This document shows, piece after piece, positions 1 to 64,000 of a stretch of DNA of 64,000 nt. The position numbers and the translations under genes were made by a program. The stretch is from a virus, in IMG/VR virus record IMGVR_UViG_3300028733_000003, positions 21,567 through 85,566 of that record. One strand, given 5' to 3'. The stretch's first letter is position 1, and every line of letters starts with the position of its first letter. The notes under the pieces were generated by a model, which made no database searches, was not told the DNA's origin, and saw nothing but the letters and a program-made list of their open reading frames with translations.

Positions 1-2
1 AC

Positions 3-2384
3 AACAGCACCGATACCAACAACGGTCGCTGGGTGCGTATGAAGGTGCTGACTGATCAGTTCTTCATCAACAGTGTGACTGAGTCACCCAGTGCAGCAAC
101 GAACTTCAAGACCACTGTTGCTCTGACCGATAGCTTCTACTATGCCAGGGCGTATCATCAGAATACCGATGGCACATGGACTGAACTCTATACAACACAC
201 ACTGATCAAGTCTATGATCCCAAGACTGCGACCATGGTGCTGTCTGTTGATCAAGAAGAGAATACTGTCACTGCATCTATCCCTCAGCTCTACACTGTCT
301 CCGGCATGATCTCGAGACCGGTACGTATCGATGTCTACGAGACCAAGGGTAAGAATAATGCAGTGATGGGGAACTATCAAGCAGATATGTTCGTGGCAAA
401 CTGGCTGGCTATCGATTCGAATGACGTGTCTGTCTATACGGCACCCATGTCGACTCTCCGGCAAGTGATTGTCTACTCGGATGACAATGTCAGTGGTGGG
501 GCTGCTGCTCTGGATCTGGAAACTCTTCGTTCTCAGGTGATTGAGAATGACGTAGGCGAGATTGTAGTTCCGATCACTCCTGATCAGCTCACCACCAAAC
601 TCGCTCGCAACGGCTTTACTGTTGTGAAGAATATCGACGTGGTCACTAACCGTGCTTTTGTGGCTACGAAGGATATTGATCCTCCGGCAGATGAGAGTAC
701 ACTGACTGGTATCTCGGCGTGCATTGGGACGATATCGTGCACCATGAGCATGATGACTCCTTTGTCAGGTGTAGTTGACAATGGTTCTCGGGTAACCGTT
801 ACCCCCGATGCACTATTCTCAATGACTGATGGATTCCTCACTCATCTGTCAACTGCCAGGCTGTCCAGCCTCAAAGCACTCAGTACGGAACTGCTGGCCG
901 CTGATGTGAGCACCAATTCTTATCTCTATACGCCTTTCCACTATGTCCTGGATGCGTCAAGTGATGAGTTTGATCTGAGGGCGTACTATCTGGATGCTCC
1001 TTTGGTCAAGTCCAAGACTTTCATTGATGAGAACGATACTGCACTGATCAATGTGTCTGTGCTCGCATACAGCGTCTCGAGAACATCCACTGGATACAGT
1101 CTGATGGTGGAACTCACTGCTGACGATACGTTTACATCACTCGATCGCACTGATGTCAATGTTCAGATTGGATTCATTCCTCCTGGACAGAAGACTCGCG
1201 CATATCAAAACGGTGTTTACAGCTACACCGACAGCACAGGTCATCAGTTCTATGAGTTCAAGATCACCACGAACTATGATCTTGACAGCAATGACTCGTT
1301 GATCATCAACAGTGCTTTTATGTACAACAAGGAGGCTCAGGACATTGCCATCGCTCTGACTCAGGATATCGACATCTTCATCAGCACCACAGCTTCTCTC
1401 GGGTTGCAGTATAAGGCATCGACTATTGACCAGGCAATTGGTGGGTTCTTGCTACCCAATGGATCGCAAGCAATCACTCAGGAACGACTGAATGTTTGCT
1501 TTGGTTGGGCTCTGGATAACCTCTGGAAGCGTGCTCGTTCTACTGCCAGCACTATTGCGTACAAAACGTACGATCAGGATGTGTTTGCGTTCTACGAGAA
1601 TGACATCTACGAGACCGATCCGAAGACTGGCTCGATCTTCAAGGAAATCGATGATGGTAGCGGTAGGTTGGTCTACAGCATCATTCACAAGAAGGGCGAT
1701 CCTGTACTGGACGCTAGTGGCAATCAGCTCTACAAGTACCGTAAAGGTTCTGTGGTCCTGGATGCCAATGGTAATCCGATCCAAGTATCTGACCGCACTG
1801 TTTCCAGGCAACTGGAGATCTTTGTGTTGGATGCTTGCTACAAGTTCGCCACCACTTCCAGCATCGTGACCTATCGGGATGATACAGCTGAACTCATCAA
1901 GACCTGGATCGTTGATCAACTTGATGAAGTCAAGAAGTACCTGCTCGAGAAGACAGGTATCTTCTTCTACCCGAAGACGACAACTGGAGTGGTCAATGTG
2001 ATGGTGCAGGATGGTATCGAGAAGTCCATTGCAGCAGAGCAGACTTTTACAGTGACTTTGAGTGTGACGGATGACGTTTACAATAACGCCAGTCTTCGCA
2101 GTAAGCTCGATGATACCACGATCACTGTTCTACTCACTGCTCTGAGTGCTACTCGGGTGTCGGTAAGTGACATCATCACGGCTCTGAAGACGGCATATGG
2201 AACGGACGTGTTGAGTATCCAACTCGAAGGCTTGGGTGGGATCTCCAACTATCCGATCATCACGCTGATGGATGATGCTGCGAAGTTGAGCATCAAGAAG
2301 AAGCTGGTCTCATTGGCCAGTGGTGAATTGACAGTGCAGGAAGCAGTAACTGTCAACTACATCAGGCACTCCACTGAAATATAA
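3..2384 (+). CDS. Virion structural protein, 5' end outside window
   Basis: The frame is open to the left edge, so the first residues are missing; the GTG at 33 has no ribosome binding site and is not a convincing start. About 793 residues are visible. The protein is acidic, rich in Asp, Thr, Ser and Val, looks mostly beta-stranded, and has no membrane segment, Cys cluster or catalytic motif that I can name. Size and composition suit a tail or baseplate component of a jumbo myophage; that role is inference. It ends at a strong hairpin facing the convergent gene at 2438. Confidence 0.75.
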   Translation, partial: NSTDTNNGRWVRMKVLTDQFFINSVTESPSAATNFKTTVALTDSFYYARAYHQNTDGTWTELYTTHTDQVYDPKTATMVLSVDQEENTVTASIPQLYTVSGMISRPVRIDVYETKGKNNAVMGNYQADMFVANWLAIDSNDVSVYTAPMSTLRQVIVYSDDNVSGGAAALDLETLRSQVIENDVGEIVVPITPDQLTTKLARNGFTVVKNIDVVTNRAFVATKDIDPPADESTLTGISACIGTISCTMSMMTPLSGVVDNGSRVTVTPDALFSMTDGFLTHLSTARLSSLKALSTELLAADVSTNSYLYTPFHYVLDASSDEFDLRAYYLDAPLVKSKTFIDENDTALINVSVLAYSVSRTSTGYSLMVELTADDTFTSLDRTDVNVQIGFIPPGQKTRAYQNGVYSYTDSTGHQFYEFKITTNYDLDSNDSLIINSAFMYNKEAQDIAIALTQDIDIFISTTASLGLQYKASTIDQAIGGFLLPNGSQAITQERLNVCFGWALDNLWKRARSTASTIAYKTYDQDVFAFYENDIYETDPKTGSIFKEIDDGSGRLVYSIIHKKGDPVLDASGNQLYKYRKGSVVLDANGNPIQVSDRTVSRQLEIFVLDACYKFATTSSIVTYRDDTAELIKTWIVDQLDEVKKYLLEKTGIFFYPKTTTGVVNVMVQDGIEKSIAAEQTFTVTLSVTDDVYNNASLRSKLDDTTITVLLTALSATRVSVSDIITALKTAYGTDVLSIQLEGLGGISNYPIITLMDDAAKLSIKKKLVSLASGELTVQEAVTVNYIRHSTEI

Positions 2385-2396
2385 GACGGCATAAAT

Positions 2397-2430
2397 CCTA
2401 CCTACTCCCGATGTTTTGGGAGTAGGTAGG
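2397..2430. terminator. Bidirectional hairpin terminator
   Basis: Two 13-base arms (CCTACCTACTCCC and GGGAGTAGGTAGG) pair perfectly around a short loop. It lies between the convergent genes ending at 2384 and 2438 and can serve both. Confidence 0.85.
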
Positions 2431-2437
2431 TATGCTT

Positions 2438-3934
2438 TTAACTGCCATGCATCCAGAGCTTGATCTTCCTGCGAAGGTTAACCAACTTCTCCATCACAGT
2501 CTTGTCGACCATTCCGTCAGAAGAACCCTCATTGTTTGCAGGTACGCTTTCATCACGCAATACAGCTTCAACACCAGCGGCGTACTCAACCAGAGCTCGA
2601 CACACGAGCTTGTCGCTATAGATCACTGCATCATTGAAAGCACGAATCGACTTGGTGGAGATACTCACGTAGTCGTTGAACGATGCAGACAGGCTGGCAC
2701 TGACATTCTTGAAGAATGCCCTGAAGTCTTCCTGAGCCTGACGGGATGCATCATCGTCCTTGTCACTCTTGGAAGACTTACTGGCGCTGTTCACACGAGC
2801 TGAGATTGCGTGGATCGTATCCTGCACCTTATCGAGCATGGCAAAACTTTCTTTGCCAAAGCCCTTATTGATGCGCTGAGACAGATCCGCTCTCTTGATC
2901 TCATTGCACAGACGAACGATCTCCTCGATGCTGCGGAACTTGACAGGTGCTTGATCGGAGAGGTTGTGAACATCGCTCTCGAGCTCACTACGAAGCTCAG
3001 ACATCGAGTATTCCTTACCGCTGATCACGACAGCCACCGAGCTACCAATCAGACCACGAAGAGCATGATTGTCTTTATTCTTGCAAGCCTCATTGAAGCG
3101 CTGCATGAACTCAAGAGCTTTCGGGTTGTCGTACTTGACCTCACCGTTCTCACCGATGGAGTTTTTGACCACGTCGGCAAGCTTACTGGTGGCCTCGCGG
3201 AACTCCTTCGTCCAGGTACCCATCGCGTCGGAGATCATCAGAACCTTCTTGTAGAAAGCTCCTTTATTGAGGATCTCACCCACGATGGGATCAACGCCCT
3301 CCATGAGTTTGGTAATGGCTTCAGTCTTACCATTGACTTCAGGCAGTTTCTTGACCAGTTCATCCAGACTCATGTGAGCCATGCGGCCAGCACTCTTGGC
3401 ATCAGCGCTGCAGAGCTCACTGAGAGCATCACCTGCATCAGTGGATGCTTCGTCCTTCTCTTTTGCTTTGTCTGCATCGAAGAGGGTATCATCTCCATCG
3501 CTGAAGTACCTGCCCTTGACCCACTTGACGAACTTGTAGATCAGTGCACCCAGAGCAGCCACTGCGGCAGCAATCGCTGCCCAGATACCCACACTGAGTT
3601 CCTCCAGGCTCTGTCGCAGATTCGTTGCGGTAGGAGCAGTCGTAAACCCACCCAGTGGGGAGACATTCTTACAAAAGTCAGGATTGACACTCATTGCTTC
3701 TTGAGCAATAGCGCGACTCATCCCGCCAGACTTCCTGATGCTGTCGTACACATACCCGTAACCTGCGAGTACGGATTCCATGCCGACAATTGCGTCGTCA
3801 TTTTCGACTTGCATCTCGTGAATTTCCACACCATCGGTTACCATGGAGGGAGGTTCAGTTATGGAAATGTCCGTAGCCAGAATTTCACTACTGAGATCGT
3901 CCCCATCCTGAGCAAACATGTCATTCAAAGACAT
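2438..3934 (-). CDS. Inner-head (inner-body) type virion protein with one hydrophobic segment
   Basis: 498 residues. The ATG at 3934 follows an AAGGA box; a GTG one codon upstream is less likely. An acidic N-terminal third (about 1-109) is followed by an L-E-E-L-S-x-G-I motif at 110-117 that leads into an Ala-rich hydrophobic segment (about 117-134), a basic patch, then a long charged helical region. The same plan, with the same motif and hydrophobic segment, occurs in the protein at 61076-62524, so the two are paralogues. In phiKZ relatives, families of such proteins are packed in the capsid inner body and trimmed by a head protease. The structural role is inference from this pattern; no enzyme motif is seen. 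Confidence 0.7.
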   Translation of the reverse strand: MSLNDMFAQDGDDLSSEILATDISITEPPSMVTDGVEIHEMQVENDDAIVGMESVLAGYGYVYDSIRKSGGMSRAIAQEAMSVNPDFCKNVSPLGGFTTAPTATNLRQSLEELSVGIWAAIAAAVAALGALIYKFVKWVKGRYFSDGDDTLFDADKAKEKDEASTDAGDALSELCSADAKSAGRMAHMSLDELVKKLPEVNGKTEAITKLMEGVDPIVGEILNKGAFYKKVLMISDAMGTWTKEFREATSKLADVVKNSIGENGEVKYDNPKALEFMQRFNEACKNKDNHALRGLIGSSVAVVISGKEYSMSELRSELESDVHNLSDQAPVKFRSIEEIVRLCNEIKRADLSQRINKGFGKESFAMLDKVQDTIHAISARVNSASKSSKSDKDDDASRQAQEDFRAFFKNVSASLSASFNDYVSISTKSIRAFNDAVIYSDKLVCRALVEYAAGVEAVLRDESVPANNEGSSDGMVDKTVMEKLVNLRRKIKLWMHGS

Positions 3935-3954
3935 CACTCATCCTTCTCAGCAGG

Positions 3955-4446
3955 TTAAAGAGCGGCAGGGTCGGATTTGGATGTATCCGGCTCAACAGGA
4001 ACCAGCATGCCCAGTCTACGAGCCACCAGAGCGATGTGAACAGAATTGGCATTCAGGAACTTCTGGTCTTCTTCAGAGAGGAAAAACTTCAGGTTGAAGA
4101 ACCTGTCATCGAAGTTCTCACACCCCATCAGAGGCATGTCCAAGGTGCAGAAGACAGCTTCTGCACGCAGCAGGTAGAGTTTGAGGCAGAGCTCTTCAAC
4201 CAGATCGGTACAGACCACGGAGATCTCATTGAAACCTCCGACCGTTTCCCTGATATCAGGTCCGATATTCTGCTCGAAGTACTCACGCATGTTCACCACA
4301 TTGGTGGAGGGCAGAGGAGCTTTACGAGCCAGGAAAGCAGCCAGGCCTGCAGAGAGCACCTTCGTGCGATCGATGATATTGACCGCTTCGAAGTTGATAT
4401 CGCCGATGTAGTTGAGCAGTTCGAGTTTGGAGAAAGTGTACGGCAT
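3955..4446 (-). CDS. Conserved-type protein of unknown function
   Basis: 163 residues, starting at an ATG with an AAGGA box. It is mixed alpha/beta with an amphipathic N-terminal half and an Asp/Pro-rich tail. No motif is recognised. It lies between the metallopeptidase gene (12-bp gap) and the inner-head-like gene (17-bp gap), so the three are probably one leftward transcript, and a virion or assembly role is possible. Confidence 0.7.
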   Translation of the reverse strand: MPYTFSKLELLNYIGDINFEAVNIIDRTKVLSAGLAAFLARKAPLPSTNVVNMREYFEQNIGPDIRETVGGFNEISVVCTDLVEELCLKLYLLRAEAVFCTLDMPLMGCENFDDRFFNLKFFLSEEDQKFLNANSVHIALVARRLGMLVPVEPDTSKSDPAAL

Positions 4447-4458
4447 TTCATATCCTTC

Positions 4459-5721
4459 TTATTGGAAAGCCAGACGCAACTGAGCTGCCTTGACAAACAA
4501 GTCATTGCTGGCAAACTCTTCGAGCTGTTTCTGGAAGTTGGTGTAGTTGACTCGCTTCTGTCCGATGATCGATACCCAGTCCCACAACACACCGATGAAC
4601 TGGCGCTTATCGTGGATGGTCTTGAGCAGTTCATCGATAGCTTCGATGTCTTGGGTCAGACGAACGGTATCGGACTTGGAAATCTTTGGGTCTTTCAGAT
4701 CCTTGATGATCTCCATCTTCACGCGCTTAAAGCGTGCTTCGGGAGTATCGTAATCAGAACTCGATCCATCCATCGCAAACAGCAAGATGGCGAGCGGGAT
4801 GCCGATACCCGACCAGAACGTCAGACCCAGTACGATGAACTTGAATGCCTCGTAGAAGAGATAGACAGGCATCGAGCGAAACGAGATGTTGAATCCAGAG
4901 CGATAGAGTTTGTCCAGCGCAGTGGTCAATGGCAGTCCTGCCTGATATGCCCTGGCATATGCATCAGAGAGGTACTCCCACGCAGTGCTGTCATAAACGT
5001 TTGCACCCAGTTCAGAATAGGACTCTTCAGCAGAAGCTGTAAGCACTACGGCACTAATCACGCTCTTGTCTGTGGTCTTGGAGAGCTCCTCGAGCTTCTC
5101 AGGACCAATGCGTGCGGCCTTGCCAAAACTCACCAGCACAGCTTCTCGTTCATCCGGTGCTTTGGTATTGGACAGATCTTCCTGCAGCTGCATTAGCGAG
5201 AAGTTCGTCGTCAATGACCTGGCGATGTATTCGAAGTATGTGAACATGTGGCCGCACTCATGCAGTGTGATGGCTGCAACCTCTTCAGTGCTGAACTTCA
5301 TGTTGTTGATGATGGATGCAGGCATGTAGAGCGTACCGGTGACGTCAGCGAAGTAGCCACTGACCCAGCCCGTCTTGATATTCACCATCCCACGCAGCTC
5401 ACCATTATGACGAGCCAGGTCGTTGAGTGTGTTCTGACCCGTGAAATAATTCCTGCGCATGGCATTGAAGAGAGGGTGATTCTTATTGACATCGGGCGTC
5501 ATGATCGCCGGACCAATCACTCCAGCAGATCCTGTTTCGATGTGCACTTCCACATTCATGTTGGTGTGGTGTTTGATGATCTTTGCGATCAGAAACACCT
5601 CTTCAGCATTGGTGATGTCTGTATTTTTATTTTGCCGAAGCGATTCATATGCGACAGCAAGCTCTTTGAAGAACGTAGGGGATTGAGTCTTGATAGTCTC
5701 AATCGCAATTCTGGTGGTCAC
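4459..5721 (-). CDS. Membrane-anchored zinc metallopeptidase (HExxH)
   Basis: 420 residues with a GTG start preceded by GAGGAG. The zinc-peptidase motif H-E-C-G-H is at about 154-158, after a beta-rich region and the words LYMPASI, as in M48/M78-like gluzincins. A long hydrophobic stretch near 280-305 is a likely membrane segment, and the C-terminal quarter is charged and helical. Known chemistry of this motif is Zn-dependent peptide hydrolysis; the substrate is unknown. Grouping with the inner-head-like gene suggests either virion maturation or action on the host envelope at infection. It is not the serine-type head maturation protease of phiKZ. It is divergent from the DNA polymerase gene, with only 21 bp between them. 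Confidence 0.75.
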   Translation of the reverse strand: MTTRIAIETIKTQSPTFFKELAVAYESLRQNKNTDITNAEEVFLIAKIIKHHTNMNVEVHIETGSAGVIGPAIMTPDVNKNHPLFNAMRRNYFTGQNTLNDLARHNGELRGMVNIKTGWVSGYFADVTGTLYMPASIINNMKFSTEEVAAITLHECGHMFTYFEYIARSLTTNFSLMQLQEDLSNTKAPDEREAVLVSFGKAARIGPEKLEELSKTTDKSVISAVVLTASAEESYSELGANVYDSTAWEYLSDAYARAYQAGLPLTTALDKLYRSGFNISFRSMPVYLFYEAFKFIVLGLTFWSGIGIPLAILLFAMDGSSSDYDTPEARFKRVKMEIIKDLKDPKISKSDTVRLTQDIEAIDELLKTIHDKRQFIGVLWDWVSIIGQKRVNYTNFQKQLEEFASNDLFVKAAQLRLAFQ

Positions 5722-5742
5722 GAGAATCTCCTCGAGGCATGT

Positions 5743-7863
5743 ATGGCTGAAATTAAGAAAGAAGACATCATTTCAAGAGAGTGCCGGTTTGTTGTGCACT
5801 GTCCGTCCAATGAGTCTTTTAATGATTTGCACCTCATAAAAGAGGTGGTGCATTTGAAAGATGGAACTCAGGTTCCTCGGATCAAACTGCTCCCCAATTT
5901 TAAACGTGACTTCTACGTTACGAAGAAAGGTTTTCGGAAGAGCCATACTCAGAAGAAAGAATGGGAAGCGAAAGAACGTTTGATTCGTTATGAGACGACT
6001 CAAGCGAAGATGCAGTTCAGCATTGCCAGGGCACTTGAGCAGACGGGCTTTAAAGGCCCTATGAGAAAGCTACTCAGAAGTCCGTATGTGTACGGTGCAG
6101 ACATTCTCTCCACCGCGCTGATCAAACACAAGTACATGACTGAGTTTCCTATTCAGCCTACCAAGTATTCCGTGTGTGTGCTTGACTTGGAAACTGATAT
6201 GGTGGACATGACGGGTAAACCTATCATGGGCACTATCTCAATGAAGGACAAAGCTCTCATCGTAGTGCGTGAAGACTTTCTGGCGGGACACGCCAATCCG
6301 ATACAAAGGATTTACGATGCGATAAACAAGCACCTCGGCATGTATGTTGAGGAACGCCAGATGAAGATCGAGATTGAAGTTCGCCCTACCTCTGGCACAC
6401 TTGTTCAAGCACTGATCGAGAAAGCCCATACCTGGATGCCTGACTTCGTGGCTATCTGGAACATGGACTTCGATATACCAAAGATTCTTGATTCTTTGGA
6501 GATGGAAAACATCGATCCTGCTGTGGTGTTCTCAGACCCTTCTATTCCCCCTGAATTCAGGTTCTGCAACTACCGGCCAGGCTCTCCGCAGAAGGTTACA
6601 GCCAGTGGCAAGAAAACGCCTGTAAAGCCCGCTAATCGCTGGCATACGCTATACTGCCCATCGTCCTTCTACGTCATCGATGCAATGTGCACGTATCGCA
6701 TCATTCGTCTCGCATCTCCTGAGGAGCCGAGCTACTCTCTTGATTCTATTCTCAAGAAAGAGCTGACGAATGTAACGAAGCTGAAGTTCGAAGCAGCCAA
6801 GCATTTGGAAGGTACAGCTGAATGGCACACATTCATGCAGCAGAACTATCCATTTGATTACATAGCCTACAACTTGTTTGACTGTGTGTCAATGGAATTG
6901 CTCGATGAGAAGACAACTGATCTGAGTGTTACGCTTCCGATGTTCTCCGCAATGTCGGACTTCAGGCACTTCAAGTCACAACCTCGACGTTTGGTGGATG
7001 CTCTTCACTTTGAAGCCCTGGAGAAGGGTCTAGTGATCGCTACCACGAGTGATGAGATGACTGAAGAGTTTGATACCGAAACTCTCGAGCTCACTGGCTG
7101 GATTCTGACTCTGGCCGCTAACCTCGTGATTAATAACGGCCTGAGACCTTTCAAAGATGTTCCTGAACTGATCACAAATATCAGGGCACATCTTGGGGAT
7201 TAACATCGTGTTCAATGTGTTATTTACAAAGTATCGTATTTTTCACATACACCGCGGTCCCGCTCACGAGTAATCGATGAGCTAGTATCTGTTTAATTGC
7301 GGGGAACTCCTAAAGACTTCACTACCAAACATACAGAGTGATCTGTATGCGGCTGAGCTAACCACTCGGGTATGGTAACAAGGTGAAGTATGTACAATGG
7401 ACAATCGCGCAGCCAAGCCCTCTAATGAGGTGAAGGTTCAACGACTAGGGCATTGCGCCCGTACCGGTCAAGTGACTGGGAAATGGCAGACCCCTACTCT
7501 TAAATGAGAGGGTGAAGATATAGTCTCGACATCCGAGGGAAAGCCCGGAGCTGCAGGTAATGCTGCGGGGAGTGCGTAACGACCACTCCTGAAGATACGC
7601 TAGATGTCAGTGCCAGTTATCCAAACGGAATCTCTGTTAACAATGTCTCACGTGAGACTACTCGCAGAGAGATCATCGACATCATTGGTATCAGTGAAGA
7701 GATCTTCCGTAATCAAAGTCTTAACCTCAATGGCGGTCACACTAACGCTTCTGAGTTCTGTCAGTTCATGTTCAAAGCTCCATCGTTTGAGCAACTGCTT
7801 GCAGCATTTGAGCAAGAAGTCAATGTGACGAACAGCGAACAAGATTTCAAAATAGCTGCTTAA
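5743..7863 (+). CDS. Family B DNA polymerase, N-terminal half (exonuclease and motif A), interrupted by a group I intron
   Basis: Exon 1 is 5743-7201 and exon 2 is 7595-7863; joined they encode 575 residues. I chose the ATG at 5743 because it follows a GAGG box and opens the conserved region. The three proofreading motifs are in order: Exo I DLET at 148-151, Exo II NMDFD at 240-244, Exo III YNLFD at 376-380. Exon 2 opens with DVSASYP, the polymerase motif A (DxxSxYP, one catalytic Asp). Without splicing, translation stops one codon past the splice site. The protein ends about 80 residues after motif A, so motifs B and C are absent; motif C is in the gene at 62583. The enzyme must therefore assemble from two polypeptides. 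A strong terminator follows. Confidence 0.9.
7202..7594 (+). ncRNA. Group I self-splicing intron in the DNA polymerase gene (393 nt, no ORF)
   Basis: Exon joining restores the polymerase frame (T of 7201 plus AT of 7595 makes Tyr). The exon end GGGATT pairs with the guide GGTCCC at 7256-7261, with U.G at the splice site, and the intron ends in G, as group I introns require. Core elements in order: AATTGCGGGGAACTCC at 7295-7310 (P element), GCGCAGCCAAGCC at 7407-7419 (R), GGTTCAACGACTA around 7435-7447, and AAGATATAGTC at 7515-7525 (S/P7). The GGGTATGGTAA box near 7367 resembles the P5/P6 region of IC-type introns. No homing endonuclease is inside. Confidence 0.92.
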
Positions 7864-7876
7864 TAGCAAAAAAAAA

Positions 7877-7928
7877 TAGTCCATTGACGGACTATCTACT
7901 AGACTACCCTGGCGGGTAGTCTAGTAGA
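7877..7928. terminator. Tandem hairpin terminator
   Basis: A small hairpin (TAGTCC/GGACTA, 7877-7894) is followed by a 15-bp perfect hairpin at 7895-7928. It separates the end of the DNA polymerase gene from the convergent small gene at 7940 and can stop transcription from both sides. Confidence 0.85.
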
Positions 7929-7939
7929 GTTATGACCGC

Positions 7940-8062
7940 TCAGACTCTTGACAGGTAGCGTTTGAGGTCCTTGATGGCTTCATTGATGAAACCATCGTTC
8001 ACTGAAGCCGCAAACTCACGGATGGCTTCAGTCAACTTGGGGTTGTATACTTGACTCGACAT
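7940..8062 (-). CDS. Small protein, 40 residues
   Basis: ATG at 8062. The peptide begins MSSQVYNPKL and is a single amphipathic helical protein with a basic C-terminus (LKRYLSRV). It is the last gene of the leftward unit that starts at 12467. Its codon pattern matches its neighbours, and the terminator lies 12 bp downstream. Function unknown. Confidence 0.6.
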   Translation of the reverse strand: MSSQVYNPKLTEAIREFAASVNDGFINEAIKDLKRYLSRV

Positions 8063-8083
8063 TTCTTTATTCCCTATGTTCGT

Positions 8084-8488
8084 CTAAACTGTCTCTGAAA
8101 CAGTCGACTCCGCATATTCATCGCGAATGATCTGTGCGATATTCAGGATCTTGTGACAGGCTGGCTCAGAGATAGTCATCACGCGCTCATCCCCCTCACC
8201 CTTTGAATTATAGTGGGTGCATGACCCACCAAATGAGATGCTCTTGCCATGCCATGCTATTGAGATTCTAATAAACATGCATGCTTCAAGAATCAACTCA
8301 TCACCATTCTTGGGTTTTTCGAAAACGAGCATGAATTTCGTAACACGTTTTTCATCATTGAAAAGCCGGCAGAAGGTCGAATCTAACTTCATGTCCTTGA
8401 TAGCACTACAGACAAAATCATCTTCGAGAGCAGAAACGAAATCATTGATAGCTACTGGTAATTTACCGCCGCGCATTTGTTCCAGCAT
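8084..8488 (-). CDS. Unknown protein, paralogue of the next gene upstream
   Basis: 134 residues. The ATG at 8488 follows AAGGAG; a longer upstream reading would overlap the previous gene. The core (F-V-S-A-L-E-D-D, then a K-rich turn and the strand KFMLVF) aligns with the C-terminal half of the protein encoded at 8514-9194 (F-I-S-V-L-D-D and ELTITF), and both end with an M/L-T-I strand and a terminal helix. The fold is probably a small alpha/beta domain. Function unknown. Confidence 0.7.
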   Translation of the reverse strand: MLEQMRGGKLPVAINDFVSALEDDFVCSAIKDMKLDSTFCRLFNDEKRVTKFMLVFEKPKNGDELILEACMFIRISIAWHGKSISFGGSCTHYNSKGEGDERVMTISEPACHKILNIAQIIRDEYAESTVSETV

Positions 8489-8513
8489 CCAACTACTCCT
8501 TACGGACGAACGT

Positions 8514-9194
8514 TCACCCCACAGTTTCCTCAGCGAACCTAACACCAAACTTCAAGATTGTTTGGATCGCTATTGACGGGATAGTTAATATGCTCTTCAC
8601 ACCAGTCACACCAAAGATCGGTCTCTCTGTAATGACTCCGAGTGCGATGGCCTGGTTCTCGGATACTCGCACAGAAATATCGAACTCACTTTCAGGAACC
8701 GGGTCGTCGATGTTTTTGTATTGGCTGAATGTAATCGTCAGCTCTTTAAGACGTCCTTTGTCATCAATTACTCGAATAATTGCATCGAGGTCATAGGTCC
8801 TCACCAGTTCGCTGATGCTGTAGTCGTCCAGCACAGAGATAAATTCATCGACCAAAGCAATTGTTTCCTTGCTGTGGACTTGCTTAGGCCTGGGGTGTTG
8901 CTCCACCTTACGGAATTCCATCTCAGCAGGTGTGAGTCTTTTATATTGACTACAGGCATCTTCGACAGCCTGCTTATAGGTATCGAAAAGCCCATTGGTA
9001 GCCTGACACATCTTATTCTTGCAGGCCTTATTCCCAAAGCAGTGGGTGTTAGGACAGGACATCCTCCACGAATGCTTGAGTCCTTCATGACCGCAGGTCA
9101 CCATGAAGAAATACACACCGATGTTGAGTAGATACGCTTCCATACTCTTGCTCACTAGATCCAGATTCTTTTTGTAAAAGCGGACACTTTTCAT
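8514..9194 (-). CDS. Unknown two-domain protein with a Cys/His-rich N-terminal half
   Basis: 226 residues. The N-terminal half holds C34, H36, H41, C47, C52, C58 and C63, a likely zinc site. The C-terminal half (about 130-226) matches the 134-residue protein encoded next. The start overlaps the stop of the gene at 9191 by four bases (ATGA), so the two are translationally coupled. This arrangement looks like a domain duplicated as a stand-alone gene. Function unknown. Confidence 0.7.
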   Translation of the reverse strand: MKSVRFYKKNLDLVSKSMEAYLLNIGVYFFMVTCGHEGLKHSWRMSCPNTHCFGNKACKNKMCQATNGLFDTYKQAVEDACSQYKRLTPAEMEFRKVEQHPRPKQVHSKETIALVDEFISVLDDYSISELVRTYDLDAIIRVIDDKGRLKELTITFSQYKNIDDPVPESEFDISVRVSENQAIALGVITERPIFGVTGVKSILTIPSIAIQTILKFGVRFAEETVG

Positions 9195-9550
9195 TTGAGT
9201 TCCTTCACGATGTCGTCAAGGAGATCACAGATCTCTTTGTCTTGAATTTTGAAAACCAGTTTCTTGCTATCGAGCATGTCAGATGCTGAAGACATCAGTG
9301 CTTCGGGTGTTTGGGCAAACCATGCCAGCCAATCCCCACCATGCGTTTGACGCACGGCGGAGAGAGTCTTGCGTTTCAGGCAGGATGTGTCATTGAGTCT
9401 GAACACGATCTTCTTTTGCTTCTGATCAAAATCCTCCAGGGATTCACTGACCACTGAAAGGCTGTCGATAGGTCTGAGCAGCATTATGCAAAAGAGATCG
9501 ATGAACCTGTTCGAAAGAAGCATGGGTGCAAAATTCACAGGGCAGTGCAT
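9191..9550 (-). CDS. Unknown small protein
   Basis: 119 residues from the ATG at 9550, after an AGAGG box. It has a hydrophobic N-terminal stretch with LL/IM residues (about 9-27), then a charged Lys-rich middle and an acidic helical C-terminus. Its last codons overlap the next gene (ATGA). No known family is recognised. Confidence 0.65.
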   Translation of the reverse strand: MHCPVNFAPMLLSNRFIDLFCIMLLRPIDSLSVVSESLEDFDQKQKKIVFRLNDTSCLKRKTLSAVRQTHGGDWLAWFAQTPEALMSSASDMLDSKKLVFKIQDKEICDLLDDIVKELK

Positions 9551-9590
9551 TGTTTACCTCTTTTAATTGAGAGGCGATTATGCCTCTATT

Positions 9591-9971
9591 TCATTTCTCA
9601 TTGGCGGCTTCACTGGGGATATAAAGCATTCCGAAGAGCTCATCCAGAATAGGGTGGGCAAGATCCGGTATGTTTTTGATCTCCTGAACAATGTTGCTAC
9701 TCATTGTGACTTTCCAGGGTTTGGAGGATGTTTCATTCCAAACGGATTCAGCACGAATGTTGAATACAGAATCGTCATCCAGGACATAAACCAAGACAAC
9801 GACACGAACACCAATATGCTGGTTCAGCACTTTTCCGCGAAGCATCGGAAGATTGTAATTGCCGCAGTTAGCAAGATTCAAACTTCCACCCACTAAAACT
9901 TCTGCGAATTCGGGCCAGACGTCACTGATGCGTTTGATGGTGCTTACCGCAAGAGCGTGCGATACCTGCAT
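9591..9971 (-). CDS. Unknown small protein
   Basis: 126 residues, ATG at 9971, five bases after the stop of the gene upstream. Mixed alpha/beta with a central strand-rich part (GVRVVVLVYVLDDDS). No signal peptide, membrane segment or metal site is visible. It belongs to the 7940-12467 unit. Confidence 0.65.
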   Translation of the reverse strand: MQVSHALAVSTIKRISDVWPEFAEVLVGGSLNLANCGNYNLPMLRGKVLNQHIGVRVVVLVYVLDDDSVFNIRAESVWNETSSKPWKVTMSSNIVQEIKNIPDLAHPILDELFGMLYIPSEAANEK

Positions 9972-9976
9972 TTCAT

Positions 9977-10375
9977 TTACTCCATGTTTTCACGAATGGT
10001 CAGGATAGCAGTGCGAAAGATATCATGCACCATCACACTGCTTCTGTTGTCTTCAAATAACCCAGTAATGTTGATGCTATCGCCACCATTGATTAACTGT
10101 GCGCTCAGAACTCTCGGCATCCCGAGATTTGGCGATCGCAGACAGACGAGGAGCTTCTTTACTGTGTTCTGCAAAGACACACCATCCGTTTTTCGGCATG
10201 CGATTACAAAATGCACAGTCACACTTCGTGATAGTATATCGTCACTCGACTTGGACAAACACAGAGTATCCAGGTTAGTGATATCGAGAGTGTGGTATTT
10301 GTAGTCGCCTAACTCTGCAGTGAGAAACGCATTCGATTGAATCCACTTATTGATTAGTTCGTTCATCACGGCCAT
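9977..10375 (-). CDS. Unknown small protein
   Basis: 132 residues. The start is uncertain between ATG 10375 and the ATG three codons later, as neither has a strong ribosome binding site. The layout is N-terminal helix, then several strands (HTLDITNLDTL, VTVHFVIACR), then a terminal helix, like its neighbours in this unit. No family is recognised. Confidence 0.65.
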   Translation of the reverse strand: MAVMNELINKWIQSNAFLTAELGDYKYHTLDITNLDTLCLSKSSDDILSRSVTVHFVIACRKTDGVSLQNTVKKLLVCLRSPNLGMPRVLSAQLINGGDSINITGLFEDNRSSVMVHDIFRTAILTIRENME

Positions 10376-10389
10376 TTTAGTGACGCCGG

Positions 10390-10797
10390 TTAAAATTGAA
10401 GACTAAAGGTTTCCGGATACATCCCATTGATGATGTCGGTTGTGAATTGACTGAGCTTGAAATACTTCTCGTGCAGAGCAACTGCACCCTTTTCCTTCAT
10501 CAGGATCGGATCGGAAATGCTGTTGTTGTAAATGACGTGGCAGATCACATCTCCACTATCCGGCACTGCAGACCGAGAGAATGAGATTTTCTGGATATCA
10601 TTCTCACCCGGCACAGAGAAGCGGATCATCCACGCCTTATCTGCAACAGGGGCCTCGATGACGATCTTGCAGTATGGGAGCCTGAAGAGGGTGAGAAGAT
10701 GGTAGTAGTTCTTGAGAAAGGTGCGAACATCCTTCCTCAGGGATTCGATGATTGTCGGGTCAGTGATCGTGACCGGGGTACTGGACTTGTTCTTCAT
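10390..10797 (-). CDS. Unknown small protein
   Basis: 135 residues, ATG at 10797. A helical N-terminal part (about 13-45) is followed by strands (KIVIEAPV, WMIRFSV) and a C-terminal helix. The general plan resembles the other 120-135-residue proteins in this unit, but I see no convincing sequence identity. Function unknown. Confidence 0.65.
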   Translation of the reverse strand: MKNKSSTPVTITDPTIIESLRKDVRTFLKNYYHLLTLFRLPYCKIVIEAPVADKAWMIRFSVPGENDIQKISFSRSAVPDSGDVICHVIYNNSISDPILMKEKGAVALHEKYFKLSQFTTDIINGMYPETFSLQF

Positions 10798-10808
10798 GGC
10801 GATTATTC

Positions 10809-11576
10809 TTAAAGTTTGTTGATCTCTCGGACAAATGCCCGGATGAGTTCTTCTTTGTGATTCTTAGCAAAAATCAATCGGTCGTCGTAGTTGCAATCCT
10901 GGATTTGCGAGATGCAGCTTCTGGCGATTTTTTCAATCCTTTCAGCATCGAGGTCTTTGATTTTAGCTGCACTGAGCCAATTGTTCTTATCCTTCAGGAG
11001 TTTTTCAAGATCCTTCTTGAGTTTGTTACGGGACTTTCTGAGTGCCTCGATCAAATCCTTGAAAGTGTCGACGTCCTTTACTTCTGAAGTATCGAACTTA
11101 ACACTACCAGCATAATTGTCATACCCGCTCACCACTGTATCAACAAGAATCGTGTAGGGGTGTGCTCTCTGCAAAGAAAAACTACCAGGTAACTTACCCA
11201 GTTCCAGATTTTCCTTGAGCTTTTTCATCGAGAACATTTGGTATGCTTCTCCAAAGAGGACATGCGGACAATCTGCTTTCAGATCCGCAATCTTCATCTG
11301 AAGCCAGGGAGCCATATCGGGATTCTTGAGGATGTCCAATGCAATGCCAATGGCGGTCCCGATTGCGCTGTCGAGACTGAAACTTTTACTGAAGTCACCC
11401 TGGCTATCATTGGCCTCACCTTTGAGCCAAGGCATGTGACCTCGGTGCCTAGAGTAATACTTAATCAGATCATCGTACAGCCGCCCACATCCCTCGTCAT
11501 GCGAGAGGATGTATATGGCCTTGATGTTATCGCGAATGAGTTGCATAAACGCCCATGCAAACATACACTGATTCAT
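10809..11576 (-). CDS. Unknown helical protein
   Basis: 255 residues, ATG at 11576. The first residues are hydrophobic and Met/Phe-rich. The C-terminal third is strongly helical and Lys/Leu-rich and could form a coiled coil. Cys, Asp and His residues occur but do not make a motif I know. It lies mid-way in the leftward unit, with 12-20-bp gaps on both sides. Confidence 0.65.
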   Translation of the reverse strand: MNQCMFAWAFMQLIRDNIKAIYILSHDEGCGRLYDDLIKYYSRHRGHMPWLKGEANDSQGDFSKSFSLDSAIGTAIGIALDILKNPDMAPWLQMKIADLKADCPHVLFGEAYQMFSMKKLKENLELGKLPGSFSLQRAHPYTILVDTVVSGYDNYAGSVKFDTSEVKDVDTFKDLIEALRKSRNKLKKDLEKLLKDKNNWLSAAKIKDLDAERIEKIARSCISQIQDCNYDDRLIFAKNHKEELIRAFVREINKL

Positions 11577-11596
11577 ATTCTTTCCTTTCAGATGTT

Positions 11597-12076
11597 TTAT
11601 TCAACCAATTCCAAAGTTCGTTTTGTGGCGATGCCGATGTCTTCTTGTTCAATAGCAATCATCTCGGTACGCATGTAACTACCCAGTTTCTCACGAGTCA
11701 GAGTCCTCATGATGTGGCGACACACACCGACTTCTTTCTCGGCCTTATCGATCATCTTGGAAGTCAACTCTGCATCATCGCGCAACGCAATAGCTAACTG
11801 CCTCAGTCCGCTCCAGTCTGCAAAGATTCGCTCACCTCGGGCGATACGCTCGAAACATTCCACCCAACCTTGAATTGCGGGAATTGCAGGACACAGGAAG
11901 TCTTGCCAATCGTAGAGCATTGGCTCATCGTTCTGAGTGATGACCTCTTCATTACGAAGGTCTGACAGAAACTTCTCCAGAGGCCGGAGGATGTTTCCAA
12001 TAGATGCCAGAGTGATCGGTCCAGTATGTTGTTGCCTGGGGACATACTTCTTACGGGGCTTTGATGACTTACCCAT
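11597..12076 (-). CDS. Unknown helical protein
   Basis: 159 residues, ATG at 12076. A basic N-terminus (KSSKPRKKYVPRQQ) precedes an all-helical body; a nucleic-acid contact is possible from the charge alone. No named motif. Confidence 0.65.
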   Translation of the reverse strand: MGKSSKPRKKYVPRQQHTGPITLASIGNILRPLEKFLSDLRNEEVITQNDEPMLYDWQDFLCPAIPAIQGWVECFERIARGERIFADWSGLRQLAIALRDDAELTSKMIDKAEKEVGVCRHIMRTLTREKLGSYMRTEMIAIEQEDIGIATKRTLELVE

Positions 12077-12089
12077 GATCTTCCTTCAA

Positions 12090-12467
12090 TTACAGTTTGA
12101 GTGCAGCGCACTGCGCCCGATTGAGCCAGTTGAGATCCTGTTGGTTGAACAAAGAGACAAATTCACCCAGTCTCTTAATGGGAGCCGAAGCTGCTTTCAC
12201 ACGCCTATCACGAGCATCGTAGAAGGTGAGGTAACACAGACTCTCATTTCCCTTGGTGGGCGGGAGGATGTACATCATCAGCTGCGAGACTTTTTTCTGG
12301 CCAGGGACTACGGCATGAATGAAGATCTGTCCATATCCCAGCAAACTCACAGCATCCGTGATGATCTTTTTGATTTGCAAAGGGTCAATCACTGACTTGA
12401 ATTCAGGACAGAACTTCACCAAACGAATCTTGAAGTCCTGGATTGTTTTTTCATCTTCGATCTTCAT
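12090..12467 (-). CDS. Unknown small protein, first gene of the unit
   Basis: 125 residues, ATG at 12467. Helix, then strands (QIFIHAVVPG, LMMYILPP, LCYLTFYDARD), then a terminal helix. It is the first gene downstream of the folded non-coding stretch at 12487-13089, whose terminator-like hairpin ends about 20 bp before this start. No known family. Confidence 0.65.
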   Translation of the reverse strand: MKIEDEKTIQDFKIRLVKFCPEFKSVIDPLQIKKIITDAVSLLGYGQIFIHAVVPGQKKVSQLMMYILPPTKGNESLCYLTFYDARDRRVKAASAPIKRLGEFVSLFNQQDLNWLNRAQCAALKL

Positions 12468-12487
12468 TGAGAGCTTTTCCTATGCGG

Positions 12488-12520
12488 CAAAAAAAGATGA
12501 CTCCTCCACTCGTAGGAGAG
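12488..12520 (-). terminator. Hairpin with U-tract at the end of the structured region
   Basis: CTCCT/AGGAG arms (12501-12505 and 12514-12518) are followed, on the minus strand, by a run of seven to eight T residues. This fits an intrinsic terminator for leftward transcription and would define the 3' end of the candidate RNA. Confidence 0.6.
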
Positions 12521-12766
12521 CCTGGCCTAACCATCGGATGTGCATATCCGATTAGTTTAAGGTGGCTCTAGCTCGAGTGGGGGTAATCCTTTCATCTGCT
12601 AGTGACAGGCCTGCCCTATCTCGGCAGGGGGACTGCTATGCTTGTCCACCTCAGTGGTACGAAGCGACGCATTGTCAGCTGGCTAGGTCGCGACTGCAAC
12701 CTTAATTTTGGCGTTTTTCCACTTTAAGTGGTTATTGATATTGAAGGCAGGCGAGGAGCCTGCATC

Positions 12767-12780
12767 ACCTAATGTTCCAT
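12767..12780 (-). repeat. 14-nt direct repeat, copy 2
   Basis: Minus-strand ATGGAACATTAGGT, identical to the copy at 12900-12913. It is preceded by AAAGGAGG at ribosome-binding distance, so a start-GAA-CAT-stop mini-frame is formally possible. It sits between pairing arms AGGAG and CTCCT. Confidence 0.75.
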
Positions 12781-12899
12781 TCTACGCCGCCTCCTTTGCG
12801 ACTGGCTTTTCGTATTTAAGTGTGAGCTTATTTATAGACGAGTCCGCTTATTCCCGTCTCATTCATCTATGGGCAGTTTGGCTAGGCTCTAGTCAGTGT

Positions 12900-12913
12900 A
12901 CCTAATGTTCCAT
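12900..12913 (-). repeat. 14-nt direct repeat, copy 1
   Basis: Minus-strand ATGGAACATTAGGT, 133 bp from the second copy, between pairing arms AGGCT and AGCCT. The two copies may be equivalent loops of two similar RNA modules. Confidence 0.75.
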
Positions 12914-13013
12914 GATAGCAGCCTCTCGGGCAGTTATGTGAGTCCGACTCTCGTGGCGCGGGCTCTTCGTTGAGTATGCGTTAGGGCGTAGTCATTTTAG
13001 GCCCCTCACATAC

Positions 13014-13089
13014 ATAAAAAGAATGTTAGACCGCATGAGCGAGGATACCCATCGACTTCTAACACCCTACCAAAATCTCCAACTAGGGT
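13014..13089 (-). terminator. Two hairpins with U-tract after the DHH gene
   Basis: On the minus strand ACCCTA/TAGGGT (13064-13089) is followed by TGTTAGA/TCTAACA (13024-13064) and then TTCTTTTT. This fits termination of the leftward transcript of the phosphoesterase gene ending at 13102. Confidence 0.7.
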
Positions 13090-13101
13090 GAGGTTCTCGT
13101 G

Positions 13102-14082
13102 TTACTCACCAGTGCTTTCAGCGACAGCCGGAGATTCAACCACTGTTGCGTACAGCTCCTTGATGAACTCAAGACCTTCATGCAGAGGCAGAGAAGCGCC
13201 ACATGCTTTCTTGTGTCCACCACCACCCAAGGTCTTGGCGTAGGGAAGAACATCCTCACCATCCTTGCGAGAGCGGAAGCTGAACACCACCTTCTCTGCG
13301 ATAACGAAATAGCTCAGTGCGAAGTCGACTCCTTCGCGATATGCCATCTCATTACACGTCAAGGGAATATCGTTCACTACATTGCCAAAGGCAATATTTT
13401 TTCCCCACTTGCGAACGGTGACAGCCTTGTGTTTGGCATAGTTCTGCGCCAGGCGGAACTTGTAGCTGAACACCAGACCAGCATCAGTGGTCTCAAGATA
13501 CTTCTTGAGAGAGTCCATGTCCATCGCTGCGAGCTTTTGCCACAGACGCATGTTGAGCCCATTGGCTGGAGAGCGCATGAACTCATTCATCATCTCGGTG
13601 TGGATGCCGTGTTCTTTTGTCCAGAGATCGAAATCCTGACAGAGCTCCAGATACGGAGGGGTATGTGAGATCGGACTTCCAGGACCGATTGTGAGCCATG
13701 TCAGTACACAACCCGCGTACGTGGTGTCAAAATGAATCTGGACATTTGCACAGTGTCCTTCATTTTGCATGGCACAGACAATTGACACATTCTCCGTTTG
13801 ACCTTCATGGTGATCCACGATGATCAGTTTCTTGCAGATCTTGGAGATTTCCTTGATCTCGTCAAGAGTAGGCATTGCATCGACAAAGTAGACTGTCGTG
13901 TCTTTGTCGATCTTATTGTAGGGGATCTTGTCACCATAGTTGTAACAAATGCTGGAGTACTGGATTTCTTCAGGCGAGTTGCTCATCATTGCCAGATGCT
14001 CAAGTCCCTCGAAGTGTTGGTTCATAACGAAATTGGCGGCGAGGCCGTCAAGGTCGGAATGGTAGAATACAATTGCTTTCAC
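13102..14082 (-). CDS. DHH/DHHA1 family phosphoesterase
   Basis: 326 residues. The DHH metal site is complete: HSDLDG at 8-13, VDAMP at 67-71, DHHEG at 90-94. The DHHA1 substrate domain ends with GGGGHKKACG near 291-300. Known family members hydrolyse short RNA oligonucleotides, pAp or cyclic dinucleotides (NrnA and GdpP types) using two metal ions. There is no PAS or membrane domain, so this is the short stand-alone NrnA-like type. Its role could be nucleotide salvage or removal of signalling nucleotides made by host defence; the sequence does not decide. A probable early promoter lies about 50-75 bp upstream. Confidence 0.88.
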   Translation of the reverse strand: MKAIVFYHSDLDGLAANFVMNQHFEGLEHLAMMSNSPEEIQYSSICYNYGDKIPYNKIDKDTTVYFVDAMPTLDEIKEISKICKKLIIVDHHEGQTENVSIVCAMQNEGHCANVQIHFDTTYAGCVLTWLTIGPGSPISHTPPYLELCQDFDLWTKEHGIHTEMMNEFMRSPANGLNMRLWQKLAAMDMDSLKKYLETTDAGLVFSYKFRLAQNYAKHKAVTVRKWGKNIAFGNVVNDIPLTCNEMAYREGVDFALSYFVIAEKVVFSFRSRKDGEDVLPYAKTLGGGGHKKACGASLPLHEGLEFIKELYATVVESPAVAESTGE

Positions 14083-14129
14083 TTTTTAACTCCAGGTTAG
14101 AAACAAAATTCTTAATGTCTTACTAAGAC

Positions 14130-14158
14130 TAGTTAAATAATAAGTGACTGAAAATAAC
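14130..14158 (-). promoter_or_regulatory. Putative phage promoter motif (early class), DHH gene
   Basis: On the minus strand TTTTCAGTCACTTATTATTT, one of four similar sites (also near 45490, 51244 and 59730), each placed upstream of a leftward gene. Here it precedes the ATG at 14082. Confidence 0.55.
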
Positions 14159-14169
14159 TAGCGCACACA

Positions 14170-14205
14170 TACACCCACACAGTCATTTAAGGCTGTGTGG
14201 GTGTA
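14170..14205. terminator. Hairpin terminator
   Basis: 13-bp perfect arms (TACACCCACACAG and CTGTGTGGGTGTA). It ends the leftward transcript of the gene stopping at 14213. Confidence 0.85.
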
Positions 14206-14212
14206 GTTGGGA

Positions 14213-14974
14213 TTACTTACCGTAGAAGTACATCACGCGACCACGGCCGCGTTCGGACAGGCCAGCGAGGGCGGTTGCCAAGTCGACGTGACTCTGCGAA
14301 ACCTGCCGAGCCTTCGGGTCACACATGATGCGGATGACGTGGATGAGGTTGATGTATTGCTTGACATCAGCGTCCGACATCTTCATGTGCTTGAGGAAGC
14401 GGAATGCGTAATCGTCGTGAAAGACCGTTTCCGAGTGCTTGAGAAAGAGCTTGTTGATCTTGGCAAAGCAAGAATCAAAGTCATCGCCGAAGCGCTCGAT
14501 GCAACGAGTGATGGCCCGATAGAGCTGCTGGTGCTGCTGAACCGCCTTTGCAGCACTCACGGACTTTCCAGGACGCATCTCCTGGATGTATTCCTTGATC
14601 TGAGCGATGACCTGGCCTTCTTCAGGAGTCGAATATTCGTCGAGCTCCGGGTTGTGCGGAAGAGCAGCAGCAGGAGCTGTCGGATCAACCGGCGCTTCTT
14701 CAGGTGCAGCTGCAGGTTCAGCGATCACAGGGGTCTCTGCCACGACGCCTTCCTTCTCCACATACGGAAGTTCGTCGATGGGGGTGTAGCTGCTGGGCAG
14801 TCCACGATCCGAGACAGGTGCTTCTTCGGCCGCACTTTCAGCAACCGATTCTTCGACGACCTGAGTTTCCATCACCGGGGCATCCGTCGCAGCGGATTCC
14901 GTTGCGGGAGTATCGGTGGTCGTTTCAGCAACAACCGCATCTTCAGTCACGACTTCTTTCACATCTTTAGCCAT
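14213..14974 (-). CDS. Acidic protein with a low-complexity N-terminal half
   Basis: 253 residues. The ATG at 14974 follows AAGGAG. Residues 1-120 are rich in Ala, Glu, Val, Pro and Thr and probably disordered; residues 125-253 form a helical domain with a basic end (GLSERGRGRVMYFYGK). The start overlaps the end of the HAD gene by eight bases. It resembles in composition the disordered N-terminus of the protein encoded at 18151. A virion or scaffold role is possible but unproven. Confidence 0.7.
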   Translation of the reverse strand: MAKDVKEVVTEDAVVAETTTDTPATESAATDAPVMETQVVEESVAESAAEEAPVSDRGLPSSYTPIDELPYVEKEGVVAETPVIAEPAAAPEEAPVDPTAPAAALPHNPELDEYSTPEEGQVIAQIKEYIQEMRPGKSVSAAKAVQQHQQLYRAITRCIERFGDDFDSCFAKINKLFLKHSETVFHDDYAFRFLKHMKMSDADVKQYINLIHVIRIMCDPKARQVSQSHVDLATALAGLSERGRGRVMYFYGK

Positions 14975-15356
14975 GTTCGGCTCCTTGTTCAATAAGAGGG
15001 ACACCTTTGTTCGGGACTACAGGAATGCATCGATCATCCCAAAGTTCGATCATTCCAGGGTCTTTCAGGTTTGTTACCATCAGACCACCCAGTGCATGTG
15101 CTGCAAGAAAGTCTTCTACTCTCTTGCGTTGGATGGGGTCAGCAGCCCTGGCAGTGAAGATTCTGACTTCCTTACCTTCTGAGAGCCACTTAACAATGCG
15201 CTCATACATGGCAGGAATGATGTCTCCAATGTTCTCCAGGTTCTCTTCGCCGTAGTACTCAACCAATGTACCGTCGAAGTCAACGCCTATCCATCCTTTT
15301 TGTGTGTCAGCTTCCAACACTTCTTTACCCAGGAGCTGACCAAGTCCATTACCCAT
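14967..15356 (-). CDS. HAD-superfamily phosphatase-like protein
   Basis: 129 residues. Motif I, DFDGTL, is at 26-31, with the nucleophile and acid/base Asp pair D26/D28; FTAR near 90 is motif II-like, and WDDR near 110 could supply the acidic metal ligands. At this size it has only a minimal cap, like small phage HAD nucleotidases or polynucleotide 3'-phosphatase domains. The substrate is unknown. It is tightly packed between the beta-prime fragment (4-bp gap) and the acidic protein (overlap). Confidence 0.8.
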   Translation of the reverse strand: MGNGLGQLLGKEVLEADTQKGWIGVDFDGTLVEYYGEENLENIGDIIPAMYERIVKWLSEGKEVRIFTARAADPIQRKRVEDFLAAHALGGLMVTNLKDPGMIELWDDRCIPVVPNKGVPLIEQGAEHG

Positions 15357-15360
15357 TTAA

Positions 15361-16647
15361 TCACCCCAAGGTATCGTCGAGATCAAGCTCAGCCACAGTC
15401 ACGCTGTTACCGTGCATCTTCTTCATGAACAAGAGCATGAAGACGTCACCGTACTTTGCCACTGCTGCCGATGCACCTGTAGGGTGTTCTGCCAGACGAG
15501 TACCGACACAGCACTTGCAAAAGTCAGTAGCTTCGAGCTTGCAAAACAACGGAGAACGCACGTGAACGCGTTTACCTACATAGGATTTGATATTCTCCGC
15601 AGTAAGTAAGATGTTCTTGCCTCCTTCGATGACTGTCATACCAATAAGGTTGTCGGTATTTTTATCCGTCACAACACGAGGCACACCGGTCTTCGAACCG
15701 CAGTCATCGATTGTGATTCGGATGTTGGAAGATGCACGAAGCATCCACTTGACCTGGTCACCGCCGAGGGCTGTCTCAGCACCACGGTTATAAGAACCCG
15801 CTCGAAGAATGGACATCATCGTGGGGAACTTATTGATATCCCATCCTTCAGACAAGGATTTGAGAACAGGGTCAGCTTGTGTTGATTCCTTAAAGCCTTC
15901 TTCAGCACCGAGCATATAGAAGAGCTTTTTACGAACGATGTTGTAGGACTTCTTATCGATCAGAAAGCCTGCTGCTGAATCCTTGTCGAGTACTTGCTTA
16001 TCAAGCGCCACAAGCTCAGCATCGATCTTTGCCAGGACTGAAGGATCAGTGAGTTCATCCTTGTGTTCTTTGAGTAGCTTATCCCTGAGCTCTTTCACAA
16101 TAGGTGACAGAGTAATTGCACCTTCACTCACACCAGGAACAAACAGTGAAGTAAAGGTAGTCAGGTAATCAGCAGCCTCAGTGAACTTCAAGTACTCACT
16201 AACAAAGATTGCATTGGGTTTGGGATGGAGTGCACGGTCATCGGTGAGCCTGGGTTCGACGACAGCCTCAATCAAACCAGGTCCAATGTCATCATCGGCA
16301 ATATACGGAATCTTATCTCCGAACGGCCATACAAGAACAATCCAATTGAACACATACTTCTTGTATGTGGTTGTGCTTTTTCCTTCAGTGAGGTTGGGTA
16401 TTTCACCTGCATTGATTTCGAGTGCTTCGCCTATGGAGAACAACGGGTCTTCCGCCTTGGCATCGTCAATGACTTCCCAATCACCAGTTTCATGACTGAA
16501 GAAGAACACCTTACCTGCTTCTCGCTTGATTGAGAATGGTTTGGGTTCTTTAAGGTCTTCAGCCACAGCAAACGCCGAGAACATCCACCAGGCTTGCTTG
16601 TAGAGTTCATTCGTGCATGCTTGAACCACGTAATCTCTTTTTTTCAT
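15361..16647 (-). CDS. RNA polymerase beta-prime C-terminal fragment, probably of the virion RNA polymerase
   Basis: 428 residues. The segment around 276-320 (ILRAGSYNRGAETAL, then TIDDCGS) matches the bridge-helix and DDCGT region of bacterial beta-prime, and 364-400 (RSPLFC, then FCKCC, then the conserved GASAAVAKYG) matches the RSPLTC/CxxCYG/GEAVG block. The N-terminal 200 residues are divergent. A second, different beta-prime C-terminal gene lies at 39174-42938, so the phage has two polymerases; by recalled gene order this one corresponds to phiKZ gp80 of the virion enzyme, injected to transcribe early genes. The assignment to virion rather than non-virion enzyme is inference. Confidence 0.75.
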   Translation of the reverse strand: MKKRDYVVQACTNELYKQAWWMFSAFAVAEDLKEPKPFSIKREAGKVFFFSHETGDWEVIDDAKAEDPLFSIGEALEINAGEIPNLTEGKSTTTYKKYVFNWIVLVWPFGDKIPYIADDDIGPGLIEAVVEPRLTDDRALHPKPNAIFVSEYLKFTEAADYLTTFTSLFVPGVSEGAITLSPIVKELRDKLLKEHKDELTDPSVLAKIDAELVALDKQVLDKDSAAGFLIDKKSYNIVRKKLFYMLGAEEGFKESTQADPVLKSLSEGWDINKFPTMMSILRAGSYNRGAETALGGDQVKWMLRASSNIRITIDDCGSKTGVPRVVTDKNTDNLIGMTVIEGGKNILLTAENIKSYVGKRVHVRSPLFCKLEATDFCKCCVGTRLAEHPTGASAAVAKYGDVFMLLFMKKMHGNSVTVAELDLDDTLG

Positions 16648-16648
16648 T

Positions 16649-17503
16649 TCAGGAGATCTTCATGTTGGGTGCTTGATTGATTCTGATGAAGAAGTCACGC
16701 ACGTGGGTTTGTATTGCGCCCAAGTGTTTGAGGTCGATGAAGTTCTTCGACAGGAAAGGATCAATCAGCCGGCTATATTCGCCCTCACTGGAATTGGACA
16801 TAATCACAATACCAATCAGGTTCCGGGCAATCTCAGCATCAGGCAACTCAATCAGCTCTTGATTGTAGAGTTCCTGATAATAGTCGAACGACATGTTGCA
16901 ACGCAGACCCGCTTTGATCAATCCGTACAGGAAAGAATCAGGGCAGTCAGAATACAGAGCCTCGATCTTCTTGACCTTATCGGGGGAGATCAGATTCTGA
17001 TCCCTCAGGAAGTCATCGATGTCGAAGTACTTGCTCTTGAGGTTCAGCGAGATTGCTCTGAACAACGAGTCTTCCACATCAGTGAAATACCCCATGAATT
17101 CTTCAGGCTTGTGAGAAGTCGCGTAGCTGAAGATCTCGCTGAGCTTCTCGATGTTGTCCATCTCCTTATTGTCACAGATGTCAACCACATGCCCTACATC
17201 CTGGAGCTTTTGCAGGTTGTAGAGTGCTTCACATGAGATGACGAGTTGTTCAAGACTGGCTTCCTCATCCATATAGATGCTGTGTTGCTTGAGGATGGAT
17301 TCCAATACATCGGACGTATATCCGATCAGAGCATCGTTCTGATCAGTGGGCTCCAGAAAGTCCGTACCCAAGATCAGGTCGTCGTACTGAGCCTCGTGAT
17401 CTTCTACTCCAAAGTTATCAAAGATTTCATCTGCTCGCTTGAAGAGATCGACGATTTCATGGGAGTTATTTGCCACTAGCCATGCTGCAAGATTAGTTTG
17501 CAT
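16649..17503 (-). CDS. Conserved-type unknown protein
   Basis: 284 residues, acidic, predicted all-helical, no membrane segment or known motif. It abuts the beta-prime fragment (2-bp gap) and is the first gene of the leftward unit, facing the divergent structural unit at 17612. A virion role is plausible from context only. Confidence 0.7.
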   Translation of the reverse strand: MQTNLAAWLVANNSHEIVDLFKRADEIFDNFGVEDHEAQYDDLILGTDFLEPTDQNDALIGYTSDVLESILKQHSIYMDEEASLEQLVISCEALYNLQKLQDVGHVVDICDNKEMDNIEKLSEIFSYATSHKPEEFMGYFTDVEDSLFRAISLNLKSKYFDIDDFLRDQNLISPDKVKKIEALYSDCPDSFLYGLIKAGLRCNMSFDYYQELYNQELIELPDAEIARNLIGIVIMSNSSEGEYSRLIDPFLSKNFIDLKHLGAIQTHVRDFFIRINQAPNMKIS

Positions 17504-17541
17504 TTGAGCTTTGGTCCTTGTAAATATTTATGTCCCCCGCA

Positions 17542-17554
17542 GATATAGTGTATG
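17542..17554 (+). promoter_or_regulatory. Putative promoter element GATATAGTGTATG
   Basis: Located in the 108-bp divergent gap, 58 bp before the ATG at 17612. Close relatives of the element (GATATAGTATG) occur on the minus strand upstream of chimallin (59875-59885) and of the HNH gene (41325-41335). The role is inferred from position. Confidence 0.4.
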
Positions 17555-17611
17555 CGAGATTAGTCAGACTATTCCTGACATCTTTACTTTACACATAACA
17601 AGGGCGCAACC

Positions 17612-18154
17612 ATGACCAAGAAATCTCAAGCACGTCAACAACGGGACTACATGAAGAAGATGGCCGGCAAACAACTCGACGAACTCGACAAGATCAACGT
17701 GCAGTGCAACTCGATGCTGCAACAGCACGAATCCCTCGTCGTCACCTTCGCTCGTCCGGAAATCCTCGGGAACGTCCAGGACCCGGCACTGGTCGAGAAG
17801 AACCTCCGAATTCTCGATCGCGACATCGCAGTGGTCAAGCCCAAGCTCGATGATCTGAAGGATCGCGCCACTACTCTGGGCAAAGTGCCTGTGGACCAGA
17901 TCAACATCGAAGACTTCACCTCGCTGATCTTCGACTACGAGTGCTGGATGGACGAGCACCAGTCGCTGCTGATGCCGACTGCTTCCTACCTGATCGAAGA
18001 AATCTCCAAGGCTGAGAACATCAACTACACCAAGGTGCAGCAAGCCAAGGCCGATGCTGGCATCAATGGCGAAATCACCGCCGAACATCAAGCCAGCTTG
18101 ACGGCTGAAGTCACCGGTGAAGGCACGCAGAAACCTGAAGAGGTGCAAGAATGA
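17612..18154 (+). CDS. Helical protein, probable virion or assembly protein
   Basis: 180 residues. A basic N-terminus is followed by an all-helical, coiled-coil-prone body (about 15-145) and an acidic Gln/Glu-rich tail. Its stop overlaps the next start by four bases, so it is coupled to the large structural gene. No named family. Confidence 0.7.
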   Translation: MTKKSQARQQRDYMKKMAGKQLDELDKINVQCNSMLQQHESLVVTFARPEILGNVQDPALVEKNLRILDRDIAVVKPKLDDLKDRATTLGKVPVDQINIEDFTSLIFDYECWMDEHQSLLMPTASYLIEEISKAENINYTKVQQAKADAGINGEITAEHQASLTAEVTGEGTQKPEEVQE

Positions 18155-19782
18155 GCGATCGTGAAGTAGAAGTCATCACTGATCCGGCGATGGTTGCTGT
18201 GGATGAGGAACCTGTGGCTGTTGCGGCTACTGAAGTTCCTCCCGCGGTTGATTCCGGTATTGGTATCGAAGAAGTCGATATCGATGAAGCTCCGGTCAAC
18301 TCCGCCGCCACTGAAGCTGCTCCAGTGAGCGGAGATGTCAATGGTCCTGATTCTGTCGACATCTCCATCGATATCGTGGACATGACCTATCCGGACATCG
18401 TTCACCAGACGGCCGAACAAACTGTTCAGCCCAAGTCCGGCGTGCTTGACCCCGACAACTCCATTCTGGTGTTTCCTGGAGACAACTCGAGCGACACTAT
18501 CGAGACGATCTCTGCTGCACCGAACATGATCCTCGACACGCCCTGGCAGAAGGCGTTCAAGGAATCTCGCGGTGTGGCCGTGCCTCCCGGCTACTACACG
18601 AACACCATCAAGCGCAAGGATGCTGTCTTCGCACAGACCATCGCATCTGAACGCGGTCCTCTGACGGTGGCTGAGCCTCGCTTCAAGGATAACGTCGGTG
18701 TGCCGGCTACGGGTGAGCACGCTCTTCGCAGGGTGCGTTCTCTGCTGGGTCGCGGTACGTCCTTACAGATTCCGTGCTGGCACTCGGGCTTTTGGCTCAC
18801 TCTGCGTAACCCGACTGAATCTGAACTGCTCGAGCTGCATCGCAAGATCGGTGAAGAGAAGATCAACCTCGGTCGGCAGACCTGGGGTATGGCTCTGTCC
18901 AGTGTGAACGCCACGTTCAACAACATCATGATGGAATTCGTGATTGACCACGTCTACGACACCAGTGTCAAGGATCTGGACAACTCGGATCTGGCAGAAT
19001 ACCTCAGCGTACTCGACTGGCCCGTCGTGATCTGGGGTGTGGCGCTGACCGTCTATCGCAACGGCTTCCAGTATTCCCGCCCCTGCGTGAACAACCCGGC
19101 TCAGTGCCAGCACGTCTTTACTGGCATCATCAACCTCGCCAAGATGCTCTGGGTTGATGAGAAGCGGTTCTCGGAACGTCAGATCGCACACATGACCAAT
19201 CGTGGCGGTAGCACGATGACCAAGGATTCGCTCAAGATATACAGCGATGAATTCGTCCTCAACCACGGTCGCGATGTTGACCTCGGCAACGGTATCAAGG
19301 CAGCGCTAAAGATCCCGAAGATGAACGAAGGCCTGTTCTTGGGCCAGCGGTGGATCAACAACATCGTCACGCGAGTGATGAACCTCACCTCAGTTGAACT
19401 CAGTGAGAATGAGCTCAATCGTCACATCAGTGACATGAGTAAGGCATCGTACCTGCGTCAGTTCGAGCACTGGATCGAGAGCGTCGATGCGGATGGGATT
19501 CTGGTCAAGAAACAACGGCTGGAAGACGATGTGCTGACGAAGCTGCTCGAAGAGCTCAGTTCGGATGATGAAGTCCGCACCAAGCTCGAGGCCGAGATTT
19601 CGGAATTCATGGCCGACTCGACATCAGCAATCGTCGCGCTCACGAACATGGAATGTCCGAAGTGCGGCCATCGCGAGAAAGACGCGCTCAAGCAGTTCAA
19701 GTACCTGGTTCCGATTGAGCCTCTCATGGTTTTTTTTATCCTGCTCGCGCAGAAAGTGTCTGGAGTGGCAAACCGGGTGTAG
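18151..19782 (+). CDS. Structural or tail-assembly protein with CxxC motif, upstream partner of a -1 frameshift
   Basis: 543 residues. Residues 1-100 are Glu/Val/Ala/Pro-rich and likely disordered; 120-500 form a folded helical domain; CPKCGHR at 502-508 gives one CxxC pair. After Met526 the codons GTT TTT TTT are followed by 16 residues unlike the rest and a stop. A -1 shift on the T run would instead continue into 165 sensible codons ending at 20234. The CxxC plus a following PIEPL-MVFFYP context recalls baseplate-hub assembly proteins of T4-like phages, but I cannot be sure. It follows the 180-residue gene with a four-base overlap. Confidence 0.75.
   Translation: MSDREVEVITDPAMVAVDEEPVAVAATEVPPAVDSGIGIEEVDIDEAPVNSAATEAAPVSGDVNGPDSVDISIDIVDMTYPDIVHQTAEQTVQPKSGVLDPDNSILVFPGDNSSDTIETISAAPNMILDTPWQKAFKESRGVAVPPGYYTNTIKRKDAVFAQTIASERGPLTVAEPRFKDNVGVPATGEHALRRVRSLLGRGTSLQIPCWHSGFWLTLRNPTESELLELHRKIGEEKINLGRQTWGMALSSVNATFNNIMMEFVIDHVYDTSVKDLDNSDLAEYLSVLDWPVVIWGVALTVYRNGFQYSRPCVNNPAQCQHVFTGIINLAKMLWVDEKRFSERQIAHMTNRGGSTMTKDSLKIYSDEFVLNHGRDVDLGNGIKAALKIPKMNEGLFLGQRWINNIVTRVMNLTSVELSENELNRHISDMSKASYLRQFEHWIESVDADGILVKKQRLEDDVLTKLLEELSSDDEVRTKLEAEISEFMADSTSAIVALTNMECPKCGHREKDALKQFKYLVPIEPLMVFFILLAQKVSGVANRV
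19731..19737 (+). promoter_or_regulatory. Slippery heptamer T_TTT_TTT
   Basis: Within an eight-T run (19730-19737) in frame as GTT TTT TTT. This is the X_XXX_XXX arrangement that favours -1 tandem slippage. After slippage the next codon is TAT at 19737. Confidence 0.6.
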
Positions 19783-20234
19783 GCAAGCCTCACATCTTCG
19801 ATCCCGACTTTGGAGACCCTTCCAATCCTCGGTATGCCAACTCCATCGAAGTCATCGACTCCGAGATAAGAAAACTCATCTCGCTGACCAAAAAACTATC
19901 TTCCTCTGAGATTAAGTTCTATCTCATTGACAAGTATGAAACAGCATATGGTATTCGTAACCATGATACTGATGTTGATTCAAGTTTTGGTATCTTTGCA
20001 TTTAACTCGTGTGAAGATTCGATGACATCCAGTCTGCTGTACGAGCGCGCTGAGGAGTTTGTAAGTTACAAGGTCGGCGAGTACTTTAAGCTCAGTTGGG
20101 TGGAGTTTATGGATCTGTCACATGAGCAATGCAATATGCTCATTGATATATCCAAGAAAAGATTGACTGCGGATACTAATACGGTCAATGCCATAGCGAA
20201 CACATTCAACAACATGGAATCGCCCAAGAAGTAA
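19737..20234 (+). CDS. -1 frame extension of the preceding protein
   Basis: 165 codons open from the slippery run to the stop at 20234. No ATG with a ribosome binding site lies near its beginning; the first ATG is at 20022, two thirds in and without a good box. The sequence (GKPHIFDPDFGDP, later a helical YERAEEFVSYKVGEYF and a C-terminal LDISKKRL-type helix region) has normal coding character. This fits expression as a C-terminal extension, as for tail assembly chaperones of the lambda G/GT kind. A sequencing error in the T run would look the same. Confidence 0.6.
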   Translation, partial: YPARAESVWSGKPGVGKPHIFDPDFGDPSNPRYANSIEVIDSEIRKLISLTKKLSSSEIKFYLIDKYETAYGIRNHDTDVDSSFGIFAFNSCEDSMTSSLLYERAEEFVSYKVGEYFKLSWVEFMDLSHEQCNMLIDISKKRLTADTNTVNAIANTFNNMESPKK

Positions 20235-20291
20235 TTATTCCAGAGGGGTGGGGCATTAGCCTCATTCTTCTGGAAGTTTTTTGAGGTAAGT

Positions 20292-20771
20292 ATGCTTCGT
20301 GTAAACCACAATAGCAATTTCCTGAATGAAGGATATGACATCTATGTCTGTCCTGTGAATTGCGTGGGTGTGATGGGTGCTGGTGTTGCGCTGCATTTTA
20401 GCAACAGAATGAGTGCTGTTGGTAGGAAAGCATACATCGATGCCTGTATGAGTGGCCTGATGAAACGCAAAGCGTGTATCCTGGTGGATGGTAGCTGGAA
20501 GATAGGTAAAGGCGCCACTATCGCTATGCTAGCCACCAAGAATGACTGGAGGCGAGACAGTGATGTTGATCTGATCAAGAGAGGACTGGTCGAGTTGCGA
20601 GATCTGGCTTTGAATATGGCGGATGATCTGCGCTGGGAGTTTGCATCTATCTCCATGCCTGCGATTGGATGCGGAAGAGGTAATCTTTCGCTGGATCAAG
20701 TGATGCCTGTCATCGAAGAAGTATTTGATGAAGATCCTCGAATACTCGTAACCGTTCATCTGGTTGACTGA
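20292..20771 (+). CDS. Macrodomain protein (ADP-ribose binding)
   Basis: 159 residues, essentially one macrodomain. The N-terminal strand PVNCVGVMGAGVALHF (about 21-36) is the ADP-ribose pocket with its Gly-rich loop, and MPAIGCGRGNL (about 121-131) is the second conserved loop. The part TKNDWRRDSDVDLIKRGL is like the macrodomains of DarG-type enzymes. Family members bind or remove ADP-ribose from proteins or DNA. In a phage this could reverse DarT-like DNA ADP-ribosylation or recycle NAD products; the substrate is inference. It stands alone after the structural unit and before a strong terminator. Confidence 0.88.
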   Translation: MLRVNHNSNFLNEGYDIYVCPVNCVGVMGAGVALHFSNRMSAVGRKAYIDACMSGLMKRKACILVDGSWKIGKGATIAMLATKNDWRRDSDVDLIKRGLVELRDLALNMADDLRWEFASISMPAIGCGRGNLSLDQVMPVIEEVFDEDPRILVTVHLVD

Positions 20772-20795
20772 AAAAAAAAGAACATAGTAGAAGGT

Positions 20796-20830
20796 ATTCA
20801 CTCTAGATGCCTTGGGCATCTAGAGTGAAT
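20796..20830. terminator. Bidirectional hairpin terminator
   Basis: 16-bp perfect arms with a 3-nt loop (ATTCACTCTAGATGCC and its complement), preceded on the plus side by an A-run. It lies between convergent genes at 20771 and 20842. Confidence 0.9.
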
Positions 20831-20841
20831 ATTTGTACGTC

Positions 20842-21285
20842 TTATTTCTTCTGCTGGTCCTCTTGATGCTTACGCACGGCACTCTTGCAGTTCTTGTAAA
20901 CCTGCAGGATACGACCACCCAGCGGCATGTCACCGAAGATGTACTCCAGGTCCGTATCGAACAGAGCAGTCGGGTCGATGATGAAACCAGACTCACGCAG
21001 GGCTGCTGTGGTGCTGTAGGCCACTGCGAACTTGCCAGTCTTGATGGCTTCTGCTGCCATGTAGCGTTCGAACACCACCAACATGCCCAATGGCGTGTAG
21101 TGGAAGAGCAGTCGCTTGCCAGCGGCCGTCACGGACTTACGAGTCTCCCCGAAAGTCATCCCGAAGGATTCACCACTTGCCACAGCTCTGTCGTAGAATC
21201 CATCCCCGCTAGACCACGCGGGATTGAAGGGAATTTCCTTCACCGTTTCAGTGAAGATCTTATCGAACTTGCTCTTTGTCGTCAT
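20842..21285 (-). CDS. Unknown small protein
   Basis: 147 residues, ATG at 21285. Mixed helical protein with a basic, Gln/Lys-rich C-terminus (KHQEDQQKK). No signal peptide or known motif. It is followed by the bidirectional terminator. Confidence 0.65.
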   Translation of the reverse strand: MTTKSKFDKIFTETVKEIPFNPAWSSGDGFYDRAVASGESFGMTFGETRKSVTAAGKRLLFHYTPLGMLVVFERYMAAEAIKTGKFAVAYSTTAALRESGFIIDPTALFDTDLEYIFGDMPLGGRILQVYKNCKSAVRKHQEDQQKK

Positions 21286-21309
21286 TTTTGTGTTCCGTTA
21301 TTGTTGTCT

Positions 21310-21645
21310 TCAGAATTCACAGTTCCGCCAGGGGACGATGAGGTAATCCACAGCCTTGACCCAGCCGAGGGTCTTGATGGGATCGTCCTTCTCTCCTGGC
21401 GCAGTGCCGATCAAGTAGTACTTGATACCCTTCTCGATCTTGGTCTCGAGAACGACGTATGCTCCCACATCGAGCGTCCCGATCTTGGTCCTGCCGGGAT
21501 TGGCATAGACGTCGGGGTTGGTAGTGGGAGCGGGCACCAGGTTGCGACCAGATGCATTGAATTTCATATAGATGCAAGTGTCAGGTGGAACAGCCTGACA
21601 AATGCCGGCAAACAGAAACAAGAGAAATGCGATGAAGTATTTCAC
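21310..21645 (-). CDS. Secreted small protein, SH3-like
   Basis: 111 residues. I chose the GTG at 21645: it has GGAG at proper spacing and opens a clear signal peptide (KYFIAFLLFLFAGICQA, cleavage after QA). The mature part has the run of short strands (IGTLDVGAYVVLE, KYYLIG, LGWVKAVDYL) typical of bacterial SH3 domains, and two Cys residues that could form a disulfide. It probably acts in the periplasm of the host; wall or envelope binding is inference. Confidence 0.7.
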   Translation of the reverse strand: MKYFIAFLLFLFAGICQAVPPDTCIYMKFNASGRNLVPAPTTNPDVYANPGRTKIGTLDVGAYVVLETKIEKGIKYYLIGTAPGEKDDPIKTLGWVKAVDYLIVPWRNCEF

Positions 21646-21709
21646 GATACACTCCAATAATGGAAAAGGGAAGATTGCTTTATTTTGTTTTACGGCAGAA
21701 AAGAAAAAA

Positions 21710-21743
21710 GTTCCCTAACAGCTTCTCCAGGCTGTTAGGGAAC
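21710..21743. terminator. Hairpin terminator
   Basis: 13-bp perfect arms (GTTCCCTAACAGC and complement) with A/T-rich flanks. It ends the leftward transcript of the 21788 gene. Confidence 0.85.
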
Positions 21744-21787
21744 AAAGATGGCCACTCTGGTTGTGTGGGCGGCCATGTAACTGATCG

Positions 21788-22339
21788 TTACGCTTCCTGG
21801 GCGACATGGTCATCATGCCTGCGTCCGAAGTTGAACCATTTGGCGATGCGGAAGACATTGTCCGGGATCACCTCAACGGGCTTCACATACTCGTGCCCGT
21901 TGGTATCGAGCTTCGCAAGCTTGGTGTATTCGCTGGTCCTGGAGTCTTCACCAGCAGGAGAATACACGATCACCTGGAGGTTCTTTCCGATCACAGGCAT
22001 GTAGCCGCGAATCATGAAAGAATCTGCCAGTGTGCAGGCTGCGATGGCGTGATGGAGAATGGTCAGATTGCAACGGCAATCCTTGAGTGTGACCCGGCCG
22101 TTATTGCGCCAAGCCTTGAGCGGCTCAGCATAGATCGATTCCGGGAATTCCCGGAAGAACGGGGCGATCGCGAACGTGCGGAACAAGTCCGTTTCATCCG
22201 TGTTGTCAAACATAAAGCTGGGGTTGAACCCCATCAGCGTTGCGATCGGCACAAAGATGTGCTCGAAGAGTGTAGCCATGAAACCATGGCCGAAATTGGA
22301 GTTGCTGCTCGGTGCTTCGTTAACGAATGCGAGTTTCAT
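21788..22339 (-). CDS. Unknown protein
   Basis: 183 residues from the ATG at 22339 (AGGAGA box seven bases upstream); a longer frame reading from 22399 would run into the upstream terminator and lacks a box. It is an alpha/beta protein with Phe-rich N-terminal half and a His/Arg-rich C-terminus. No family recognised. Confidence 0.65.
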   Translation of the reverse strand: MKLAFVNEAPSSNSNFGHGFMATLFEHIFVPIATLMGFNPSFMFDNTDETDLFRTFAIAPFFREFPESIYAEPLKAWRNNGRVTLKDCRCNLTILHHAIAACTLADSFMIRGYMPVIGKNLQVIVYSPAGEDSRTSEYTKLAKLDTNGHEYVKPVEVIPDNVFRIAKWFNFGRRHDDHVAQEA

Positions 22340-22366
22340 TTCAATCTCCTGTTTGTCTTCATAAAA

Positions 22367-22408
22367 ATACCCTCGTTGGTATTTTTCTCCTGTCACCAAC
22401 GAGGGTAT
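22367..22408. terminator. Hairpin terminator
   Basis: 14-bp perfect arms (ATACCCTCGTTGGT and complement) with a T-rich loop, directly after the stop of the gene at 22415. Confidence 0.85.
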
Positions 22409-22414
22409 GAAACA

Positions 22415-22618
22415 TTAGTCGAGATAAGCTTCGACGGCTTTCCGGGCCTTGCGGATAGTTTCCCGCGAAGGTGCAGAGGTGATGTAGACCCCAAGGTCCC
22501 AAGAACCAAACCTCTTTTGCTGCTCCCAGACTGCAAGAGCAGTATGCACGTTGATATTGTTCAACATGCAGAAGAAGTCAAACCGGACAAAGTCAACCTT
22601 GGGTGTGTTACGCGACAT
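22415..22618 (-). CDS. Unknown small protein
   Basis: 67 residues, ATG at 22618 after an AGGAG box. Short alpha/beta protein with a basic helix at the end (RETIRKARKAVEAYLD). Function unknown. Confidence 0.6.
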   Translation of the reverse strand: MSRNTPKVDFVRFDFFCMLNNINVHTALAVWEQQKRFGSWDLGVYITSAPSRETIRKARKAVEAYLD

Positions 22619-22677
22619 ACTTTTCTCCTGTTATGTCGTTGAAGGAAATGATACTTTACTGCAACTTCAGACCACTG

Positions 22678-23364
22678 TCAAACTTCTGCGATAGATTGCA
22701 GATAGCTGATCATCGTGTCGCTTTTCTCTTTCACGATGTCGGCAATATTGCGCTCGTCCAGCAAGAGATCCAGCGCATTCATTCCCTTGCCGCCGACGGC
22801 CTCAACAAAGGCCTTGATGCGAGGATCATCGTACTCGATGCTGATCTCGCGATCATTGGCGCAGAGCACACGAACCTTACCCAGCACCGTGCTGTACTCG
22901 ATGGCTTTCAGACCATCGTCAGCAATCAGTGATGATGCCGAGCTATCCCAGTTGCTAAAGTACTTGGCGTAGACTCGATTGAATTTCGCCAGCAGCGGAT
23001 GCTCTTCTTGCAGACATCCAGAGACTTTGTGCAGGATGCCCAGGATCTTGTTCAGATCCGGTTTGGGATTTTTGAATTCCTTCTCCAGATCCACAGCACT
23101 GAACTTGAGTTTCAGGAGGTTGGGGAGTTCTCGCGCAAAGACGAAGACACTGACGTGCATCCCCTTATTGTTTTCATTAACCTCCAATACCATGTATCCA
23201 CGATATTCACCATATCCGGATACGTAAAGCATCGGCTTTCCGCCGGGACGATTTCCGATATAGAGACCCGGTTTCGGACGATTGTCCAGAGTGACCGGAG
23301 ATGCAATCGGCAACACTTCCGGTATATCGCACAGTTGTTCAAACACCTTTTCACCAGGTGACAT
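22678..23364 (-). CDS. Unknown protein
   Basis: 228 residues. I chose the ATG at 23364, one base after the upstream stop region and with a GGAG box; the longer frame overlaps the better-supported gene at 23366. The N-terminal half is strand-rich (PGLYIGNRP, LYVSGYG, YMVLEV), the C-terminal half helical. No motif known. Confidence 0.65.
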   Translation of the reverse strand: MSPGEKVFEQLCDIPEVLPIASPVTLDNRPKPGLYIGNRPGGKPMLYVSGYGEYRGYMVLEVNENNKGMHVSVFVFARELPNLLKLKFSAVDLEKEFKNPKPDLNKILGILHKVSGCLQEEHPLLAKFNRVYAKYFSNWDSSASSLIADDGLKAIEYSTVLGKVRVLCANDREISIEYDDPRIKAFVEAVGGKGMNALDLLLDERNIADIVKEKSDTMISYLQSIAEV

Positions 23365-23365
23365 C

Positions 23366-23710
23366 TTAGTCTCCAATGAAATCCTGGAACATGCGCTTGG
23401 CACATTCCGGACACAGCATATAGACAGGTCCACAAGATCCTTCAGCGGGATCGCGAGCGGGCTTAACATGCTTCTTTTCAGCACCACAGTGCTCGCACTC
23501 CCCCAGATCCTCAGAGTGGTCCTTTCTCCACTGCTGCCGATCCGCATAACACTCATCGCACAGATCTTCGACCTCGGACCCAAACGAATCCGTCTCACCA
23601 ACCACACGACGCGTCGCAGGACGGCCTTCGTGATTGTCGCACATCATCCCGGCAGGCACTGCGATGACGCTACCAGGAAGGTTACTGCTTGGTCCGATTG
23701 CACCGGCCAT
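23366..23710 (-). CDS. Small zinc-finger protein
   Basis: 114 residues from the ATG at 23710 (GGAGG five bases upstream). Four CxxC-type pairs: C51/C54, C72/C75, C93 and C100/C103, which could hold two zinc ions. Followed by the 23364 start almost without gap. Such small CxxC proteins in phages often bind nucleic acid or host proteins; no specific role can be given. Confidence 0.7.
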   Translation of the reverse strand: MAGAIGPSSNLPGSVIAVPAGMMCDNHEGRPATRRVVGETDSFGSEVEDLCDECYADRQQWRKDHSEDLGECEHCGAEKKHVKPARDPAEGSCGPVYMLCPECAKRMFQDFIGD

Positions 23711-23776
23711 AATTACCTCCATTGAAACAAAATGATAGAACTACCTCCTACTGGTTATATGTCGCTGAGATTTGTT

Positions 23777-24643
23777 TCAGCACAGCACGCTTGAGGCATT
23801 CTTTACAAATGTGAGACTGGGTTCGAATGCCTCCTTGGCAGCGATAAAGAGATCATTCATGTAACTCTGATTCACCTGACAGCAGTTGTTTACCAAGTGG
23901 GTCAGAAATCCCGCTGTCAAAGATTCACCGATAGGATACTTCAGATACTCCATCACATCGGCAGTAGCAAACGCCGGATCAGCAGGTATGCCGACTTCAA
24001 TTTCACGAGGACTGAGCACTTTCACAACAGGCAAAGAAGTATCGCCAGTCAGACGAAACACAGCTGAGCACTGGTCTTTGTCGATAGAAATTGTGGCATA
24101 GAACGTCATCTCAGCAGCATTGTAAGAAATAGCTGCAACGTTACCACCATTCATACGTTGTAGGGTGTTCCATGCATACGTCCACCAGCACACACCCGGA
24201 ACAGTTTTCTTCCTGAGTGTGGTAGGGATGTTGGGAAAGATGATGGGTTTCACATCCCAGAAACCGGCATTGTCCCAACCCAGTTGTTCGACCAGATCTT
24301 CACAGATGCTGTGAAGAGTGACACGCTTCGCACTGGTGAGGATCGGTCGTTTATTCTTGACGACACCAAAATTGATTGCTTCGCGCGCCAGGAGGGTATC
24401 GAACAATTGCTGTGCATGTGCTACTGCGCACTTATCGCACCTCATCAATTCAGCATTAAGGAAGATGAGGATTTCGGCAGCATAGTTCCTGTTTTTGGAA
24501 ACAGTGCTGTTGATGGTGAACCAGCAATGCCTATCCACCTTCTTGGAGGCCGCCATCTTCGTGAATTCGATATGCACCTTCACCTTGTCACCGTTGGCAC
24601 AGGTGAAGATCTTGTTTGAGGTACGTTTGATTCCAGACTTCAT
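23777..24643 (-). CDS. Unknown protein
   Basis: 288 residues, ATG at 24643. Basic N-terminus, two CxxC-like Cys residues (MRCDKC near 67-73), Trp-rich middle (GVCWWTYAWN), strand-rich C-terminal half. No known family. Confidence 0.65.
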   Translation of the reverse strand: MKSGIKRTSNKIFTCANGDKVKVHIEFTKMAASKKVDRHCWFTINSTVSKNRNYAAEILIFLNAELMRCDKCAVAHAQQLFDTLLAREAINFGVVKNKRPILTSAKRVTLHSICEDLVEQLGWDNAGFWDVKPIIFPNIPTTLRKKTVPGVCWWTYAWNTLQRMNGGNVAAISYNAAEMTFYATISIDKDQCSAVFRLTGDTSLPVVKVLSPREIEVGIPADPAFATADVMEYLKYPIGESLTAGFLTHLVNNCCQVNQSYMNDLFIAAKEAFEPSLTFVKNASSVLC

Positions 24644-24679
24644 TCTTCTTTCTCCAGAGCAGTCAGAGACACACAGCGA

Positions 24680-24850
24680 TCATCTCGCATGAACAAAATC
24701 GAAGTAAACGTGTTCATCAACGGGTTCAAGATAGACCACTTCTCCCATCTTGAACACACCTTGGAACATACATCCCCGCCCCGGACAATCCCTCATATCA
24801 AGGACGCCAGTGAGGACCGGGGTCGGTAACTCAGAATCTTGTTTATCCAT
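24680..24850 (-). CDS. Small protein, 56 residues
   Basis: ATG at 24850 preceded by GGAGAG. The peptide begins MDKQDSELPTPV and is acidic, with two Cys residues (DCPGRGC). Its spacing to both neighbours is normal for this region. Function unknown. Confidence 0.55.
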   Translation of the reverse strand: MDKQDSELPTPVLTGVLDMRDCPGRGCMFQGVFKMGEVVYLEPVDEHVYFDFVHAR

Positions 24851-24876
24851 AAATCTCTCCAGCTAGTTAAAAAAGA

Positions 24877-25140
24877 CTAGTCGACAAGATGAATTGAACC
24901 ACCCAGATCGGCCTGAATGCCCTTGAGAATCTTCGTACTGTCGTCGAACACATTTTCGGCAAGACCGTCGACGTTCTCGTAGACCGACAGAATGCAGTCG
25001 AGACGATGGATCTGAGGAACCAACTGCGCAGTGGCTTTCTCAGCAACATCGATGTTGAAGTGGTGTTGCACACGTTCGAGGCCTGCTTCAATTGTTGCAA
25101 TACGAGCTTTGATTTGTTCAATCAACTTTCCAGTTTCCAT
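24877..25140 (-). CDS. Small helical protein
   Basis: 87 residues, ATG at 25140, AGGAG-type box. Predicted to be two or three long helices with heptad-like hydrophobics (about 1-65). Function unknown; could pair with a larger partner. Confidence 0.65.
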   Translation of the reverse strand: METGKLIEQIKARIATIEAGLERVQHHFNIDVAEKATAQLVPQIHRLDCILSVYENVDGLAENVFDDSTKILKGIQADLGGSIHLVD

Positions 25141-25154
25141 GAATTACTCCTAAT

Positions 25155-25187
25155 CACACCACAGCCCTATTGTGGGACTGTGGTGTG
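25155..25187. terminator. Hairpin terminator
   Basis: 10-bp perfect arms CACACCACAG and CTGTGGTGTG between the genes at 24877 and 25197. Confidence 0.8.
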
Positions 25188-25196
25188 GGTAGTGGG

Positions 25197-26990
25197 TTAT
25201 TGTTCTTTCAGGTATGCACGGATAGCAGTGAGCATGCCACTGTAGCCACCCGGCACGTTTATCATACGAAGATTTTGAAACTTGGATGCCATTTCCGTGA
25301 TCTGATGACTGGTATGCGCTGTGTGAATGAAGACGGCATCAGCTTCCTTGATCAGACCGTTGAAGGTATTGGCACCATCGAACGAGCTCCAGCAAACCAC
25401 ATTCAGCTCTTTTGCAAATGCCTGAACAACACGAGCTGACTGGATAGGCTTCAGACCAGCCACCACGACCTTAGGCAGGCGTTTACGGGCCTGAGCTTTG
25501 GTAGTGGTAGGAATGTGCTCCTCGGTAGCAACAACGCCACCAGTGGGCTGCAAACCAGTGTTGTGGATGAGATTACTGGTTGTTGCACTGTCGATCGTGG
25601 CAGCCGTAATGCTGAGCACGAACTTACCCATTTCCTTCAACGAATCATTCAGCTCTTTTTCTTTAGCTTTGAGTCTTGTCTCCATGGCAGACAGATTGTC
25701 AACAGCCTTTTGTGCCGTCTCGATGATCTTGGAATTCTCGATTGACCTGGCAGTCCTTTCTTCTGCCAAAAGCTTCAGAGCGTGTTCAGACAGATTGCAA
25801 GCCGAGGTAGCAGCAGTGAGTAGATTGGTAACTGAGCCAAGAAACTCAGCGAGGCCATCGCTCATAGCGCTCATGGAGACATTCGGTTCAGGTTTGCTTG
25901 TCGCTGACGCAGGTTCATAGCTATTGAAGACATCTTTGCGGTTTTGTTCCCTGTACACATCCGAGTACTGATTGGAATACTTCCAGCCAGCATCGGTAAT
26001 GCGGACATACCCTGCAAAATGCCCATATGCCAGGCAGACATTTCCATCCCGACCAGGAACGACGATGCTATTGATCGATTCATTGTTTTTGCAGACCAGA
26101 GAACCGATCTCTTTGAGATAACACTGGAGCGGTGTGCCAAACTCATTTCCGAAAGCATTGATTTTCAAGAGCAACTCGTAAACGTCGCGATAAAACACAT
26201 CGACGCCAGAGTCGTTGTTCTTTTCTTCGCTAGGTCCGATAGGAACAGGAGGCTTCCTCCAATTGAAATACTCATCGGATTGAGCCCCAGCAGCAAGAGA
26301 CTGGGGGGTGATCAGACTATCCTGGTAGTCCTGGTGGGCGAACTTCAGTTCATCAAAAACCACAGTGCCGTGGTTTTCTTCGAAAGCACTGAGGAACTTC
26401 ATGCCTTCATCACTGACACTGACGACATAGTCCCCATCTTCTTGGAAGTCACTGATGTGAACCAGTGTGTCACCATTAGCAATGATGCCGAAGAGATAAT
26501 TCATCAGATCGGTAGCTGGTGGTGAGAATAGATTACGAGCACTACCCTCAATGCATTTCAGAAGCTCGGAATTCCTGAGCTCGTATTTGGGAAGCGACCT
26601 GTGAGACGCCCAATCGATAAACTTGATGATGGAACAGGCCCGATAAATATTGAGTTCTTCTTTTGCCATATCGATCGGACGCATCTCGTATTCATAGGTC
26701 TGGATCTCGGGAGTGACGACATTCCCATTTTCCTGCTCATGCTTCTTGAGTCGGGTTAGGCCGTATTCCGTGATAGCGTACTCATTAACATTCAGGAATG
26801 ACAAGCTACCCGATTCATTCTTGACGGTCTTGCTAACTACGACGTCTTTGCCTTTGCATCCCATTGTGGAGAGGGCAGCAGCCATAGAGCGGCTACCACT
26901 CACCTCAACCATCTTGGCGTAGGTCATAGGACCATACGAGAGAAACTTCAGGATCTGCATTGAGGCAGGAGTGGCTTTTGCATTATTCAT
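25197..26990 (-). CDS. Multi-winged-helix protein with coiled coil and DUF2325-like C-terminal domain
   Basis: 597 residues. Winged-helix units are suggested by three wing-strand signatures: NEYAITEYGLTRL near 70-82, DYVVSVSDEGMKFL near 190, and YVRITDAGWKYS near 330. Residues about 385-470 are a coiled coil. The end (about 510-597: KVVVAGLKP, EADAVFIHTAHTSH, then a Gly-rich loop GGYSGM) looks like DUF2325, an alpha/beta domain seen in prokaryotic conflict-related proteins. It is the last gene of a leftward cluster with three other winged-helix proteins. DNA binding is inference from the fold signature. Confidence 0.65.
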   Translation of the reverse strand: MNNAKATPASMQILKFLSYGPMTYAKMVEVSGSRSMAAALSTMGCKGKDVVVSKTVKNESGSLSFLNVNEYAITEYGLTRLKKHEQENGNVVTPEIQTYEYEMRPIDMAKEELNIYRACSIIKFIDWASHRSLPKYELRNSELLKCIEGSARNLFSPPATDLMNYLFGIIANGDTLVHISDFQEDGDYVVSVSDEGMKFLSAFEENHGTVVFDELKFAHQDYQDSLITPQSLAAGAQSDEYFNWRKPPVPIGPSEEKNNDSGVDVFYRDVYELLLKINAFGNEFGTPLQCYLKEIGSLVCKNNESINSIVVPGRDGNVCLAYGHFAGYVRITDAGWKYSNQYSDVYREQNRKDVFNSYEPASATSKPEPNVSMSAMSDGLAEFLGSVTNLLTAATSACNLSEHALKLLAEERTARSIENSKIIETAQKAVDNLSAMETRLKAKEKELNDSLKEMGKFVLSITAATIDSATTSNLIHNTGLQPTGGVVATEEHIPTTTKAQARKRLPKVVVAGLKPIQSARVVQAFAKELNVVCWSSFDGANTFNGLIKEADAVFIHTAHTSHQITEMASKFQNLRMINVPGGYSGMLTAIRAYLKEQ

Positions 26991-27027
26991 GGTTTCGTTC
27001 CTTTCATTCTTGGATTTGGTGGGATAA

Positions 27028-27498
27028 TTACCAACGGGCTGGAGCGCGCTCGGTGGAGCAAGCTAAAGCACCATTGCTTATGGAGAAAGTCTTTTTGGGT
27101 AGTTTATCGAGGTCAAACTCCGTATACCCAATCACATCGCCCTCAGATACCGTCATGTACGGCAATAACCATGTCAAGAACTTGACATATTCATCATCGT
27201 ACTCCTTGATACTGCCCGAGCCAATGAGACGGTACTCATCCCCCTCCTGGATAAATTGGTTCTTACACGTCGATGGTAGGTAGACGCAGGAACAACTCAA
27301 CACTGACGACCATCGATCACATTTGAAAAAGGGATCATCGAGAACCTGCAAGATCCGGAACTGGTCGAGAAAAATGATCTCAGCCAGTGCATTACTTATC
27401 TCACCATCCGATGTCAGGAATGTCAATATCTCCCGAACATCTACGGGAGTATCGGATTTGAGTTTGACATTGAGTGTCAAACGAGTATAATCTCCCAT
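27028..27498 (-). CDS. Conserved-type protein of unknown function
   Basis: 156 residues from the ATG at 27498. The pattern YTRLTLNVKLKSDTP at the start, then DPFFKCDRWSSVL, then YVKFLTWLLPYM and VIGYTEFD is one I recognise as a small uncharacterised family found widely in bacteria and phages, without a known function. It lies between two winged-helix genes. Confidence 0.65.
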   Translation of the reverse strand: MGDYTRLTLNVKLKSDTPVDVREILTFLTSDGEISNALAEIIFLDQFRILQVLDDPFFKCDRWSSVLSCSCVYLPSTCKNQFIQEGDEYRLIGSGSIKEYDDEYVKFLTWLLPYMTVSEGDVIGYTEFDLDKLPKKTFSISNGALACSTERAPARW

Positions 27499-27548
27499 CA
27501 CCAACCTCTTTTCAATACAGTTTGTCCAGATGAAATTATTGCAAGTTG

Positions 27549-27887
27549 TTAGTTCGTGACCCTGACAAAGTTTCTTGTGCTGATGGAGAAAATAGCATCT
27601 CTGCTATTAAAATTGTCTTCTAGGAACCTAAAACCATCCCTGGTGATGGTGTAATTGCCCTCATGATCCTCTTCCAGATACGCCCTCATTTCAGGTATGG
27701 CGTTGAGCATATCTTTCGTAGAACTGAGCTTGAATGTCTTGGTATTCACAAACCCTGAAATAGGTGCTTCAGCAGCCATGTACAAATGCATCAGCGGAAC
27801 ATGAGCACCAAAGTAGTCCCCGATGGAGCTAGCCCGGCGCTTGAGGAAGGCATCAGTGATGTGGACAGCTTTGTTAATCTTGGTCAT
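27549..27887 (-). CDS. Small winged-helix protein
   Basis: 112 residues from the ATG at 27887. The C-terminal half has the wing signature NYTITRDGFRFLEDN, and the preceding helices suit a single winged-helix domain. It appears to be a single-unit member of the family that also includes the genes at 25197, 27976 and 31325. Confidence 0.6.
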   Translation of the reverse strand: MTKINKAVHITDAFLKRRASSIGDYFGAHVPLMHLYMAAEAPISGFVNTKTFKLSSTKDMLNAIPEMRAYLEEDHEGNYTITRDGFRFLEDNFNSRDAIFSISTRNFVRVTN

Positions 27888-27927
27888 CTTTTTCTCCGTT
27901 GATGATGTAAAACACAATTACAAGCTC

Positions 27928-27965
27928 ACCCATACACACAGGCAATCTAGTCTGTGTGTATGGGT
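27928..27965. terminator. Hairpin terminator
   Basis: 14-bp perfect arms (ACCCATACACACAG and complement) between the genes at 27549 and 27976. Confidence 0.85.
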
Positions 27966-27975
27966 ATGTGACCGT

Positions 27976-29919
27976 TTATTCGAACGGCCTGACAGCATTG
28001 ATGTTGTTGAAATCGATCTTCTTGATGACGTCCTTGCAGAGCCTCAGAGTTTCCTTCCCGATCGGCGTGAGCACACACGTGCGTTTTCCGTCAACATCGG
28101 TAGTGCCGACAATGCATTCACTGAGTTCTTCAGCCAGACTTTTTACCGAAATGAAGGTCTGAGTTTGGATATAGACGAACCCAATGGCATCGGGCGCCTT
28201 CGACAGGATCTTGAGCATGACGATGGCTGGATCACTCAGGCTCAGATTGATGGCCTTACCGACATATGCCGTTCCGCCACTGATGAGAGTATCGAGCTTG
28301 CTCTGAAGATCACTGATGGTCTGCTGAAATTTTGCCACTTCATGCTCAGCGGTGTGTCTTGCTTGAGCCAGTGCTTCCCCAAGAGAAAAGATCTTGGCTT
28401 CTGCGATCTCCAGATTGGATTTGAGGTTATCCACAGTGTTTTCAATATTCCGAAAACGGTCAAGAACCGACTTCGATTCCCTAACCAGATCGAGATGTTT
28501 TCTGGGCAAGAAACGATTGGCAAAGGCACTGCTGGAAATCTCCCCCTTCGGAAAGAAATTACCCATCAACTTTTCGATTGTTTTCACAGCCTCCTCTGCA
28601 TCCCGCCGACACATCTCTTCGGTCTCATGAATCAGATCATCCAGATCAATTTTATTGGTGTCTGCCGGTGTGTTGTGACAGTCATCTTGCTTTTCTTCAC
28701 TCACGACTTCGCGCACAGCGGCGGGTATGGTTGCAGAAAATATGTTGATGGCACCAAGGTACGATAACTTCATCGCAGCCTCCGTACCACTGGATGTAAG
28801 TTTAAACTGATTATTTTTGCTCTCAACGCAAGCAAGGTGGTTTTTCAGCATGAAAGACATTGCTTCAACCGTAGTGCCGTCATTGGAATCCGGATCAAGC
28901 TTTTTTGCGACCTTTCGAAGCTGTGGTGAAGTCAGAACGTAATCACCAATAAGAACTGCCAACACCGTTTTCCATTCGGGTGTGCGCATAAGTCGATCAT
29001 CAATAGATGCTTTGAACTTGTTCACTGTAGTTTCTTCTTCAGGGCTTTTGGGTTTCTCGACAGATGGGGCTTCGTCGATGGTCTGCTGTAGAGCTTCATC
29101 GAGAGCTTTTTGCTGAACTTCAGTCATGTCCTTTCCCTTAGCTATTACGCGCTGGAGATCTTCCACATCATCGATGAAGCCGGCGAGTTGTCTGTTATGG
29201 ATGAAAACCTGGATCTCATTGCGGATAACATTCATGATTTCTGTGTAGCTGCTATCCTTATCAAAATGCGTTTCTGCAAGCAATGCGTGCCCTCGTTCGG
29301 TGAGCTCATAAACATCGCTCTCTTCTTGCTTCCGAAGGCGGCGACGACTCAAGCTAGACAGAAACAAGAGATTGTCAGCTACCTCGCCAAAAATAACAGC
29401 CATGCCGGCATTACTGAAAATACTGACGAGCAGCCTGCATGATGCAGGACAGATACTGAGAATGCTCAATATCAAATAGTCCAACTTCACAGGACCGTGG
29501 TTTTCCATGGTTTTTCTTACTTCATTGTGGAACCAGTTATTAAACTTGACATCGCTCACCACCTTGAGTTGGTCCAGACGAGCGATGCCCTTATCTGTAA
29601 TCCGAACCATCCGCTGACGCTTCCAGGTTACTGGGCACCCTGTGTGCAGCTGCACGAGAGCAAAGGAATTGAAGTGATCCCGCTCAGTATCAATGAACTT
29701 TCCTGCCAGCAACATGCCCAGCTCCAACTCAAGATCGACACCCTCAAGCCTGAGCTTGGAGAGCAGTCGTTCAATCTGAAAGTCGTACATTGCTGTGTGA
29801 CGAACAATATACAGGATATTGATACCAGCATCCATGATAGTACCCATCACTTGGGCGTTATTGGGTGCCTGTTCTTTGGACAGGTCGTCATTCTGGGACT
29901 TCTTATTTTTTTCGGTCAT
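27976..29919 (-). CDS. Multi-winged-helix, coiled-coil protein
   Basis: 647 residues. Four wing-strand signatures are visible: RMVRITDKGIARL near 106, SDVYELTERGHALL near 205, NQFKLTSSGTEAAM near 365 and TCVLTPIGKETL near 620. Charged linkers join them, and residues about 470-555 form a coiled coil just before the last unit. The design matches the 597-residue protein but without DUF2325. It probably binds DNA at several points and oligomerises through the coil; that is inference. The start follows the gene at 29923 by three bases. Confidence 0.6.
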   Translation of the reverse strand: MTEKNKKSQNDDLSKEQAPNNAQVMGTIMDAGINILYIVRHTAMYDFQIERLLSKLRLEGVDLELELGMLLAGKFIDTERDHFNSFALVQLHTGCPVTWKRQRMVRITDKGIARLDQLKVVSDVKFNNWFHNEVRKTMENHGPVKLDYLILSILSICPASCRLLVSIFSNAGMAVIFGEVADNLLFLSSLSRRRLRKQEESDVYELTERGHALLAETHFDKDSSYTEIMNVIRNEIQVFIHNRQLAGFIDDVEDLQRVIAKGKDMTEVQQKALDEALQQTIDEAPSVEKPKSPEEETTVNKFKASIDDRLMRTPEWKTVLAVLIGDYVLTSPQLRKVAKKLDPDSNDGTTVEAMSFMLKNHLACVESKNNQFKLTSSGTEAAMKLSYLGAINIFSATIPAAVREVVSEEKQDDCHNTPADTNKIDLDDLIHETEEMCRRDAEEAVKTIEKLMGNFFPKGEISSSAFANRFLPRKHLDLVRESKSVLDRFRNIENTVDNLKSNLEIAEAKIFSLGEALAQARHTAEHEVAKFQQTISDLQSKLDTLISGGTAYVGKAINLSLSDPAIVMLKILSKAPDAIGFVYIQTQTFISVKSLAEELSECIVGTTDVDGKRTCVLTPIGKETLRLCKDVIKKIDFNNINAVRPFE

Positions 29920-29922
29920 TTC

Positions 29923-30492
29923 TCAGTTCCTTTTCCAGTTCTTGCGCTCGTGTTGCATTTGTTCGTTTTGAATGTAGGCTTCTTTACGCAGGGCCTCAAA
30001 CACATCAGACATACTCCTATCCAAGTTTGATAGGATGTTAGTAATACCGAGACTGAATGATGTATTCTTCAGAAGCCTCGCCACATGCTTATCGAATGTC
30101 ATCGGTTCCAGGTATTTCTCCTTTCCATAGATCCAGATGAACGGCAGATATTCCTCATACCCAAATTCAGGTAGTGAACCCAATACACACATCTTGGTGC
30201 TGTACAGTGGTGCATACTGGCCATGCAAAACATCACCGCTGTGCCTTGGCAGCTTAGCTACCACATCATGCTCGAAGTACGCCACCCAATGATCTATAGC
30301 CCATGCAGGCGGTACATACCCGTAATTGCCGAATATGTCAGACCAGACGTACTTGTAGAACTGATGCAGCGTGCTTGACTCATTCACTGTGGTAATGTAA
30401 TCGTGAATACCAATCAAGGCATCGCAATCAAGAAAAGATCGGACGCTAAAACTAGCTGTGAGATCGAATTGACCGAGATATCCATTTTCCAT
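29923..30492 (-). CDS. Unknown protein
   Basis: 189 residues, ATG at 30492. Rich in aromatic residues (many Tyr, Trp, Phe) with a Lys/Asn-rich helical end. It is coupled by a 3-bp gap to the 647-residue winged-helix gene, so the two may act together. No family recognised. Confidence 0.6.
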   Translation of the reverse strand: MENGYLGQFDLTASFSVRSFLDCDALIGIHDYITTVNESSTLHQFYKYVWSDIFGNYGYVPPAWAIDHWVAYFEHDVVAKLPRHSGDVLHGQYAPLYSTKMCVLGSLPEFGYEEYLPFIWIYGKEKYLEPMTFDKHVARLLKNTSFSLGITNILSNLDRSMSDVFEALRKEAYIQNEQMQHERKNWKRN

Positions 30493-30580
30493 TTGACGTA
30501 ATTACCCCCATTAGAAAAGAGTTACATACCCTCACCTAATGGTAATGTATGTTTGAATATTTTCAGAACACGGCAAATAG

Positions 30581-30598
30581 CCAGCCATACATGGCTGG
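30581..30598. terminator. Short hairpin terminator
   Basis: CCAGCCAT/ATGGCTGG arms with a 2-nt loop, just after the stop of the gene at 30616. Confidence 0.7.
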
Positions 30599-30615
30599 CC
30601 TTTGTGTACCCGCGA

Positions 30616-31005
30616 TTACTTCCATGCCTTGATGTAGATAGTGGGCTCTTGCTTTTCCATTGCTATCGCAACAGAATGTGAGAACCACTCATACATGGCG
30701 ATGTGTTCGGGATTGATAGGAACCTTACCCTTTAGAAGGGATTCCTTGATCAAGCCAGTGATGGGAAGATACACATAAGTATCCTCATGAGTGAGGAGTC
30801 CTTTTGCCAGATGACCATCAATAAGGGTGGAAAAATCCGCCATTTTGCAATCCATCAGGAATGCGCGCCATTGCTCATAATCAGCGAACGCCCGCTCACC
30901 AGAGTCTGTCCCGTGATCCCTGTCGAAATAAACAGGTGCTACTTGGCAATATACGCTATCAGGAACACGAACATCTCTGCTACCAATTACCACCCTGATT
31001 TTCAT
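30616..31005 (-). CDS. Unknown protein
   Basis: 129 residues from the ATG at 31005 (GAGGAA box); the longer upstream reading overlaps the gene at 31017 and has a different character. Begins MKIRVVIGSRDVRV; alpha/beta, with a C-terminal EPTIYIKAWK strand. Function unknown. Confidence 0.65.
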   Translation of the reverse strand: MKIRVVIGSRDVRVPDSVYCQVAPVYFDRDHGTDSGERAFADYEQWRAFLMDCKMADFSTLIDGHLAKGLLTHEDTYVYLPITGLIKESLLKGKVPINPEHIAMYEWFSHSVAIAMEKQEPTIYIKAWK

Positions 31006-31016
31006 GATGATTTCCT

Positions 31017-31295
31017 CTACACTTTTGCAGTAGTTGTATCGTAATGCTGGTTGATGAGCCTCTCTGTCACAGTGCAGATGACAGAGACAGCGTTCATTAT
31101 CGTTCGATTGGTTGGGTGTAGTGGATGAAGCATGCACACCAACAAATACTTGTTTGAACTGATGAGTGAATCAGTGATGGCAGGAGCCAGCAAGTGACTG
31201 AAGCTGAGTATGTATTTTGCCTGTCTTCTCAGCTCAATGATCTCCAACTCCCTTTGAATCACTATCAAACACCACTTCCAGAAACCCGCACTCAT
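31017..31295 (-). CDS. Unknown small protein
   Basis: 92 residues, ATG at 31295 after AAAGGA. Hydrophobic helices (FWKWCLIVI, LLVCML) suggest a peripheral or membrane-contacting protein, but there is no clear transmembrane segment. Function unknown. Confidence 0.5.
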   Translation of the reverse strand: MSAGFWKWCLIVIQRELEIIELRRQAKYILSFSHLLAPAITDSLISSNKYLLVCMLHPLHPTNRTIMNAVSVICTVTERLINQHYDTTTAKV

Positions 31296-31324
31296 TCAGT
31301 TATCCTTTCATGGCACTGACTGTC

Positions 31325-32227
31325 TTACATGTCTGCCAGCAGTTTGTTGGCTTCCTTGAATGCCGCCTCAAGGTTCTGCAAGTCCTCAATAGTGCTCTTG
31401 CCTTGAGATACCGTACTCACCAAGCCACCGATATTCACCACCAGATCATTGAGTTTTTTCTGCTTTTCGATCAATGCCTGATGATTGGCTTGAAGTGCTT
31501 TGAGTCTGTACTCCATCCTTTTGAGGTTATCGACGTTTGAAGGATTCGCTTCCACCATCTGCTGTACGACTCTATCAATATCCAGATTCGGATACTCCTT
31601 CATCAAACCAGTCACGGTACTGTCAAACCAACACCCCACCGATACCTTGATATCATCCCGTGCACCCAATGATGCTCTGAAGAAAGTAATACCGCGGATA
31701 TTGATCCCATCCACCAAGAAATTCTTCACATCTTTTACAGTCGAGAAGTACTCCTTGAATTCATCAAAGGTAAACAAGACCTCAGCAAAGGTATTCCCGT
31801 TGTAGTAACTGGTGGGATTGATACTCTCGTGGACCTTGAGTGTGCGGCTATAAATCAGCACACACGACACCCCAATAGCTGTCCGTGCATCACAAAACTC
31901 CTGTCCGAATACCGTCACAGGTTTCCTGGAGTAGATGCTCGATTGAAGAGCATCTACCATTTTCTTGATGGTGTCGTTCTTCAGCATATCGTCGAGCCAT
32001 ACCCGACCGTCCTCTGTGACCACATACATACGCTTAGCGCACGTACCAGAGCGCTTGTGTGCCTGGATCAACTCTCCTTTGCATAGGAACTTGTTTCTCA
32101 GTCCTGTCTGAAGAGTAGAGTCGGCATTGCCAAACACTTCAACCAACGTTGATCTGGTGCATCCCTCATCTTTCATGTAGGCCAGCATGAGAGCCAGACG
32201 CTGAGCCACTATGTTAGTGATGGCCAT
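31325..32227 (-). CDS. Winged-helix, coiled-coil protein
   Basis: 300 residues from the ATG at 32227 (AAAGGA box). The N-terminal domain (1-80) ends with the wing signature MYVVTEDGRVWLDDML; residues about 235-300 form a coiled coil. The middle is a strand-rich domain of unknown type. It is the first gene of the cluster that also holds the 647- and 597-residue proteins. Confidence 0.6.
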   Translation of the reverse strand: MAITNIVAQRLALMLAYMKDEGCTRSTLVEVFGNADSTLQTGLRNKFLCKGELIQAHKRSGTCAKRMYVVTEDGRVWLDDMLKNDTIKKMVDALQSSIYSRKPVTVFGQEFCDARTAIGVSCVLIYSRTLKVHESINPTSYYNGNTFAEVLFTFDEFKEYFSTVKDVKNFLVDGINIRGITFFRASLGARDDIKVSVGCWFDSTVTGLMKEYPNLDIDRVVQQMVEANPSNVDNLKRMEYRLKALQANHQALIEKQKKLNDLVVNIGGLVSTVSQGKSTIEDLQNLEAAFKEANKLLADM

Positions 32228-32242
32228 GACTAATCCTTTCAA

Positions 32243-32786
32243 TGATCAAATAGAAGCTTCACAGAGGAATTCCCTGATCAGTAGTTTGTTACCATACCTC
32301 AAAAACACGGCATAAACCCAGACCTCCCTGGTCTGGATAGGTTATCTGCCTTGGTTCTCAGGTAGTTATCCCTATTTCCTTGTGTAACTGTCCCAGTACT
32401 GAGGCAGTACAAAAAACAATAGAGGGGGCTTCGCCCCCTAATGGAAAAGGAAAGTAAGTGTTTATCTACAGGATATCGTTCCGCTACGCTACACTCATCC
32501 TTCCGATAAACAGAGGAGAGTAAGCCTCGTACATGTCTCCATCTATCGATGTCGTCATTCACTCGGGTTTTAAGTACTCAAAATAAAACAAGCACCAATA
32601 AAAAAATACTTTCAGTATTTGTTTCATTGATTCTTGTTCTGAGAATGATTACTTTTCTTGAAATTGAAAATGATAAGAAACATCATAAACCAGAAAGTTA
32701 AGCTTTGTTCTTGCTTTAGGGTTTATGACATATGCAACTATCTGAGAAGGCATAACAGGTAAGGTTTCCCCTACCTGCTAGTTGGG
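32243..32786. other. Intergenic stretch with several hairpins and AT-rich segment
   Basis: No convincing gene. A 7-bp hairpin CCAGACC/GGTCTGG is at 32318-32336 and a 7-bp GC-rich terminator (AGGGGGC/GCCCCCT with U-tract on the minus strand) at 32423-32439. The part 32575-32745 is strongly AT-rich and contains ATACT/AGTAT followed by T7 on the minus strand. Two overlapping short frames start near 32562 (87 and 25 codons), the longer one crossing both hairpins; neither has a good ribosome binding site. A short leftward transcript ending at 32423 is possible. Confidence 0.6.
32423..32439 (-). terminator. GC-rich intrinsic terminator
   Basis: AGGGGGC/GCCCCCT stem with a 3-nt loop, followed on the minus strand by TCTATTGTTTTTTG. 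Confidence 0.8.
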
Positions 32787-33350
32787 TTACAGTTCAGACA
32801 ATCCACTATTCAAGATCCAAGCATCCTTCTCACGATTGTAGAAGTGATTAGCCCACACCATGTCCACCTCGACGGGTGTACAAGCATGAGGTTGATCGAA
32901 CTGCCGGATCTTCACACAGACATGAACACCATCCATATCTGTCATGGGAGACTTGTTTCTCCTGAAGCTAATCGAGAAGTCCAAGCTGATATATCCCTGG
33001 AACTTCTTGATGGAGAGAATGTATGTGTTAACGCGGTTTATAGCCGTTTTGAGAGGACTTTCGAACTTGTCTGACAGAGTGTTGGTCAGATCCATATCAA
33101 GGCTGTAGATGACCTCATTCGTCCTCCTAGCTATATAGGCACAGACATTATCCATGATCTCACCCACATCAATCATGGCCTCTGCCAGGAGCTTGTTATC
33201 AGTGGGTATGGAGATGATGGGTTCATTACTCAGATCCTTATCTTCCTTGGATGTTAAGTCCAAAAAAAATTTGATCATGACGTCGTTCTCTCTGAAGTGA
33301 GCTATGTTGCAGCTCATCTCCATCTTTCTCTTTACTTCAATGTTACACAT
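32787..33350 (-). CDS. Unknown protein
   Basis: 187 residues, ATG at 33350 with AAGGAA box. Central helices (LLAEAMIDVGEIMDNVCAYIA) and a strand-rich C-terminal half (YISLDFSISF, VHVCVKIRQFD). A hairpin CAGGTA/TACCTG at about 32751-32772 follows. Function unknown. Confidence 0.65.
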   Translation of the reverse strand: MCNIEVKRKMEMSCNIAHFRENDVMIKFFLDLTSKEDKDLSNEPIISIPTDNKLLAEAMIDVGEIMDNVCAYIARRTNEVIYSLDMDLTNTLSDKFESPLKTAINRVNTYILSIKKFQGYISLDFSISFRRNKSPMTDMDGVHVCVKIRQFDQPHACTPVEVDMVWANHFYNREKDAWILNSGLSEL

Positions 33351-33426
33351 CTTGAATTCCTTCTAATAGCATCCTTACTCTGAAGCACACTGGGGACAAT
33401 GTGTTTTAGACTAAGTGCTAAACTGG

Positions 33427-33654
33427 TTAGACTGTTTCCAGTAGCTTTACCAGCTCAGCATTGCTGATGCCTTGAGTGATTTGAGAGTTGATCCTCACTT
33501 GCCACTCACTATCGAACACCTGCACAAATTCGTACAGGCCCTTGGTGGTGTTCAGTATCACGCGGTTGGGATGCACTCCAACGGTCTTGATCACTGCTAC
33601 CACACCGATTAGTGCTAGTGCCTTATACAAGCGCACTTTCGTCTTGTTACTCAT
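33427..33654 (-). CDS. Small protein with hydrophobic N-terminal segment
   Basis: 75 residues, ATG at 33654. Residues about 10-26 (KALALIGVVAVIKTVGV) are hydrophobic but short of a standard membrane span. C-terminal half strand/helix. Function unknown. Confidence 0.55.
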   Translation of the reverse strand: MSNKTKVRLYKALALIGVVAVIKTVGVHPNRVILNTTKGLYEFVQVFDSEWQVRINSQITQGISNAELVKLLETV

Positions 33655-33728
33655 GGTATTTCCTTCAGGTTAAATAAGGGGGAGGACGATTCCTGCCCCT
33701 TGGACTTTTAGCGAGAATGTGGTCATGG

Positions 33729-34058
33729 CTACTTGGTCATGACCTCTGCGTCGAAGTAGAGCTGGATCTGCTTAGCAGACTCTTCATCAATCTTGAATTG
33801 TGTTCCGGTATCTGAGTCGTCATCAGGACTCATGATGATGCGGCAGATGCCTTCACTATGAATGTACATGATCGTGCCACCACCAGTACGCTGAGTTCTT
33901 ACAGCAATACGATTATGGCCAAATTCGATCTTGGTAACTTCACCAAGGTTGAGCTCCCGTACCACAATACCAATGCCGTCCAGCACGACATTGATATTAT
34001 CAAACGAGACACGATGCCTCTCGAGAAGGCGAATAACTGACAGTAAGTCTTCAGGCAT
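33729..34058 (-). CDS. Unknown small protein
   Basis: 109 residues, ATG at 34058. Begins with a helix, then beta strands (IGIVVREL, KIEFGHNRIAV, GTIMYIHSEG). Acidic DDDSDTG loop. No family recognised. Confidence 0.6.
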   Translation of the reverse strand: MPEDLLSVIRLLERHRVSFDNINVVLDGIGIVVRELNLGEVTKIEFGHNRIAVRTQRTGGGTIMYIHSEGICRIIMSPDDDSDTGTQFKIDEESAKQIQLYFDAEVMTK

Positions 34059-34067
34059 GATACACTT

Positions 34068-34157
34068 TCAAATGGATAATAAGAACATCGCTACGATAGC
34101 GATGATGATGATAGTGGAACGGATAAAACCTTTGTTGTTGTACTCGATCACGAACAT
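34068..34157 (-). CDS. Membrane micropeptide, 29 residues
   Basis: ATG at 34157 with an AAGGGG box. The peptide is a short polar start followed by STIIIIAIVAMFLLSI, a single hydrophobic span. It sits between the genes at 33729 and 34259. It may insert in the host membrane. Confidence 0.5.
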   Translation of the reverse strand: MFVIEYNNKGFIRSTIIIIAIVAMFLLSI

Positions 34158-34216
34158 GGTGAAACCCCTTGTAATGGTGAACCGATTACTTGCGTAAAAG
34201 GATAAACCGGCATAAC

Positions 34217-34250
34217 CAGACTACAGAGGGCATCTGCCCTCTGTAGTCTG
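34217..34250. terminator. Hairpin terminator
   Basis: 16-bp perfect arms (CAGACTACAGAGGGCA and complement), 2-nt loop, after the stop of the gene at 34259. Confidence 0.88.
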
Positions 34251-34258
34251 TGCTGCTA

Positions 34259-34759
34259 TTACTTCAGACGATACTTGTCCACCAACTCTTTATTCATGGT
34301 GTCGGTGGCTTCCCGCCATGCATCGGTCATCGGGTTCTTTTCCTTAAATACCCGGAGACACCGGGTCAGGGAGTAAACAGCTTGCATGAGCCTGATAGCC
34401 GGCTTGTTGAAGATGTCGAACCAAATGGCGTACATCCGGCAGAACGTCAGGACAACCATTTCATCAACGGTAACTACGATACCGCCGTCTTCACTGACGC
34501 TGACCCGATATGGGCCTTTGGTGAGGCCCTGGAGCTTGAGGCGAAGTATTGCCTCAACAGCCGTCGGGTTCTCGATCAGTGCCTTGGCCATCTCGATCTT
34601 GCCGAGTCGCGCTTCAGCCACACCCTTATCCAGCCGACCTTCTTCGAGATCATCGGTCACTGATTGCTCGGCAACTTTGGACTCCAGCAGGGCTTTGGCC
34701 AGACAGGTCGAAGCAGCGACTGCGGCGGAAACTTCACGAGCGGAAATGGTGATCTGCAT
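34259..34759 (-). CDS. Unknown protein
   Basis: 166 residues from the ATG at 34759 with an AGGAGA box. Ala/Glu-rich helical N-terminal two thirds with a short strand pair YRVSVSEDGGIVVTVDE, then more helices. Function unknown. Confidence 0.65.
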   Translation of the reverse strand: MQITISAREVSAAVAASTCLAKALLESKVAEQSVTDDLEEGRLDKGVAEARLGKIEMAKALIENPTAVEAILRLKLQGLTKGPYRVSVSEDGGIVVTVDEMVVLTFCRMYAIWFDIFNKPAIRLMQAVYSLTRCLRVFKEKNPMTDAWREATDTMNKELVDKYRLK

Positions 34760-34843
34760 GATAATTCTCCTGTTCATGCGGTTTAGGATAGGAGACATTC
34801 CTATCCAGAAAGTGAAACTGTTAACCACAGTCTCTGAGGTTTT

Positions 34844-34867
34844 AAGAGCGCTAGTAATAGCGCTCTT
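34844..34867. terminator. Hairpin terminator
   Basis: 10-bp perfect arms AAGAGCGCTA/TAGCGCTCTT with a 4-nt loop, between the genes at 34900 and 34759. Confidence 0.75.
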
Positions 34868-34899
34868 AAAAATGGGGACTAAGCCCCATTGTGTATTAC

Positions 34900-35490
34900 T
34901 TACTTGCCGGCGATGTACTGAATCGCCTTGGCAAGCTCGACCTCCCTGCCCGAAGAGATGTTGAAGTACTCAGCCGCATTTCGCGACTGATGCATGATGC
35001 CACCATGCTCGGCGTACATGGTACAGAAAATCTCACTCCATGCTTCCACCCAGCGTTGCCGTCCGGAACCGGCACCGCATTCACACGGGTGAGCCATGAA
35101 AGCGGCCTTCATGCATTCATTGCCCAGGATCTCGTAGATACATGACGACAGCTCTTTCTTGTACTTTACCGGAGAGAAGTACAGTGCCTCGGCGGTCTTG
35201 CGATCCAGACCGCACTCCATCAGGTCGGCAATCTTGCCCTCACGGGCAATACCCTTGGTCCTGGGAGTGGTGCCAACCAGAACCATTGTGCCCACATAGG
35301 CCTTACCCATCGTGGCCACCCACTTGGCGACCCAATCACCGGCAAGCTGCACGCCGTCAATTTCACGGCGATAGCAATCATCATTGCCGGGCATGTGCCC
35401 GACCACACCGGCCCTGTAGGCCGCGATGTCATCGAGTTCTTTGGCAGTACGGGCTTCAATACCAAAATCGATTTCACAGATAGTGCTCAC
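34900..35490 (-). CDS. Unknown protein
   Basis: 196 residues. The GTG at 35490 follows AGGAGA and starts the strand STICEIDFGIEA; readings further upstream lack a box. Ala/Gly-rich alpha/beta protein with a Cys pair (PCECGAGSG). No family known. Confidence 0.65.
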   Translation of the reverse strand: MSTICEIDFGIEARTAKELDDIAAYRAGVVGHMPGNDDCYRREIDGVQLAGDWVAKWVATMGKAYVGTMVLVGTTPRTKGIAREGKIADLMECGLDRKTAEALYFSPVKYKKELSSCIYEILGNECMKAAFMAHPCECGAGSGRQRWVEAWSEIFCTMYAEHGGIMHQSRNAAEYFNISSGREVELAKAIQYIAGK

Positions 35491-35590
35491 GATTTTTCTC
35501 CTGTTCGTGATATTGCAGATGACTTCACTGTCATCTAAAAATGAGCCTGATAACCCCAGGCTCCCAAGGTACAAAGCACCACTTCGACGA

Positions 35591-35617
35591 ATGGGCTTTG
35601 TCTGTATCAAAGCCCAT
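35591..35617. terminator. Hairpin terminator
   Basis: 10-bp perfect arms ATGGGCTTTG/CAAAGCCCAT directly downstream of the gene at 35619. Confidence 0.8.
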
Positions 35618-35618
35618 C

Positions 35619-35915
35619 CTAGTCCCCTATAAACAAGTTGACTTCCTTATTTCCTGCCGAGCACCCGGCAACAGTGATCAGTGACTTGACCAGTTTGATG
35701 GTATCGCGATCCATTGAAATACCAAGCCCTTTGGAGTTCTGGTTGAAATACCATTCTCCTGTAAACCTGTCACGGTTCACGCTCAGATACGTTCCTCCTT
35801 GAAGATAGATTGCCACGTGGTCGTCTCCGGCCACTCGTATTCCCAGGATGTCTTTACCTGGGACATAGTTCCCCGCGACCTCACGGGCTATCGCAAAAGC
35901 GGTCTCTTTCAACAT
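35619..35915 (-). CDS. Unknown small protein
   Basis: 98 residues, ATG at 35915 with GGAGGG box. Strand-rich (HVAIYLQGGTYLSV, GEWYFNQ) with a central Asp/Arg region. A 26-codon frame starting at 35961 with a GGAGA box overlaps its start and could be a leader or a chance frame. Confidence 0.6.
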   Translation of the reverse strand: MLKETAFAIAREVAGNYVPGKDILGIRVAGDDHVAIYLQGGTYLSVNRDRFTGEWYFNQNSKGLGISMDRDTIKLVKSLITVAGCSAGNKEVNLFIGD

Positions 35916-36021
35916 GATCCCTCCGAAGAGTTAGAATGGTAATGCTGGAATTCGTATTCATGGTTTTTCTCCGTTCCATGAGGTTAATTAACGACCACCC
36001 TTTTAGATGATCCGCGAATTG

Positions 36022-36121
36022 GTTTACATGGGAGTTCCGAAGTATTGTGATCTGCTATTTGTGTTAGCGTATCTCTCTAGGTGGAACCCCCATGTAACTG
36101 AGGCAGTTCTATTCTGCCTCA
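36022..36121. terminator. Long imperfect inverted repeat plus hairpin
   Basis: GTTTACATGGG(a)GTTCC at 36022-36038 pairs with GGAAC(cc)CCCATGTAAC at 36083-36098 around a 44-nt loop. An 8-bp hairpin TGAGGCAG/CTGCCTCA at 36099-36121 overlaps the stop of the next gene. Either could end the leftward transcript. Confidence 0.65.
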
Positions 36122-36474
36122 TGCTGGCAAGCCAGCAGTGTTTCAGTTCGAGAGATGAAGTCTTCCAGACCTTCTTTCTCAAACTGGTAGGTAAATATCC
36201 CATCTTCCCACTTCGCGTGGAAGGCATCACTGCCATCGACGGCAATTGCGATAGTAGCTATGTAGTAGTTGCGACCTTGGTCGTCACTATCATCCATAAC
36301 GCTAACGGTCCTGACAGTAGCAACCTTGCTGCCATCAATATATACGACATCATCCTCCCCGGTGTTCAGAGAGTTAATGATGGACGATGCCTTGGTGTTG
36401 AAGAGGTGCTTGACGACTTCTTCTGCAACGACGCAGATCTCAAACGTGGAAGTGCCAGTGAGTTGCTTTGACAT
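36109..36474 (-). CDS. Unknown small protein
   Basis: 121 residues from the ATG at 36474 (GGAG box). Contains a strand ladder (DVVYIDGSKVATVRTVSV, YYIATIAIAVDGSD) with acidic turns. Function unknown. Confidence 0.6.
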   Translation of the reverse strand: MSKQLTGTSTFEICVVAEEVVKHLFNTKASSIINSLNTGEDDVVYIDGSKVATVRTVSVMDDSDDQGRNYYIATIAIAVDGSDAFHAKWEDGIFTYQFEKEGLEDFISRTETLLACQHEAE

Positions 36475-36491
36475 GAGTGTCTCCAAACGAG

Positions 36492-36635
36492 TTAATGGCC
36501 TAGCATACGACGCCGAAGAGCAGCCGCTATTTCAGCAGCCACCCTCAGGTCGGTATCTTGAGTGTTGGGTGCCGCAAAGTGCGGCAGTTGTCCACCGGCA
36601 GACCGATGGACTTGAGCGGTAAAGCTTTTGTCCAT
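36492..36635 (-). CDS. Small basic protein, 47 residues
   Basis: ATG at 36635 with GGAG upstream. Begins MDKSFTAQVH and ends with a helix rich in Ala and Arg (IAAALRRRMLGH). Codon use like neighbours. Function unknown. Confidence 0.5.
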   Translation of the reverse strand: MDKSFTAQVHRSAGGQLPHFAAPNTQDTDLRVAAEIAAALRRRMLGH

Positions 36636-36661
36636 GGTAGGCTCCTTGGTGGACAGCTTGA

Positions 36662-36916
36662 TTAGTAAGGCTTGTAAGCCTCAGGGCGAGCACTACGATC
36701 GGCTCTGTTGGCAGCATCCATCTTAGCAGATGCTGCATCCTTAGCCGCGCATTCGGCGGCAATGTGGCCTGTATAGCAGCCGGTGATGTGCGAGGTGAAC
36801 TCCTGCTGTGCAGCCACAATAGCTTTCTCAGTAGGGCTAGTGACATACTCGCCGGCAAACAGCAGTCCAGTATAAATAGCCAGAGCGATAATGATGCCGC
36901 CGATGATCTTAAACAT
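36662..36916 (-). CDS. Small membrane protein
   Basis: 84 residues, ATG at 36916. One N-terminal membrane segment (IIGGIIIALAIYTGLLFA, about 4-21) then an Ala-rich helical soluble part with two Cys residues (near 47 and 56). The soluble part would face the periplasm or cytoplasm; topology is not decided by charge. Confidence 0.65.
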   Translation of the reverse strand: MFKIIGGIIIALAIYTGLLFAGEYVTSPTEKAIVAAQQEFTSHITGCYTGHIAAECAAKDAASAKMDAANRADRSARPEAYKPY

Positions 36917-37038
36917 TTTAGTCTCCTTGACTAAGTTGATAGATTGAATTCGATAACCTCGAACTCATGGGTACAAAGCTTACTCTTGCGAATAAGCTTT
37001 GTCAAGCAGTCCGAAGACTGCTGGATTTAGAGGCTCTC

Positions 37039-37404
37039 TTACAAGAACCTCTTGAAGAACTCGATGACTTCAGGGATGTTGTCATCGAATGTGTAAGTAA
37101 TGCTGCCCGGTTGCTTACTCACAAGTAGGTATGTGGTGTTGACAGGATGACGAATCTCCATCCTGGTGATGGTGATGTCGTGGCGCCACCCGTCGTCAGC
37201 TTCGAACTGATGAATTTCCTTATCATACGCCGTAAACCACATTGCATCCGCACGGGTGTCGTCGTAGAACCCATCATAAACTCCTTCCTTAAACTTACTA
37301 AGGAAGCGATCTATTGCCACATCACCGAGCTTACATACTTCCCTTAAAAAATCAGGGATGACATCCATTGTCCCGTTGTTGACGCGGGTGATTTGTTTGA
37401 TCAT
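37039..37404 (-). CDS. Unknown small protein
   Basis: 121 residues from the ATG at 37404 (GGAGAAAA box). Alternating helices and strands, acidic, aromatic-rich (FTAYDKEIHQF, ITYTFDDN). Last gene before the helicase terminator. Function unknown. Confidence 0.6.
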   Translation of the reverse strand: MIKQITRVNNGTMDVIPDFLREVCKLGDVAIDRFLSKFKEGVYDGFYDDTRADAMWFTAYDKEIHQFEADDGWRHDITITRMEIRHPVNTTYLLVSKQPGSITYTFDDNIPEVIEFFKRFL

Positions 37405-37538
37405 GATTTTCTCCATTAAATGTTAGTAGAAGATGAGGAATAGGATTGATTTCTATTCCAACTCACGCTAGGAATATGTAACTGAAAATATCTATAACAC
37501 AGCTTTTAAGACCAAAAAAGAAAAGAATATAGAAGGGC

Positions 37539-37582
37539 ATATAGCCTACCAGGGATGCGAAAGCATCCCTGGTAGGCTATAT
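37539..37582. terminator. 20-bp hairpin terminator
   Basis: 20-bp perfect arms with a GAAA loop, starting at the last base of the helicase stop. Among the strongest hairpins in the window; it closes the conserved replication and transcription block. Confidence 0.92.
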
Positions 37583-39114
37583 TAGACCACTCTTGGTAAT
37601 ACATCCGTGTAGAATGAAGCAGAACGTGACTTGAGTAATTCAGACTTTGCAAAGTGATAATCCATCTGTTTCGGAATATCCTTACACGCCATGTAATAGA
37701 ACCTAGGCGTAGTGCCATCGCTCATCTCACGAGTACGGCCGAATGCTTGCAGATTGGACTTAGGGCTTCTCACACCCGTCGTCATGATTGTACAGAACAG
37801 TTTCTTAATGTCATGACCAGTCCCAGAGGACAGAATCGTTGACACCCGGATATCTGGCTCTAGCAAATTCTCATAAGGATCGTCATCCACATACCTACGG
37901 ATATCCAGGTCAGGATGCTGCTCCCTCAAAAACTTAGTCAAGCGAGTAGCGAAGTCAATCGTTGCCACAAGGATAAGCAACCTGAAACCAGGCTGTCTGT
38001 CCTTATGTCGCACAAACCCAATGTTCACCACATCATCAATTAAACGCATGTAGTTATTCAGAGTGGGGATGTGCTTGGCAATCGACTTCTCAAATGCCGT
38101 ATGGGAATACGTTGTTGATCCATATTCAGTAGTGCGGATCTTCTGTGGCGTATAGAGATTCCACAACACAGCAGTTGTTGCCACATACTTGACATACTCC
38201 CCACCACCAAACCGGTTCTTCTTCGGAAACACAATAGAGTACATGCGTTCCATGAACTGATCATCATCAATGAGCGTGGCAGATAGCGCATAGCTTCTGC
38301 CAGTATGCATGTACGAATACATGCAGTAGTTCAAGTGGAAGTCCAAGTGAACTTCATCATTGATGATAAGACCAATACCAAGCGTGGGATAGATCTCTTG
38401 TGGGTGAGTGTGTCCGAGGTTCACGAATAGCTCAGGATTACCCTCAAATGCCTTCAGATAAGCCTGCAGAGTCTTGTTGCTAAAGATGAGGATCTTTGCT
38501 TTTAGTTTCTTCTTTCTAGCAAGATCAAGCACCTTCTCAAGAGCTTCACCACCCTTGATCACCATTACGTCTTTGCGCTTGAGCTTTAGGGTATCAAGAC
38601 ATGCTTGAGCCCACTGGCTAGTGAATTGAGCGCGGACCACAATACCTGTGCGCCGCCCCACTTGGGCAGCACTGTATAATGCCGAGACTGTCTTTCCTTT
38701 CCCTGTCTGGATGCCTACGAGTTGGTTTGTCTCGCTTGGATCATTCAGGAACCCAGGTATTTCTATCTGGTGAGGACGAAGCACCCACTCAGGTCTGACT
38801 TCTAGCTTCACCTCCACACCCAGGTTAGGCTCATGAGCTGTGATGGTGTATGAATCCTCATCAAGGAAACTCCCCTTGATCATCTCCAGAAAACCAGGCA
38901 ACTGGTTTATATGGAAGCGAAAAACGTTTGATCGACCCTCTCTGGTTGAGTAGACGGCTGCAATTGTTCTGAAACTCTCCCCACGTTTACGGGAGAATTG
39001 ATACTGAATAAACTGGCTACCAAACCTCCTGATAATGTCTCGTCCGAGACCGGTCAGCACAGTGACCTTAAAGTTGTGGGAGAATGTTTCAATTTCAAAA
39101 TGCTTCTCAGCCAT
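37582..39114 (-). CDS. Superfamily 2 helicase, UvsW-like
   Basis: 510 residues. Walker A-like IQTGKGKT at 135-142, motif II NDEVH near 250 (a DEVH box), motif III region SATL near 280, and motif VI LQAFGRTRE near 455. An N-terminal 100-residue domain precedes the helicase core, as in T4 UvsW and the phiKZ-family helicases. It probably remodels branched DNA or R-loops in replication, using ATP. It lies directly after the beta-prime C-terminal gene, the position of phiKZ gp75. Confidence 0.85.
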   Translation of the reverse strand: MAEKHFEIETFSHNFKVTVLTGLGRDIIRRFGSQFIQYQFSRKRGESFRTIAAVYSTREGRSNVFRFHINQLPGFLEMIKGSFLDEDSYTITAHEPNLGVEVKLEVRPEWVLRPHQIEIPGFLNDPSETNQLVGIQTGKGKTVSALYSAAQVGRRTGIVVRAQFTSQWAQACLDTLKLKRKDVMVIKGGEALEKVLDLARKKKLKAKILIFSNKTLQAYLKAFEGNPELFVNLGHTHPQEIYPTLGIGLIINDEVHLDFHLNYCMYSYMHTGRSYALSATLIDDDQFMERMYSIVFPKKNRFGGGEYVKYVATTAVLWNLYTPQKIRTTEYGSTTYSHTAFEKSIAKHIPTLNNYMRLIDDVVNIGFVRHKDRQPGFRLLILVATIDFATRLTKFLREQHPDLDIRRYVDDDPYENLLEPDIRVSTILSSGTGHDIKKLFCTIMTTGVRSPKSNLQAFGRTREMSDGTTPRFYYMACKDIPKQMDYHFAKSELLKSRSASFYTDVLPRVV

Positions 39115-39139
39115 CTTGTTACCACCAAAGAAAAATAAG

Positions 39140-39166
39140 GAGGATAGGGAATAAACCCCTATCCTC
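39140..39166. terminator. Hairpin terminator
   Basis: GAGGATAGGG/CCCTATCCTC arms between the beta-prime C-terminal gene and the helicase gene. Confidence 0.75.
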
Positions 39167-39173
39167 TCTGTGA

Positions 39174-42100
39174 CTACTGATGCAGATTGTAAATCACTTC
39201 TCTTGGCATCAGCAATGCATCGTAAGGGTGATCGGGTCGATCAGTCACCAGATATGTCTGCGGTGACAAAATTACCTCACGATGCTGTTGGAACGCAAAG
39301 CTGGCAGACAGACTGCGCATGGCCATGATACGACGCATCACACCAAACCCCCGTTTACCATCCGGCTTGGGTAGTGCATAATTGTTGTCTTCAGCAGACA
39401 CAATCATCACACCATACAGAATGGCTTCGAGGATGGACAGATGGATGTCGAGCTTCTCATTGACCAGATCATGGAAGTCACGCAAAAGCATCGTCGGAGA
39501 CGTGAACTTGTCACGCTTCTTCAATTCAGTTACGCGAGACTCGATCATCGCGGCAATATCCTAATATGTTCAGGTAGTTCGTTAAGCTACCCCCGCACCT
39601 TTACGTGCAGCTATATGTTTCCATATACGTACAGATCATATCACCATCTCTAATGACACTTTCGTCAAGAAGATGCTTCCCATTTCGAACCCCACTAGGG
39701 GTCCTACACCGTAGCAAGCGGTTGATCGTTGAACGTTCTTCCTATCTTGTCTCACGACAATACTTAGAAGCTTCGCTGCTGATTTTCCCTATTCCATTGT
39801 TTTCAAGCATTCACGTTTATCTTTTCAGATTACGCAGTAGCCAATGGACCTAACGGGACGTCCCAGCAATTAAGGAAGAAACATTTAGCCATCGCTGACT
39901 AAACGCGCTTTGTTTATAGTGTCAACACTTCCTCAAACACCCAGTCACCCAATTGCAAGTGGTTTTCCATCTTGTTTCTGACCACGAAATTGGATGCTTT
40001 GAATGTGGCACATACATCTTTCATAGTGGGAAAATCTATTTCCTCACCAGTTACCACATTCTTAGCCCTGATATGTTTCGGGGCATTAGGGTGTCTCTTA
40101 TAACTCGTTTCCCATGGTTCGTTTGTTTTGTATCTGAAAACATAACCCTTACACTCATACTTCTCAGGATTATTGACAGCTTTATGAATGGTGCTAAATC
40201 CCAGGTTTAGTTTCCTAGAAAGCTCCCGTACTGAATTTGCTTCGGTTACTATCCCTGATGCTGTATTGAGGGCTTGTACTTCTCCTCCAGCAAAGTTATC
40301 GACAACGTCGATCCTCATATCGGGATATTTCACTTTAGCAACTTCCACTATCTTGTTCACATTGTAACTAATGTTCCAGATCCGCAAACGCTTCATCAGC
40401 TCTGGAATTGTGTACAAAATTTCTATGGAATTATCAGGGTGAGTCAGAGTGATGGTATACTTGCTCTTCCTTATCAAGGCATCCTCATCAGACATCCATG
40501 GTGAATTGTCTTCGAGTTCTTTAATTTCATACCGGTCTCTAACTACCGTAGTTCGCTTTCTATTTGCTTTATCCTTGAACCTAGTGTTCTCATGCAACCC
40601 AATTGCTAGACAAACATGCTTAAAAGAGTCATAGGTCGTAACAACAGATGTTTTTATATCCCGGACTTTGTACTTCTTACCACCGTGATGCAAACCTGTT
40701 CGATATGCGTGTTGGATATTTTCTTTAAAGGAACACCATTCTAAGTTACTAGCATGGCAGTTATACTTATCGCCATCCATGTGATTTACCATGGGGTGAG
40801 CGAAATAGTCCCTATTATCTTTCCACGCCATCGCAACCATGCGGTGGATAAAAATCTTTTTGAAAAAACCTCTGTCGGGATCATATATCGAAATAGCCGG
40901 ATAATCATTGACTAGGACGATATTGGTCATCTCAGCACCACTCTCAACTTCAAGAACTTTGCCATCGATACTAACGGCATAATCCGTGTAATTGGGAACT
41001 ACTCTGTACTCACCTTTAACCACTACCGGCTCAGCAAAAACCATCACTTTGCCACTATTGGATTTTGTGAAAACAGGGTTGCAATCTACAAAACTAATAG
41101 CCTTGTAGTCTTGCGGTAGCCTCACCTCAAAGTGAGTTATGAGAGATAACCAAAACAAATCTACTGTTTCAACTTGACCGTACAAGTTTATCGTTATTTG
41201 GTTGTTAGCTATCGGTAAATCACAAACGGAACCATTTAGTTTACGAATCTCAGAATTCAGAGAAAGGATATAGTCATGATTACCAGGGATTTTTTTAAAC
41301 ATGCTACGATCTCAAGGATATTATCATACTATATCTGATCACTATGGAAACTTAGGCAGTTTCCACAAAACGGCTGTGATCCCCCATGTTGTATTGCTGC
41401 ATGGGAAGAGTAAGGAATGGCTTGTTGAAGTTCCACCCACTCAAGTCAACCAGATAGTGACCATACTCATTCGTCGTAAAACGTGCAGTCTTGATGTACT
41501 CGAGAGCATCAAATGACAAAGATGCAGTGCGGTTCTCGAACTTAACCGTAATCTCCTCACTGGTCTCGATCTTTCCATTGACGGTGTGCACACCGATCGA
41601 ATTGATGGCGCTCACGCGATAGATGTCAAGATCTCTGACATTGTCAATCTCGAATATGTCCGGAAGATTAGCCACTTCTTCCTTATCGAACGCGATGTGT
41701 GTTTTTCCTTTCTGTTTGATCAGGATATATGAGAGCCCATCCTTGGATGCGTCGATGAATCGCTTATGACGTGGTTCAATCTCCAGCTTCTTGATGACGG
41801 TACTGCCATCGAGGTGCTTGGTGGAAAGCACATTCTGCGATGCTTTCGCACACATTGAGATCGTGCATTGGTTGCCCAGGTTGTTGGTCTCATAGATACC
41901 CATGGCCAATTCACCGAAACATACCTCACACACACCGTCGGGATCATCGTGTTGGCACCCCATCGTGCTGCGGAACTTCAGGGTCTTACCGACGAGATGC
42001 GTGTCCTGAACTCGAACCACAGCCAACATCCCGGATTCTTCATCGATCACGTACCACTTGCCGATCAGGTGCTTGAAGTTACCTTGGGTAACACCCCACT

Positions 42101-42938
42101 CCATATAGTGCCGACTACCACAATCGCATTTATGAACACGCTTGAGGGTCATCGTCATCAGCTGCAGACGCCTGGAGAAGTACTCGGCAGTTTGCAGGTT
42201 GCGCTTGCTGAACTCCAGACTCTTCGATGCAGACCGAGACTCAATGAATGAGTCATGGAACAACTTGAAGCCCATCGCATATCCGCGCATGATGGGGTAC
42301 TGAAAACGCCACGAGTTCGTATCGGTCAGATATCCGCGCACCGATATGCACTGGAGCATTTGCGGCTCCTTGACGGTCTTGTATCGGGCAGCACGAGCCA
42401 GTGCATTGTTCCTCAGATCCGGATCAGTTCTGATGATGTTCAGCACTTGTTTATGAGTGCTAGCAATGGACTCCTCATTGGGTTGGGCTTCTTCATTGAG
42501 TTTCTTGATCTTGGGATGAACCAGGATCTCAACAAAGTCCAAGGCGTTGAGACTACCGATACATTCTTCGGTCCTCACCACCATGTCATTGTAAAGCCTG
42601 TTGTAATGGGAGTACACTCGTCTTGCCAGCAGATCCATGGAAACAGATGGATTGCAGTCGTGCGTATCCCAAGCCACCGTGTTGAGCAACTTGTTGAGCA
42701 TACCGCGCTCAAAAGAGCCATCCTTCAAAATGGATCTCAGATGGTGCTTGAACAGCAGAGGAGTAGAACCGAACTCCCGGTGGAACTCCCAGAAGTAACG
42801 AGAGAAGATAGTTTCGTTACCGCTACAAATCTGCACTTCTCCATCATCGAATTCAATTTCAATTTCTTTTATGTATTCCAGCTCCCAGATGGCTTGCAGG
42901 GACAGTTCCAAAAAGCTTCTTGCCTTAGTGCGTTCCAT
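39174..42938 (-). CDS. RNA polymerase beta-prime C-terminal subunit (non-virion enzyme), interrupted by a group I intron
   Basis: Exon 1 is 42938-41358 and exon 2 is 39560-39174; joined they encode 655 residues. Exon 1 has the bridge-helix and trigger-loop region (MRGYAMGFKLFHDSFIESR around 217-235) and a Cys-rich zinc region (CDCGSRH near 271; C328, C337, C340). Exon 2 continues with DIAAMIESRVTELKK and the end of beta-prime. Without splicing the product stops at FVETA. By gene order next to the beta C-terminal gene this is the counterpart of phiKZ gp74, in the RNA polymerase that works inside the phage nucleus. The exact splice point could be one base to the right (same protein). Confidence 0.82.
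39914..41302 (-). CDS. HNH homing endonuclease within the intron
   Basis: 462 residues. The HNH region has MVNHMDGDKYN...NLEWCSF near 168-190 (H, N and H-type metal ligands), preceded by a NUMOD-like IHRMVAMAW. C-terminal repeats containing KTNEPWE, V..ANSVRELSRKLNLG and similar helix-turn-helix-like NUMOD units supply DNA recognition. This type cuts an intron-less allele so the intron is copied in by repair. A GATATAGTATG element lies about 25 bp before the start, perhaps its own promoter. Related endonucleases in other jumbo phages have been shown to disable competing phages. Confidence 0.88.
   Translation of the reverse strand: MFKKIPGNHDYILSLNSEIRKLNGSVCDLPIANNQITINLYGQVETVDLFWLSLITHFEVRLPQDYKAISFVDCNPVFTKSNSGKVMVFAEPVVVKGEYRVVPNYTDYAVSIDGKVLEVESGAEMTNIVLVNDYPAISIYDPDRGFFKKIFIHRMVAMAWKDNRDYFAHPMVNHMDGDKYNCHASNLEWCSFKENIQHAYRTGLHHGGKKYKVRDIKTSVVTTYDSFKHVCLAIGLHENTRFKDKANRKRTTVVRDRYEIKELEDNSPWMSDEDALIRKSKYTITLTHPDNSIEILYTIPELMKRLRIWNISYNVNKIVEVAKVKYPDMRIDVVDNFAGGEVQALNTASGIVTEANSVRELSRKLNLGFSTIHKAVNNPEKYECKGYVFRYKTNEPWETSYKRHPNAPKHIRAKNVVTGEEIDFPTMKDVCATFKASNFVVRNKMENHLQLGDWVFEEVLTL
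41325..41335 (-). promoter_or_regulatory. Putative promoter element GATATAGTATG
   Basis: Inside the intron, about 23 bp upstream of the HNH start; identical to an element upstream of chimallin (59875-59885) and similar to one upstream of 17612. It would let the endonuclease be made apart from its host gene. Confidence 0.4.
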
Positions 42939-43146
42939 CCGAATCCTCTTTTTTGTAATCCAGGATTTTGATTTTTGCTTCGTGAATCAGAGACTTGCGA
43001 TAGCTGGCATCGATGTCCCAGTCTTCCTTAATGGCAATGCCACTTCCCACATCGGAGTTATGAATGCACTGCGCCAGCACTACCGCTGCAGCATCAATAC
43101 TGTTGATACCATTAATGATGGCACCAATATTGAGGGTGTCCTGCAT
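42925..43146 (-). CDS. Unknown small protein
   Basis: 73 residues, ATG at 43146 after AAGGAG. Hydrophobic N-terminal half (LNIGAIINGINSIDAAAVVLAQC) and charged C-terminus. Its end overlaps the start of the beta-prime C-terminal gene by 14 bases, so the two are probably coupled. Function unknown. Confidence 0.6.
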   Translation of the reverse strand: MQDTLNIGAIINGINSIDAAAVVLAQCIHNSDVGSGIAIKEDWDIDASYRKSLIHEAKIKILDYKKEDSDGTH

Positions 43147-43170
43147 GTTACTCTTATCTCCTTGTTATTG

Positions 43171-43196
43171 ATGAGAGGGAGAATTCTCCCTCTCAT
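43171..43196. terminator. Palindromic hairpin
   Basis: 13-bp arms ATGAGAGGGAGAA and its complement, with no loop, between the beta C-terminal gene and the next gene downstream. May terminate or just attenuate leftward transcription. Confidence 0.6.
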
Positions 43197-43200
43197 TGAT

Positions 43201-45426
43201 TCAGCAAATGTTTCTTGCTGCGCGAGCAGACTCTTCCGTGATATCACCAATGGCGTTATATGGATTAGCCCGTTTAAAGCGCAGCTTCCATCCTCCGACA
43301 TACATCAGGTGCTTGGATATCTGAAGAGACCTGTTCTGACCCATGATGTGCTTGCGACGGTCAATCACCTTCTCGATGTTGGTGGGAGTATCCGAATCCA
43401 TGATGGATGTACATACCACCATGTGACTGTCCATATTCCCACTTCTATCCATGATGTCGGCAGTGATTTCAGGACCGGCATAGGACACGCGAGACCGGCT
43501 TTCTGCTTCACCAATACCTCGAACAGTCTGGTCTCGGTATGGAAGAGAGTACCGCTTGTTCGGTGGTAGCAAGGACAACAGACCAAACTGCTGCCTCAGA
43601 CCAGAGTCACAAGCTGACCAGTCATCACCCGTCTTCTCCAGCATGACAATATACATACTGCCAATCATGAGCGGTTCTTGAGTGACGATAGTCTTGTTCG
43701 AGAAGCCCTTGTAAGTGACACAGTCATAAAGAACAGGGTATTTCGCATGAACATCAGCGACTGCCTGAACTAAATCGACTTCAGATTCTTGTGGCATGTA
43801 CCAAAACACACCATCGTCACGAACGCCAGGGATGCCATCGTGGAACACATGGAAGATGTGCTCTCGTTTTTGATCGAGCGTATCTTCGGATAACCTCTCC
43901 TTCATTTTGGGTGAGAAGTAACCATAGAACTCCATCAACTCATCGAAGATCTGGTTGACTGTTGCTTCAGGAACAGCAAAAATCTTATTGCTATCCCTTG
44001 TAGCTATTCCATACCGTTTCTTGATGTCGCAGATAACATCTCTGCTGGCTGCATTGATATATTGCTCATACAGCCTGCCGGGGTTCATACGGTCGATCGT
44101 GCTATCAGAACCAAAGATCATTCCGGCACGATTACCGGCTTTGTCAACCGGCATTTGATCACGTTCCCAGATGGAGCAAACAACTCCTTTGCCACCATAA
44201 AGATCGGTAAATTTCGAGCCTTCAGCAGGAACCTTCTTATACTCAATGACGATTGTCACCCGCCAATCATCAATCGGTTCGCAGTGATATTCTTTCTTGA
44301 CCTTGGTCTTGGCATTGTCTCTGGAGCCGCTACGACCCAGGAACCGATTCTCACCAAGAACAGCAATCGTGTCATTCACAAGCTGCTGGAACTCAGGAGT
44401 GATTCGAAGATTCTCACCACGAGCTCTGAACAACTCATTGTAAACATCGGCTATTTCCTGATGGAAATTGACCTTGGCATTGTTGTACTTCTCCAACTGC
44501 CGATCCATCCCAGTTGGAGTCATCGGCGGAAGTGTGGCTGGGTCGTGGTCGATACGAATATCGATAATTTTCCCACCAATCCCACCAGCATTATTGTTGG
44601 TATCGGGATCACCGTAGATGAGCTGGTCGTACTCGAAGTCAACCTCACGCACCCCATTGACGTTTTCCTCGATCAAGCCAAGAATAGGGTCGTAAGTCCG
44701 CAGTGCAGCCAGGATGTTTGCATGAGGCCCGCTGGAGTGAATGAACTCACCAATATCCGGGAATGGCTTATAGTGAGTTTCATCTCCGTAGAGATTGAGA
44801 GGAAACATCTTCGAACCGAACTTAAAGGTTCGGGTCTCATACTGGGAGTATGTGAAGTGCTCGAGCTCATCACGGCAAATCACAATCGCATCTTCAGCGA
44901 TAGCCGGATGCGTTGTCATGACCACATTAACTTCACGACCAAGCTGATATCCACCATGACTGTTAATAGAAGGCGAGTTTGCGAGAATGGTTCCTTTCTT
45001 AACCGTCGAGTTCTTCCTCAGTGAGAGGAGCTCTTGAGTGGGCACATAATCGAATCCGAAGTGCTGATGGTATGAGCAGAACTTCGGTATCTCAAGTACA
45101 CCTATTTCAGCAGTTTCAGCGTCTTCATAAATGATGAATGTGGCAGGGCTTTCTTTGATTGCTTCATCGCCGTATGCTCGGCGATAATAATCCACCACTT
45201 TCAAGATGTATGCATTGCAAGGCATCTTGATGGAGAATGTTTGCTTACCGAACTCACGCTCCATACCAGACTGAATACGTCGCTCAGTACTGTCACGAGC
45301 GACGAGAGTTTGACTCAGATGGCTGGCGACCATCTGTTGGCGAGAACTACTGATATATGCTGCCGCCCAGTTCAAACCCAAGACACCCAGCAATTCACGG
45401 CGTATCTGGTTTTGTTGAAAAAGCAT
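43201..45426 (-). CDS. RNA polymerase beta C-terminal subunit (non-virion enzyme)
   Basis: 741 residues. The bacterial beta landmarks are present: HPAIAEDAIVICRDE at 173-187 (compare GYNFEDAIVISE), GSKFTDLYGGKGVV at 403-416 (compare GDKMAGRHGNKGVI), and DRMNPGRLYEQ at 445-455 (compare SRMNIGQILE). The N-terminal beta part is missing, so it must be a separate gene outside the window, as in phiKZ where beta is split. The phiKZ homologue (gp71-73) carries a group I intron; this one does not. A probable early promoter lies 50-75 bp upstream. Confidence 0.87.
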   Translation of the reverse strand: MLFQQNQIRRELLGVLGLNWAAAYISSSRQQMVASHLSQTLVARDSTERRIQSGMEREFGKQTFSIKMPCNAYILKVVDYYRRAYGDEAIKESPATFIIYEDAETAEIGVLEIPKFCSYHQHFGFDYVPTQELLSLRKNSTVKKGTILANSPSINSHGGYQLGREVNVVMTTHPAIAEDAIVICRDELEHFTYSQYETRTFKFGSKMFPLNLYGDETHYKPFPDIGEFIHSSGPHANILAALRTYDPILGLIEENVNGVREVDFEYDQLIYGDPDTNNNAGGIGGKIIDIRIDHDPATLPPMTPTGMDRQLEKYNNAKVNFHQEIADVYNELFRARGENLRITPEFQQLVNDTIAVLGENRFLGRSGSRDNAKTKVKKEYHCEPIDDWRVTIVIEYKKVPAEGSKFTDLYGGKGVVCSIWERDQMPVDKAGNRAGMIFGSDSTIDRMNPGRLYEQYINAASRDVICDIKKRYGIATRDSNKIFAVPEATVNQIFDELMEFYGYFSPKMKERLSEDTLDQKREHIFHVFHDGIPGVRDDGVFWYMPQESEVDLVQAVADVHAKYPVLYDCVTYKGFSNKTIVTQEPLMIGSMYIVMLEKTGDDWSACDSGLRQQFGLLSLLPPNKRYSLPYRDQTVRGIGEAESRSRVSYAGPEITADIMDRSGNMDSHMVVCTSIMDSDTPTNIEKVIDRRKHIMGQNRSLQISKHLMYVGGWKLRFKRANPYNAIGDITEESARAARNIC

Positions 45427-45477
45427 CCTTTTCTACTCCTTTTTCAAATTCGAGCGCTTTATTGTGATACGCACTCT

Positions 45478-45502
45478 AATAAGTAATGAGTGCCTGAAAA
45501 AC
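45478..45502 (-). promoter_or_regulatory. Putative phage promoter motif (early class), beta C-terminal gene
   Basis: On the minus strand TTTTTCAGGCACTCATTACT, 50-75 bp before the start at 45426; matches motifs near 14144, 51244 and 59730. Confidence 0.6.
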
Positions 45503-45519
45503 TTTGGAGCACTTTAAAA

Positions 45520-45855
45520 ATGGATATTGATTCTTTGTCTGTTGCAGCATCAGATGATGTGTTGTTCACACCTGGATACAGAATTGTTGCTGAGTCCTAT
45601 ATGGAAACGCTGCGTAATAGCAGCGATACCAAAAAGATCACAATTGATCCTAGCGACGCATATGTCTTTGAAGGGGATTTTTACGGGTACTTGAATAAGC
45701 AGATGGTGGCTCCAGGATACCATTGGCTCATCATGAGACTCAATAGCATCCCTTCCCCATTGGAATTTGGACCTGACAATCTGGAGCTCATGATTCCGAA
45801 TGAAACCACGCTCTCCAGAATTTTGTCTATTTACAACTCATCGATCAAGAGTTGA
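45520..45855 (+). CDS. Unknown small protein, opposite strand to its surroundings
   Basis: 111 residues; ATG at 45520, GGAG upstream. Alpha/beta; contains VFEGDFYG and YHWLIMRL. The only rightward gene between 20771 and 59974. It starts on top of the leftward promoter motif and its end overlaps the end of the convergent gene at 45845 by 11 bases. The FxGDFYG string also occurs in the protein at 59974, too short to prove relation. Function unknown. Confidence 0.65.
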   Translation: MDIDSLSVAASDDVLFTPGYRIVAESYMETLRNSSDTKKITIDPSDAYVFEGDFYGYLNKQMVAPGYHWLIMRLNSIPSPLEFGPDNLELMIPNETTLSRILSIYNSSIKS

Positions 45856-46411
45856 CGGCCTTGAGTAGCTTGGTCTTGAGCTTGACCATGTTGTCGGGTG
45901 AGATGAATGCGAGGATGATCAGAATCCCGAGCAGAAAGCGGTTTTGCTGTACCGTCGCCATGAACTTGTCGGCCGTCACGATCTGCGACTGGTACTCAGG
46001 TGGAATGAGCGCATATGCGGCATTTTGGGCATCGCTCGGAATCAGCGCATCCGTCAACTGACAGATCAGCTCATTCGCCATGATCTTCTTGGAGATCAAG
46101 AACTTACCGGCGAAGTAGCACAGCGTGTTATAGAACTCCGGAACAATGGTATCGGGACCACCATTACCTGTGAAAACTCGCTTGGAGATCTCGGTCAGAC
46201 CACTGGCTGTGAAGAGAGTCGGGATGCTATAGTTGGGAACTTGACTCAGCATGTACATGATCCGCTCAGCATTGCTTTCGGTGGTAGTTGCGAGCAATGC
46301 ATCCACGAGCGAGTAAATTGCCTTATCTTCATCATCCGCGCGAAAGATGAAACCTTCTGTATAGTCAAGGAGAGCAATGCCATTGATCTGCTGCAGGGCT
46401 TTGGTAGCCAT
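45845..46411 (-). CDS. Tail-anchored membrane-type protein
   Basis: 188 residues, ATG at 46411. Helical soluble domain (1-150) and one C-terminal hydrophobic segment (RFLLGILIILAFI, about 157-170) followed by a basic end (KLKTKLLKAV), the layout of a tail-anchored membrane protein. No known family; it lies in the block that contains shell and import genes, so a shell- or membrane-associated role is possible. Confidence 0.65.
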   Translation of the reverse strand: MATKALQQINGIALLDYTEGFIFRADDEDKAIYSLVDALLATTTESNAERIMYMLSQVPNYSIPTLFTASGLTEISKRVFTGNGGPDTIVPEFYNTLCYFAGKFLISKKIMANELICQLTDALIPSDAQNAAYALIPPEYQSQIVTADKFMATVQQNRFLLGILIILAFISPDNMVKLKTKLLKAVNS

Positions 46412-46458
46412 TTCAGAATTCCCTAATTAGAAAGAAAAGAAAAAAGACTGCAAAGTAG

Positions 46459-46499
46459 ATACACCCAGACCACTTGGAAACAAGTTGGTCTGGGTGTAT
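46459..46499. terminator. Hairpin terminator
   Basis: 14-bp perfect arms (ATACACCCAGACCA and complement) immediately downstream of the gene at 46504. Confidence 0.87.
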
Positions 46500-46503
46500 G
46501 CTG

Positions 46504-46809
46504 TCATGCGTCAGTAAAGGTTCCCTTTTTGAGTTCGGTCTTCACACGCCGGCGATAGTTCTTGGCTTCATCACCGGTGATCTTTTTGTGCTTGAGCGAC
46601 GGATTGATGCAATAGACGACATCATTCATCAAGACGTATCCGTCATTCGAGCCTTCAGCTTCGAAATTCTTGTTCATCAATTCGATGGCGTTGTAGAAGG
46701 CGGACTTCTTTTCCGATTCGCTCTTCACGATTTGCCTGATGACAGTTCCGTTCATGCGGCCGTAATACAGAACGACTTCATCTTCATCGAACCCAGTCTT
46801 ATTTCCCAT
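46504..46809 (-). CDS. Unknown small protein
   Basis: 101 residues, ATG at 46809, AGGAGA box. Strand-helix protein with a basic C-terminus (KNYRRRVKTELKKG). Flanked on both sides by terminator hairpins, so it has its own transcript. Function unknown. Confidence 0.6.
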   Translation of the reverse strand: MGNKTGFDEDEVVLYYGRMNGTVIRQIVKSESEKKSAFYNAIELMNKNFEAEGSNDGYVLMNDVVYCINPSLKHKKITGDEAKNYRRRVKTELKKGTFTDA

Positions 46810-46838
46810 CTTAAACCTTTCTCCTGATAAGGGGTAGT

Positions 46839-46862
46839 CTCTCCTCCAGATAAGGAGGAGAG
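46839..46862. terminator. Hairpin terminator
   Basis: CTCTCCTCC/GGAGGAGAG arms with a 6-nt loop, just after the stop of the gene at 46878. Confidence 0.8.
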
Positions 46863-46877
46863 ATATTTTCCTACCTG

Positions 46878-48116
46878 TTAGATCCGTCCACGGCCGCGAG
46901 GACGGTTGTCGTCGAAGTAGCGAGAGCTGCGTTCATCGCGAAAACCACTGCGAGAATCACGTCGATCATCACGCTGAGGGCGATCACTGCCGCCGAACAG
47001 CTCAGAGATCGAACGAGGGCGCTCAGGCTCGCGTTCCCGCTCACGTCTGTCATCGCGGAAGCTGCGACCGTAGTCACGTTCACGACGGTCATCTCGGTAG
47101 TCACGATCATAGCCGCGCGTCTGCTCGCGCTGTCTCATAGCTTCAGACAGCGACTGCGGACGTTCCACCGGAGCTTCACGAGCAGCAACTGAAGTACCTG
47201 CCGGGGATACCGGCGAAGTTCCGGCTACTGCAACAGCCTGCTCTTCACCGCCGCGACCGTCATTACCAGCCTGCATCGGAATCCGCATGGCTTCCTTGGC
47301 AATTTCACCGGTGTCCTGGATCTTGGTGCTCCAGTCACAATCGATGATGTATTGCTTGGAGTCTTCGAAAACGTTTGCGAAGCGCTCGATGACGGTATTG
47401 ACCTGACCAGCCAGGCCACAGACAGTTCCCAGAAGAGCCCGTAGGAATGGAGCCTGATCACTCATGGTTCCATGCGAGTAACTGTGTTCCACATCACAAT
47501 CCGGGAAGATGTAGAGCATGATGGCCTTGAGCATCTCCCGATCTTTGACACGCAGCTTCACCCCGAAAGTTGTTTCCTTTTCGAGTTCAGCCATGATCGG
47601 GAACGTAACGATGCCGGCACGACCATACTTCTTGCCGTCCTTGAGCTTCGGGTTCCGGTTCAGGTAGATGTGAACGAACTTGGGACCGTCCGAGTCAGCA
47701 TCAACAATCTTCTTGAATGCTGCGCAACTCTTTTCATTCGCATCCTTGGTGATCGTCATGAACTCGAGTTGTTCGCCCCGCAACTGAGCGTGCTCCTTTT
47801 CAGATGCGGAGAGTTCGAGTAGCTTACTGATCATGCAGGCGATGCCATCTTCCAGACGGATGGCGAATGCCTTCGTGAGACGATCGAGAACTTCGCTCGG
47901 GCCGCGAGAGAGATTCTCGCTGAACGGATGGAAGATCACAGTGGCTTCCGGATCTCCGTTATCGAGTTGTTCACGAGTAGGAAGGACAATGCGCTTGCCG
48001 CCGATGGTGGCAGGGTTGATTTCACCGTCAATGGTTTTCAGAGACAGATTGCCTTCCTTATCGGAGATCAGGTTGGCCGAGACTGCAATCTCTTCATACA
48101 ACTTAACCAAATCCAT
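46878..48116 (-). CDS. Protein in the phiKZ gp70 position, with Arg/Asp-rich disordered tail
   Basis: 412 residues; ATG at 48116 has AAAGGA at good spacing, while the one three codons earlier abuts the box. Residues 1-290 are a folded alpha/beta domain; residues 300-412 are dominated by Asp, Arg, Glu, Tyr and Ser (RDD, RER and SRSG-type runs), a low-complexity charged tail of the kind that binds RNA or forms condensates, ending RPRGRGRI. It lies between the gp69-position and beta C-terminal genes. Function unknown. Confidence 0.7.
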   Translation of the reverse strand: MDLVKLYEEIAVSANLISDKEGNLSLKTIDGEINPATIGGKRIVLPTREQLDNGDPEATVIFHPFSENLSRGPSEVLDRLTKAFAIRLEDGIACMISKLLELSASEKEHAQLRGEQLEFMTITKDANEKSCAAFKKIVDADSDGPKFVHIYLNRNPKLKDGKKYGRAGIVTFPIMAELEKETTFGVKLRVKDREMLKAIMLYIFPDCDVEHSYSHGTMSDQAPFLRALLGTVCGLAGQVNTVIERFANVFEDSKQYIIDCDWSTKIQDTGEIAKEAMRIPMQAGNDGRGGEEQAVAVAGTSPVSPAGTSVAAREAPVERPQSLSEAMRQREQTRGYDRDYRDDRRERDYGRSFRDDRREREREPERPRSISELFGGSDRPQRDDRRDSRSGFRDERSSRYFDDNRPRGRGRI

Positions 48117-48139
48117 TTCTTGCATTCCTTTCTTGTATG

Positions 48140-49642
48140 TTAGATACGGCCAAAGCCACCAGCGTTCGGAACGAGAATGCGGCTAGTCGGTTGACTGTTG
48201 TCAACATCATAACCAGTGGAGTATCCGACCGCATGATCGATGATGGTGTTGAGATCCCCGGCAATGCCCAAAGCCCGCTGCTTGTCAGCAGTGACGATAG
48301 GCACCAGCAGCGAATCAGCGAACGACGGCACGGAAAACTCATACTCGATATCGCCATTGAGACTGATGAGAATCAGCGAATCACCAAGCAGATCGCAGTG
48401 CACGAAGATCTTGTAGTCGAACGCATTATTCCTCGAGATATCGGGAAGAATCTCACGTTCGATGCTGGTCAGCAGCATGGTCAGCAACTGATTCTGAGCA
48501 TCCCTCACCAGACCCTCATAGTTACTGAGAGTAGCGATGTGCTCACGTTCGAAGTTTCGGTTCGTTGCCTGCATATCCAGGATCATGAAGCCGTACTTCG
48601 ACATCGCTGCCGGGATAGCCTGCGCCAACATCGTGGCTGCGATGTGGACATCGTTACGACCATTCCAAGACGCACCTTCTCCCGACTGGGAATGGAAATA
48701 GGTGCTGTTGTCATGAAGACTACCGGGAGTGGCCAGGTCGGTGTGATCCAGTGCCCGAGGATCGAGGTCTACCAGATCCCGAATCTGGAAGTTGTTATTG
48801 GCTACCGTACCGCGAAGATTTGCGATAGCGGCCAAGAACGGATCACTCGTTGCAACCATGTCCGCCGCATAGCTGCGCGCATTTTCACACACCTCGTCAT
48901 GTTCAGCAGTCCATCCGGTGTCGATGTTGGCGATTTTGTAACTACTGAGCAGCTTGGACAGGAAGTTCGATGACTCCCCATTGAAGCGATTCGACTTGAC
49001 AGCCACACCCGTTGCGAGAGAGGTGGTGTCAGTCAGATCCACGTCACCATCGGTCGTGTTGAAGAAGCGGCTTTGGTGCATCAGCGGGAACACGTCTTCC
49101 GGCCGCATCCGATCCAGGTGCCGTTGATCGAAGATGGATGTGAAGTGGTTGTCGCAGAGTAGATGGCTGTTGTCCACCACCTGAGTTGACGTACGAATGC
49201 CCATCGGGGTGGGGCAATCGATGTTCTTCACCTGGATGATGGAGTTGATGTAGAAGATGGTTTCCGGCGCAATGACTGCACCACGGCCGGAGTGTGACCG
49301 CACTGCGCCCTTGAAGTCCGTATAGCCTTGAATGATTTCTTGGCAGTTGCCCGCCAGACCACCGCGCACATTGACGACCAACATGAAGGTATTGCGTTCT
49401 TCACCCCAGCCATTCGCGATGTCAACTTCACCTTCAACCAAAGATGAAGGAGCCAGGATTGTCGATGCCACACCCGACAAAGTGGACGGAGTGATGGTGA
49501 TGGAGTTCTCAACGCGATCACGGACATCGTTGATTGCTCCAGCGTCATTCGTAATGGTCTCGAAGGGCCGCCTGAATTGATCCCGATGCCGACCAGACTC
49601 ACGAACGATGAAGTCCTGAACCTGGATATTTTGTCTTGCCAT
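48140..49642 (-). CDS. Probable shell-associated import factor (phiKZ gp69, PicA/Imp1 position)
   Basis: 500 residues from the ATG at 49642 (AAAGGA box). Gene order (gp68-type, this gene, gp70-type, beta C-terminal, beta-prime C-terminal) matches phiKZ gp68-gp74 as I recall it, and gp69 there is the chimallin-bound factor that imports proteins into the phage nucleus. The protein is a large mixed alpha/beta fold without an enzyme motif; its last residues NAGGFGRI resemble the chimallin end NPAGFGRF. The assignment rests on synteny, not on a recognised motif, and should be read as such. Confidence 0.5.
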   Translation of the reverse strand: MARQNIQVQDFIVRESGRHRDQFRRPFETITNDAGAINDVRDRVENSITITPSTLSGVASTILAPSSLVEGEVDIANGWGEERNTFMLVVNVRGGLAGNCQEIIQGYTDFKGAVRSHSGRGAVIAPETIFYINSIIQVKNIDCPTPMGIRTSTQVVDNSHLLCDNHFTSIFDQRHLDRMRPEDVFPLMHQSRFFNTTDGDVDLTDTTSLATGVAVKSNRFNGESSNFLSKLLSSYKIANIDTGWTAEHDEVCENARSYAADMVATSDPFLAAIANLRGTVANNNFQIRDLVDLDPRALDHTDLATPGSLHDNSTYFHSQSGEGASWNGRNDVHIAATMLAQAIPAAMSKYGFMILDMQATNRNFEREHIATLSNYEGLVRDAQNQLLTMLLTSIEREILPDISRNNAFDYKIFVHCDLLGDSLILISLNGDIEYEFSVPSFADSLLVPIVTADKQRALGIAGDLNTIIDHAVGYSTGYDVDNSQPTSRILVPNAGGFGRI

Positions 49643-49644
49643 TT

Positions 49645-51180
49645 TCACTGTCCTTTCGATCTATCGATGCAGTCGATCACAAAGTTAGCGATTAGCGCCT
49701 TCAGGTTTGTTGGGATCTGAAGAACTCGCCTTTTTGACTGCAATTCCATTTGCTCACGCCACTGATCAGGTAGTGTGGTGATCCACTCAAGCGAGATGAT
49801 TTGCTTGAACAGTTCATCAATACCGGCCATCGCAGTGCTTTCAATCTTTTCAGTCCTCACCCCCTTAAACCGATTGTCATATGGGAAGTACTTCTTCAAC
49901 TTCAATGCCGTTTCAGCCGAGATACGACTATCGACATTAATGTTTCTTACCACGCTACCATCGATGTCGGCAGGATAAGATCCCACCAGGGCTGCAAAGA
50001 AGTGCTGGCCTCGTTTCCACAGAATCGCTTCTGTGACTGAGATCAGAACGACTTGCTTGAGGATAGGCAGGTCGGGAATCGCCCTGGGTCTGATGTGATC
50101 CTTGAGCACGTTCTGAACGATTGCCATCTGAGGACGCATGATGGGTCTGTCGATCAAGCCACCGGATGACTCCAGTGCCTCCTCGTACAAACTCCATTCC
50201 AAATCCGGCTGCACATCCGCGATTGCTCGCCGCGCATCAGCGTACCAGGCATTGATAGACCTGATAGTCGGTGCAATGTTGTCGTGAGCCGGATAGCTCT
50301 CGAGAATTGCAATCTTGTCTTCATCATCACCACGGCCTTCGAAATCCTTGACACGGATTCCGTCACTGTAGTTATTGTCAGCACGGTTGATGATCCCACG
50401 AATGTACATCGAGATGAAGGAAACAATGTTCCCCTTCTCAGACATACCCGTGATATCGCCGATGGCCAGACGCCTGACAACCACTCGCGCCAGTGTGAAT
50501 TCGACATGGTCTTCACTGCCCACGCCATCGATCACCTTACTCATATCCTTTTTATCGGACTGAATGTTGTAGGCAACGTAATTGCGCAGTTTCTCCATCT
50601 CAGAGGACTTGTAGATTGCAGACTCTGCAATAAGACGGAATGCATAGAACTCTTGGAAAGAACACTTCATGCTCTTCGTCTTGAGTTCATTCTTACCACG
50701 CCACATGTACTCACCCCAGATAGGGACAAGTGCACGCATTGCGATAGCCATACTGATCAGGCGGCGGTAGTCAGGCTTGAGATACGTGCCTGCTTCCGTA
50801 AAGAAATGTTGGTCCGCATTCAGACTTGTTTGTATTGACGACGGTATGTGAATGCGTGAGTCGTAAACGACCCAGTGGTGAATCCGGTCCAAGTCATGGA
50901 ACTTGTCCAGAATCTGCGCAATGAGAATGCGCAATTCGCGATGCAGAGCCTCGGTTGTTTCCGCGACATCCAACATCACACGGACTTTATCGTACAGTCC
51001 ATACAACTCATCTTGTTCTTCAGCGGATAGTTGAGTCCTCCAATACTCGTTGAGAAGATAGAACACATCGGCATCGACCTTCTTGAGTTCAGTGGTGTCG
51101 TACTTACCATCTGCCCAAGTAGAACTCTGACCTTTATGCAATGCTTCGATCGCCGTGGCTGGCGAATAACGAATTTCCAT
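49645..51180 (-). CDS. RNA polymerase accessory subunit, phiKZ gp68-like
   Basis: 511 residues. It has the size of phiKZ gp68 and occupies the same place, upstream of gp69- and gp70-position genes and in the operon with the beta subunit. gp68 is the fifth subunit of the non-virion RNA polymerase, placed at the promoter-recognition site and essential for activity. Sequence features: helical throughout, Arg/Lys-rich helices (RLAIGDITG, HIRPRAIPDLP), no Cys cluster. The link is by synteny and size. Its stop is two bases upstream of the next start. A probable early promoter lies 50-75 bp before it. Confidence 0.65.
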   Translation of the reverse strand: MEIRYSPATAIEALHKGQSSTWADGKYDTTELKKVDADVFYLLNEYWRTQLSAEEQDELYGLYDKVRVMLDVAETTEALHRELRILIAQILDKFHDLDRIHHWVVYDSRIHIPSSIQTSLNADQHFFTEAGTYLKPDYRRLISMAIAMRALVPIWGEYMWRGKNELKTKSMKCSFQEFYAFRLIAESAIYKSSEMEKLRNYVAYNIQSDKKDMSKVIDGVGSEDHVEFTLARVVVRRLAIGDITGMSEKGNIVSFISMYIRGIINRADNNYSDGIRVKDFEGRGDDEDKIAILESYPAHDNIAPTIRSINAWYADARRAIADVQPDLEWSLYEEALESSGGLIDRPIMRPQMAIVQNVLKDHIRPRAIPDLPILKQVVLISVTEAILWKRGQHFFAALVGSYPADIDGSVVRNINVDSRISAETALKLKKYFPYDNRFKGVRTEKIESTAMAGIDELFKQIISLEWITTLPDQWREQMELQSKRRVLQIPTNLKALIANFVIDCIDRSKGQ

Positions 51181-51230
51181 CTTTACTCCAGATAAAAATG
51201 AAACACAGAACTTGATACCTAATGCATCAC

Positions 51231-51256
51231 AGTTGAGTAATGAGTGTCTGAAATTG
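51231..51256 (-). promoter_or_regulatory. Putative phage promoter motif (early class), gp68-like gene
   Basis: On the minus strand TTTCAGACACTCATTACTCA, 51-76 bp before the start at 51180; matches the motifs near 14144, 45490 and 59730. Confidence 0.6.
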
Positions 51257-51286
51257 TTTTGAGTAGGGATTGTATTAAGAGGGGTG

Positions 51287-51321
51287 CCTGGTCTGCAGGC
51301 GTGTGAGCATTGCAGACCAGG
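51287..51321. terminator. Hairpin terminator
   Basis: 11-bp perfect arms CCTGGTCTGCA/TGCAGACCAGG downstream of the gene at 51332. Confidence 0.85.
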
Positions 51322-51331
51322 TAGTCATGAC

Positions 51332-52084
51332 TCAGTCGAAGAAACTGTCGGCAGCACCGCCGGCGTCATTGTCGAAGCTGTTGCTGGCGGGTGCTCCACC
51401 GCCGTTGTAACCGCCTCCATTACCACCACCGGAGCGGTTTCCACCATTACCGCCACCGTACCCACCGCGATTGCCGCCATTGGGATCACGAGGTTCGGGT
51501 TCCTTGTACTCGGTCACGTGGATCTGAGCAACTAGTTGGCGAATCAGCGCCACCCAGGACTTGGCATAGAGAGCCGAGAGTTCGCCCTTGGAATAGGGAG
51601 TTCCATCCTTGTGCTTGTAGCTGAAGAATGCCTCACCTTTGTTGTCAGTAGCCGGGCCGAAGGGGAACTTGATGCGAGGACGTTCCTTGTCGAAGGAGCA
51701 GACCGAGACCCAGATCTCACCGTCTTCTTCCCGGCCGACATAGACCGTTGCTTGAGTGACCGGCTTCTCAGAGCGCTGGCCTTTCGGGAAGATGTAGTTG
51801 CGGGTCTCGAAGCAATCGGCCCAGGCTTCCTTCGTGTGGATGGCTTTCTCGATCAGGCTGAGGAAACCTTCGAATGCCACGGAGTCCAGGGATGCGAGGA
51901 TCTGGCCGCCCTTATTACGCTCGGTGGCATCGGCCACGACGTTCGTGTAGACGACCAGCCGCGGGTTGTTCGAAACGAAGCCAACGGCCAACGTTGCCTT
52001 CTTGTTGTCGATGTTGTTGGCGGAGAGCTTGAGCTTGGGGTTGTCGAGTGCGTTTTTCTTGCGAGGTGCGAAATTGCCGGCCAT
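51332..52084 (-). CDS. Single-stranded DNA binding-like protein
   Basis: 250 residues. An N-terminal beta-rich domain (about 1-190; AVGFVSNNPRLVVYT and ATVYVGREEDGEIWVSVCSF resemble strands of an OB fold) is followed by a long Gly/Asn-rich linker (about 205-236) and an acidic tip ending ADSFFD. This layout, a nucleic-acid-binding domain, flexible linker and acidic-aromatic tip, is that of bacterial and T7-type SSB proteins that recruit replication partners by the tail. I do not recognise the domain with certainty. It precedes the nuclease and polymerase genes in the same block. Confidence 0.6.
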   Translation of the reverse strand: MAGNFAPRKKNALDNPKLKLSANNIDNKKATLAVGFVSNNPRLVVYTNVVADATERNKGGQILASLDSVAFEGFLSLIEKAIHTKEAWADCFETRNYIFPKGQRSEKPVTQATVYVGREEDGEIWVSVCSFDKERPRIKFPFGPATDNKGEAFFSYKHKDGTPYSKGELSALYAKSWVALIRQLVAQIHVTEYKEPEPRDPNGGNRGGYGGGNGGNRSGGGNGGGYNGGGAPASNSFDNDAGGAADSFFD

Positions 52085-52098
52085 GGCTTGTTTCCTTG

Positions 52099-52941
52099 TT
52101 ACTTGAAGGCACGAATGTTATCCCCGAGGAACTTATTCTTCAGGGAACCAATATCGGAGATGATCTTCTCATCGGTGGTGATGCTGCTCCATCGTCTGTT
52201 TTTTGCCAGTTCGACAATCTCAGAGCGAGCACTACCGAGCATCGGGTGAAATGATTCACTATCCCCAAAGACCGGCAGCAGTCTTTCTGAGAATGGAATC
52301 ATCGGCAGTTCCTTTCCATTTGTGTACTTGGTATGCCATGTGTCCCGAGCTTTGATAGTGCCGGTATGAGACTCTAACAGATCGAGCTTATCGAATGCTT
52401 TGTATCCAAGCAGATCATAGGCGTGGTGAGTAATAATTAACGCACGTGCACGTCGTTGAGTCTTGATCTTCAGATCAAACACCCGGATATCCACATCCCT
52501 ATCTTCACGGAAGGTAGCAAGTAACAACTTGATAGCGCCATTCAGATGAGCTGTGTACTGCTTTTGTTTATCCGTTCTGTCCTTTCTGACAATGGCTCCC
52601 TTATACCGGCGATCCACGTCTGCATAGTTCGAGACATAGAACACTGGATGGATTTGACTACTAACATCCCTCAGGATGCCAGTAATCGAGATGATCTCAT
52701 GATAGAGAGCCTGAGAATAGTCATCAGCAGATGCTTTGAATTTCTGATCAGAGGGAAGAGACCCCGCCATGTTTCTGAAAAGAGTGCGGATGTTGAACCA
52801 GATCTCATCGTAATTCCCAATCACTGATGGCTTGGGGTTCGGATTTGCTTCAGATTCAATACCGCACGCATACTCAAGAGCGATGCTCGTGGGTACAGAG
52901 ATAGGAAAAGCGCCAGTGGCACGAGATCCAAGATTGTCCAC
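52099..52941 (-). CDS. Unknown protein in the replication block
   Basis: 280 residues, GTG start at 52941 after AGGAGG. Alpha/beta, with a basic middle (KIKTQRRARALIITHHAYD) that might contact nucleic acid. It lies between the SbcD-like gene (9-bp gap) and the SSB-like gene (14-bp gap). No family recognised. Confidence 0.65.
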   Translation of the reverse strand: MDNLGSRATGAFPISVPTSIALEYACGIESEANPNPKPSVIGNYDEIWFNIRTLFRNMAGSLPSDQKFKASADDYSQALYHEIISITGILRDVSSQIHPVFYVSNYADVDRRYKGAIVRKDRTDKQKQYTAHLNGAIKLLLATFREDRDVDIRVFDLKIKTQRRARALIITHHAYDLLGYKAFDKLDLLESHTGTIKARDTWHTKYTNGKELPMIPFSERLLPVFGDSESFHPMLGSARSEIVELAKNRRWSSITTDEKIISDIGSLKNKFLGDNIRAFK

Positions 52942-52950
52942 CTATGCCTC

Positions 52951-54081
52951 CTATTTGTAATCGTTTATCAACTGAGCACACCTGCACACAAAGTCCTCTT
53001 CAAACCCAGACGAACGAATCCTATCCGCCACCAATTCCGTCACTGAATCAGCAGTGATGATGATGGGGTTGTATTCCGCATTCTTCAGATCCAGAAACTG
53101 TTCCTGACCATCGGCATCATCTTCACTCACTTGCTTTTTAGACCAGCGGTAAAGAGTGTGCTCCTGAACCAACAAAGGCATGTTGGCAAATACAGGATGA
53201 GATTCATTAGCTTTTACGCGAACGAATGATCCAGCAGGTAAGTCAGCTACTCGCTCACGGATGTGTTCAAGTGCCTCATCGACATCCATATCGGAACAGT
53301 CAATTGTGACAAACCGCATTGCCCCCACATTCTCAATGAACTTAGCGCTTCTAAAGCCTGGTCGAATAGTGGCTCGCACATAGCCTTTCGCCTCTTCCTG
53401 ACCTTGTCGGAGACGATCAAATGATCCTTGAGCGATGATTCGATCATAGGTTGAAAAGGTGTGGATGTGTCCTACGAAAATGTACTCCTTGACAATTGAC
53501 AAGTAGTTATCTTCGATGTGGTTCAGATGCTGCTCATTCCCAACAGCCTGGTATGCAAATTGACCATGCATGATTGCATAGTCTACTTTCTGCAACCCTT
53601 TCTCTTCCAACAGACTGATAACGGATTCAAAAGTTTTGTTCGGGCCACCTGGTAGTTCGTCAGGAACATAAAGTACATTGATGCCGTGTCTTTCAATGTA
53701 CTCCACGGATAGTTCTGTTACGTGCTTAACATCAGCACCAATCCTGGATAGCTCATTGATCTTCACAAACCTCTTGGATTGCTTCCAGTCATGACTAGGA
53801 GTACCTTCCAGAACACGGAGAATGATATCGTGTTTCTTGCAAAGTCTCAGAAGGTGTGTAATCCAAAAGTCGATCTCGTGAACTGCATCATCGGGCAAAG
53901 AGAGCAGTCGATCGAACACATCTCCAGCAATGAAGATAATGTCCAGCTCGGCTAGATCAGCTGCATTACTAAAAGCTCTTTTCAAATTCTGAATGATGCG
54001 AACAGCAGGATTATCAGGATGTCCTAAATGGATATCCGATATTGATGCAATGTCGAGCTTATTAAGCCCGGACACATTCAT
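52951..54081 (-). CDS. SbcD/Mre11-like metallophosphoesterase
   Basis: 376 residues. The calcineurin-type metal site is in order: DIHLG at 16-20, GDVFDR at 53-58, a SHD box near 107, MHGQF near 188 and GHIHTF near 220. These bind two metals in Mre11/SbcD exonucleases. No SbcC-like ATPase is next to it in this window; it could pair with one outside, or act alone on DNA ends or branched recombination intermediates. It is coupled by a 4-bp overlap to the gene at 54078. Confidence 0.82.
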   Translation of the reverse strand: MNVSGLNKLDIASISDIHLGHPDNPAVRIIQNLKRAFSNAADLAELDIIFIAGDVFDRLLSLPDDAVHEIDFWITHLLRLCKKHDIILRVLEGTPSHDWKQSKRFVKINELSRIGADVKHVTELSVEYIERHGINVLYVPDELPGGPNKTFESVISLLEEKGLQKVDYAIMHGQFAYQAVGNEQHLNHIEDNYLSIVKEYIFVGHIHTFSTYDRIIAQGSFDRLRQGQEEAKGYVRATIRPGFRSAKFIENVGAMRFVTIDCSDMDVDEALEHIRERVADLPAGSFVRVKANESHPVFANMPLLVQEHTLYRWSKKQVSEDDADGQEQFLDLKNAEYNPIIITADSVTELVADRIRSSGFEEDFVCRCAQLINDYK

Positions 54082-54653
54082 AGCGGACTGAACCCATCGA
54101 TCTCTTCATCATTGTGTTCAACACTCTTGGCGATGCCTGCTTTGGATTGAGCGCCGGATGTGATGCCGTACCGGTCGAAGATGCTTTTCCATTCAGCTTC
54201 GATCTTGGGAGTGATGCTCGTATCAACCATGTCAAGTGCCACTTGATGGAAACCATTGTTCATGATCTCATTGGCTTTTACCGGGTTAACGGAATTGAAC
54301 CGCTTGACCGTGGTGATGAGGGTAGAGACATCGAGGCTGCGCTCTTTGTTTCGACCATTGATCGCGAAGGTGTCGACACTATACGTGGCAGGCACCACGA
54401 AAAGCGGATTGCCTCCATCGTCAACTACCTGAACCGGGTTGTGAACACCACCCGCCAGATTGAGCCAGATGCTCAGTTTTTCTTGAAACGGTTCTTGGCC
54501 GGCAAAACACGGCAGGAAATACTGCTTGAAAACTTCCTCGGAGATTCTGGCATCGGGGACTTCCGAGTTTGCCAGAATCTCTCGGGCTGAGCTCATGAGT
54601 TCATTATCGAACTGTATGGCTGCCGGTGTGTAATCATTCGTGTTATTGCCCAT
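54078..54653 (-). CDS. Unknown protein
   Basis: 191 residues, ATG at 54653; the stop overlaps the start of the nuclease gene by four bases. Mostly alpha/beta with a Val-rich strand (NPLFVVPATYSVDTFAI) and a disordered acidic end. Function unknown, likely linked to the nuclease by coupling. Confidence 0.65.
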   Translation of the reverse strand: MGNNTNDYTPAAIQFDNELMSSAREILANSEVPDARISEEVFKQYFLPCFAGQEPFQEKLSIWLNLAGGVHNPVQVVDDGGNPLFVVPATYSVDTFAINGRNKERSLDVSTLITTVKRFNSVNPVKANEIMNNGFHQVALDMVDTSITPKIEAEWKSIFDRYGITSGAQSKAGIAKSVEHNDEEIDGFSPL

Positions 54654-54662
54654 GACAAAATC

Positions 54663-55052
54663 CTAATTAACCAAATTGATGATCTTCGAGATAATGGTAC
54701 CAGTGGTCTCGAACTGTTTGCAAAACGAATACTTTTCACCATCCTGCACCACAGTTGCAGAAAGCTTGATGTAGACCTTGCCGCTGTCATCGGTACAGCT
54801 GCAATCCACATCTGCACTGTCGAAGTGACGCGCCAGATAACGATGCATCACCGTTTGAATTTGTGTGCCAAGCGAGAGAGGGTCGTGTTGGTATTTAGCC
54901 AACAAAGCTGGAAGAGATGCGACGTTGCCTTGATAGAAGAAAGTCTGCGCCTCTTCACTGGCATAGAAATGCGAAATAAGAAAATCGCACTTTGTGGGAA
55001 CGTCCTTTACCCATCCAGCTGCTGAAAGAGTAGGAACTGCTGCTGTAGGCAT
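54663..55052 (-). CDS. Unknown small protein
   Basis: 129 residues from the ATG at 55052. Begins with a small-residue stretch (MPTAAVPTLSAAGWV), then a helical body with three Cys residues (DCSC and one near the end). Function unknown. Confidence 0.6.
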   Translation of the reverse strand: MPTAAVPTLSAAGWVKDVPTKCDFLISHFYASEEAQTFFYQGNVASLPALLAKYQHDPLSLGTQIQTVMHRYLARHFDSADVDCSCTDDSGKVYIKLSATVVQDGEKYSFCKQFETTGTIISKIINLVN

Positions 55053-55078
55053 AATAAACCCCAAACGAAGAAAAAAAT

Positions 55079-55103
55079 AATGCCTCCCTTTCGAGAGGCA
55101 TTA
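55079..55103. terminator. Hairpin terminator
   Basis: AATGCCTC/GAGGCATT arms downstream of the gene at 55108. Confidence 0.75.
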
Positions 55104-55107
55104 TTGG

Positions 55108-55740
55108 TTAGAGACTTGCGTCCCAGATACTGGTTGGATCACTCTCTCCGCGCTTGAGGAACATCTCAGCATTCGCCCAAGCATTCAGGATGTCGGCTTG
55201 CTCACGCACATCGAGCTCACGATCATCCTCAAACAGAGGATCATCCCACTGAGTAGCTGTCCACGTACCATCCTCGTTGTCGACTGCAATGCCCTGCATC
55301 ACACGGCGGTAATCGTAATGATTCTCGCCAATGTCATCCGGATGATAGTCAACATACGTCGTGGAGAAGCCATCACACAATTGAGCATGATAACGTTCCC
55401 GCAACGCAATGTTGCTCATCAGCCAGCGCTGCATCACAGGAGCAGCCTGCTGGATATCCTCCAGCAGATACAGCGGCTTGATGACGTCTTTTTGCATGCA
55501 GTGACCCAACTGGCTCACTACTGCTCTGAGGCGACGCATTGCCGTGGAGCTATTGAAACGATCATAAACCTCACGAGAACGTTCGAAGAACGACTCCATC
55601 CCCTTATTGAGCAGCGGGGACAGACTATCGATCCTTTCTTGTTGACGTTCCAGAAACTCTAATCCGGCATTTGTTTTCTCACCGAATACTCGGTAGCGAA
55701 AGACGTCATCGCCGCCTTCCACCAATCCGATTTCATACAT
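55108..55740 (-). CDS. Unknown protein downstream of the beta-prime N-terminal gene
   Basis: 210 residues, ATG at 55740, AAAGGAGA box. Helical, acidic C-terminal part (LFEDDRELDVREQAD). It starts 18 bp after the end of the last exon of the beta-prime N-terminal subunit and is probably in its transcript. Function unknown. Confidence 0.65.
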   Translation of the reverse strand: MYEIGLVEGGDDVFRYRVFGEKTNAGLEFLERQQERIDSLSPLLNKGMESFFERSREVYDRFNSSTAMRRLRAVVSQLGHCMQKDVIKPLYLLEDIQQAAPVMQRWLMSNIALRERYHAQLCDGFSTTYVDYHPDDIGENHYDYRRVMQGIAVDNEDGTWTATQWDDPLFEDDRELDVREQADILNAWANAEMFLKRGESDPTSIWDASL

Positions 55741-55758
55741 CGCATCTCCTTTCGTTCA

Positions 55759-57639
55759 TTAACGCCCACGTTCAAACCACCTGGCAAGAGTGGCTGCAAA
55801 CGGTTTGGGAGGCGATATGGACCGACTCAATTGCCTGGGTGCATCAACCGAGATGACGTTGCGGTGAGGCAGCATCGACATCATCTCTTTCGTGGTATAC
55901 CTATCGAGCGTCATCATGGCTACCATCTGGTCTCCATCGAACCCAATGTCCAGTTAAGCCGCTCATCCCTATTCGGGATTACCCTCTTAACCCGGTGCGA
56001 TTCCTGGCACCCGCCCATGGCTTTCCCATGGGGGCAGATCATATCATCATCCCCTCACAATGAGGGGAGGCTTCTACTTGGCAGACGCTGTCCGCTACTC
56101 CCCGCTACGGGATGATCGTTGAACCTTACTCATATTTCGCTATCTCAGCGATACTTAGAGTCTTGGCTGCGTGATTACCCAATTCCTACCCTTTTTACCA
56201 TACCCAGCTAGTTACCCTGGCCACTTACAAGTTTCCAATGTAAGTTTGGTAGATAGGACTCTAAGGATGTCCCCGCAATTCAAAAGCATTCAATCCACCA
56301 TTACTGATAGATAGGACCTATATTTAAGATGTCGATCAGCGCCATACTGCTCTACGTTGAGGATCGAGATTGACATGGTTTTGTCTTCCAGGTCATCCTT
56401 GATCCCGGTGATGCGCACCAGCTGAATACTGCCTAAACCCAGAGTCGGATTGCGCTGCATGATCACCGGTATGCCCTTATGCTTATCGGGATCATCCGGA
56501 TACAGATACGAGCAATCAGACTCCTCGATCATCTCATCGAACAGACTCTTGACTTTCTCGATCACTGCCTTATCGGTAGTTCCGACGGCACTGTAGAGCA
56601 GCCCCAGTAGATCATTCGGGTTATACCCGCGTCTGGTGAGCTTGCTGGCCAGGTGAGTGCGCAGCAGCCCAATCCCCACACCCCATGGAATATGTATCTC
56701 GTCATACTGGTGAGGACCAGTGAGAGAGGAGATCACACACCGAGCTGAGAAGTCAGTTCTGCCACCATAAACTTGCTTGCGAAAGATGCCCTCTTTCGGA
56801 GCAAAAAGCTTGTCGTACACTCCCTCGTAGTACTGAGAGAGCATGTCGATCGACTTGATCGTGCGCTCTTCACGCTGTCGCTGACTGAGCACACACGTCG
56901 GAGTATCGATACCAATCATCCCGGTAATGGCATCGATTGCAACGAACATCGTATTGTCGAGAAAACGACCCAGGTTGGTGTTCTCGATCACCAACATTGT
57001 TCTATTCACCAGCGGGATTTGCTGGCTGAAAACCTTATTTCGATTCTCCTGGATCAGTTGATAGAGAGGATCAATCTTGTTGCGTTTCTTGATGGTCTTC
57101 AGATTGAAGAAGAACTCCATATAGGAATCGAAGTTCTCCACGAAGTTGTTGTAACCGCGCTTGAGTTTTGCATCCAGTATGGATTGCCAGTAAACCGGCA
57201 GATTCCCATCAGGAACATAGCTGGGCATCGTGATCCAGTGCAGCAAGGAAAAGCCCGCGCCTTTCTTGAAACGCCCCACCAACATCGACCAGATCAGTGG
57301 ATTGATCATCGCAGTCACGCCACGCGGAGACCTGAGCCAGATGCGAGGTTGTAGATCATCGGTAGATGACTCAACAGTCGTGTGACACACCGGACACTTA
57401 ACACCGATATTGCTACCGGATGTCTTATCTCCGCGACTGTTAGTATATCCAGTCAGTCTGCCGCACTGACAAGTGGGTGTGTTGGACAAACATTCGCTAC
57501 CATCGTGCTGGGTGAATACCTCCTTACGGAATGCTTCTTTTGCTGCTGGAGATTCGTCCACGTCATTGACATACTGAGGGTCTTTTACGAACCTCAGAAA
57601 GTCATCATCGTAGTCTGCTACTTCTCCATAAATACCCAT
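55759..57639 (-). CDS. RNA polymerase beta-prime N-terminal subunit (non-virion enzyme), interrupted by a group I intron at the catalytic site
   Basis: Exon 1 is 57639-56335 and exon 2 is 55941-55759; joined they encode 495 residues. Start: ATG at 57639 (GGGAGAG box). A Cys-rich zinc site (C50, C57, C59, C82, C85), GRTDFSARCVISSL (compare GKRVDYSGRSVI) and RNPTLGLGSIQ (compare NRPPTLHRLGIQ) mark beta-prime. Exon 1 ends GAD and exon 2 begins FDGDQM, so splicing makes GADFDGDQM (433-441), the magnesium-binding catalytic motif. Without splicing the enzyme has no active site. It corresponds to phiKZ gp55, next to the chimallin gene. Confidence 0.92.
55942..56334 (-). ncRNA. Group I intron within the catalytic motif codons of RNA polymerase beta-prime (393 nt, no ORF)
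   Basis: Core elements on the minus strand: AATTGCGGGGACATCC at 56265-56280, CACGCAGCCAAGAC at 56160-56173, GTTCAACGATCA at 56113-56124 and ATGATATGATCT at 56037-56048. All match those of the intron at 7202-7594; also GGGTATGGTAA is present. Exact length is the same, 393 nt. The exon end CTGAT can pair with ATCAG inside the intron (P1), though the terminal pair is U-A. The intron ends in G and the frame is restored exactly. Confidence 0.9.
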
Positions 57640-57666
57640 ATTCTCTCCCAAGAACGAAAAAAATAA

Positions 57667-57719
57667 CTCCCTCTACCCAAAGACTTCTTGGGTAGAGGGA
57701 GCCTCACTAGAGCCGAGGC
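57667..57719. terminator. Tandem hairpin terminator after chimallin
   Basis: 14-bp perfect arms CTCCCTCTACCCAA/TTGGGTAGAGGGAG (57667-57701), then GCCTC/GAGGC (57701-57719). It separates the chimallin gene from the beta-prime gene and ensures they are transcribed separately. Confidence 0.87.
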
Positions 57720-57726
57720 TCAGCGA

Positions 57727-59598
57727 TCAGATATTGCCGCGGAAACGACCGAAGCCGGCCGGATTGCCGCCCGAGGTACGACGCTGGAAGTAGGAGTCGT
57801 TGCCACGGGTGCTCATGCGAGCATCGTCGAGGTAGTCGGCACCACGAGTGCGATCACGGCGGGCACCGAACAGGCCGCTGGATTCCAGCGAGACGTCGAG
57901 CTTGGCCGCGAGCAGCGCTTCGGTCAGTGCGTTCAGGAAGTCGCGGTTGAACGAGTAGCGACGGGACATGCCGGTGAAGCGCACTTCGGAGGCCAGCGCG
58001 CCTTCGATGATGGTGCGTTGTTCATCAGCACGAGCGATCACATCCGTACCACCGCCCTGGGTTGCATCACCCCAGCGACCGATCTGGCCAGCATCGTTGG
58101 CACCGAAGGTGTTGCAGATGAAGGCATAGTCGACGTCACGGATATCGCGACGCACACCACCAGGAGCAACATAGTCGCCATTGAGCAGCGACAGGTTGTT
58201 CTTGGAGAGGATCGTGTGGTTCTTCTTGGCCTCGAACTTCGCCGCGAAGTTGCCCTTGGTGAGCTTTTCTGCAGCACGGAAGATCGCTGCTTGAGCCGAA
58301 GATTCACCTTCAGCTGCCATCGCGAACGGAGCCAGGAAGTAGGTATCCGGACCGCATTCGGCGATGTCGATCGAGACCACCAGGTCGTCGAACATGATGG
58401 CTTGCAGGTAATCCGCGAGATCGTCGTCGCGCAGATCCTTGCCCGTATCCATCACATAGCCGCCCTTCGGATCGTTGGTGACGTTCGCTTCGACGTTGAA
58501 ACCACCGACACCATGCATGTCGCGACCGCCAGCCGGATTGGTGTTCGGACGGAAGCACTGAGTCCAGCCGTTGTCCACACGCAGAGCGTTGATGGCCGCC
58601 AGCGAGAGCAGAGTGCCTTCGAGGGAGGTCATCCGGGTATGGCCGAGCTGCGTGATGATGAAGTTCGGGATGTAGGTGCGGGTATCCCGGCGTTCAGTGG
58701 TACGGAAGGAGTTGTTCGGCTTTTCTTCCGGCGCATAGATCACGTCCATGTAGCCGCCAACATGAGCCAGAATCTTGCTCTGAGCACCGATGTCGTTCAG
58801 CGAGACATCCATCGAGTTGCTCTGACGATTCGGGATCGTGGACAGCACCAGACGGGTATCGGTACGGACCGGCACCCCGACAGCGTTCTCGGTGTTCGGC
58901 TGGTTGAACAGCGCGCGCACTTGCAGAGCGCGTCCGGCAGTCAGGTCGTCGATGGACACACGGACGAGACCGGCAGCTTGAGCGAGGATGGTGGCGCAGG
59001 CAGTCACGGCATTGGTGAACAGCGCATCGGTGCGCGGCTTCGAGAGCTCGAATCCGGCCGGAACGACTTCGGCGTCAGCCTGCACAAACGACGTGTGCGG
59101 GTAACGAACCGACAGTTCCTTCTGGATGAAGGCAATCATCTTGCCGTCGAAAGCTTCGCCGGCGTGACGCTTCCAGATGATCGTTTCCGGGCCCTTGTTG
59201 ATCTGGGTCTCGACAGCGCCGAACGAGTCGCCGATCAGCAGAGTGTGGAACGAACCGGCCGCACCCTTGGAGGTCTTGAGGAACGCCAGGATGACGAGGA
59301 TCGAAACCGTGATGCCCTCGCTGTTCGCGCGGTCGAACGTCAGGAACGAGTAGTCGTAGTAGACGTTGTTGACCGTGCCTTCGAAGTACTTGGTGGCGGC
59401 CTCGGAGAGACGGACCAGCGTGTCGCCGCTGGCGGTGTCGCCGGCCGGGTTCAGCAGTGCTGCGTAGTTGATATTGTCCAGGCCTTCAGCCTGACCGCCG
59501 AAGTTCGGACGGGCGGATTCAGCGCGGGGGCGGGGAGCCTCGGCATGCTCTTGGCGGCCGTTGTTCCCGTTCTGGTTGGTATCGTCAACGATGCTCAT
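57727..59598 (-). CDS. chmA: Phage nucleus shell protein, chimallin (phiKZ gp54-like)
   Basis: 623 residues, ATG at 59598, AAAGGA box. Assigned by size (family about 600-630 residues), by its place next to the beta-prime N-terminal gene (phiKZ gp54-gp55), and by its layout: a disordered, charged N-terminal tail (1-45), two alpha/beta domains, and a flexible C-terminal tail that ends GNPAGFGRFRGNI. In known members the tails interlock subunits into a two-dimensional lattice that encloses phage DNA. I recognise no single diagnostic motif, so the call rests on synteny and architecture. Codon use is markedly more GC-rich in third positions than in neighbouring small genes, as usual for a very highly expressed gene. 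Own early promoter upstream. Confidence 0.8.
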   Translation of the reverse strand: MSIVDDTNQNGNNGRQEHAEAPRPRAESARPNFGGQAEGLDNINYAALLNPAGDTASGDTLVRLSEAATKYFEGTVNNVYYDYSFLTFDRANSEGITVSILVILAFLKTSKGAAGSFHTLLIGDSFGAVETQINKGPETIIWKRHAGEAFDGKMIAFIQKELSVRYPHTSFVQADAEVVPAGFELSKPRTDALFTNAVTACATILAQAAGLVRVSIDDLTAGRALQVRALFNQPNTENAVGVPVRTDTRLVLSTIPNRQSNSMDVSLNDIGAQSKILAHVGGYMDVIYAPEEKPNNSFRTTERRDTRTYIPNFIITQLGHTRMTSLEGTLLSLAAINALRVDNGWTQCFRPNTNPAGGRDMHGVGGFNVEANVTNDPKGGYVMDTGKDLRDDDLADYLQAIMFDDLVVSIDIAECGPDTYFLAPFAMAAEGESSAQAAIFRAAEKLTKGNFAAKFEAKKNHTILSKNNLSLLNGDYVAPGGVRRDIRDVDYAFICNTFGANDAGQIGRWGDATQGGGTDVIARADEQRTIIEGALASEVRFTGMSRRYSFNRDFLNALTEALLAAKLDVSLESSGLFGARRDRTRGADYLDDARMSTRGNDSYFQRRTSGGNPAGFGRFRGNI

Positions 59599-59714
59599 TT
59601 CTTTTCCTTTTCTTCACACATGTGTGTACAACACTAAAAAGATCCATTTGCCAGTACTAGCTTATGAATCAAACCTTAAAAAAGTCTGGAGTAGACTTCT
59701 TCAATTACCAATCA

Positions 59715-59743
59715 CCTATAAATAATGAGTGGGTGAAAAAATC
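59715..59743 (-). promoter_or_regulatory. Putative phage promoter motif (early class), chimallin gene
   Basis: On the minus strand TTTTTTCACCCACTCATTAT then TTATAGG, about 117-145 bp before the start at 59598; matches the motifs near 14144, 45490 and 51244. Confidence 0.6.
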
Positions 59744-59874
59744 TAGAATCCGCTGTATCTGAGCTTTACATGTTATACCTACCATCAGTAAAAAAATCAC
59801 CGATAAGTGAAAAACGGATATAACGCGTATGACCTAGAGTAGCAGCTTCTTTCGAAGCGACTACTTCTCATATA

Positions 59875-59885
59875 CATACTATATC
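59875..59885 (-). promoter_or_regulatory. Putative promoter element GATATAGTATG
   Basis: Minus strand, 277 bp before the chimallin start; identical to the element before the HNH gene and close to the one before 17612. Confidence 0.35.
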
Positions 59886-59973
59886 GTGTATTTTTTTACA
59901 TCAGCTATGGGTAGGGATAATATGACTGCCTTAACCGGGCTACTTTCCTATTAACCTACAACGTGAGCGGAAC

Positions 59974-61086
59974 ATGTACGAAATCTTTAATGTGGAGCCT
60001 GTGCATCAGACAGCAGTGCCTACACCCTCACGATGGAACTTCATCAGAACACGTTTGAATGCTAACCTGGATAAAGCTGTGAGCTACTATCGTCACAGTA
60101 AAGAGTTCGTTAGCTCCCAACACATATTGATCAAGCTACTATCGGGTATGGGTGTTCCTCATTCCCTGGAGATCTCTCGTTATTACGATAACGTTTGTCA
60201 AGTAGCTCTCAACCGATCGATGGCTCTCGGAATGACGTCATCTATATTTAAGGGTCGTCTATTCCACGGTGACTTCTACGGTGATGCGAGTCGAGAGATC
60301 ATTATCGGTTACTCCGATAGCTTTGATCCGGTCTGGGCAAATGACAACTGGGAAGATCTGTCTCCTATAACTATCCTGAGATGTGCGCATAGCGACATCT
60401 CTTTCATGCCTCCGAATGGAATCCGACATCATTCGGAAACTGGTGTGGCTGTGATCGCTATCAATATCCCATTGCTCGCTGTTCAGTATAGAGCCTTCAG
60501 GAATAAAGAAGCTGAGATTGCTGCTGTCTCAGGATGTGGAGAACGAGGGATCAACAACTTCGTATTCAATTACCCCCTGACGAATGCGCTAGGGTCGCAA
60601 TTGGATTATGAGCTGTTCAATCACCTGGATCATGTACTGAGGGATGAAGCAATAGGCGTATCAATTTCAGCCAAGCATCCATTCTTCATGTCGGGATTTG
60701 AGGATGAGCTAAGAGAGTATCATGAAAAGCTTATAGATATACTCAGCAATTCAAAAGCTGACTTCTACAACATGATGCGCTCGATCCCGATGATCAATGT
60801 CGACAATTTGTTTGATGCATCGTATCTCCCATCTTCAGTTCCGACCAGACAGATTGAGTGGGCATTCTCTGTTGCCAGAATACCGACAATTGAGTTTCTG
60901 TTCAGGCTGTCGAGTGAATTTGCATTAGTGCGTAACTCCATGGAAGTTGGGAAGATTGCTCGCTATGCAAACATGTCCTTGAGAAACTCTTTGCTTAACA
61001 CCATGCTGCCTGCCGATCTTTATAGAGACTTGGCTGATAGCTACAACTACATCAATAAGATCGCAAAAGGTGAGAATGATGAATAA
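59974..61086 (+). CDS. Conserved-type unknown protein
   Basis: 370 residues. Alpha/beta, with His/Cys-containing strings (RLFHGDFYG, ILRCAHSDIS, HHSETGVAVIAI) and a helical C-terminal third. No family recognised. The stop overlaps the next start, so it is coupled to the inner-head-like gene; a virion role is plausible. Confidence 0.7.
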   Translation: MYEIFNVEPVHQTAVPTPSRWNFIRTRLNANLDKAVSYYRHSKEFVSSQHILIKLLSGMGVPHSLEISRYYDNVCQVALNRSMALGMTSSIFKGRLFHGDFYGDASREIIIGYSDSFDPVWANDNWEDLSPITILRCAHSDISFMPPNGIRHHSETGVAVIAINIPLLAVQYRAFRNKEAEIAAVSGCGERGINNFVFNYPLTNALGSQLDYELFNHLDHVLRDEAIGVSISAKHPFFMSGFEDELREYHEKLIDILSNSKADFYNMMRSIPMINVDNLFDASYLPSSVPTRQIEWAFSVARIPTIEFLFRLSSEFALVRNSMEVGKIARYANMSLRNSLLNTMLPADLYRDLADSYNYINKIAKGENDE

Positions 61087-62524
61087 CGTGGAAACTGGCA
61101 GCGTGTCCTTGGAAGCCATGGTTGCTCGTGCAGAAGCAATGTATAGCCTGCTGGGTAAACTCGAGGCTGAGAGATCGGTGACGATGGATGGTGTGGCTGC
61201 TGTGGAATCCTTTTGCCCAAATGGCAAGACGATGGATACGTTTTTCAGTTCGGCTCCTGCGGCTCAGAAGCACAGAGCAGCCCTGGAGGAACTCAGTAAG
61301 GGCATCATTGCTTTGATTGCTACTGCTGTACTGGCAGTGATTGCCACCATCATGAAGATCTACAAGTTCTTCACGACGGGTAGTTCAAGCGGTAGCGGGT
61401 CTGGTGGCAACACTATCGATATCAAGAATGTTGATGATGACGGACACATCGTCAAACCTGAACAAGCAATTGAGCGCGTGGTCGAGAAGATCGATCCTCA
61501 AGCCAAAGACTTTCAGACTCTGGGTCAGATGGCTACTCCGCTGAGCAATCATCCCGCTGATGAAGGTGTTCAGGGCGATGTGCTCAAGCGCATTGAAACT
61601 CTGGCTCTGAGCATTGCCTCCAGGTCACCCACGAGCATGAAGAGGACAAACTGTATCACTGCCGCACATGCCAGTCGTACAGTCATTGGAGAAATCCTTC
61701 TCGGTAAAGACATTTACTATTCGCTCTATTTCAAGGAGTCTCAGAAAACCGGTATCGTGCCCGCAACAGGCGACGTTCAGAAACTCGTTGCATATTTCGA
61801 TTACTGGATCAAGTTCCTCAAAAAGGCAGATGCTGATCTGCGGGAATACAAGAACCTTGATGCAGAGGTTGCGGAACTACACAGAGAAACAGCCAGGGTT
61901 CTGAATCTGCACGATGGTCAAACTCTCAAGGGAGTTCTTGCTGACATCGACATGCTAATAAAAGACTCCAAGATGAATGCAGATCTCAAGCGTGGTCCTG
62001 TGTCATCTCAGGACGACGTCAGAAATTTCATTCTGAGGGGTCCTGGTGGCGTTGTATCGGCTCCCGCAAGGTTCTTGCGTCAGTTCCGCATAGCTGACAT
62101 CCAGTCTTCCTTCATCGCCATGGAAAAGCACGTGAAGCCCCTGCTCAAGCTCGTGAGTACTCTCAAAACCTACCAACAGGCATATGAAGAGTTTGTCACG
62201 AATGAGAGCGAGGATGGCATGCACACTGTCAGACCCACTGTCAGGGGATTGAATCTGACTGAACCCATGATCGCTGTCCAGTACATCAGTAAGGAGCTTA
62301 GCGTTTACGTCTATGCTTACAACGTGTATGTGGAGGAAGTTTCTTCTTTCCTTCAGACGTACCATGAGCTTTGCAAGATTGCTCTTCTTCATCCCGAGGA
62401 ATTCATCAAGTCCACGGATATGGATGCAGCGAAGAAGCTCATCGATGACCTGCGTGATTCGATGAAGGTTACCCACAAGCTCATTAATGAATTCAGTTCA
62501 CTTCCCAAGCTAACCATGAGCTAA
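61076..62524 (+). CDS. Inner-head (inner-body) type virion protein, second paralogue
   Basis: 482 residues from the ATG at 61076 (or the next ATG, one codon on); AAAGGTGAGA precedes. The motif L-E-E-L-S-K-G-I (70-77) leads into a hydrophobic segment (77-97) and a basic/aromatic patch (KIYKFFTTG), then a Ser/Gly-rich linker and a long helical region, as in the protein at 2438. The strings NVDDDG and HIVKPEQAIE mark the start of the second part. Role as above, inferred. Confidence 0.7.
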   Translation: MMNNVETGSVSLEAMVARAEAMYSLLGKLEAERSVTMDGVAAVESFCPNGKTMDTFFSSAPAAQKHRAALEELSKGIIALIATAVLAVIATIMKIYKFFTTGSSSGSGSGGNTIDIKNVDDDGHIVKPEQAIERVVEKIDPQAKDFQTLGQMATPLSNHPADEGVQGDVLKRIETLALSIASRSPTSMKRTNCITAAHASRTVIGEILLGKDIYYSLYFKESQKTGIVPATGDVQKLVAYFDYWIKFLKKADADLREYKNLDAEVAELHRETARVLNLHDGQTLKGVLADIDMLIKDSKMNADLKRGPVSSQDDVRNFILRGPGGVVSAPARFLRQFRIADIQSSFIAMEKHVKPLLKLVSTLKTYQQAYEEFVTNESEDGMHTVRPTVRGLNLTEPMIAVQYISKELSVYVYAYNVYVEEVSSFLQTYHELCKIALLHPEEFIKSTDMDAAKKLIDDLRDSMKVTHKLINEFSSLPKLTMS

Positions 62525-62538
62525 TCCGGCAAACTGAT

Positions 62539-62578
62539 CCTCTACTACCTCTAGGCGCCAGCCTAGAGGTAGTAGAGG
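62539..62578. terminator. Bidirectional 18-bp hairpin terminator
   Basis: 18-bp perfect arms (CCTCTACTACCTCTAGGC and complement) with a 4-nt loop between convergent genes at 62524 and 62583. Confidence 0.9.
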
Positions 62579-62582
62579 CGGA

Positions 62583-64000
62583 TTAGTAATAATCCGAGTA
62601 CAGTTTGATGTGCTTTCCTGCTGGAGATGAGAACACTCCAAATGATTCAAGAATCAAAGTAAAAACCTTAGAGCAGTCCGCCACAATCTTCCTCACATTG
62701 ATGATCCGGAAGATTTCATCAGGGATACCCTTGGAGTCAACAATGTTCATGGGTAGATAAAACGTCTTGAGCATCCGCCCATTGCGTTTTTCCAACCATG
62801 CAACCATGCGCTCTTTGAGTTCCTGATCTTCAATGCTGTTGAGCCATGCATTGACTTGTGTCTTGTTCTCCATGCTTGTATTGACCTTAATTGCCGCATA
62901 AGGCGGAGGAGGTGCTTCCCCATGCTTGGGACCAAACACTTCATTCCAGAAGGTGTAATGCATGTAGGGAGAACGTTCAGGATCAAGTGTGTATGAGTCA
63001 GGACCTTTGATCTGTGCTCCTCGGAAGTACTCCAGAGAACCACTTCTCAAAGATTTCAGAATCACACGTTCTTCATCAGCAATCTCAGTCAGAATCTGAG
63101 ACAGGTACAGATCCTCACCGCTGATAATCTTCTTCATTGTTCCGATCATCAGCTCCTTGGCCTTGGCATTGATTGCCGGAGGAGCATTGGAAGACTTCAA
63201 GTGAACACCCTTGATTTCTTCTTTGAAGTCAGTATAGACGTTACCTTCCCGACAACTGATCAGAGCATAGTAGTGCTTGGCCACCTGTGTCGTCACAAAG
63301 ACGTCGAACTTGAATTCGTTCTTCATGGCGATCTGGTGCAGGCGCTTCTTTTCCACACCAATGTTCGAACTCATCATTGCCAGCAAGTGAACAATCGCCT
63401 GAGATGCAACGAAGATCATTGTTGCTGCGACAGCGTTGGCCTTGGAACCGAAACAGATCTTACCGAAATACCACTTCACCCAATCCTGCACTGTGAAGAT
63501 AGTGGAGTCAGTGTCAGATGTCACGGCTGCATAACGCACACTGGTAGGGAACCATCCTAACGATGCCGGTACGTTGCTAGAGGTTAGCAGCGCACTGATC
63601 AGATCACCATATTCCAACACAGTCTTGTAGGAGTTTTCCATAGTCGATGCAACAATCGCATAAACATCGGGATGTTCCTTTTCCATCTTCGACCACTTGA
63701 TACCGCGGGTCAAGCTCTCACATATCTGAACTGCCAAAATGCGGTAGTCTTCATTGATGTTCTTGAAGATAGAATTGGGGTCAGGGTGTTGAACATCCAC
63801 CAGTGTGGACAACTTGGTAATGAATCCACGCATCAGACCATCATTGTAGAGCGTCAGGCTATAAAGATCCCCGGTATAGACAAAAGCTGCTCTTTGAAGA
63901 GGGGTCAACTTGGAGATCAGAATGCGGATACGTTCGATTTCCTTAGGCAATCTCCAGTAGTGGTTGGAGCCACGGGTGATAACTGCCATCGCATCGTCCA
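62583..64000 (-). CDS. Family B DNA polymerase, C-terminal half (motif C), 5' end outside window
   Basis: The frame is open to the right edge, so the true start lies beyond 64000; the ATG at 63989 is not a convincing start. About 472 residues are visible. Motif C, S-D-T-D-S, is at about 158-162 counted from that ATG (two catalytic Asp residues) within AAVTSDTDSTIF, followed by thumb-like helices. Motif A is not present; it is in the gene at 5743. Motif B, expected upstream of motif C, should lie just outside the window. Together with that gene it forms one split DNA polymerase. Confidence 0.82.
   Translation of the reverse strand, partial: DDAMAVITRGSNHYWRLPKEIERIRILISKLTPLQRAAFVYTGDLYSLTLYNDGLMRGFITKLSTLVDVQHPDPNSIFKNINEDYRILAVQICESLTRGIKWSKMEKEHPDVYAIVASTMENSYKTVLEYGDLISALLTSSNVPASLGWFPTSVRYAAVTSDTDSTIFTVQDWVKWYFGKICFGSKANAVAATMIFVASQAIVHLLAMMSSNIGVEKKRLHQIAMKNEFKFDVFVTTQVAKHYYALISCREGNVYTDFKEEIKGVHLKSSNAPPAINAKAKELMIGTMKKIISGEDLYLSQILTEIADEERVILKSLRSGSLEYFRGAQIKGPDSYTLDPERSPYMHYTFWNEVFGPKHGEAPPPPYAAIKVNTSMENKTQVNAWLNSIEDQELKERMVAWLEKRNGRMLKTFYLPMNIVDSKGIPDEIFRIINVRKIVADCSKVFTLILESFGVFSSPAGKHIKLYSDYY

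What the first reader, a model, noticed from the sequence alone, without database searches (positions are those of the whole stretch)
12487..13020. About 530-nt densely folded non-coding region: candidate new large structured RNA
Reading frames are absent, yet the leftward strand shows several perfect hairpins, two long-range stems of 6-8 bp enclosing 70-100 nt, a duplicated 14-nt element and a terminator at its end. It is too long and too ordered for a spacer in a genome packed this tightly. Size recalls the ornate phage RNAs (GOLLD, ROOL), but I see no feature that identifies it as one of them.
Basis: inference. Interest (0 to 1): 0.75.

Follow-up and report, generated by a model that had tools for sequence, protein, structure and literature searches.

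The report
Orphan structured-RNA candidate in jumbo phage
A 530-base stretch of a giant bacterial virus makes no protein and ends like a self-contained RNA gene; it is a fair but unproven candidate for a new structured RNA, because no relative could be found to test whether its shape is conserved.

Summary
The stretch is real: the 634-nt gap 12468-13101 of this phiKZ-like jumbo-phage fragment is the largest non-intron gap in the window, scores as non-coding in all frames, and on the minus strand is bracketed by two terminator-like hairpins. The short hairpins, nested stems, duplicated 14-mer and 3' T-run are all present. But "densely folded" is overstated: its folding z-score (-2.95) lies within 1 sd of ordinary 534-nt tiles of the same genome (mean -2.05, sd 1.75). 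Only the last ~110 nt is locally exceptional (z -5.1).

Rfam gives nothing credible even at lax thresholds. No relative turned up in GenBank phages, in 17 genomes or records searched, or by covariance model, so compensatory change could not be tested. Verdict: plausible orphan, free-standing structured RNA (about 0.5); membership in any ornate family not met; decayed or neutral spacer not excluded.

Comparing long gaps in relatives exposed a different, conserved ~500-560-nt RNA ("family X": Burkholderia phages FLC9 and FLC8 and eight other records), absent from Rfam, with covarying stems and a hammerhead-like CUGANGAG...CGAAA core. The window RNA is not a member, but this shows the clade does encode such RNAs.

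The parts
13102..14082 (-). upstream gene, DHH phosphoesterase-like
   Evidence: phrog_4771 E 1.4e-36; Pfam DHH and DHHA1 below cut-off
13016..13064 (-). terminator-like hairpin TGTTAGA...TCTAACA followed by TTCTTTTT, between the DHH gene and the candidate RNA
   Evidence: outer stem pair probability 0.92; sequence
12487..13016 (-). candidate structured RNA; 5' end inferred just after the upstream T-run, 3' end at the T7 run
   Evidence: non-coding; MFE -168.6, z -2.95; transcription not shown
12974..13013 (-). first hairpin GTATGTG/CGCATAC with inner GGGGC/GCCCT
   Evidence: pair probability 0.94-0.96
12900..12913 (-). 14-nt repeat ATGGAACATTAGGT, copy 1, preceded by GAGGCTGCTATC
12767..12780 (-). 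14-nt repeat, copy 2, preceded by GGAGGCGGCGTAGA
12631..12923 (-). possible long-range stem GGCTGCTAT/ATAGCAGTC (9 bp) enclosing both 14-nt repeats
   Evidence: mean pair probability 0.71; no comparative support
12747..12763 (-). hairpin GCAGGC/GCCTGC
   Evidence: pair probability 0.93
12719..12731 (-). hairpin CCACT/AGTGG
   Evidence: pair probability 0.93
12685..12702 (-). hairpin AGGTTGC/GCGACCT
   Evidence: pair probability 0.98
12489..12599 (-). 3' domain: about 105-nt long hairpin (45 bp in the model fold) ending in T7; the only locally exceptional fold
   Evidence: 110-nt windows z -4.1 to -5.1 against genome mean -0.7; model R2
12090..12467 (-). downstream orphan gene, 125 aa, start codon 21 nt after the T-run
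   Evidence: no Pfam or PHROG hit; coding score 0.34

Best explanation
A free-standing, phage-encoded structured non-coding RNA of about 525 nt, transcribed leftward from just after the DHH-gene hairpin (about 13016) and ended by the T7 run at 12495-12489. It would act as a folded RNA: a stable 3' hairpin domain protects and terminates it, and two copies of a 14-nt element held in stem-junction contexts serve as a repeated binding or assembly site. Shown: non-coding composition, hairpins, duplicated motif, terminator-like ends. Inferred: transcription, promoter, the global fold and any function.
For: Largest non-intron gap of the window; non-coding; terminator-like structures at both ends; 3' domain z -5.1; 14-mer repeat in 3/300 shuffles, each copy just 3' of a predicted helix strand; unpaired A 0.48 against 0.45 sd 0.013 in shuffles; sister phages carry another ~500-560-nt conserved RNA outside Rfam.
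Against: Overall fold energy is ordinary for this genome; middle 240 nt at chance locally; no homologue anywhere searched, hence no covariation; no promoter signal (TATG, the phiKZ nvRNAP element, is not enriched upstream of genes here: 13 sense, 18 antisense).
Confidence: 0.5

Rival explanations
1. Neutral or decayed intergenic DNA: a gene remnant or unselected spacer with a terminator at each end.
For: Fold energy within the genome's normal range; middle part unstructured above chance; this genome is full of long intergenic hairpins; no conservation found.
Against: No trace of a protein family in six frames; duplicated 14-mer rarer than chance; largest non-intron gap in a compact genome.
Confidence: 0.27
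2. Long 5' leader of the 12467-9591 gene run, with the 3' domain acting as a regulated terminator (attenuator); the 14-mer copies could then be three-codon reading frames (Met-Glu-His-stop) behind Shine-Dalgarno-like sequences.
For: T7 run ends 21 nt before the start codon; an alternative 13-of-15 helix AGAGCCTAGCCAAAC/GTTAGGCCAGGCTCT competes for a strand of the 3' domain; GGAGG and GAGAGG lie 8-9 nt upstream of both ATGs.
Against: Forcing the alternative helix costs about 13 kcal/mol; inverted matches that good occur in 4 of 100 shuffles; 500 nt is long for a leader.
Confidence: 0.17
3. A DNA-level element such as an origin or a protein-binding region; the 14-mer pair would be binding sites.
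For: Exact duplication; GGAACATTAG does recur as clustered intergenic repeats in unrelated phages.
Against: Only two copies; no further repeats; no GC-skew switch there.
Confidence: 0.06

Closest known systems
ROOL RNA
   Same: Large, multi-hairpin, unknown-function RNA of phages and prophages; similar size class (size partly from own knowledge)
   Different: No sequence or covariance match; ROOL is often near tRNA islands (PMC12286853) whereas no tRNA was found in the window or the rest of the record
GOLLD RNA
   Same: Large phage non-coding RNA with a well-structured 3' region
   Different: Many members exceed 800 nt (PMC12286853); no Rfam match; no tRNAs nearby
Family X
   Same: About 500-560 nt, non-coding, phiKZ-like jumbo phages; T-run terminator in G006 and G012; absent from Rfam
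   Different: No sequence or covariance match to the window RNA; no CUGANGA core in the window RNA

Membership tests
GOLLD / ROOL / HEARO / any Rfam 15 family | covariance-model match | tested here: not met
   No hit at gathering or at E<=1; at E<=10 only MEG8_3, 12.3 bits against a gathering score of 40
ROOL / GOLLD | often next to a phage tRNA island | tested here: not met
   No tRNA in the window or in the remaining part of the 85.6-kb record
ROOL / GOLLD | covarying ornate secondary structure | not testable with these tools
   No homologue found
ROOL / GOLLD | homo-oligomeric RNA cage | not testable with these tools
   needs cryo-EM or native gels
Group I intron | RF00028 match | tested here: not met
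   Found at 7213, 39611 and 56014 but not here
Family X | match to models R1 (3' domain) and R3 (5' block) | tested here: not met
   Best 4.1 bits (E 0.12, only the two ends of the model matched) and 1.7 bits (opposite strand), filters off
tRNA / tmRNA array | ARAGORN or Rfam hit | tested here: not met

The most novel reading that the evidence does not exclude
The first seen member of a new large structured RNA family of jumbo phages, with two copies of one junction motif (ATGGAACATTAGGT) as its repeated functional site, in a clade that carries at least one other unrelated large RNA (family X).
Probability: 0.33. Interest if true: 0.65.

Novelty: new member of a known kind. Interest (0 to 1): 0.42.

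Why it matters
Large phage RNAs such as GOLLD and ROOL have unknown functions, and few families are known. If the window RNA is real, phiKZ-like phages of Burkholderiaceae would carry more than one unrelated large RNA. Family X, found on the way, makes that question testable now: it is in sequenced lab-isolated phages (FLC9, FLC8) and conserved across at least ten records.

Tried and rejected
phiKZ TATG promoter just before the first hairpin: rejected as evidence, TATG is not enriched upstream of genes. Pair of GGAACATTAG as a probe in viral contigs: 83 stretches, nearly all protein repeats or unrelated clustered intergenic repeats. DHH, 255-aa and 125-aa neighbour proteins as probes: no relatives in the collection scanned. 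L121 577-nt gap beside a DHH homologue: AT-rich, unrelated. Family X homology of the window RNA: rejected. Three-way alignment with family X is forced and carries no weight. Alternative codes with TAG and TGA read as residues: frames only extend neighbouring coding strands. Antiterminator helix: 13 kcal/mol worse.

Full report
Setting. The window is part of an 85.6-kb IMG/VR record. It encodes several RNA polymerase beta-type subunits and a DNA polymerase that match jumbo-phage PHROGs. The nearest relatives by the RNA polymerase subunit at 15361-16647 are 41-46% identical: Burkholderia phage FLC9, IMG/VR contigs, and contigs in Caballeronia and Paraburkholderia assemblies. So it is a phiKZ-like phage fragment, probably of Burkholderiaceae (inference), and no close relative was available.

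The observation. The gap 12468-13101 lies between a DHH phosphoesterase-like gene and a 125-aa orphan, both on the minus strand. Codon scores in all six frames resemble a group I intron rather than the genes tested, and six-frame translations hit no PHROG. A terminator-like hairpin also follows the DHH gene (13064-13024, then TTCTTTTT), so the candidate is bracketed.

Is it more than chance? The minus strand folds at z -2.95 and the plus strand at -2.5. But 534-nt tiles of the same genome average -2.05 with sd 1.75, and many reach -4 to -6.5 (140 of 238 planned tiles finished, 14 shuffles each and a fixed sd of 6.5, so rough). This genome has many 13-20-bp intergenic hairpins. In 110-nt windows only the 3' domain stands out (z -5.1); the middle, window starts 12731-12911, sits at chance. 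The 14-mer repeat is the other feature above chance: 3 of 300 shuffles reach it. Both copies directly follow a predicted helix strand (GGCTGCTAT; GGCGT with ACGCC). Unpaired A is 0.48 against 0.45 sd 0.013 in mononucleotide shuffles, a weak sign.

Is it known? Rfam has no match even at E<=1; at E<=10 only a meaningless 12-bit hit. ARAGORN finds no tRNA. DNA comparison with 50,697 phage records, relative genomes and a covariance model of the 3' domain over 17 genomes and records finds only itself. Compensatory change, the decisive test, therefore could not be applied.

What it most likely is. I favour a free-standing structured RNA (0.5), over neutral or decayed spacer (0.27), an attenuator-type leader of the downstream genes (0.17), or a DNA-level element (0.06). 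The leader reading rests on the T-run lying 21 nt before the next start codon; the competing helix that could undo the 3' domain is 13 kcal/mol worse. Transcription itself is not shown by anything here.

A different RNA found on the way ("family X"). Looking for long ORF-poor gaps in relatives, I found a ~560-nt region conserved at about 72% between two jumbo phages, G006 (L164:3655-4222) and G012 (L178:8615-9190, minus), in the same gene context, before 2OG-Fe(II) oxygenase genes. RNAalifold pairs 125 positions, 33 with changes on both sides (two sequences and a structure predicted from them, so suggestive only). A model of its 3' domain found a third member in a Caballeronia arationis assembly at E 4e-22, followed there by a GIY-YIG/NUMOD3 endonuclease gene. 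A model of its 5' block then found one place each in G001, G002 and G003 (E about 1e-7), G014 (4e-8), G008 (7e-4), FLC9 (0.005) and FLC8 (1.4e-4), not in phiKZ or six other jumbo phages (the second search used stricter filters). A weaker candidate in G009 (0.025) was not pursued. In FLC9 it fills the unannotated gap 137441-137947, plus a little of gp132 and gp133 as annotated. The weak model hits gain support because the later motifs AAGTTGT (nine of nine aligned members) and GCAGCC (most) recur in the same order. In the 5' block two hairpins covary across nine members. Rfam at E<=1 gives nothing for the members scanned.

All nine aligned members keep TCTGA-N-GAG ... CGAAA; FLC8 keeps CTGAAGA ... 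GCGAAA. This is the hammerhead ribozyme core, with variation only at N7 in the first motif (hammerhead consensus from own knowledge). In FLC9, G001, G002 and G003, flanking stems I (GCUCU/AGAGC) and III and a CUC or CUA cleavage triplet also fit, but about 90 nt with two or more hairpins replace stem II, and the other members do not fit the same scan. Known hammerhead models in Rfam do not hit. I treat this as a lead, not a classification.

Bearing on the finding. The window RNA matches neither model of family X and lacks the core motif, so it is not a member. Family X only shows that phages of this clade do carry large non-coding RNAs unknown to Rfam, which raises the prior for the window candidate. 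About 85 kb of a genome whose relatives span roughly 210-320 kb is held, so the window phage may have its own family X copy elsewhere.

Noticed in passing
L164:3655-4222 (+), L178:8615-9190 (-), L213:1270-1930 (+), L191:4330-4960 (-, FLC9 137330-137960), L221, L222, L223, L220, L224, L234 (matches at about 1500): Family X: conserved ~500-560-nt non-coding RNA, one confident copy per genome, in at least ten Burkholderiaceae-type jumbo-phage records or contigs; not in Rfam; covarying hairpins; hammerhead-like CUGANGAG...CGAAA core, with stems I and III fitting in four members.
   Followed up: partly
L015:13851-15084, L140:2889-4176, L162:14181-15326: In three relatives a ~1.2-kb ORF-less array with a period of about 37 nt: GTGTATCA, about 10 variable bases, TCACCCA, about 10 variable bases. 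No Rfam hit for L015.
   Followed up: no
L023:556-987 and L184:13752-14281 (reverse): A second ORF-less stretch conserved between two relatives (74% over 295 nt), with GC-rich hairpins.
   Followed up: no
window 7213-7541 (+), 39611-39928 (-), 56014-56347 (-): Three group I introns next to the DNA polymerase gene and RNA polymerase subunit genes; the 39611 one abuts an HNH endonuclease gene at 39914-41302.
   Followed up: no
window 2397-2430, 7895-7928, 14170-14205, 20792-20834, 27928-27965, 34217-34250, 37539-37582, 62539-62578 and others: Many intergenic hairpins of 13-20 near-perfect pairs, several without a T-run on either side.
   Followed up: no
L044:5159-5450, L049:3290-3970, L048:1100-1270, L072:1296-1448: Unrelated phage contigs with clustered GGAACATTA repeats around AT-rich intergenic DNA, iteron-like.
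   Followed up: no
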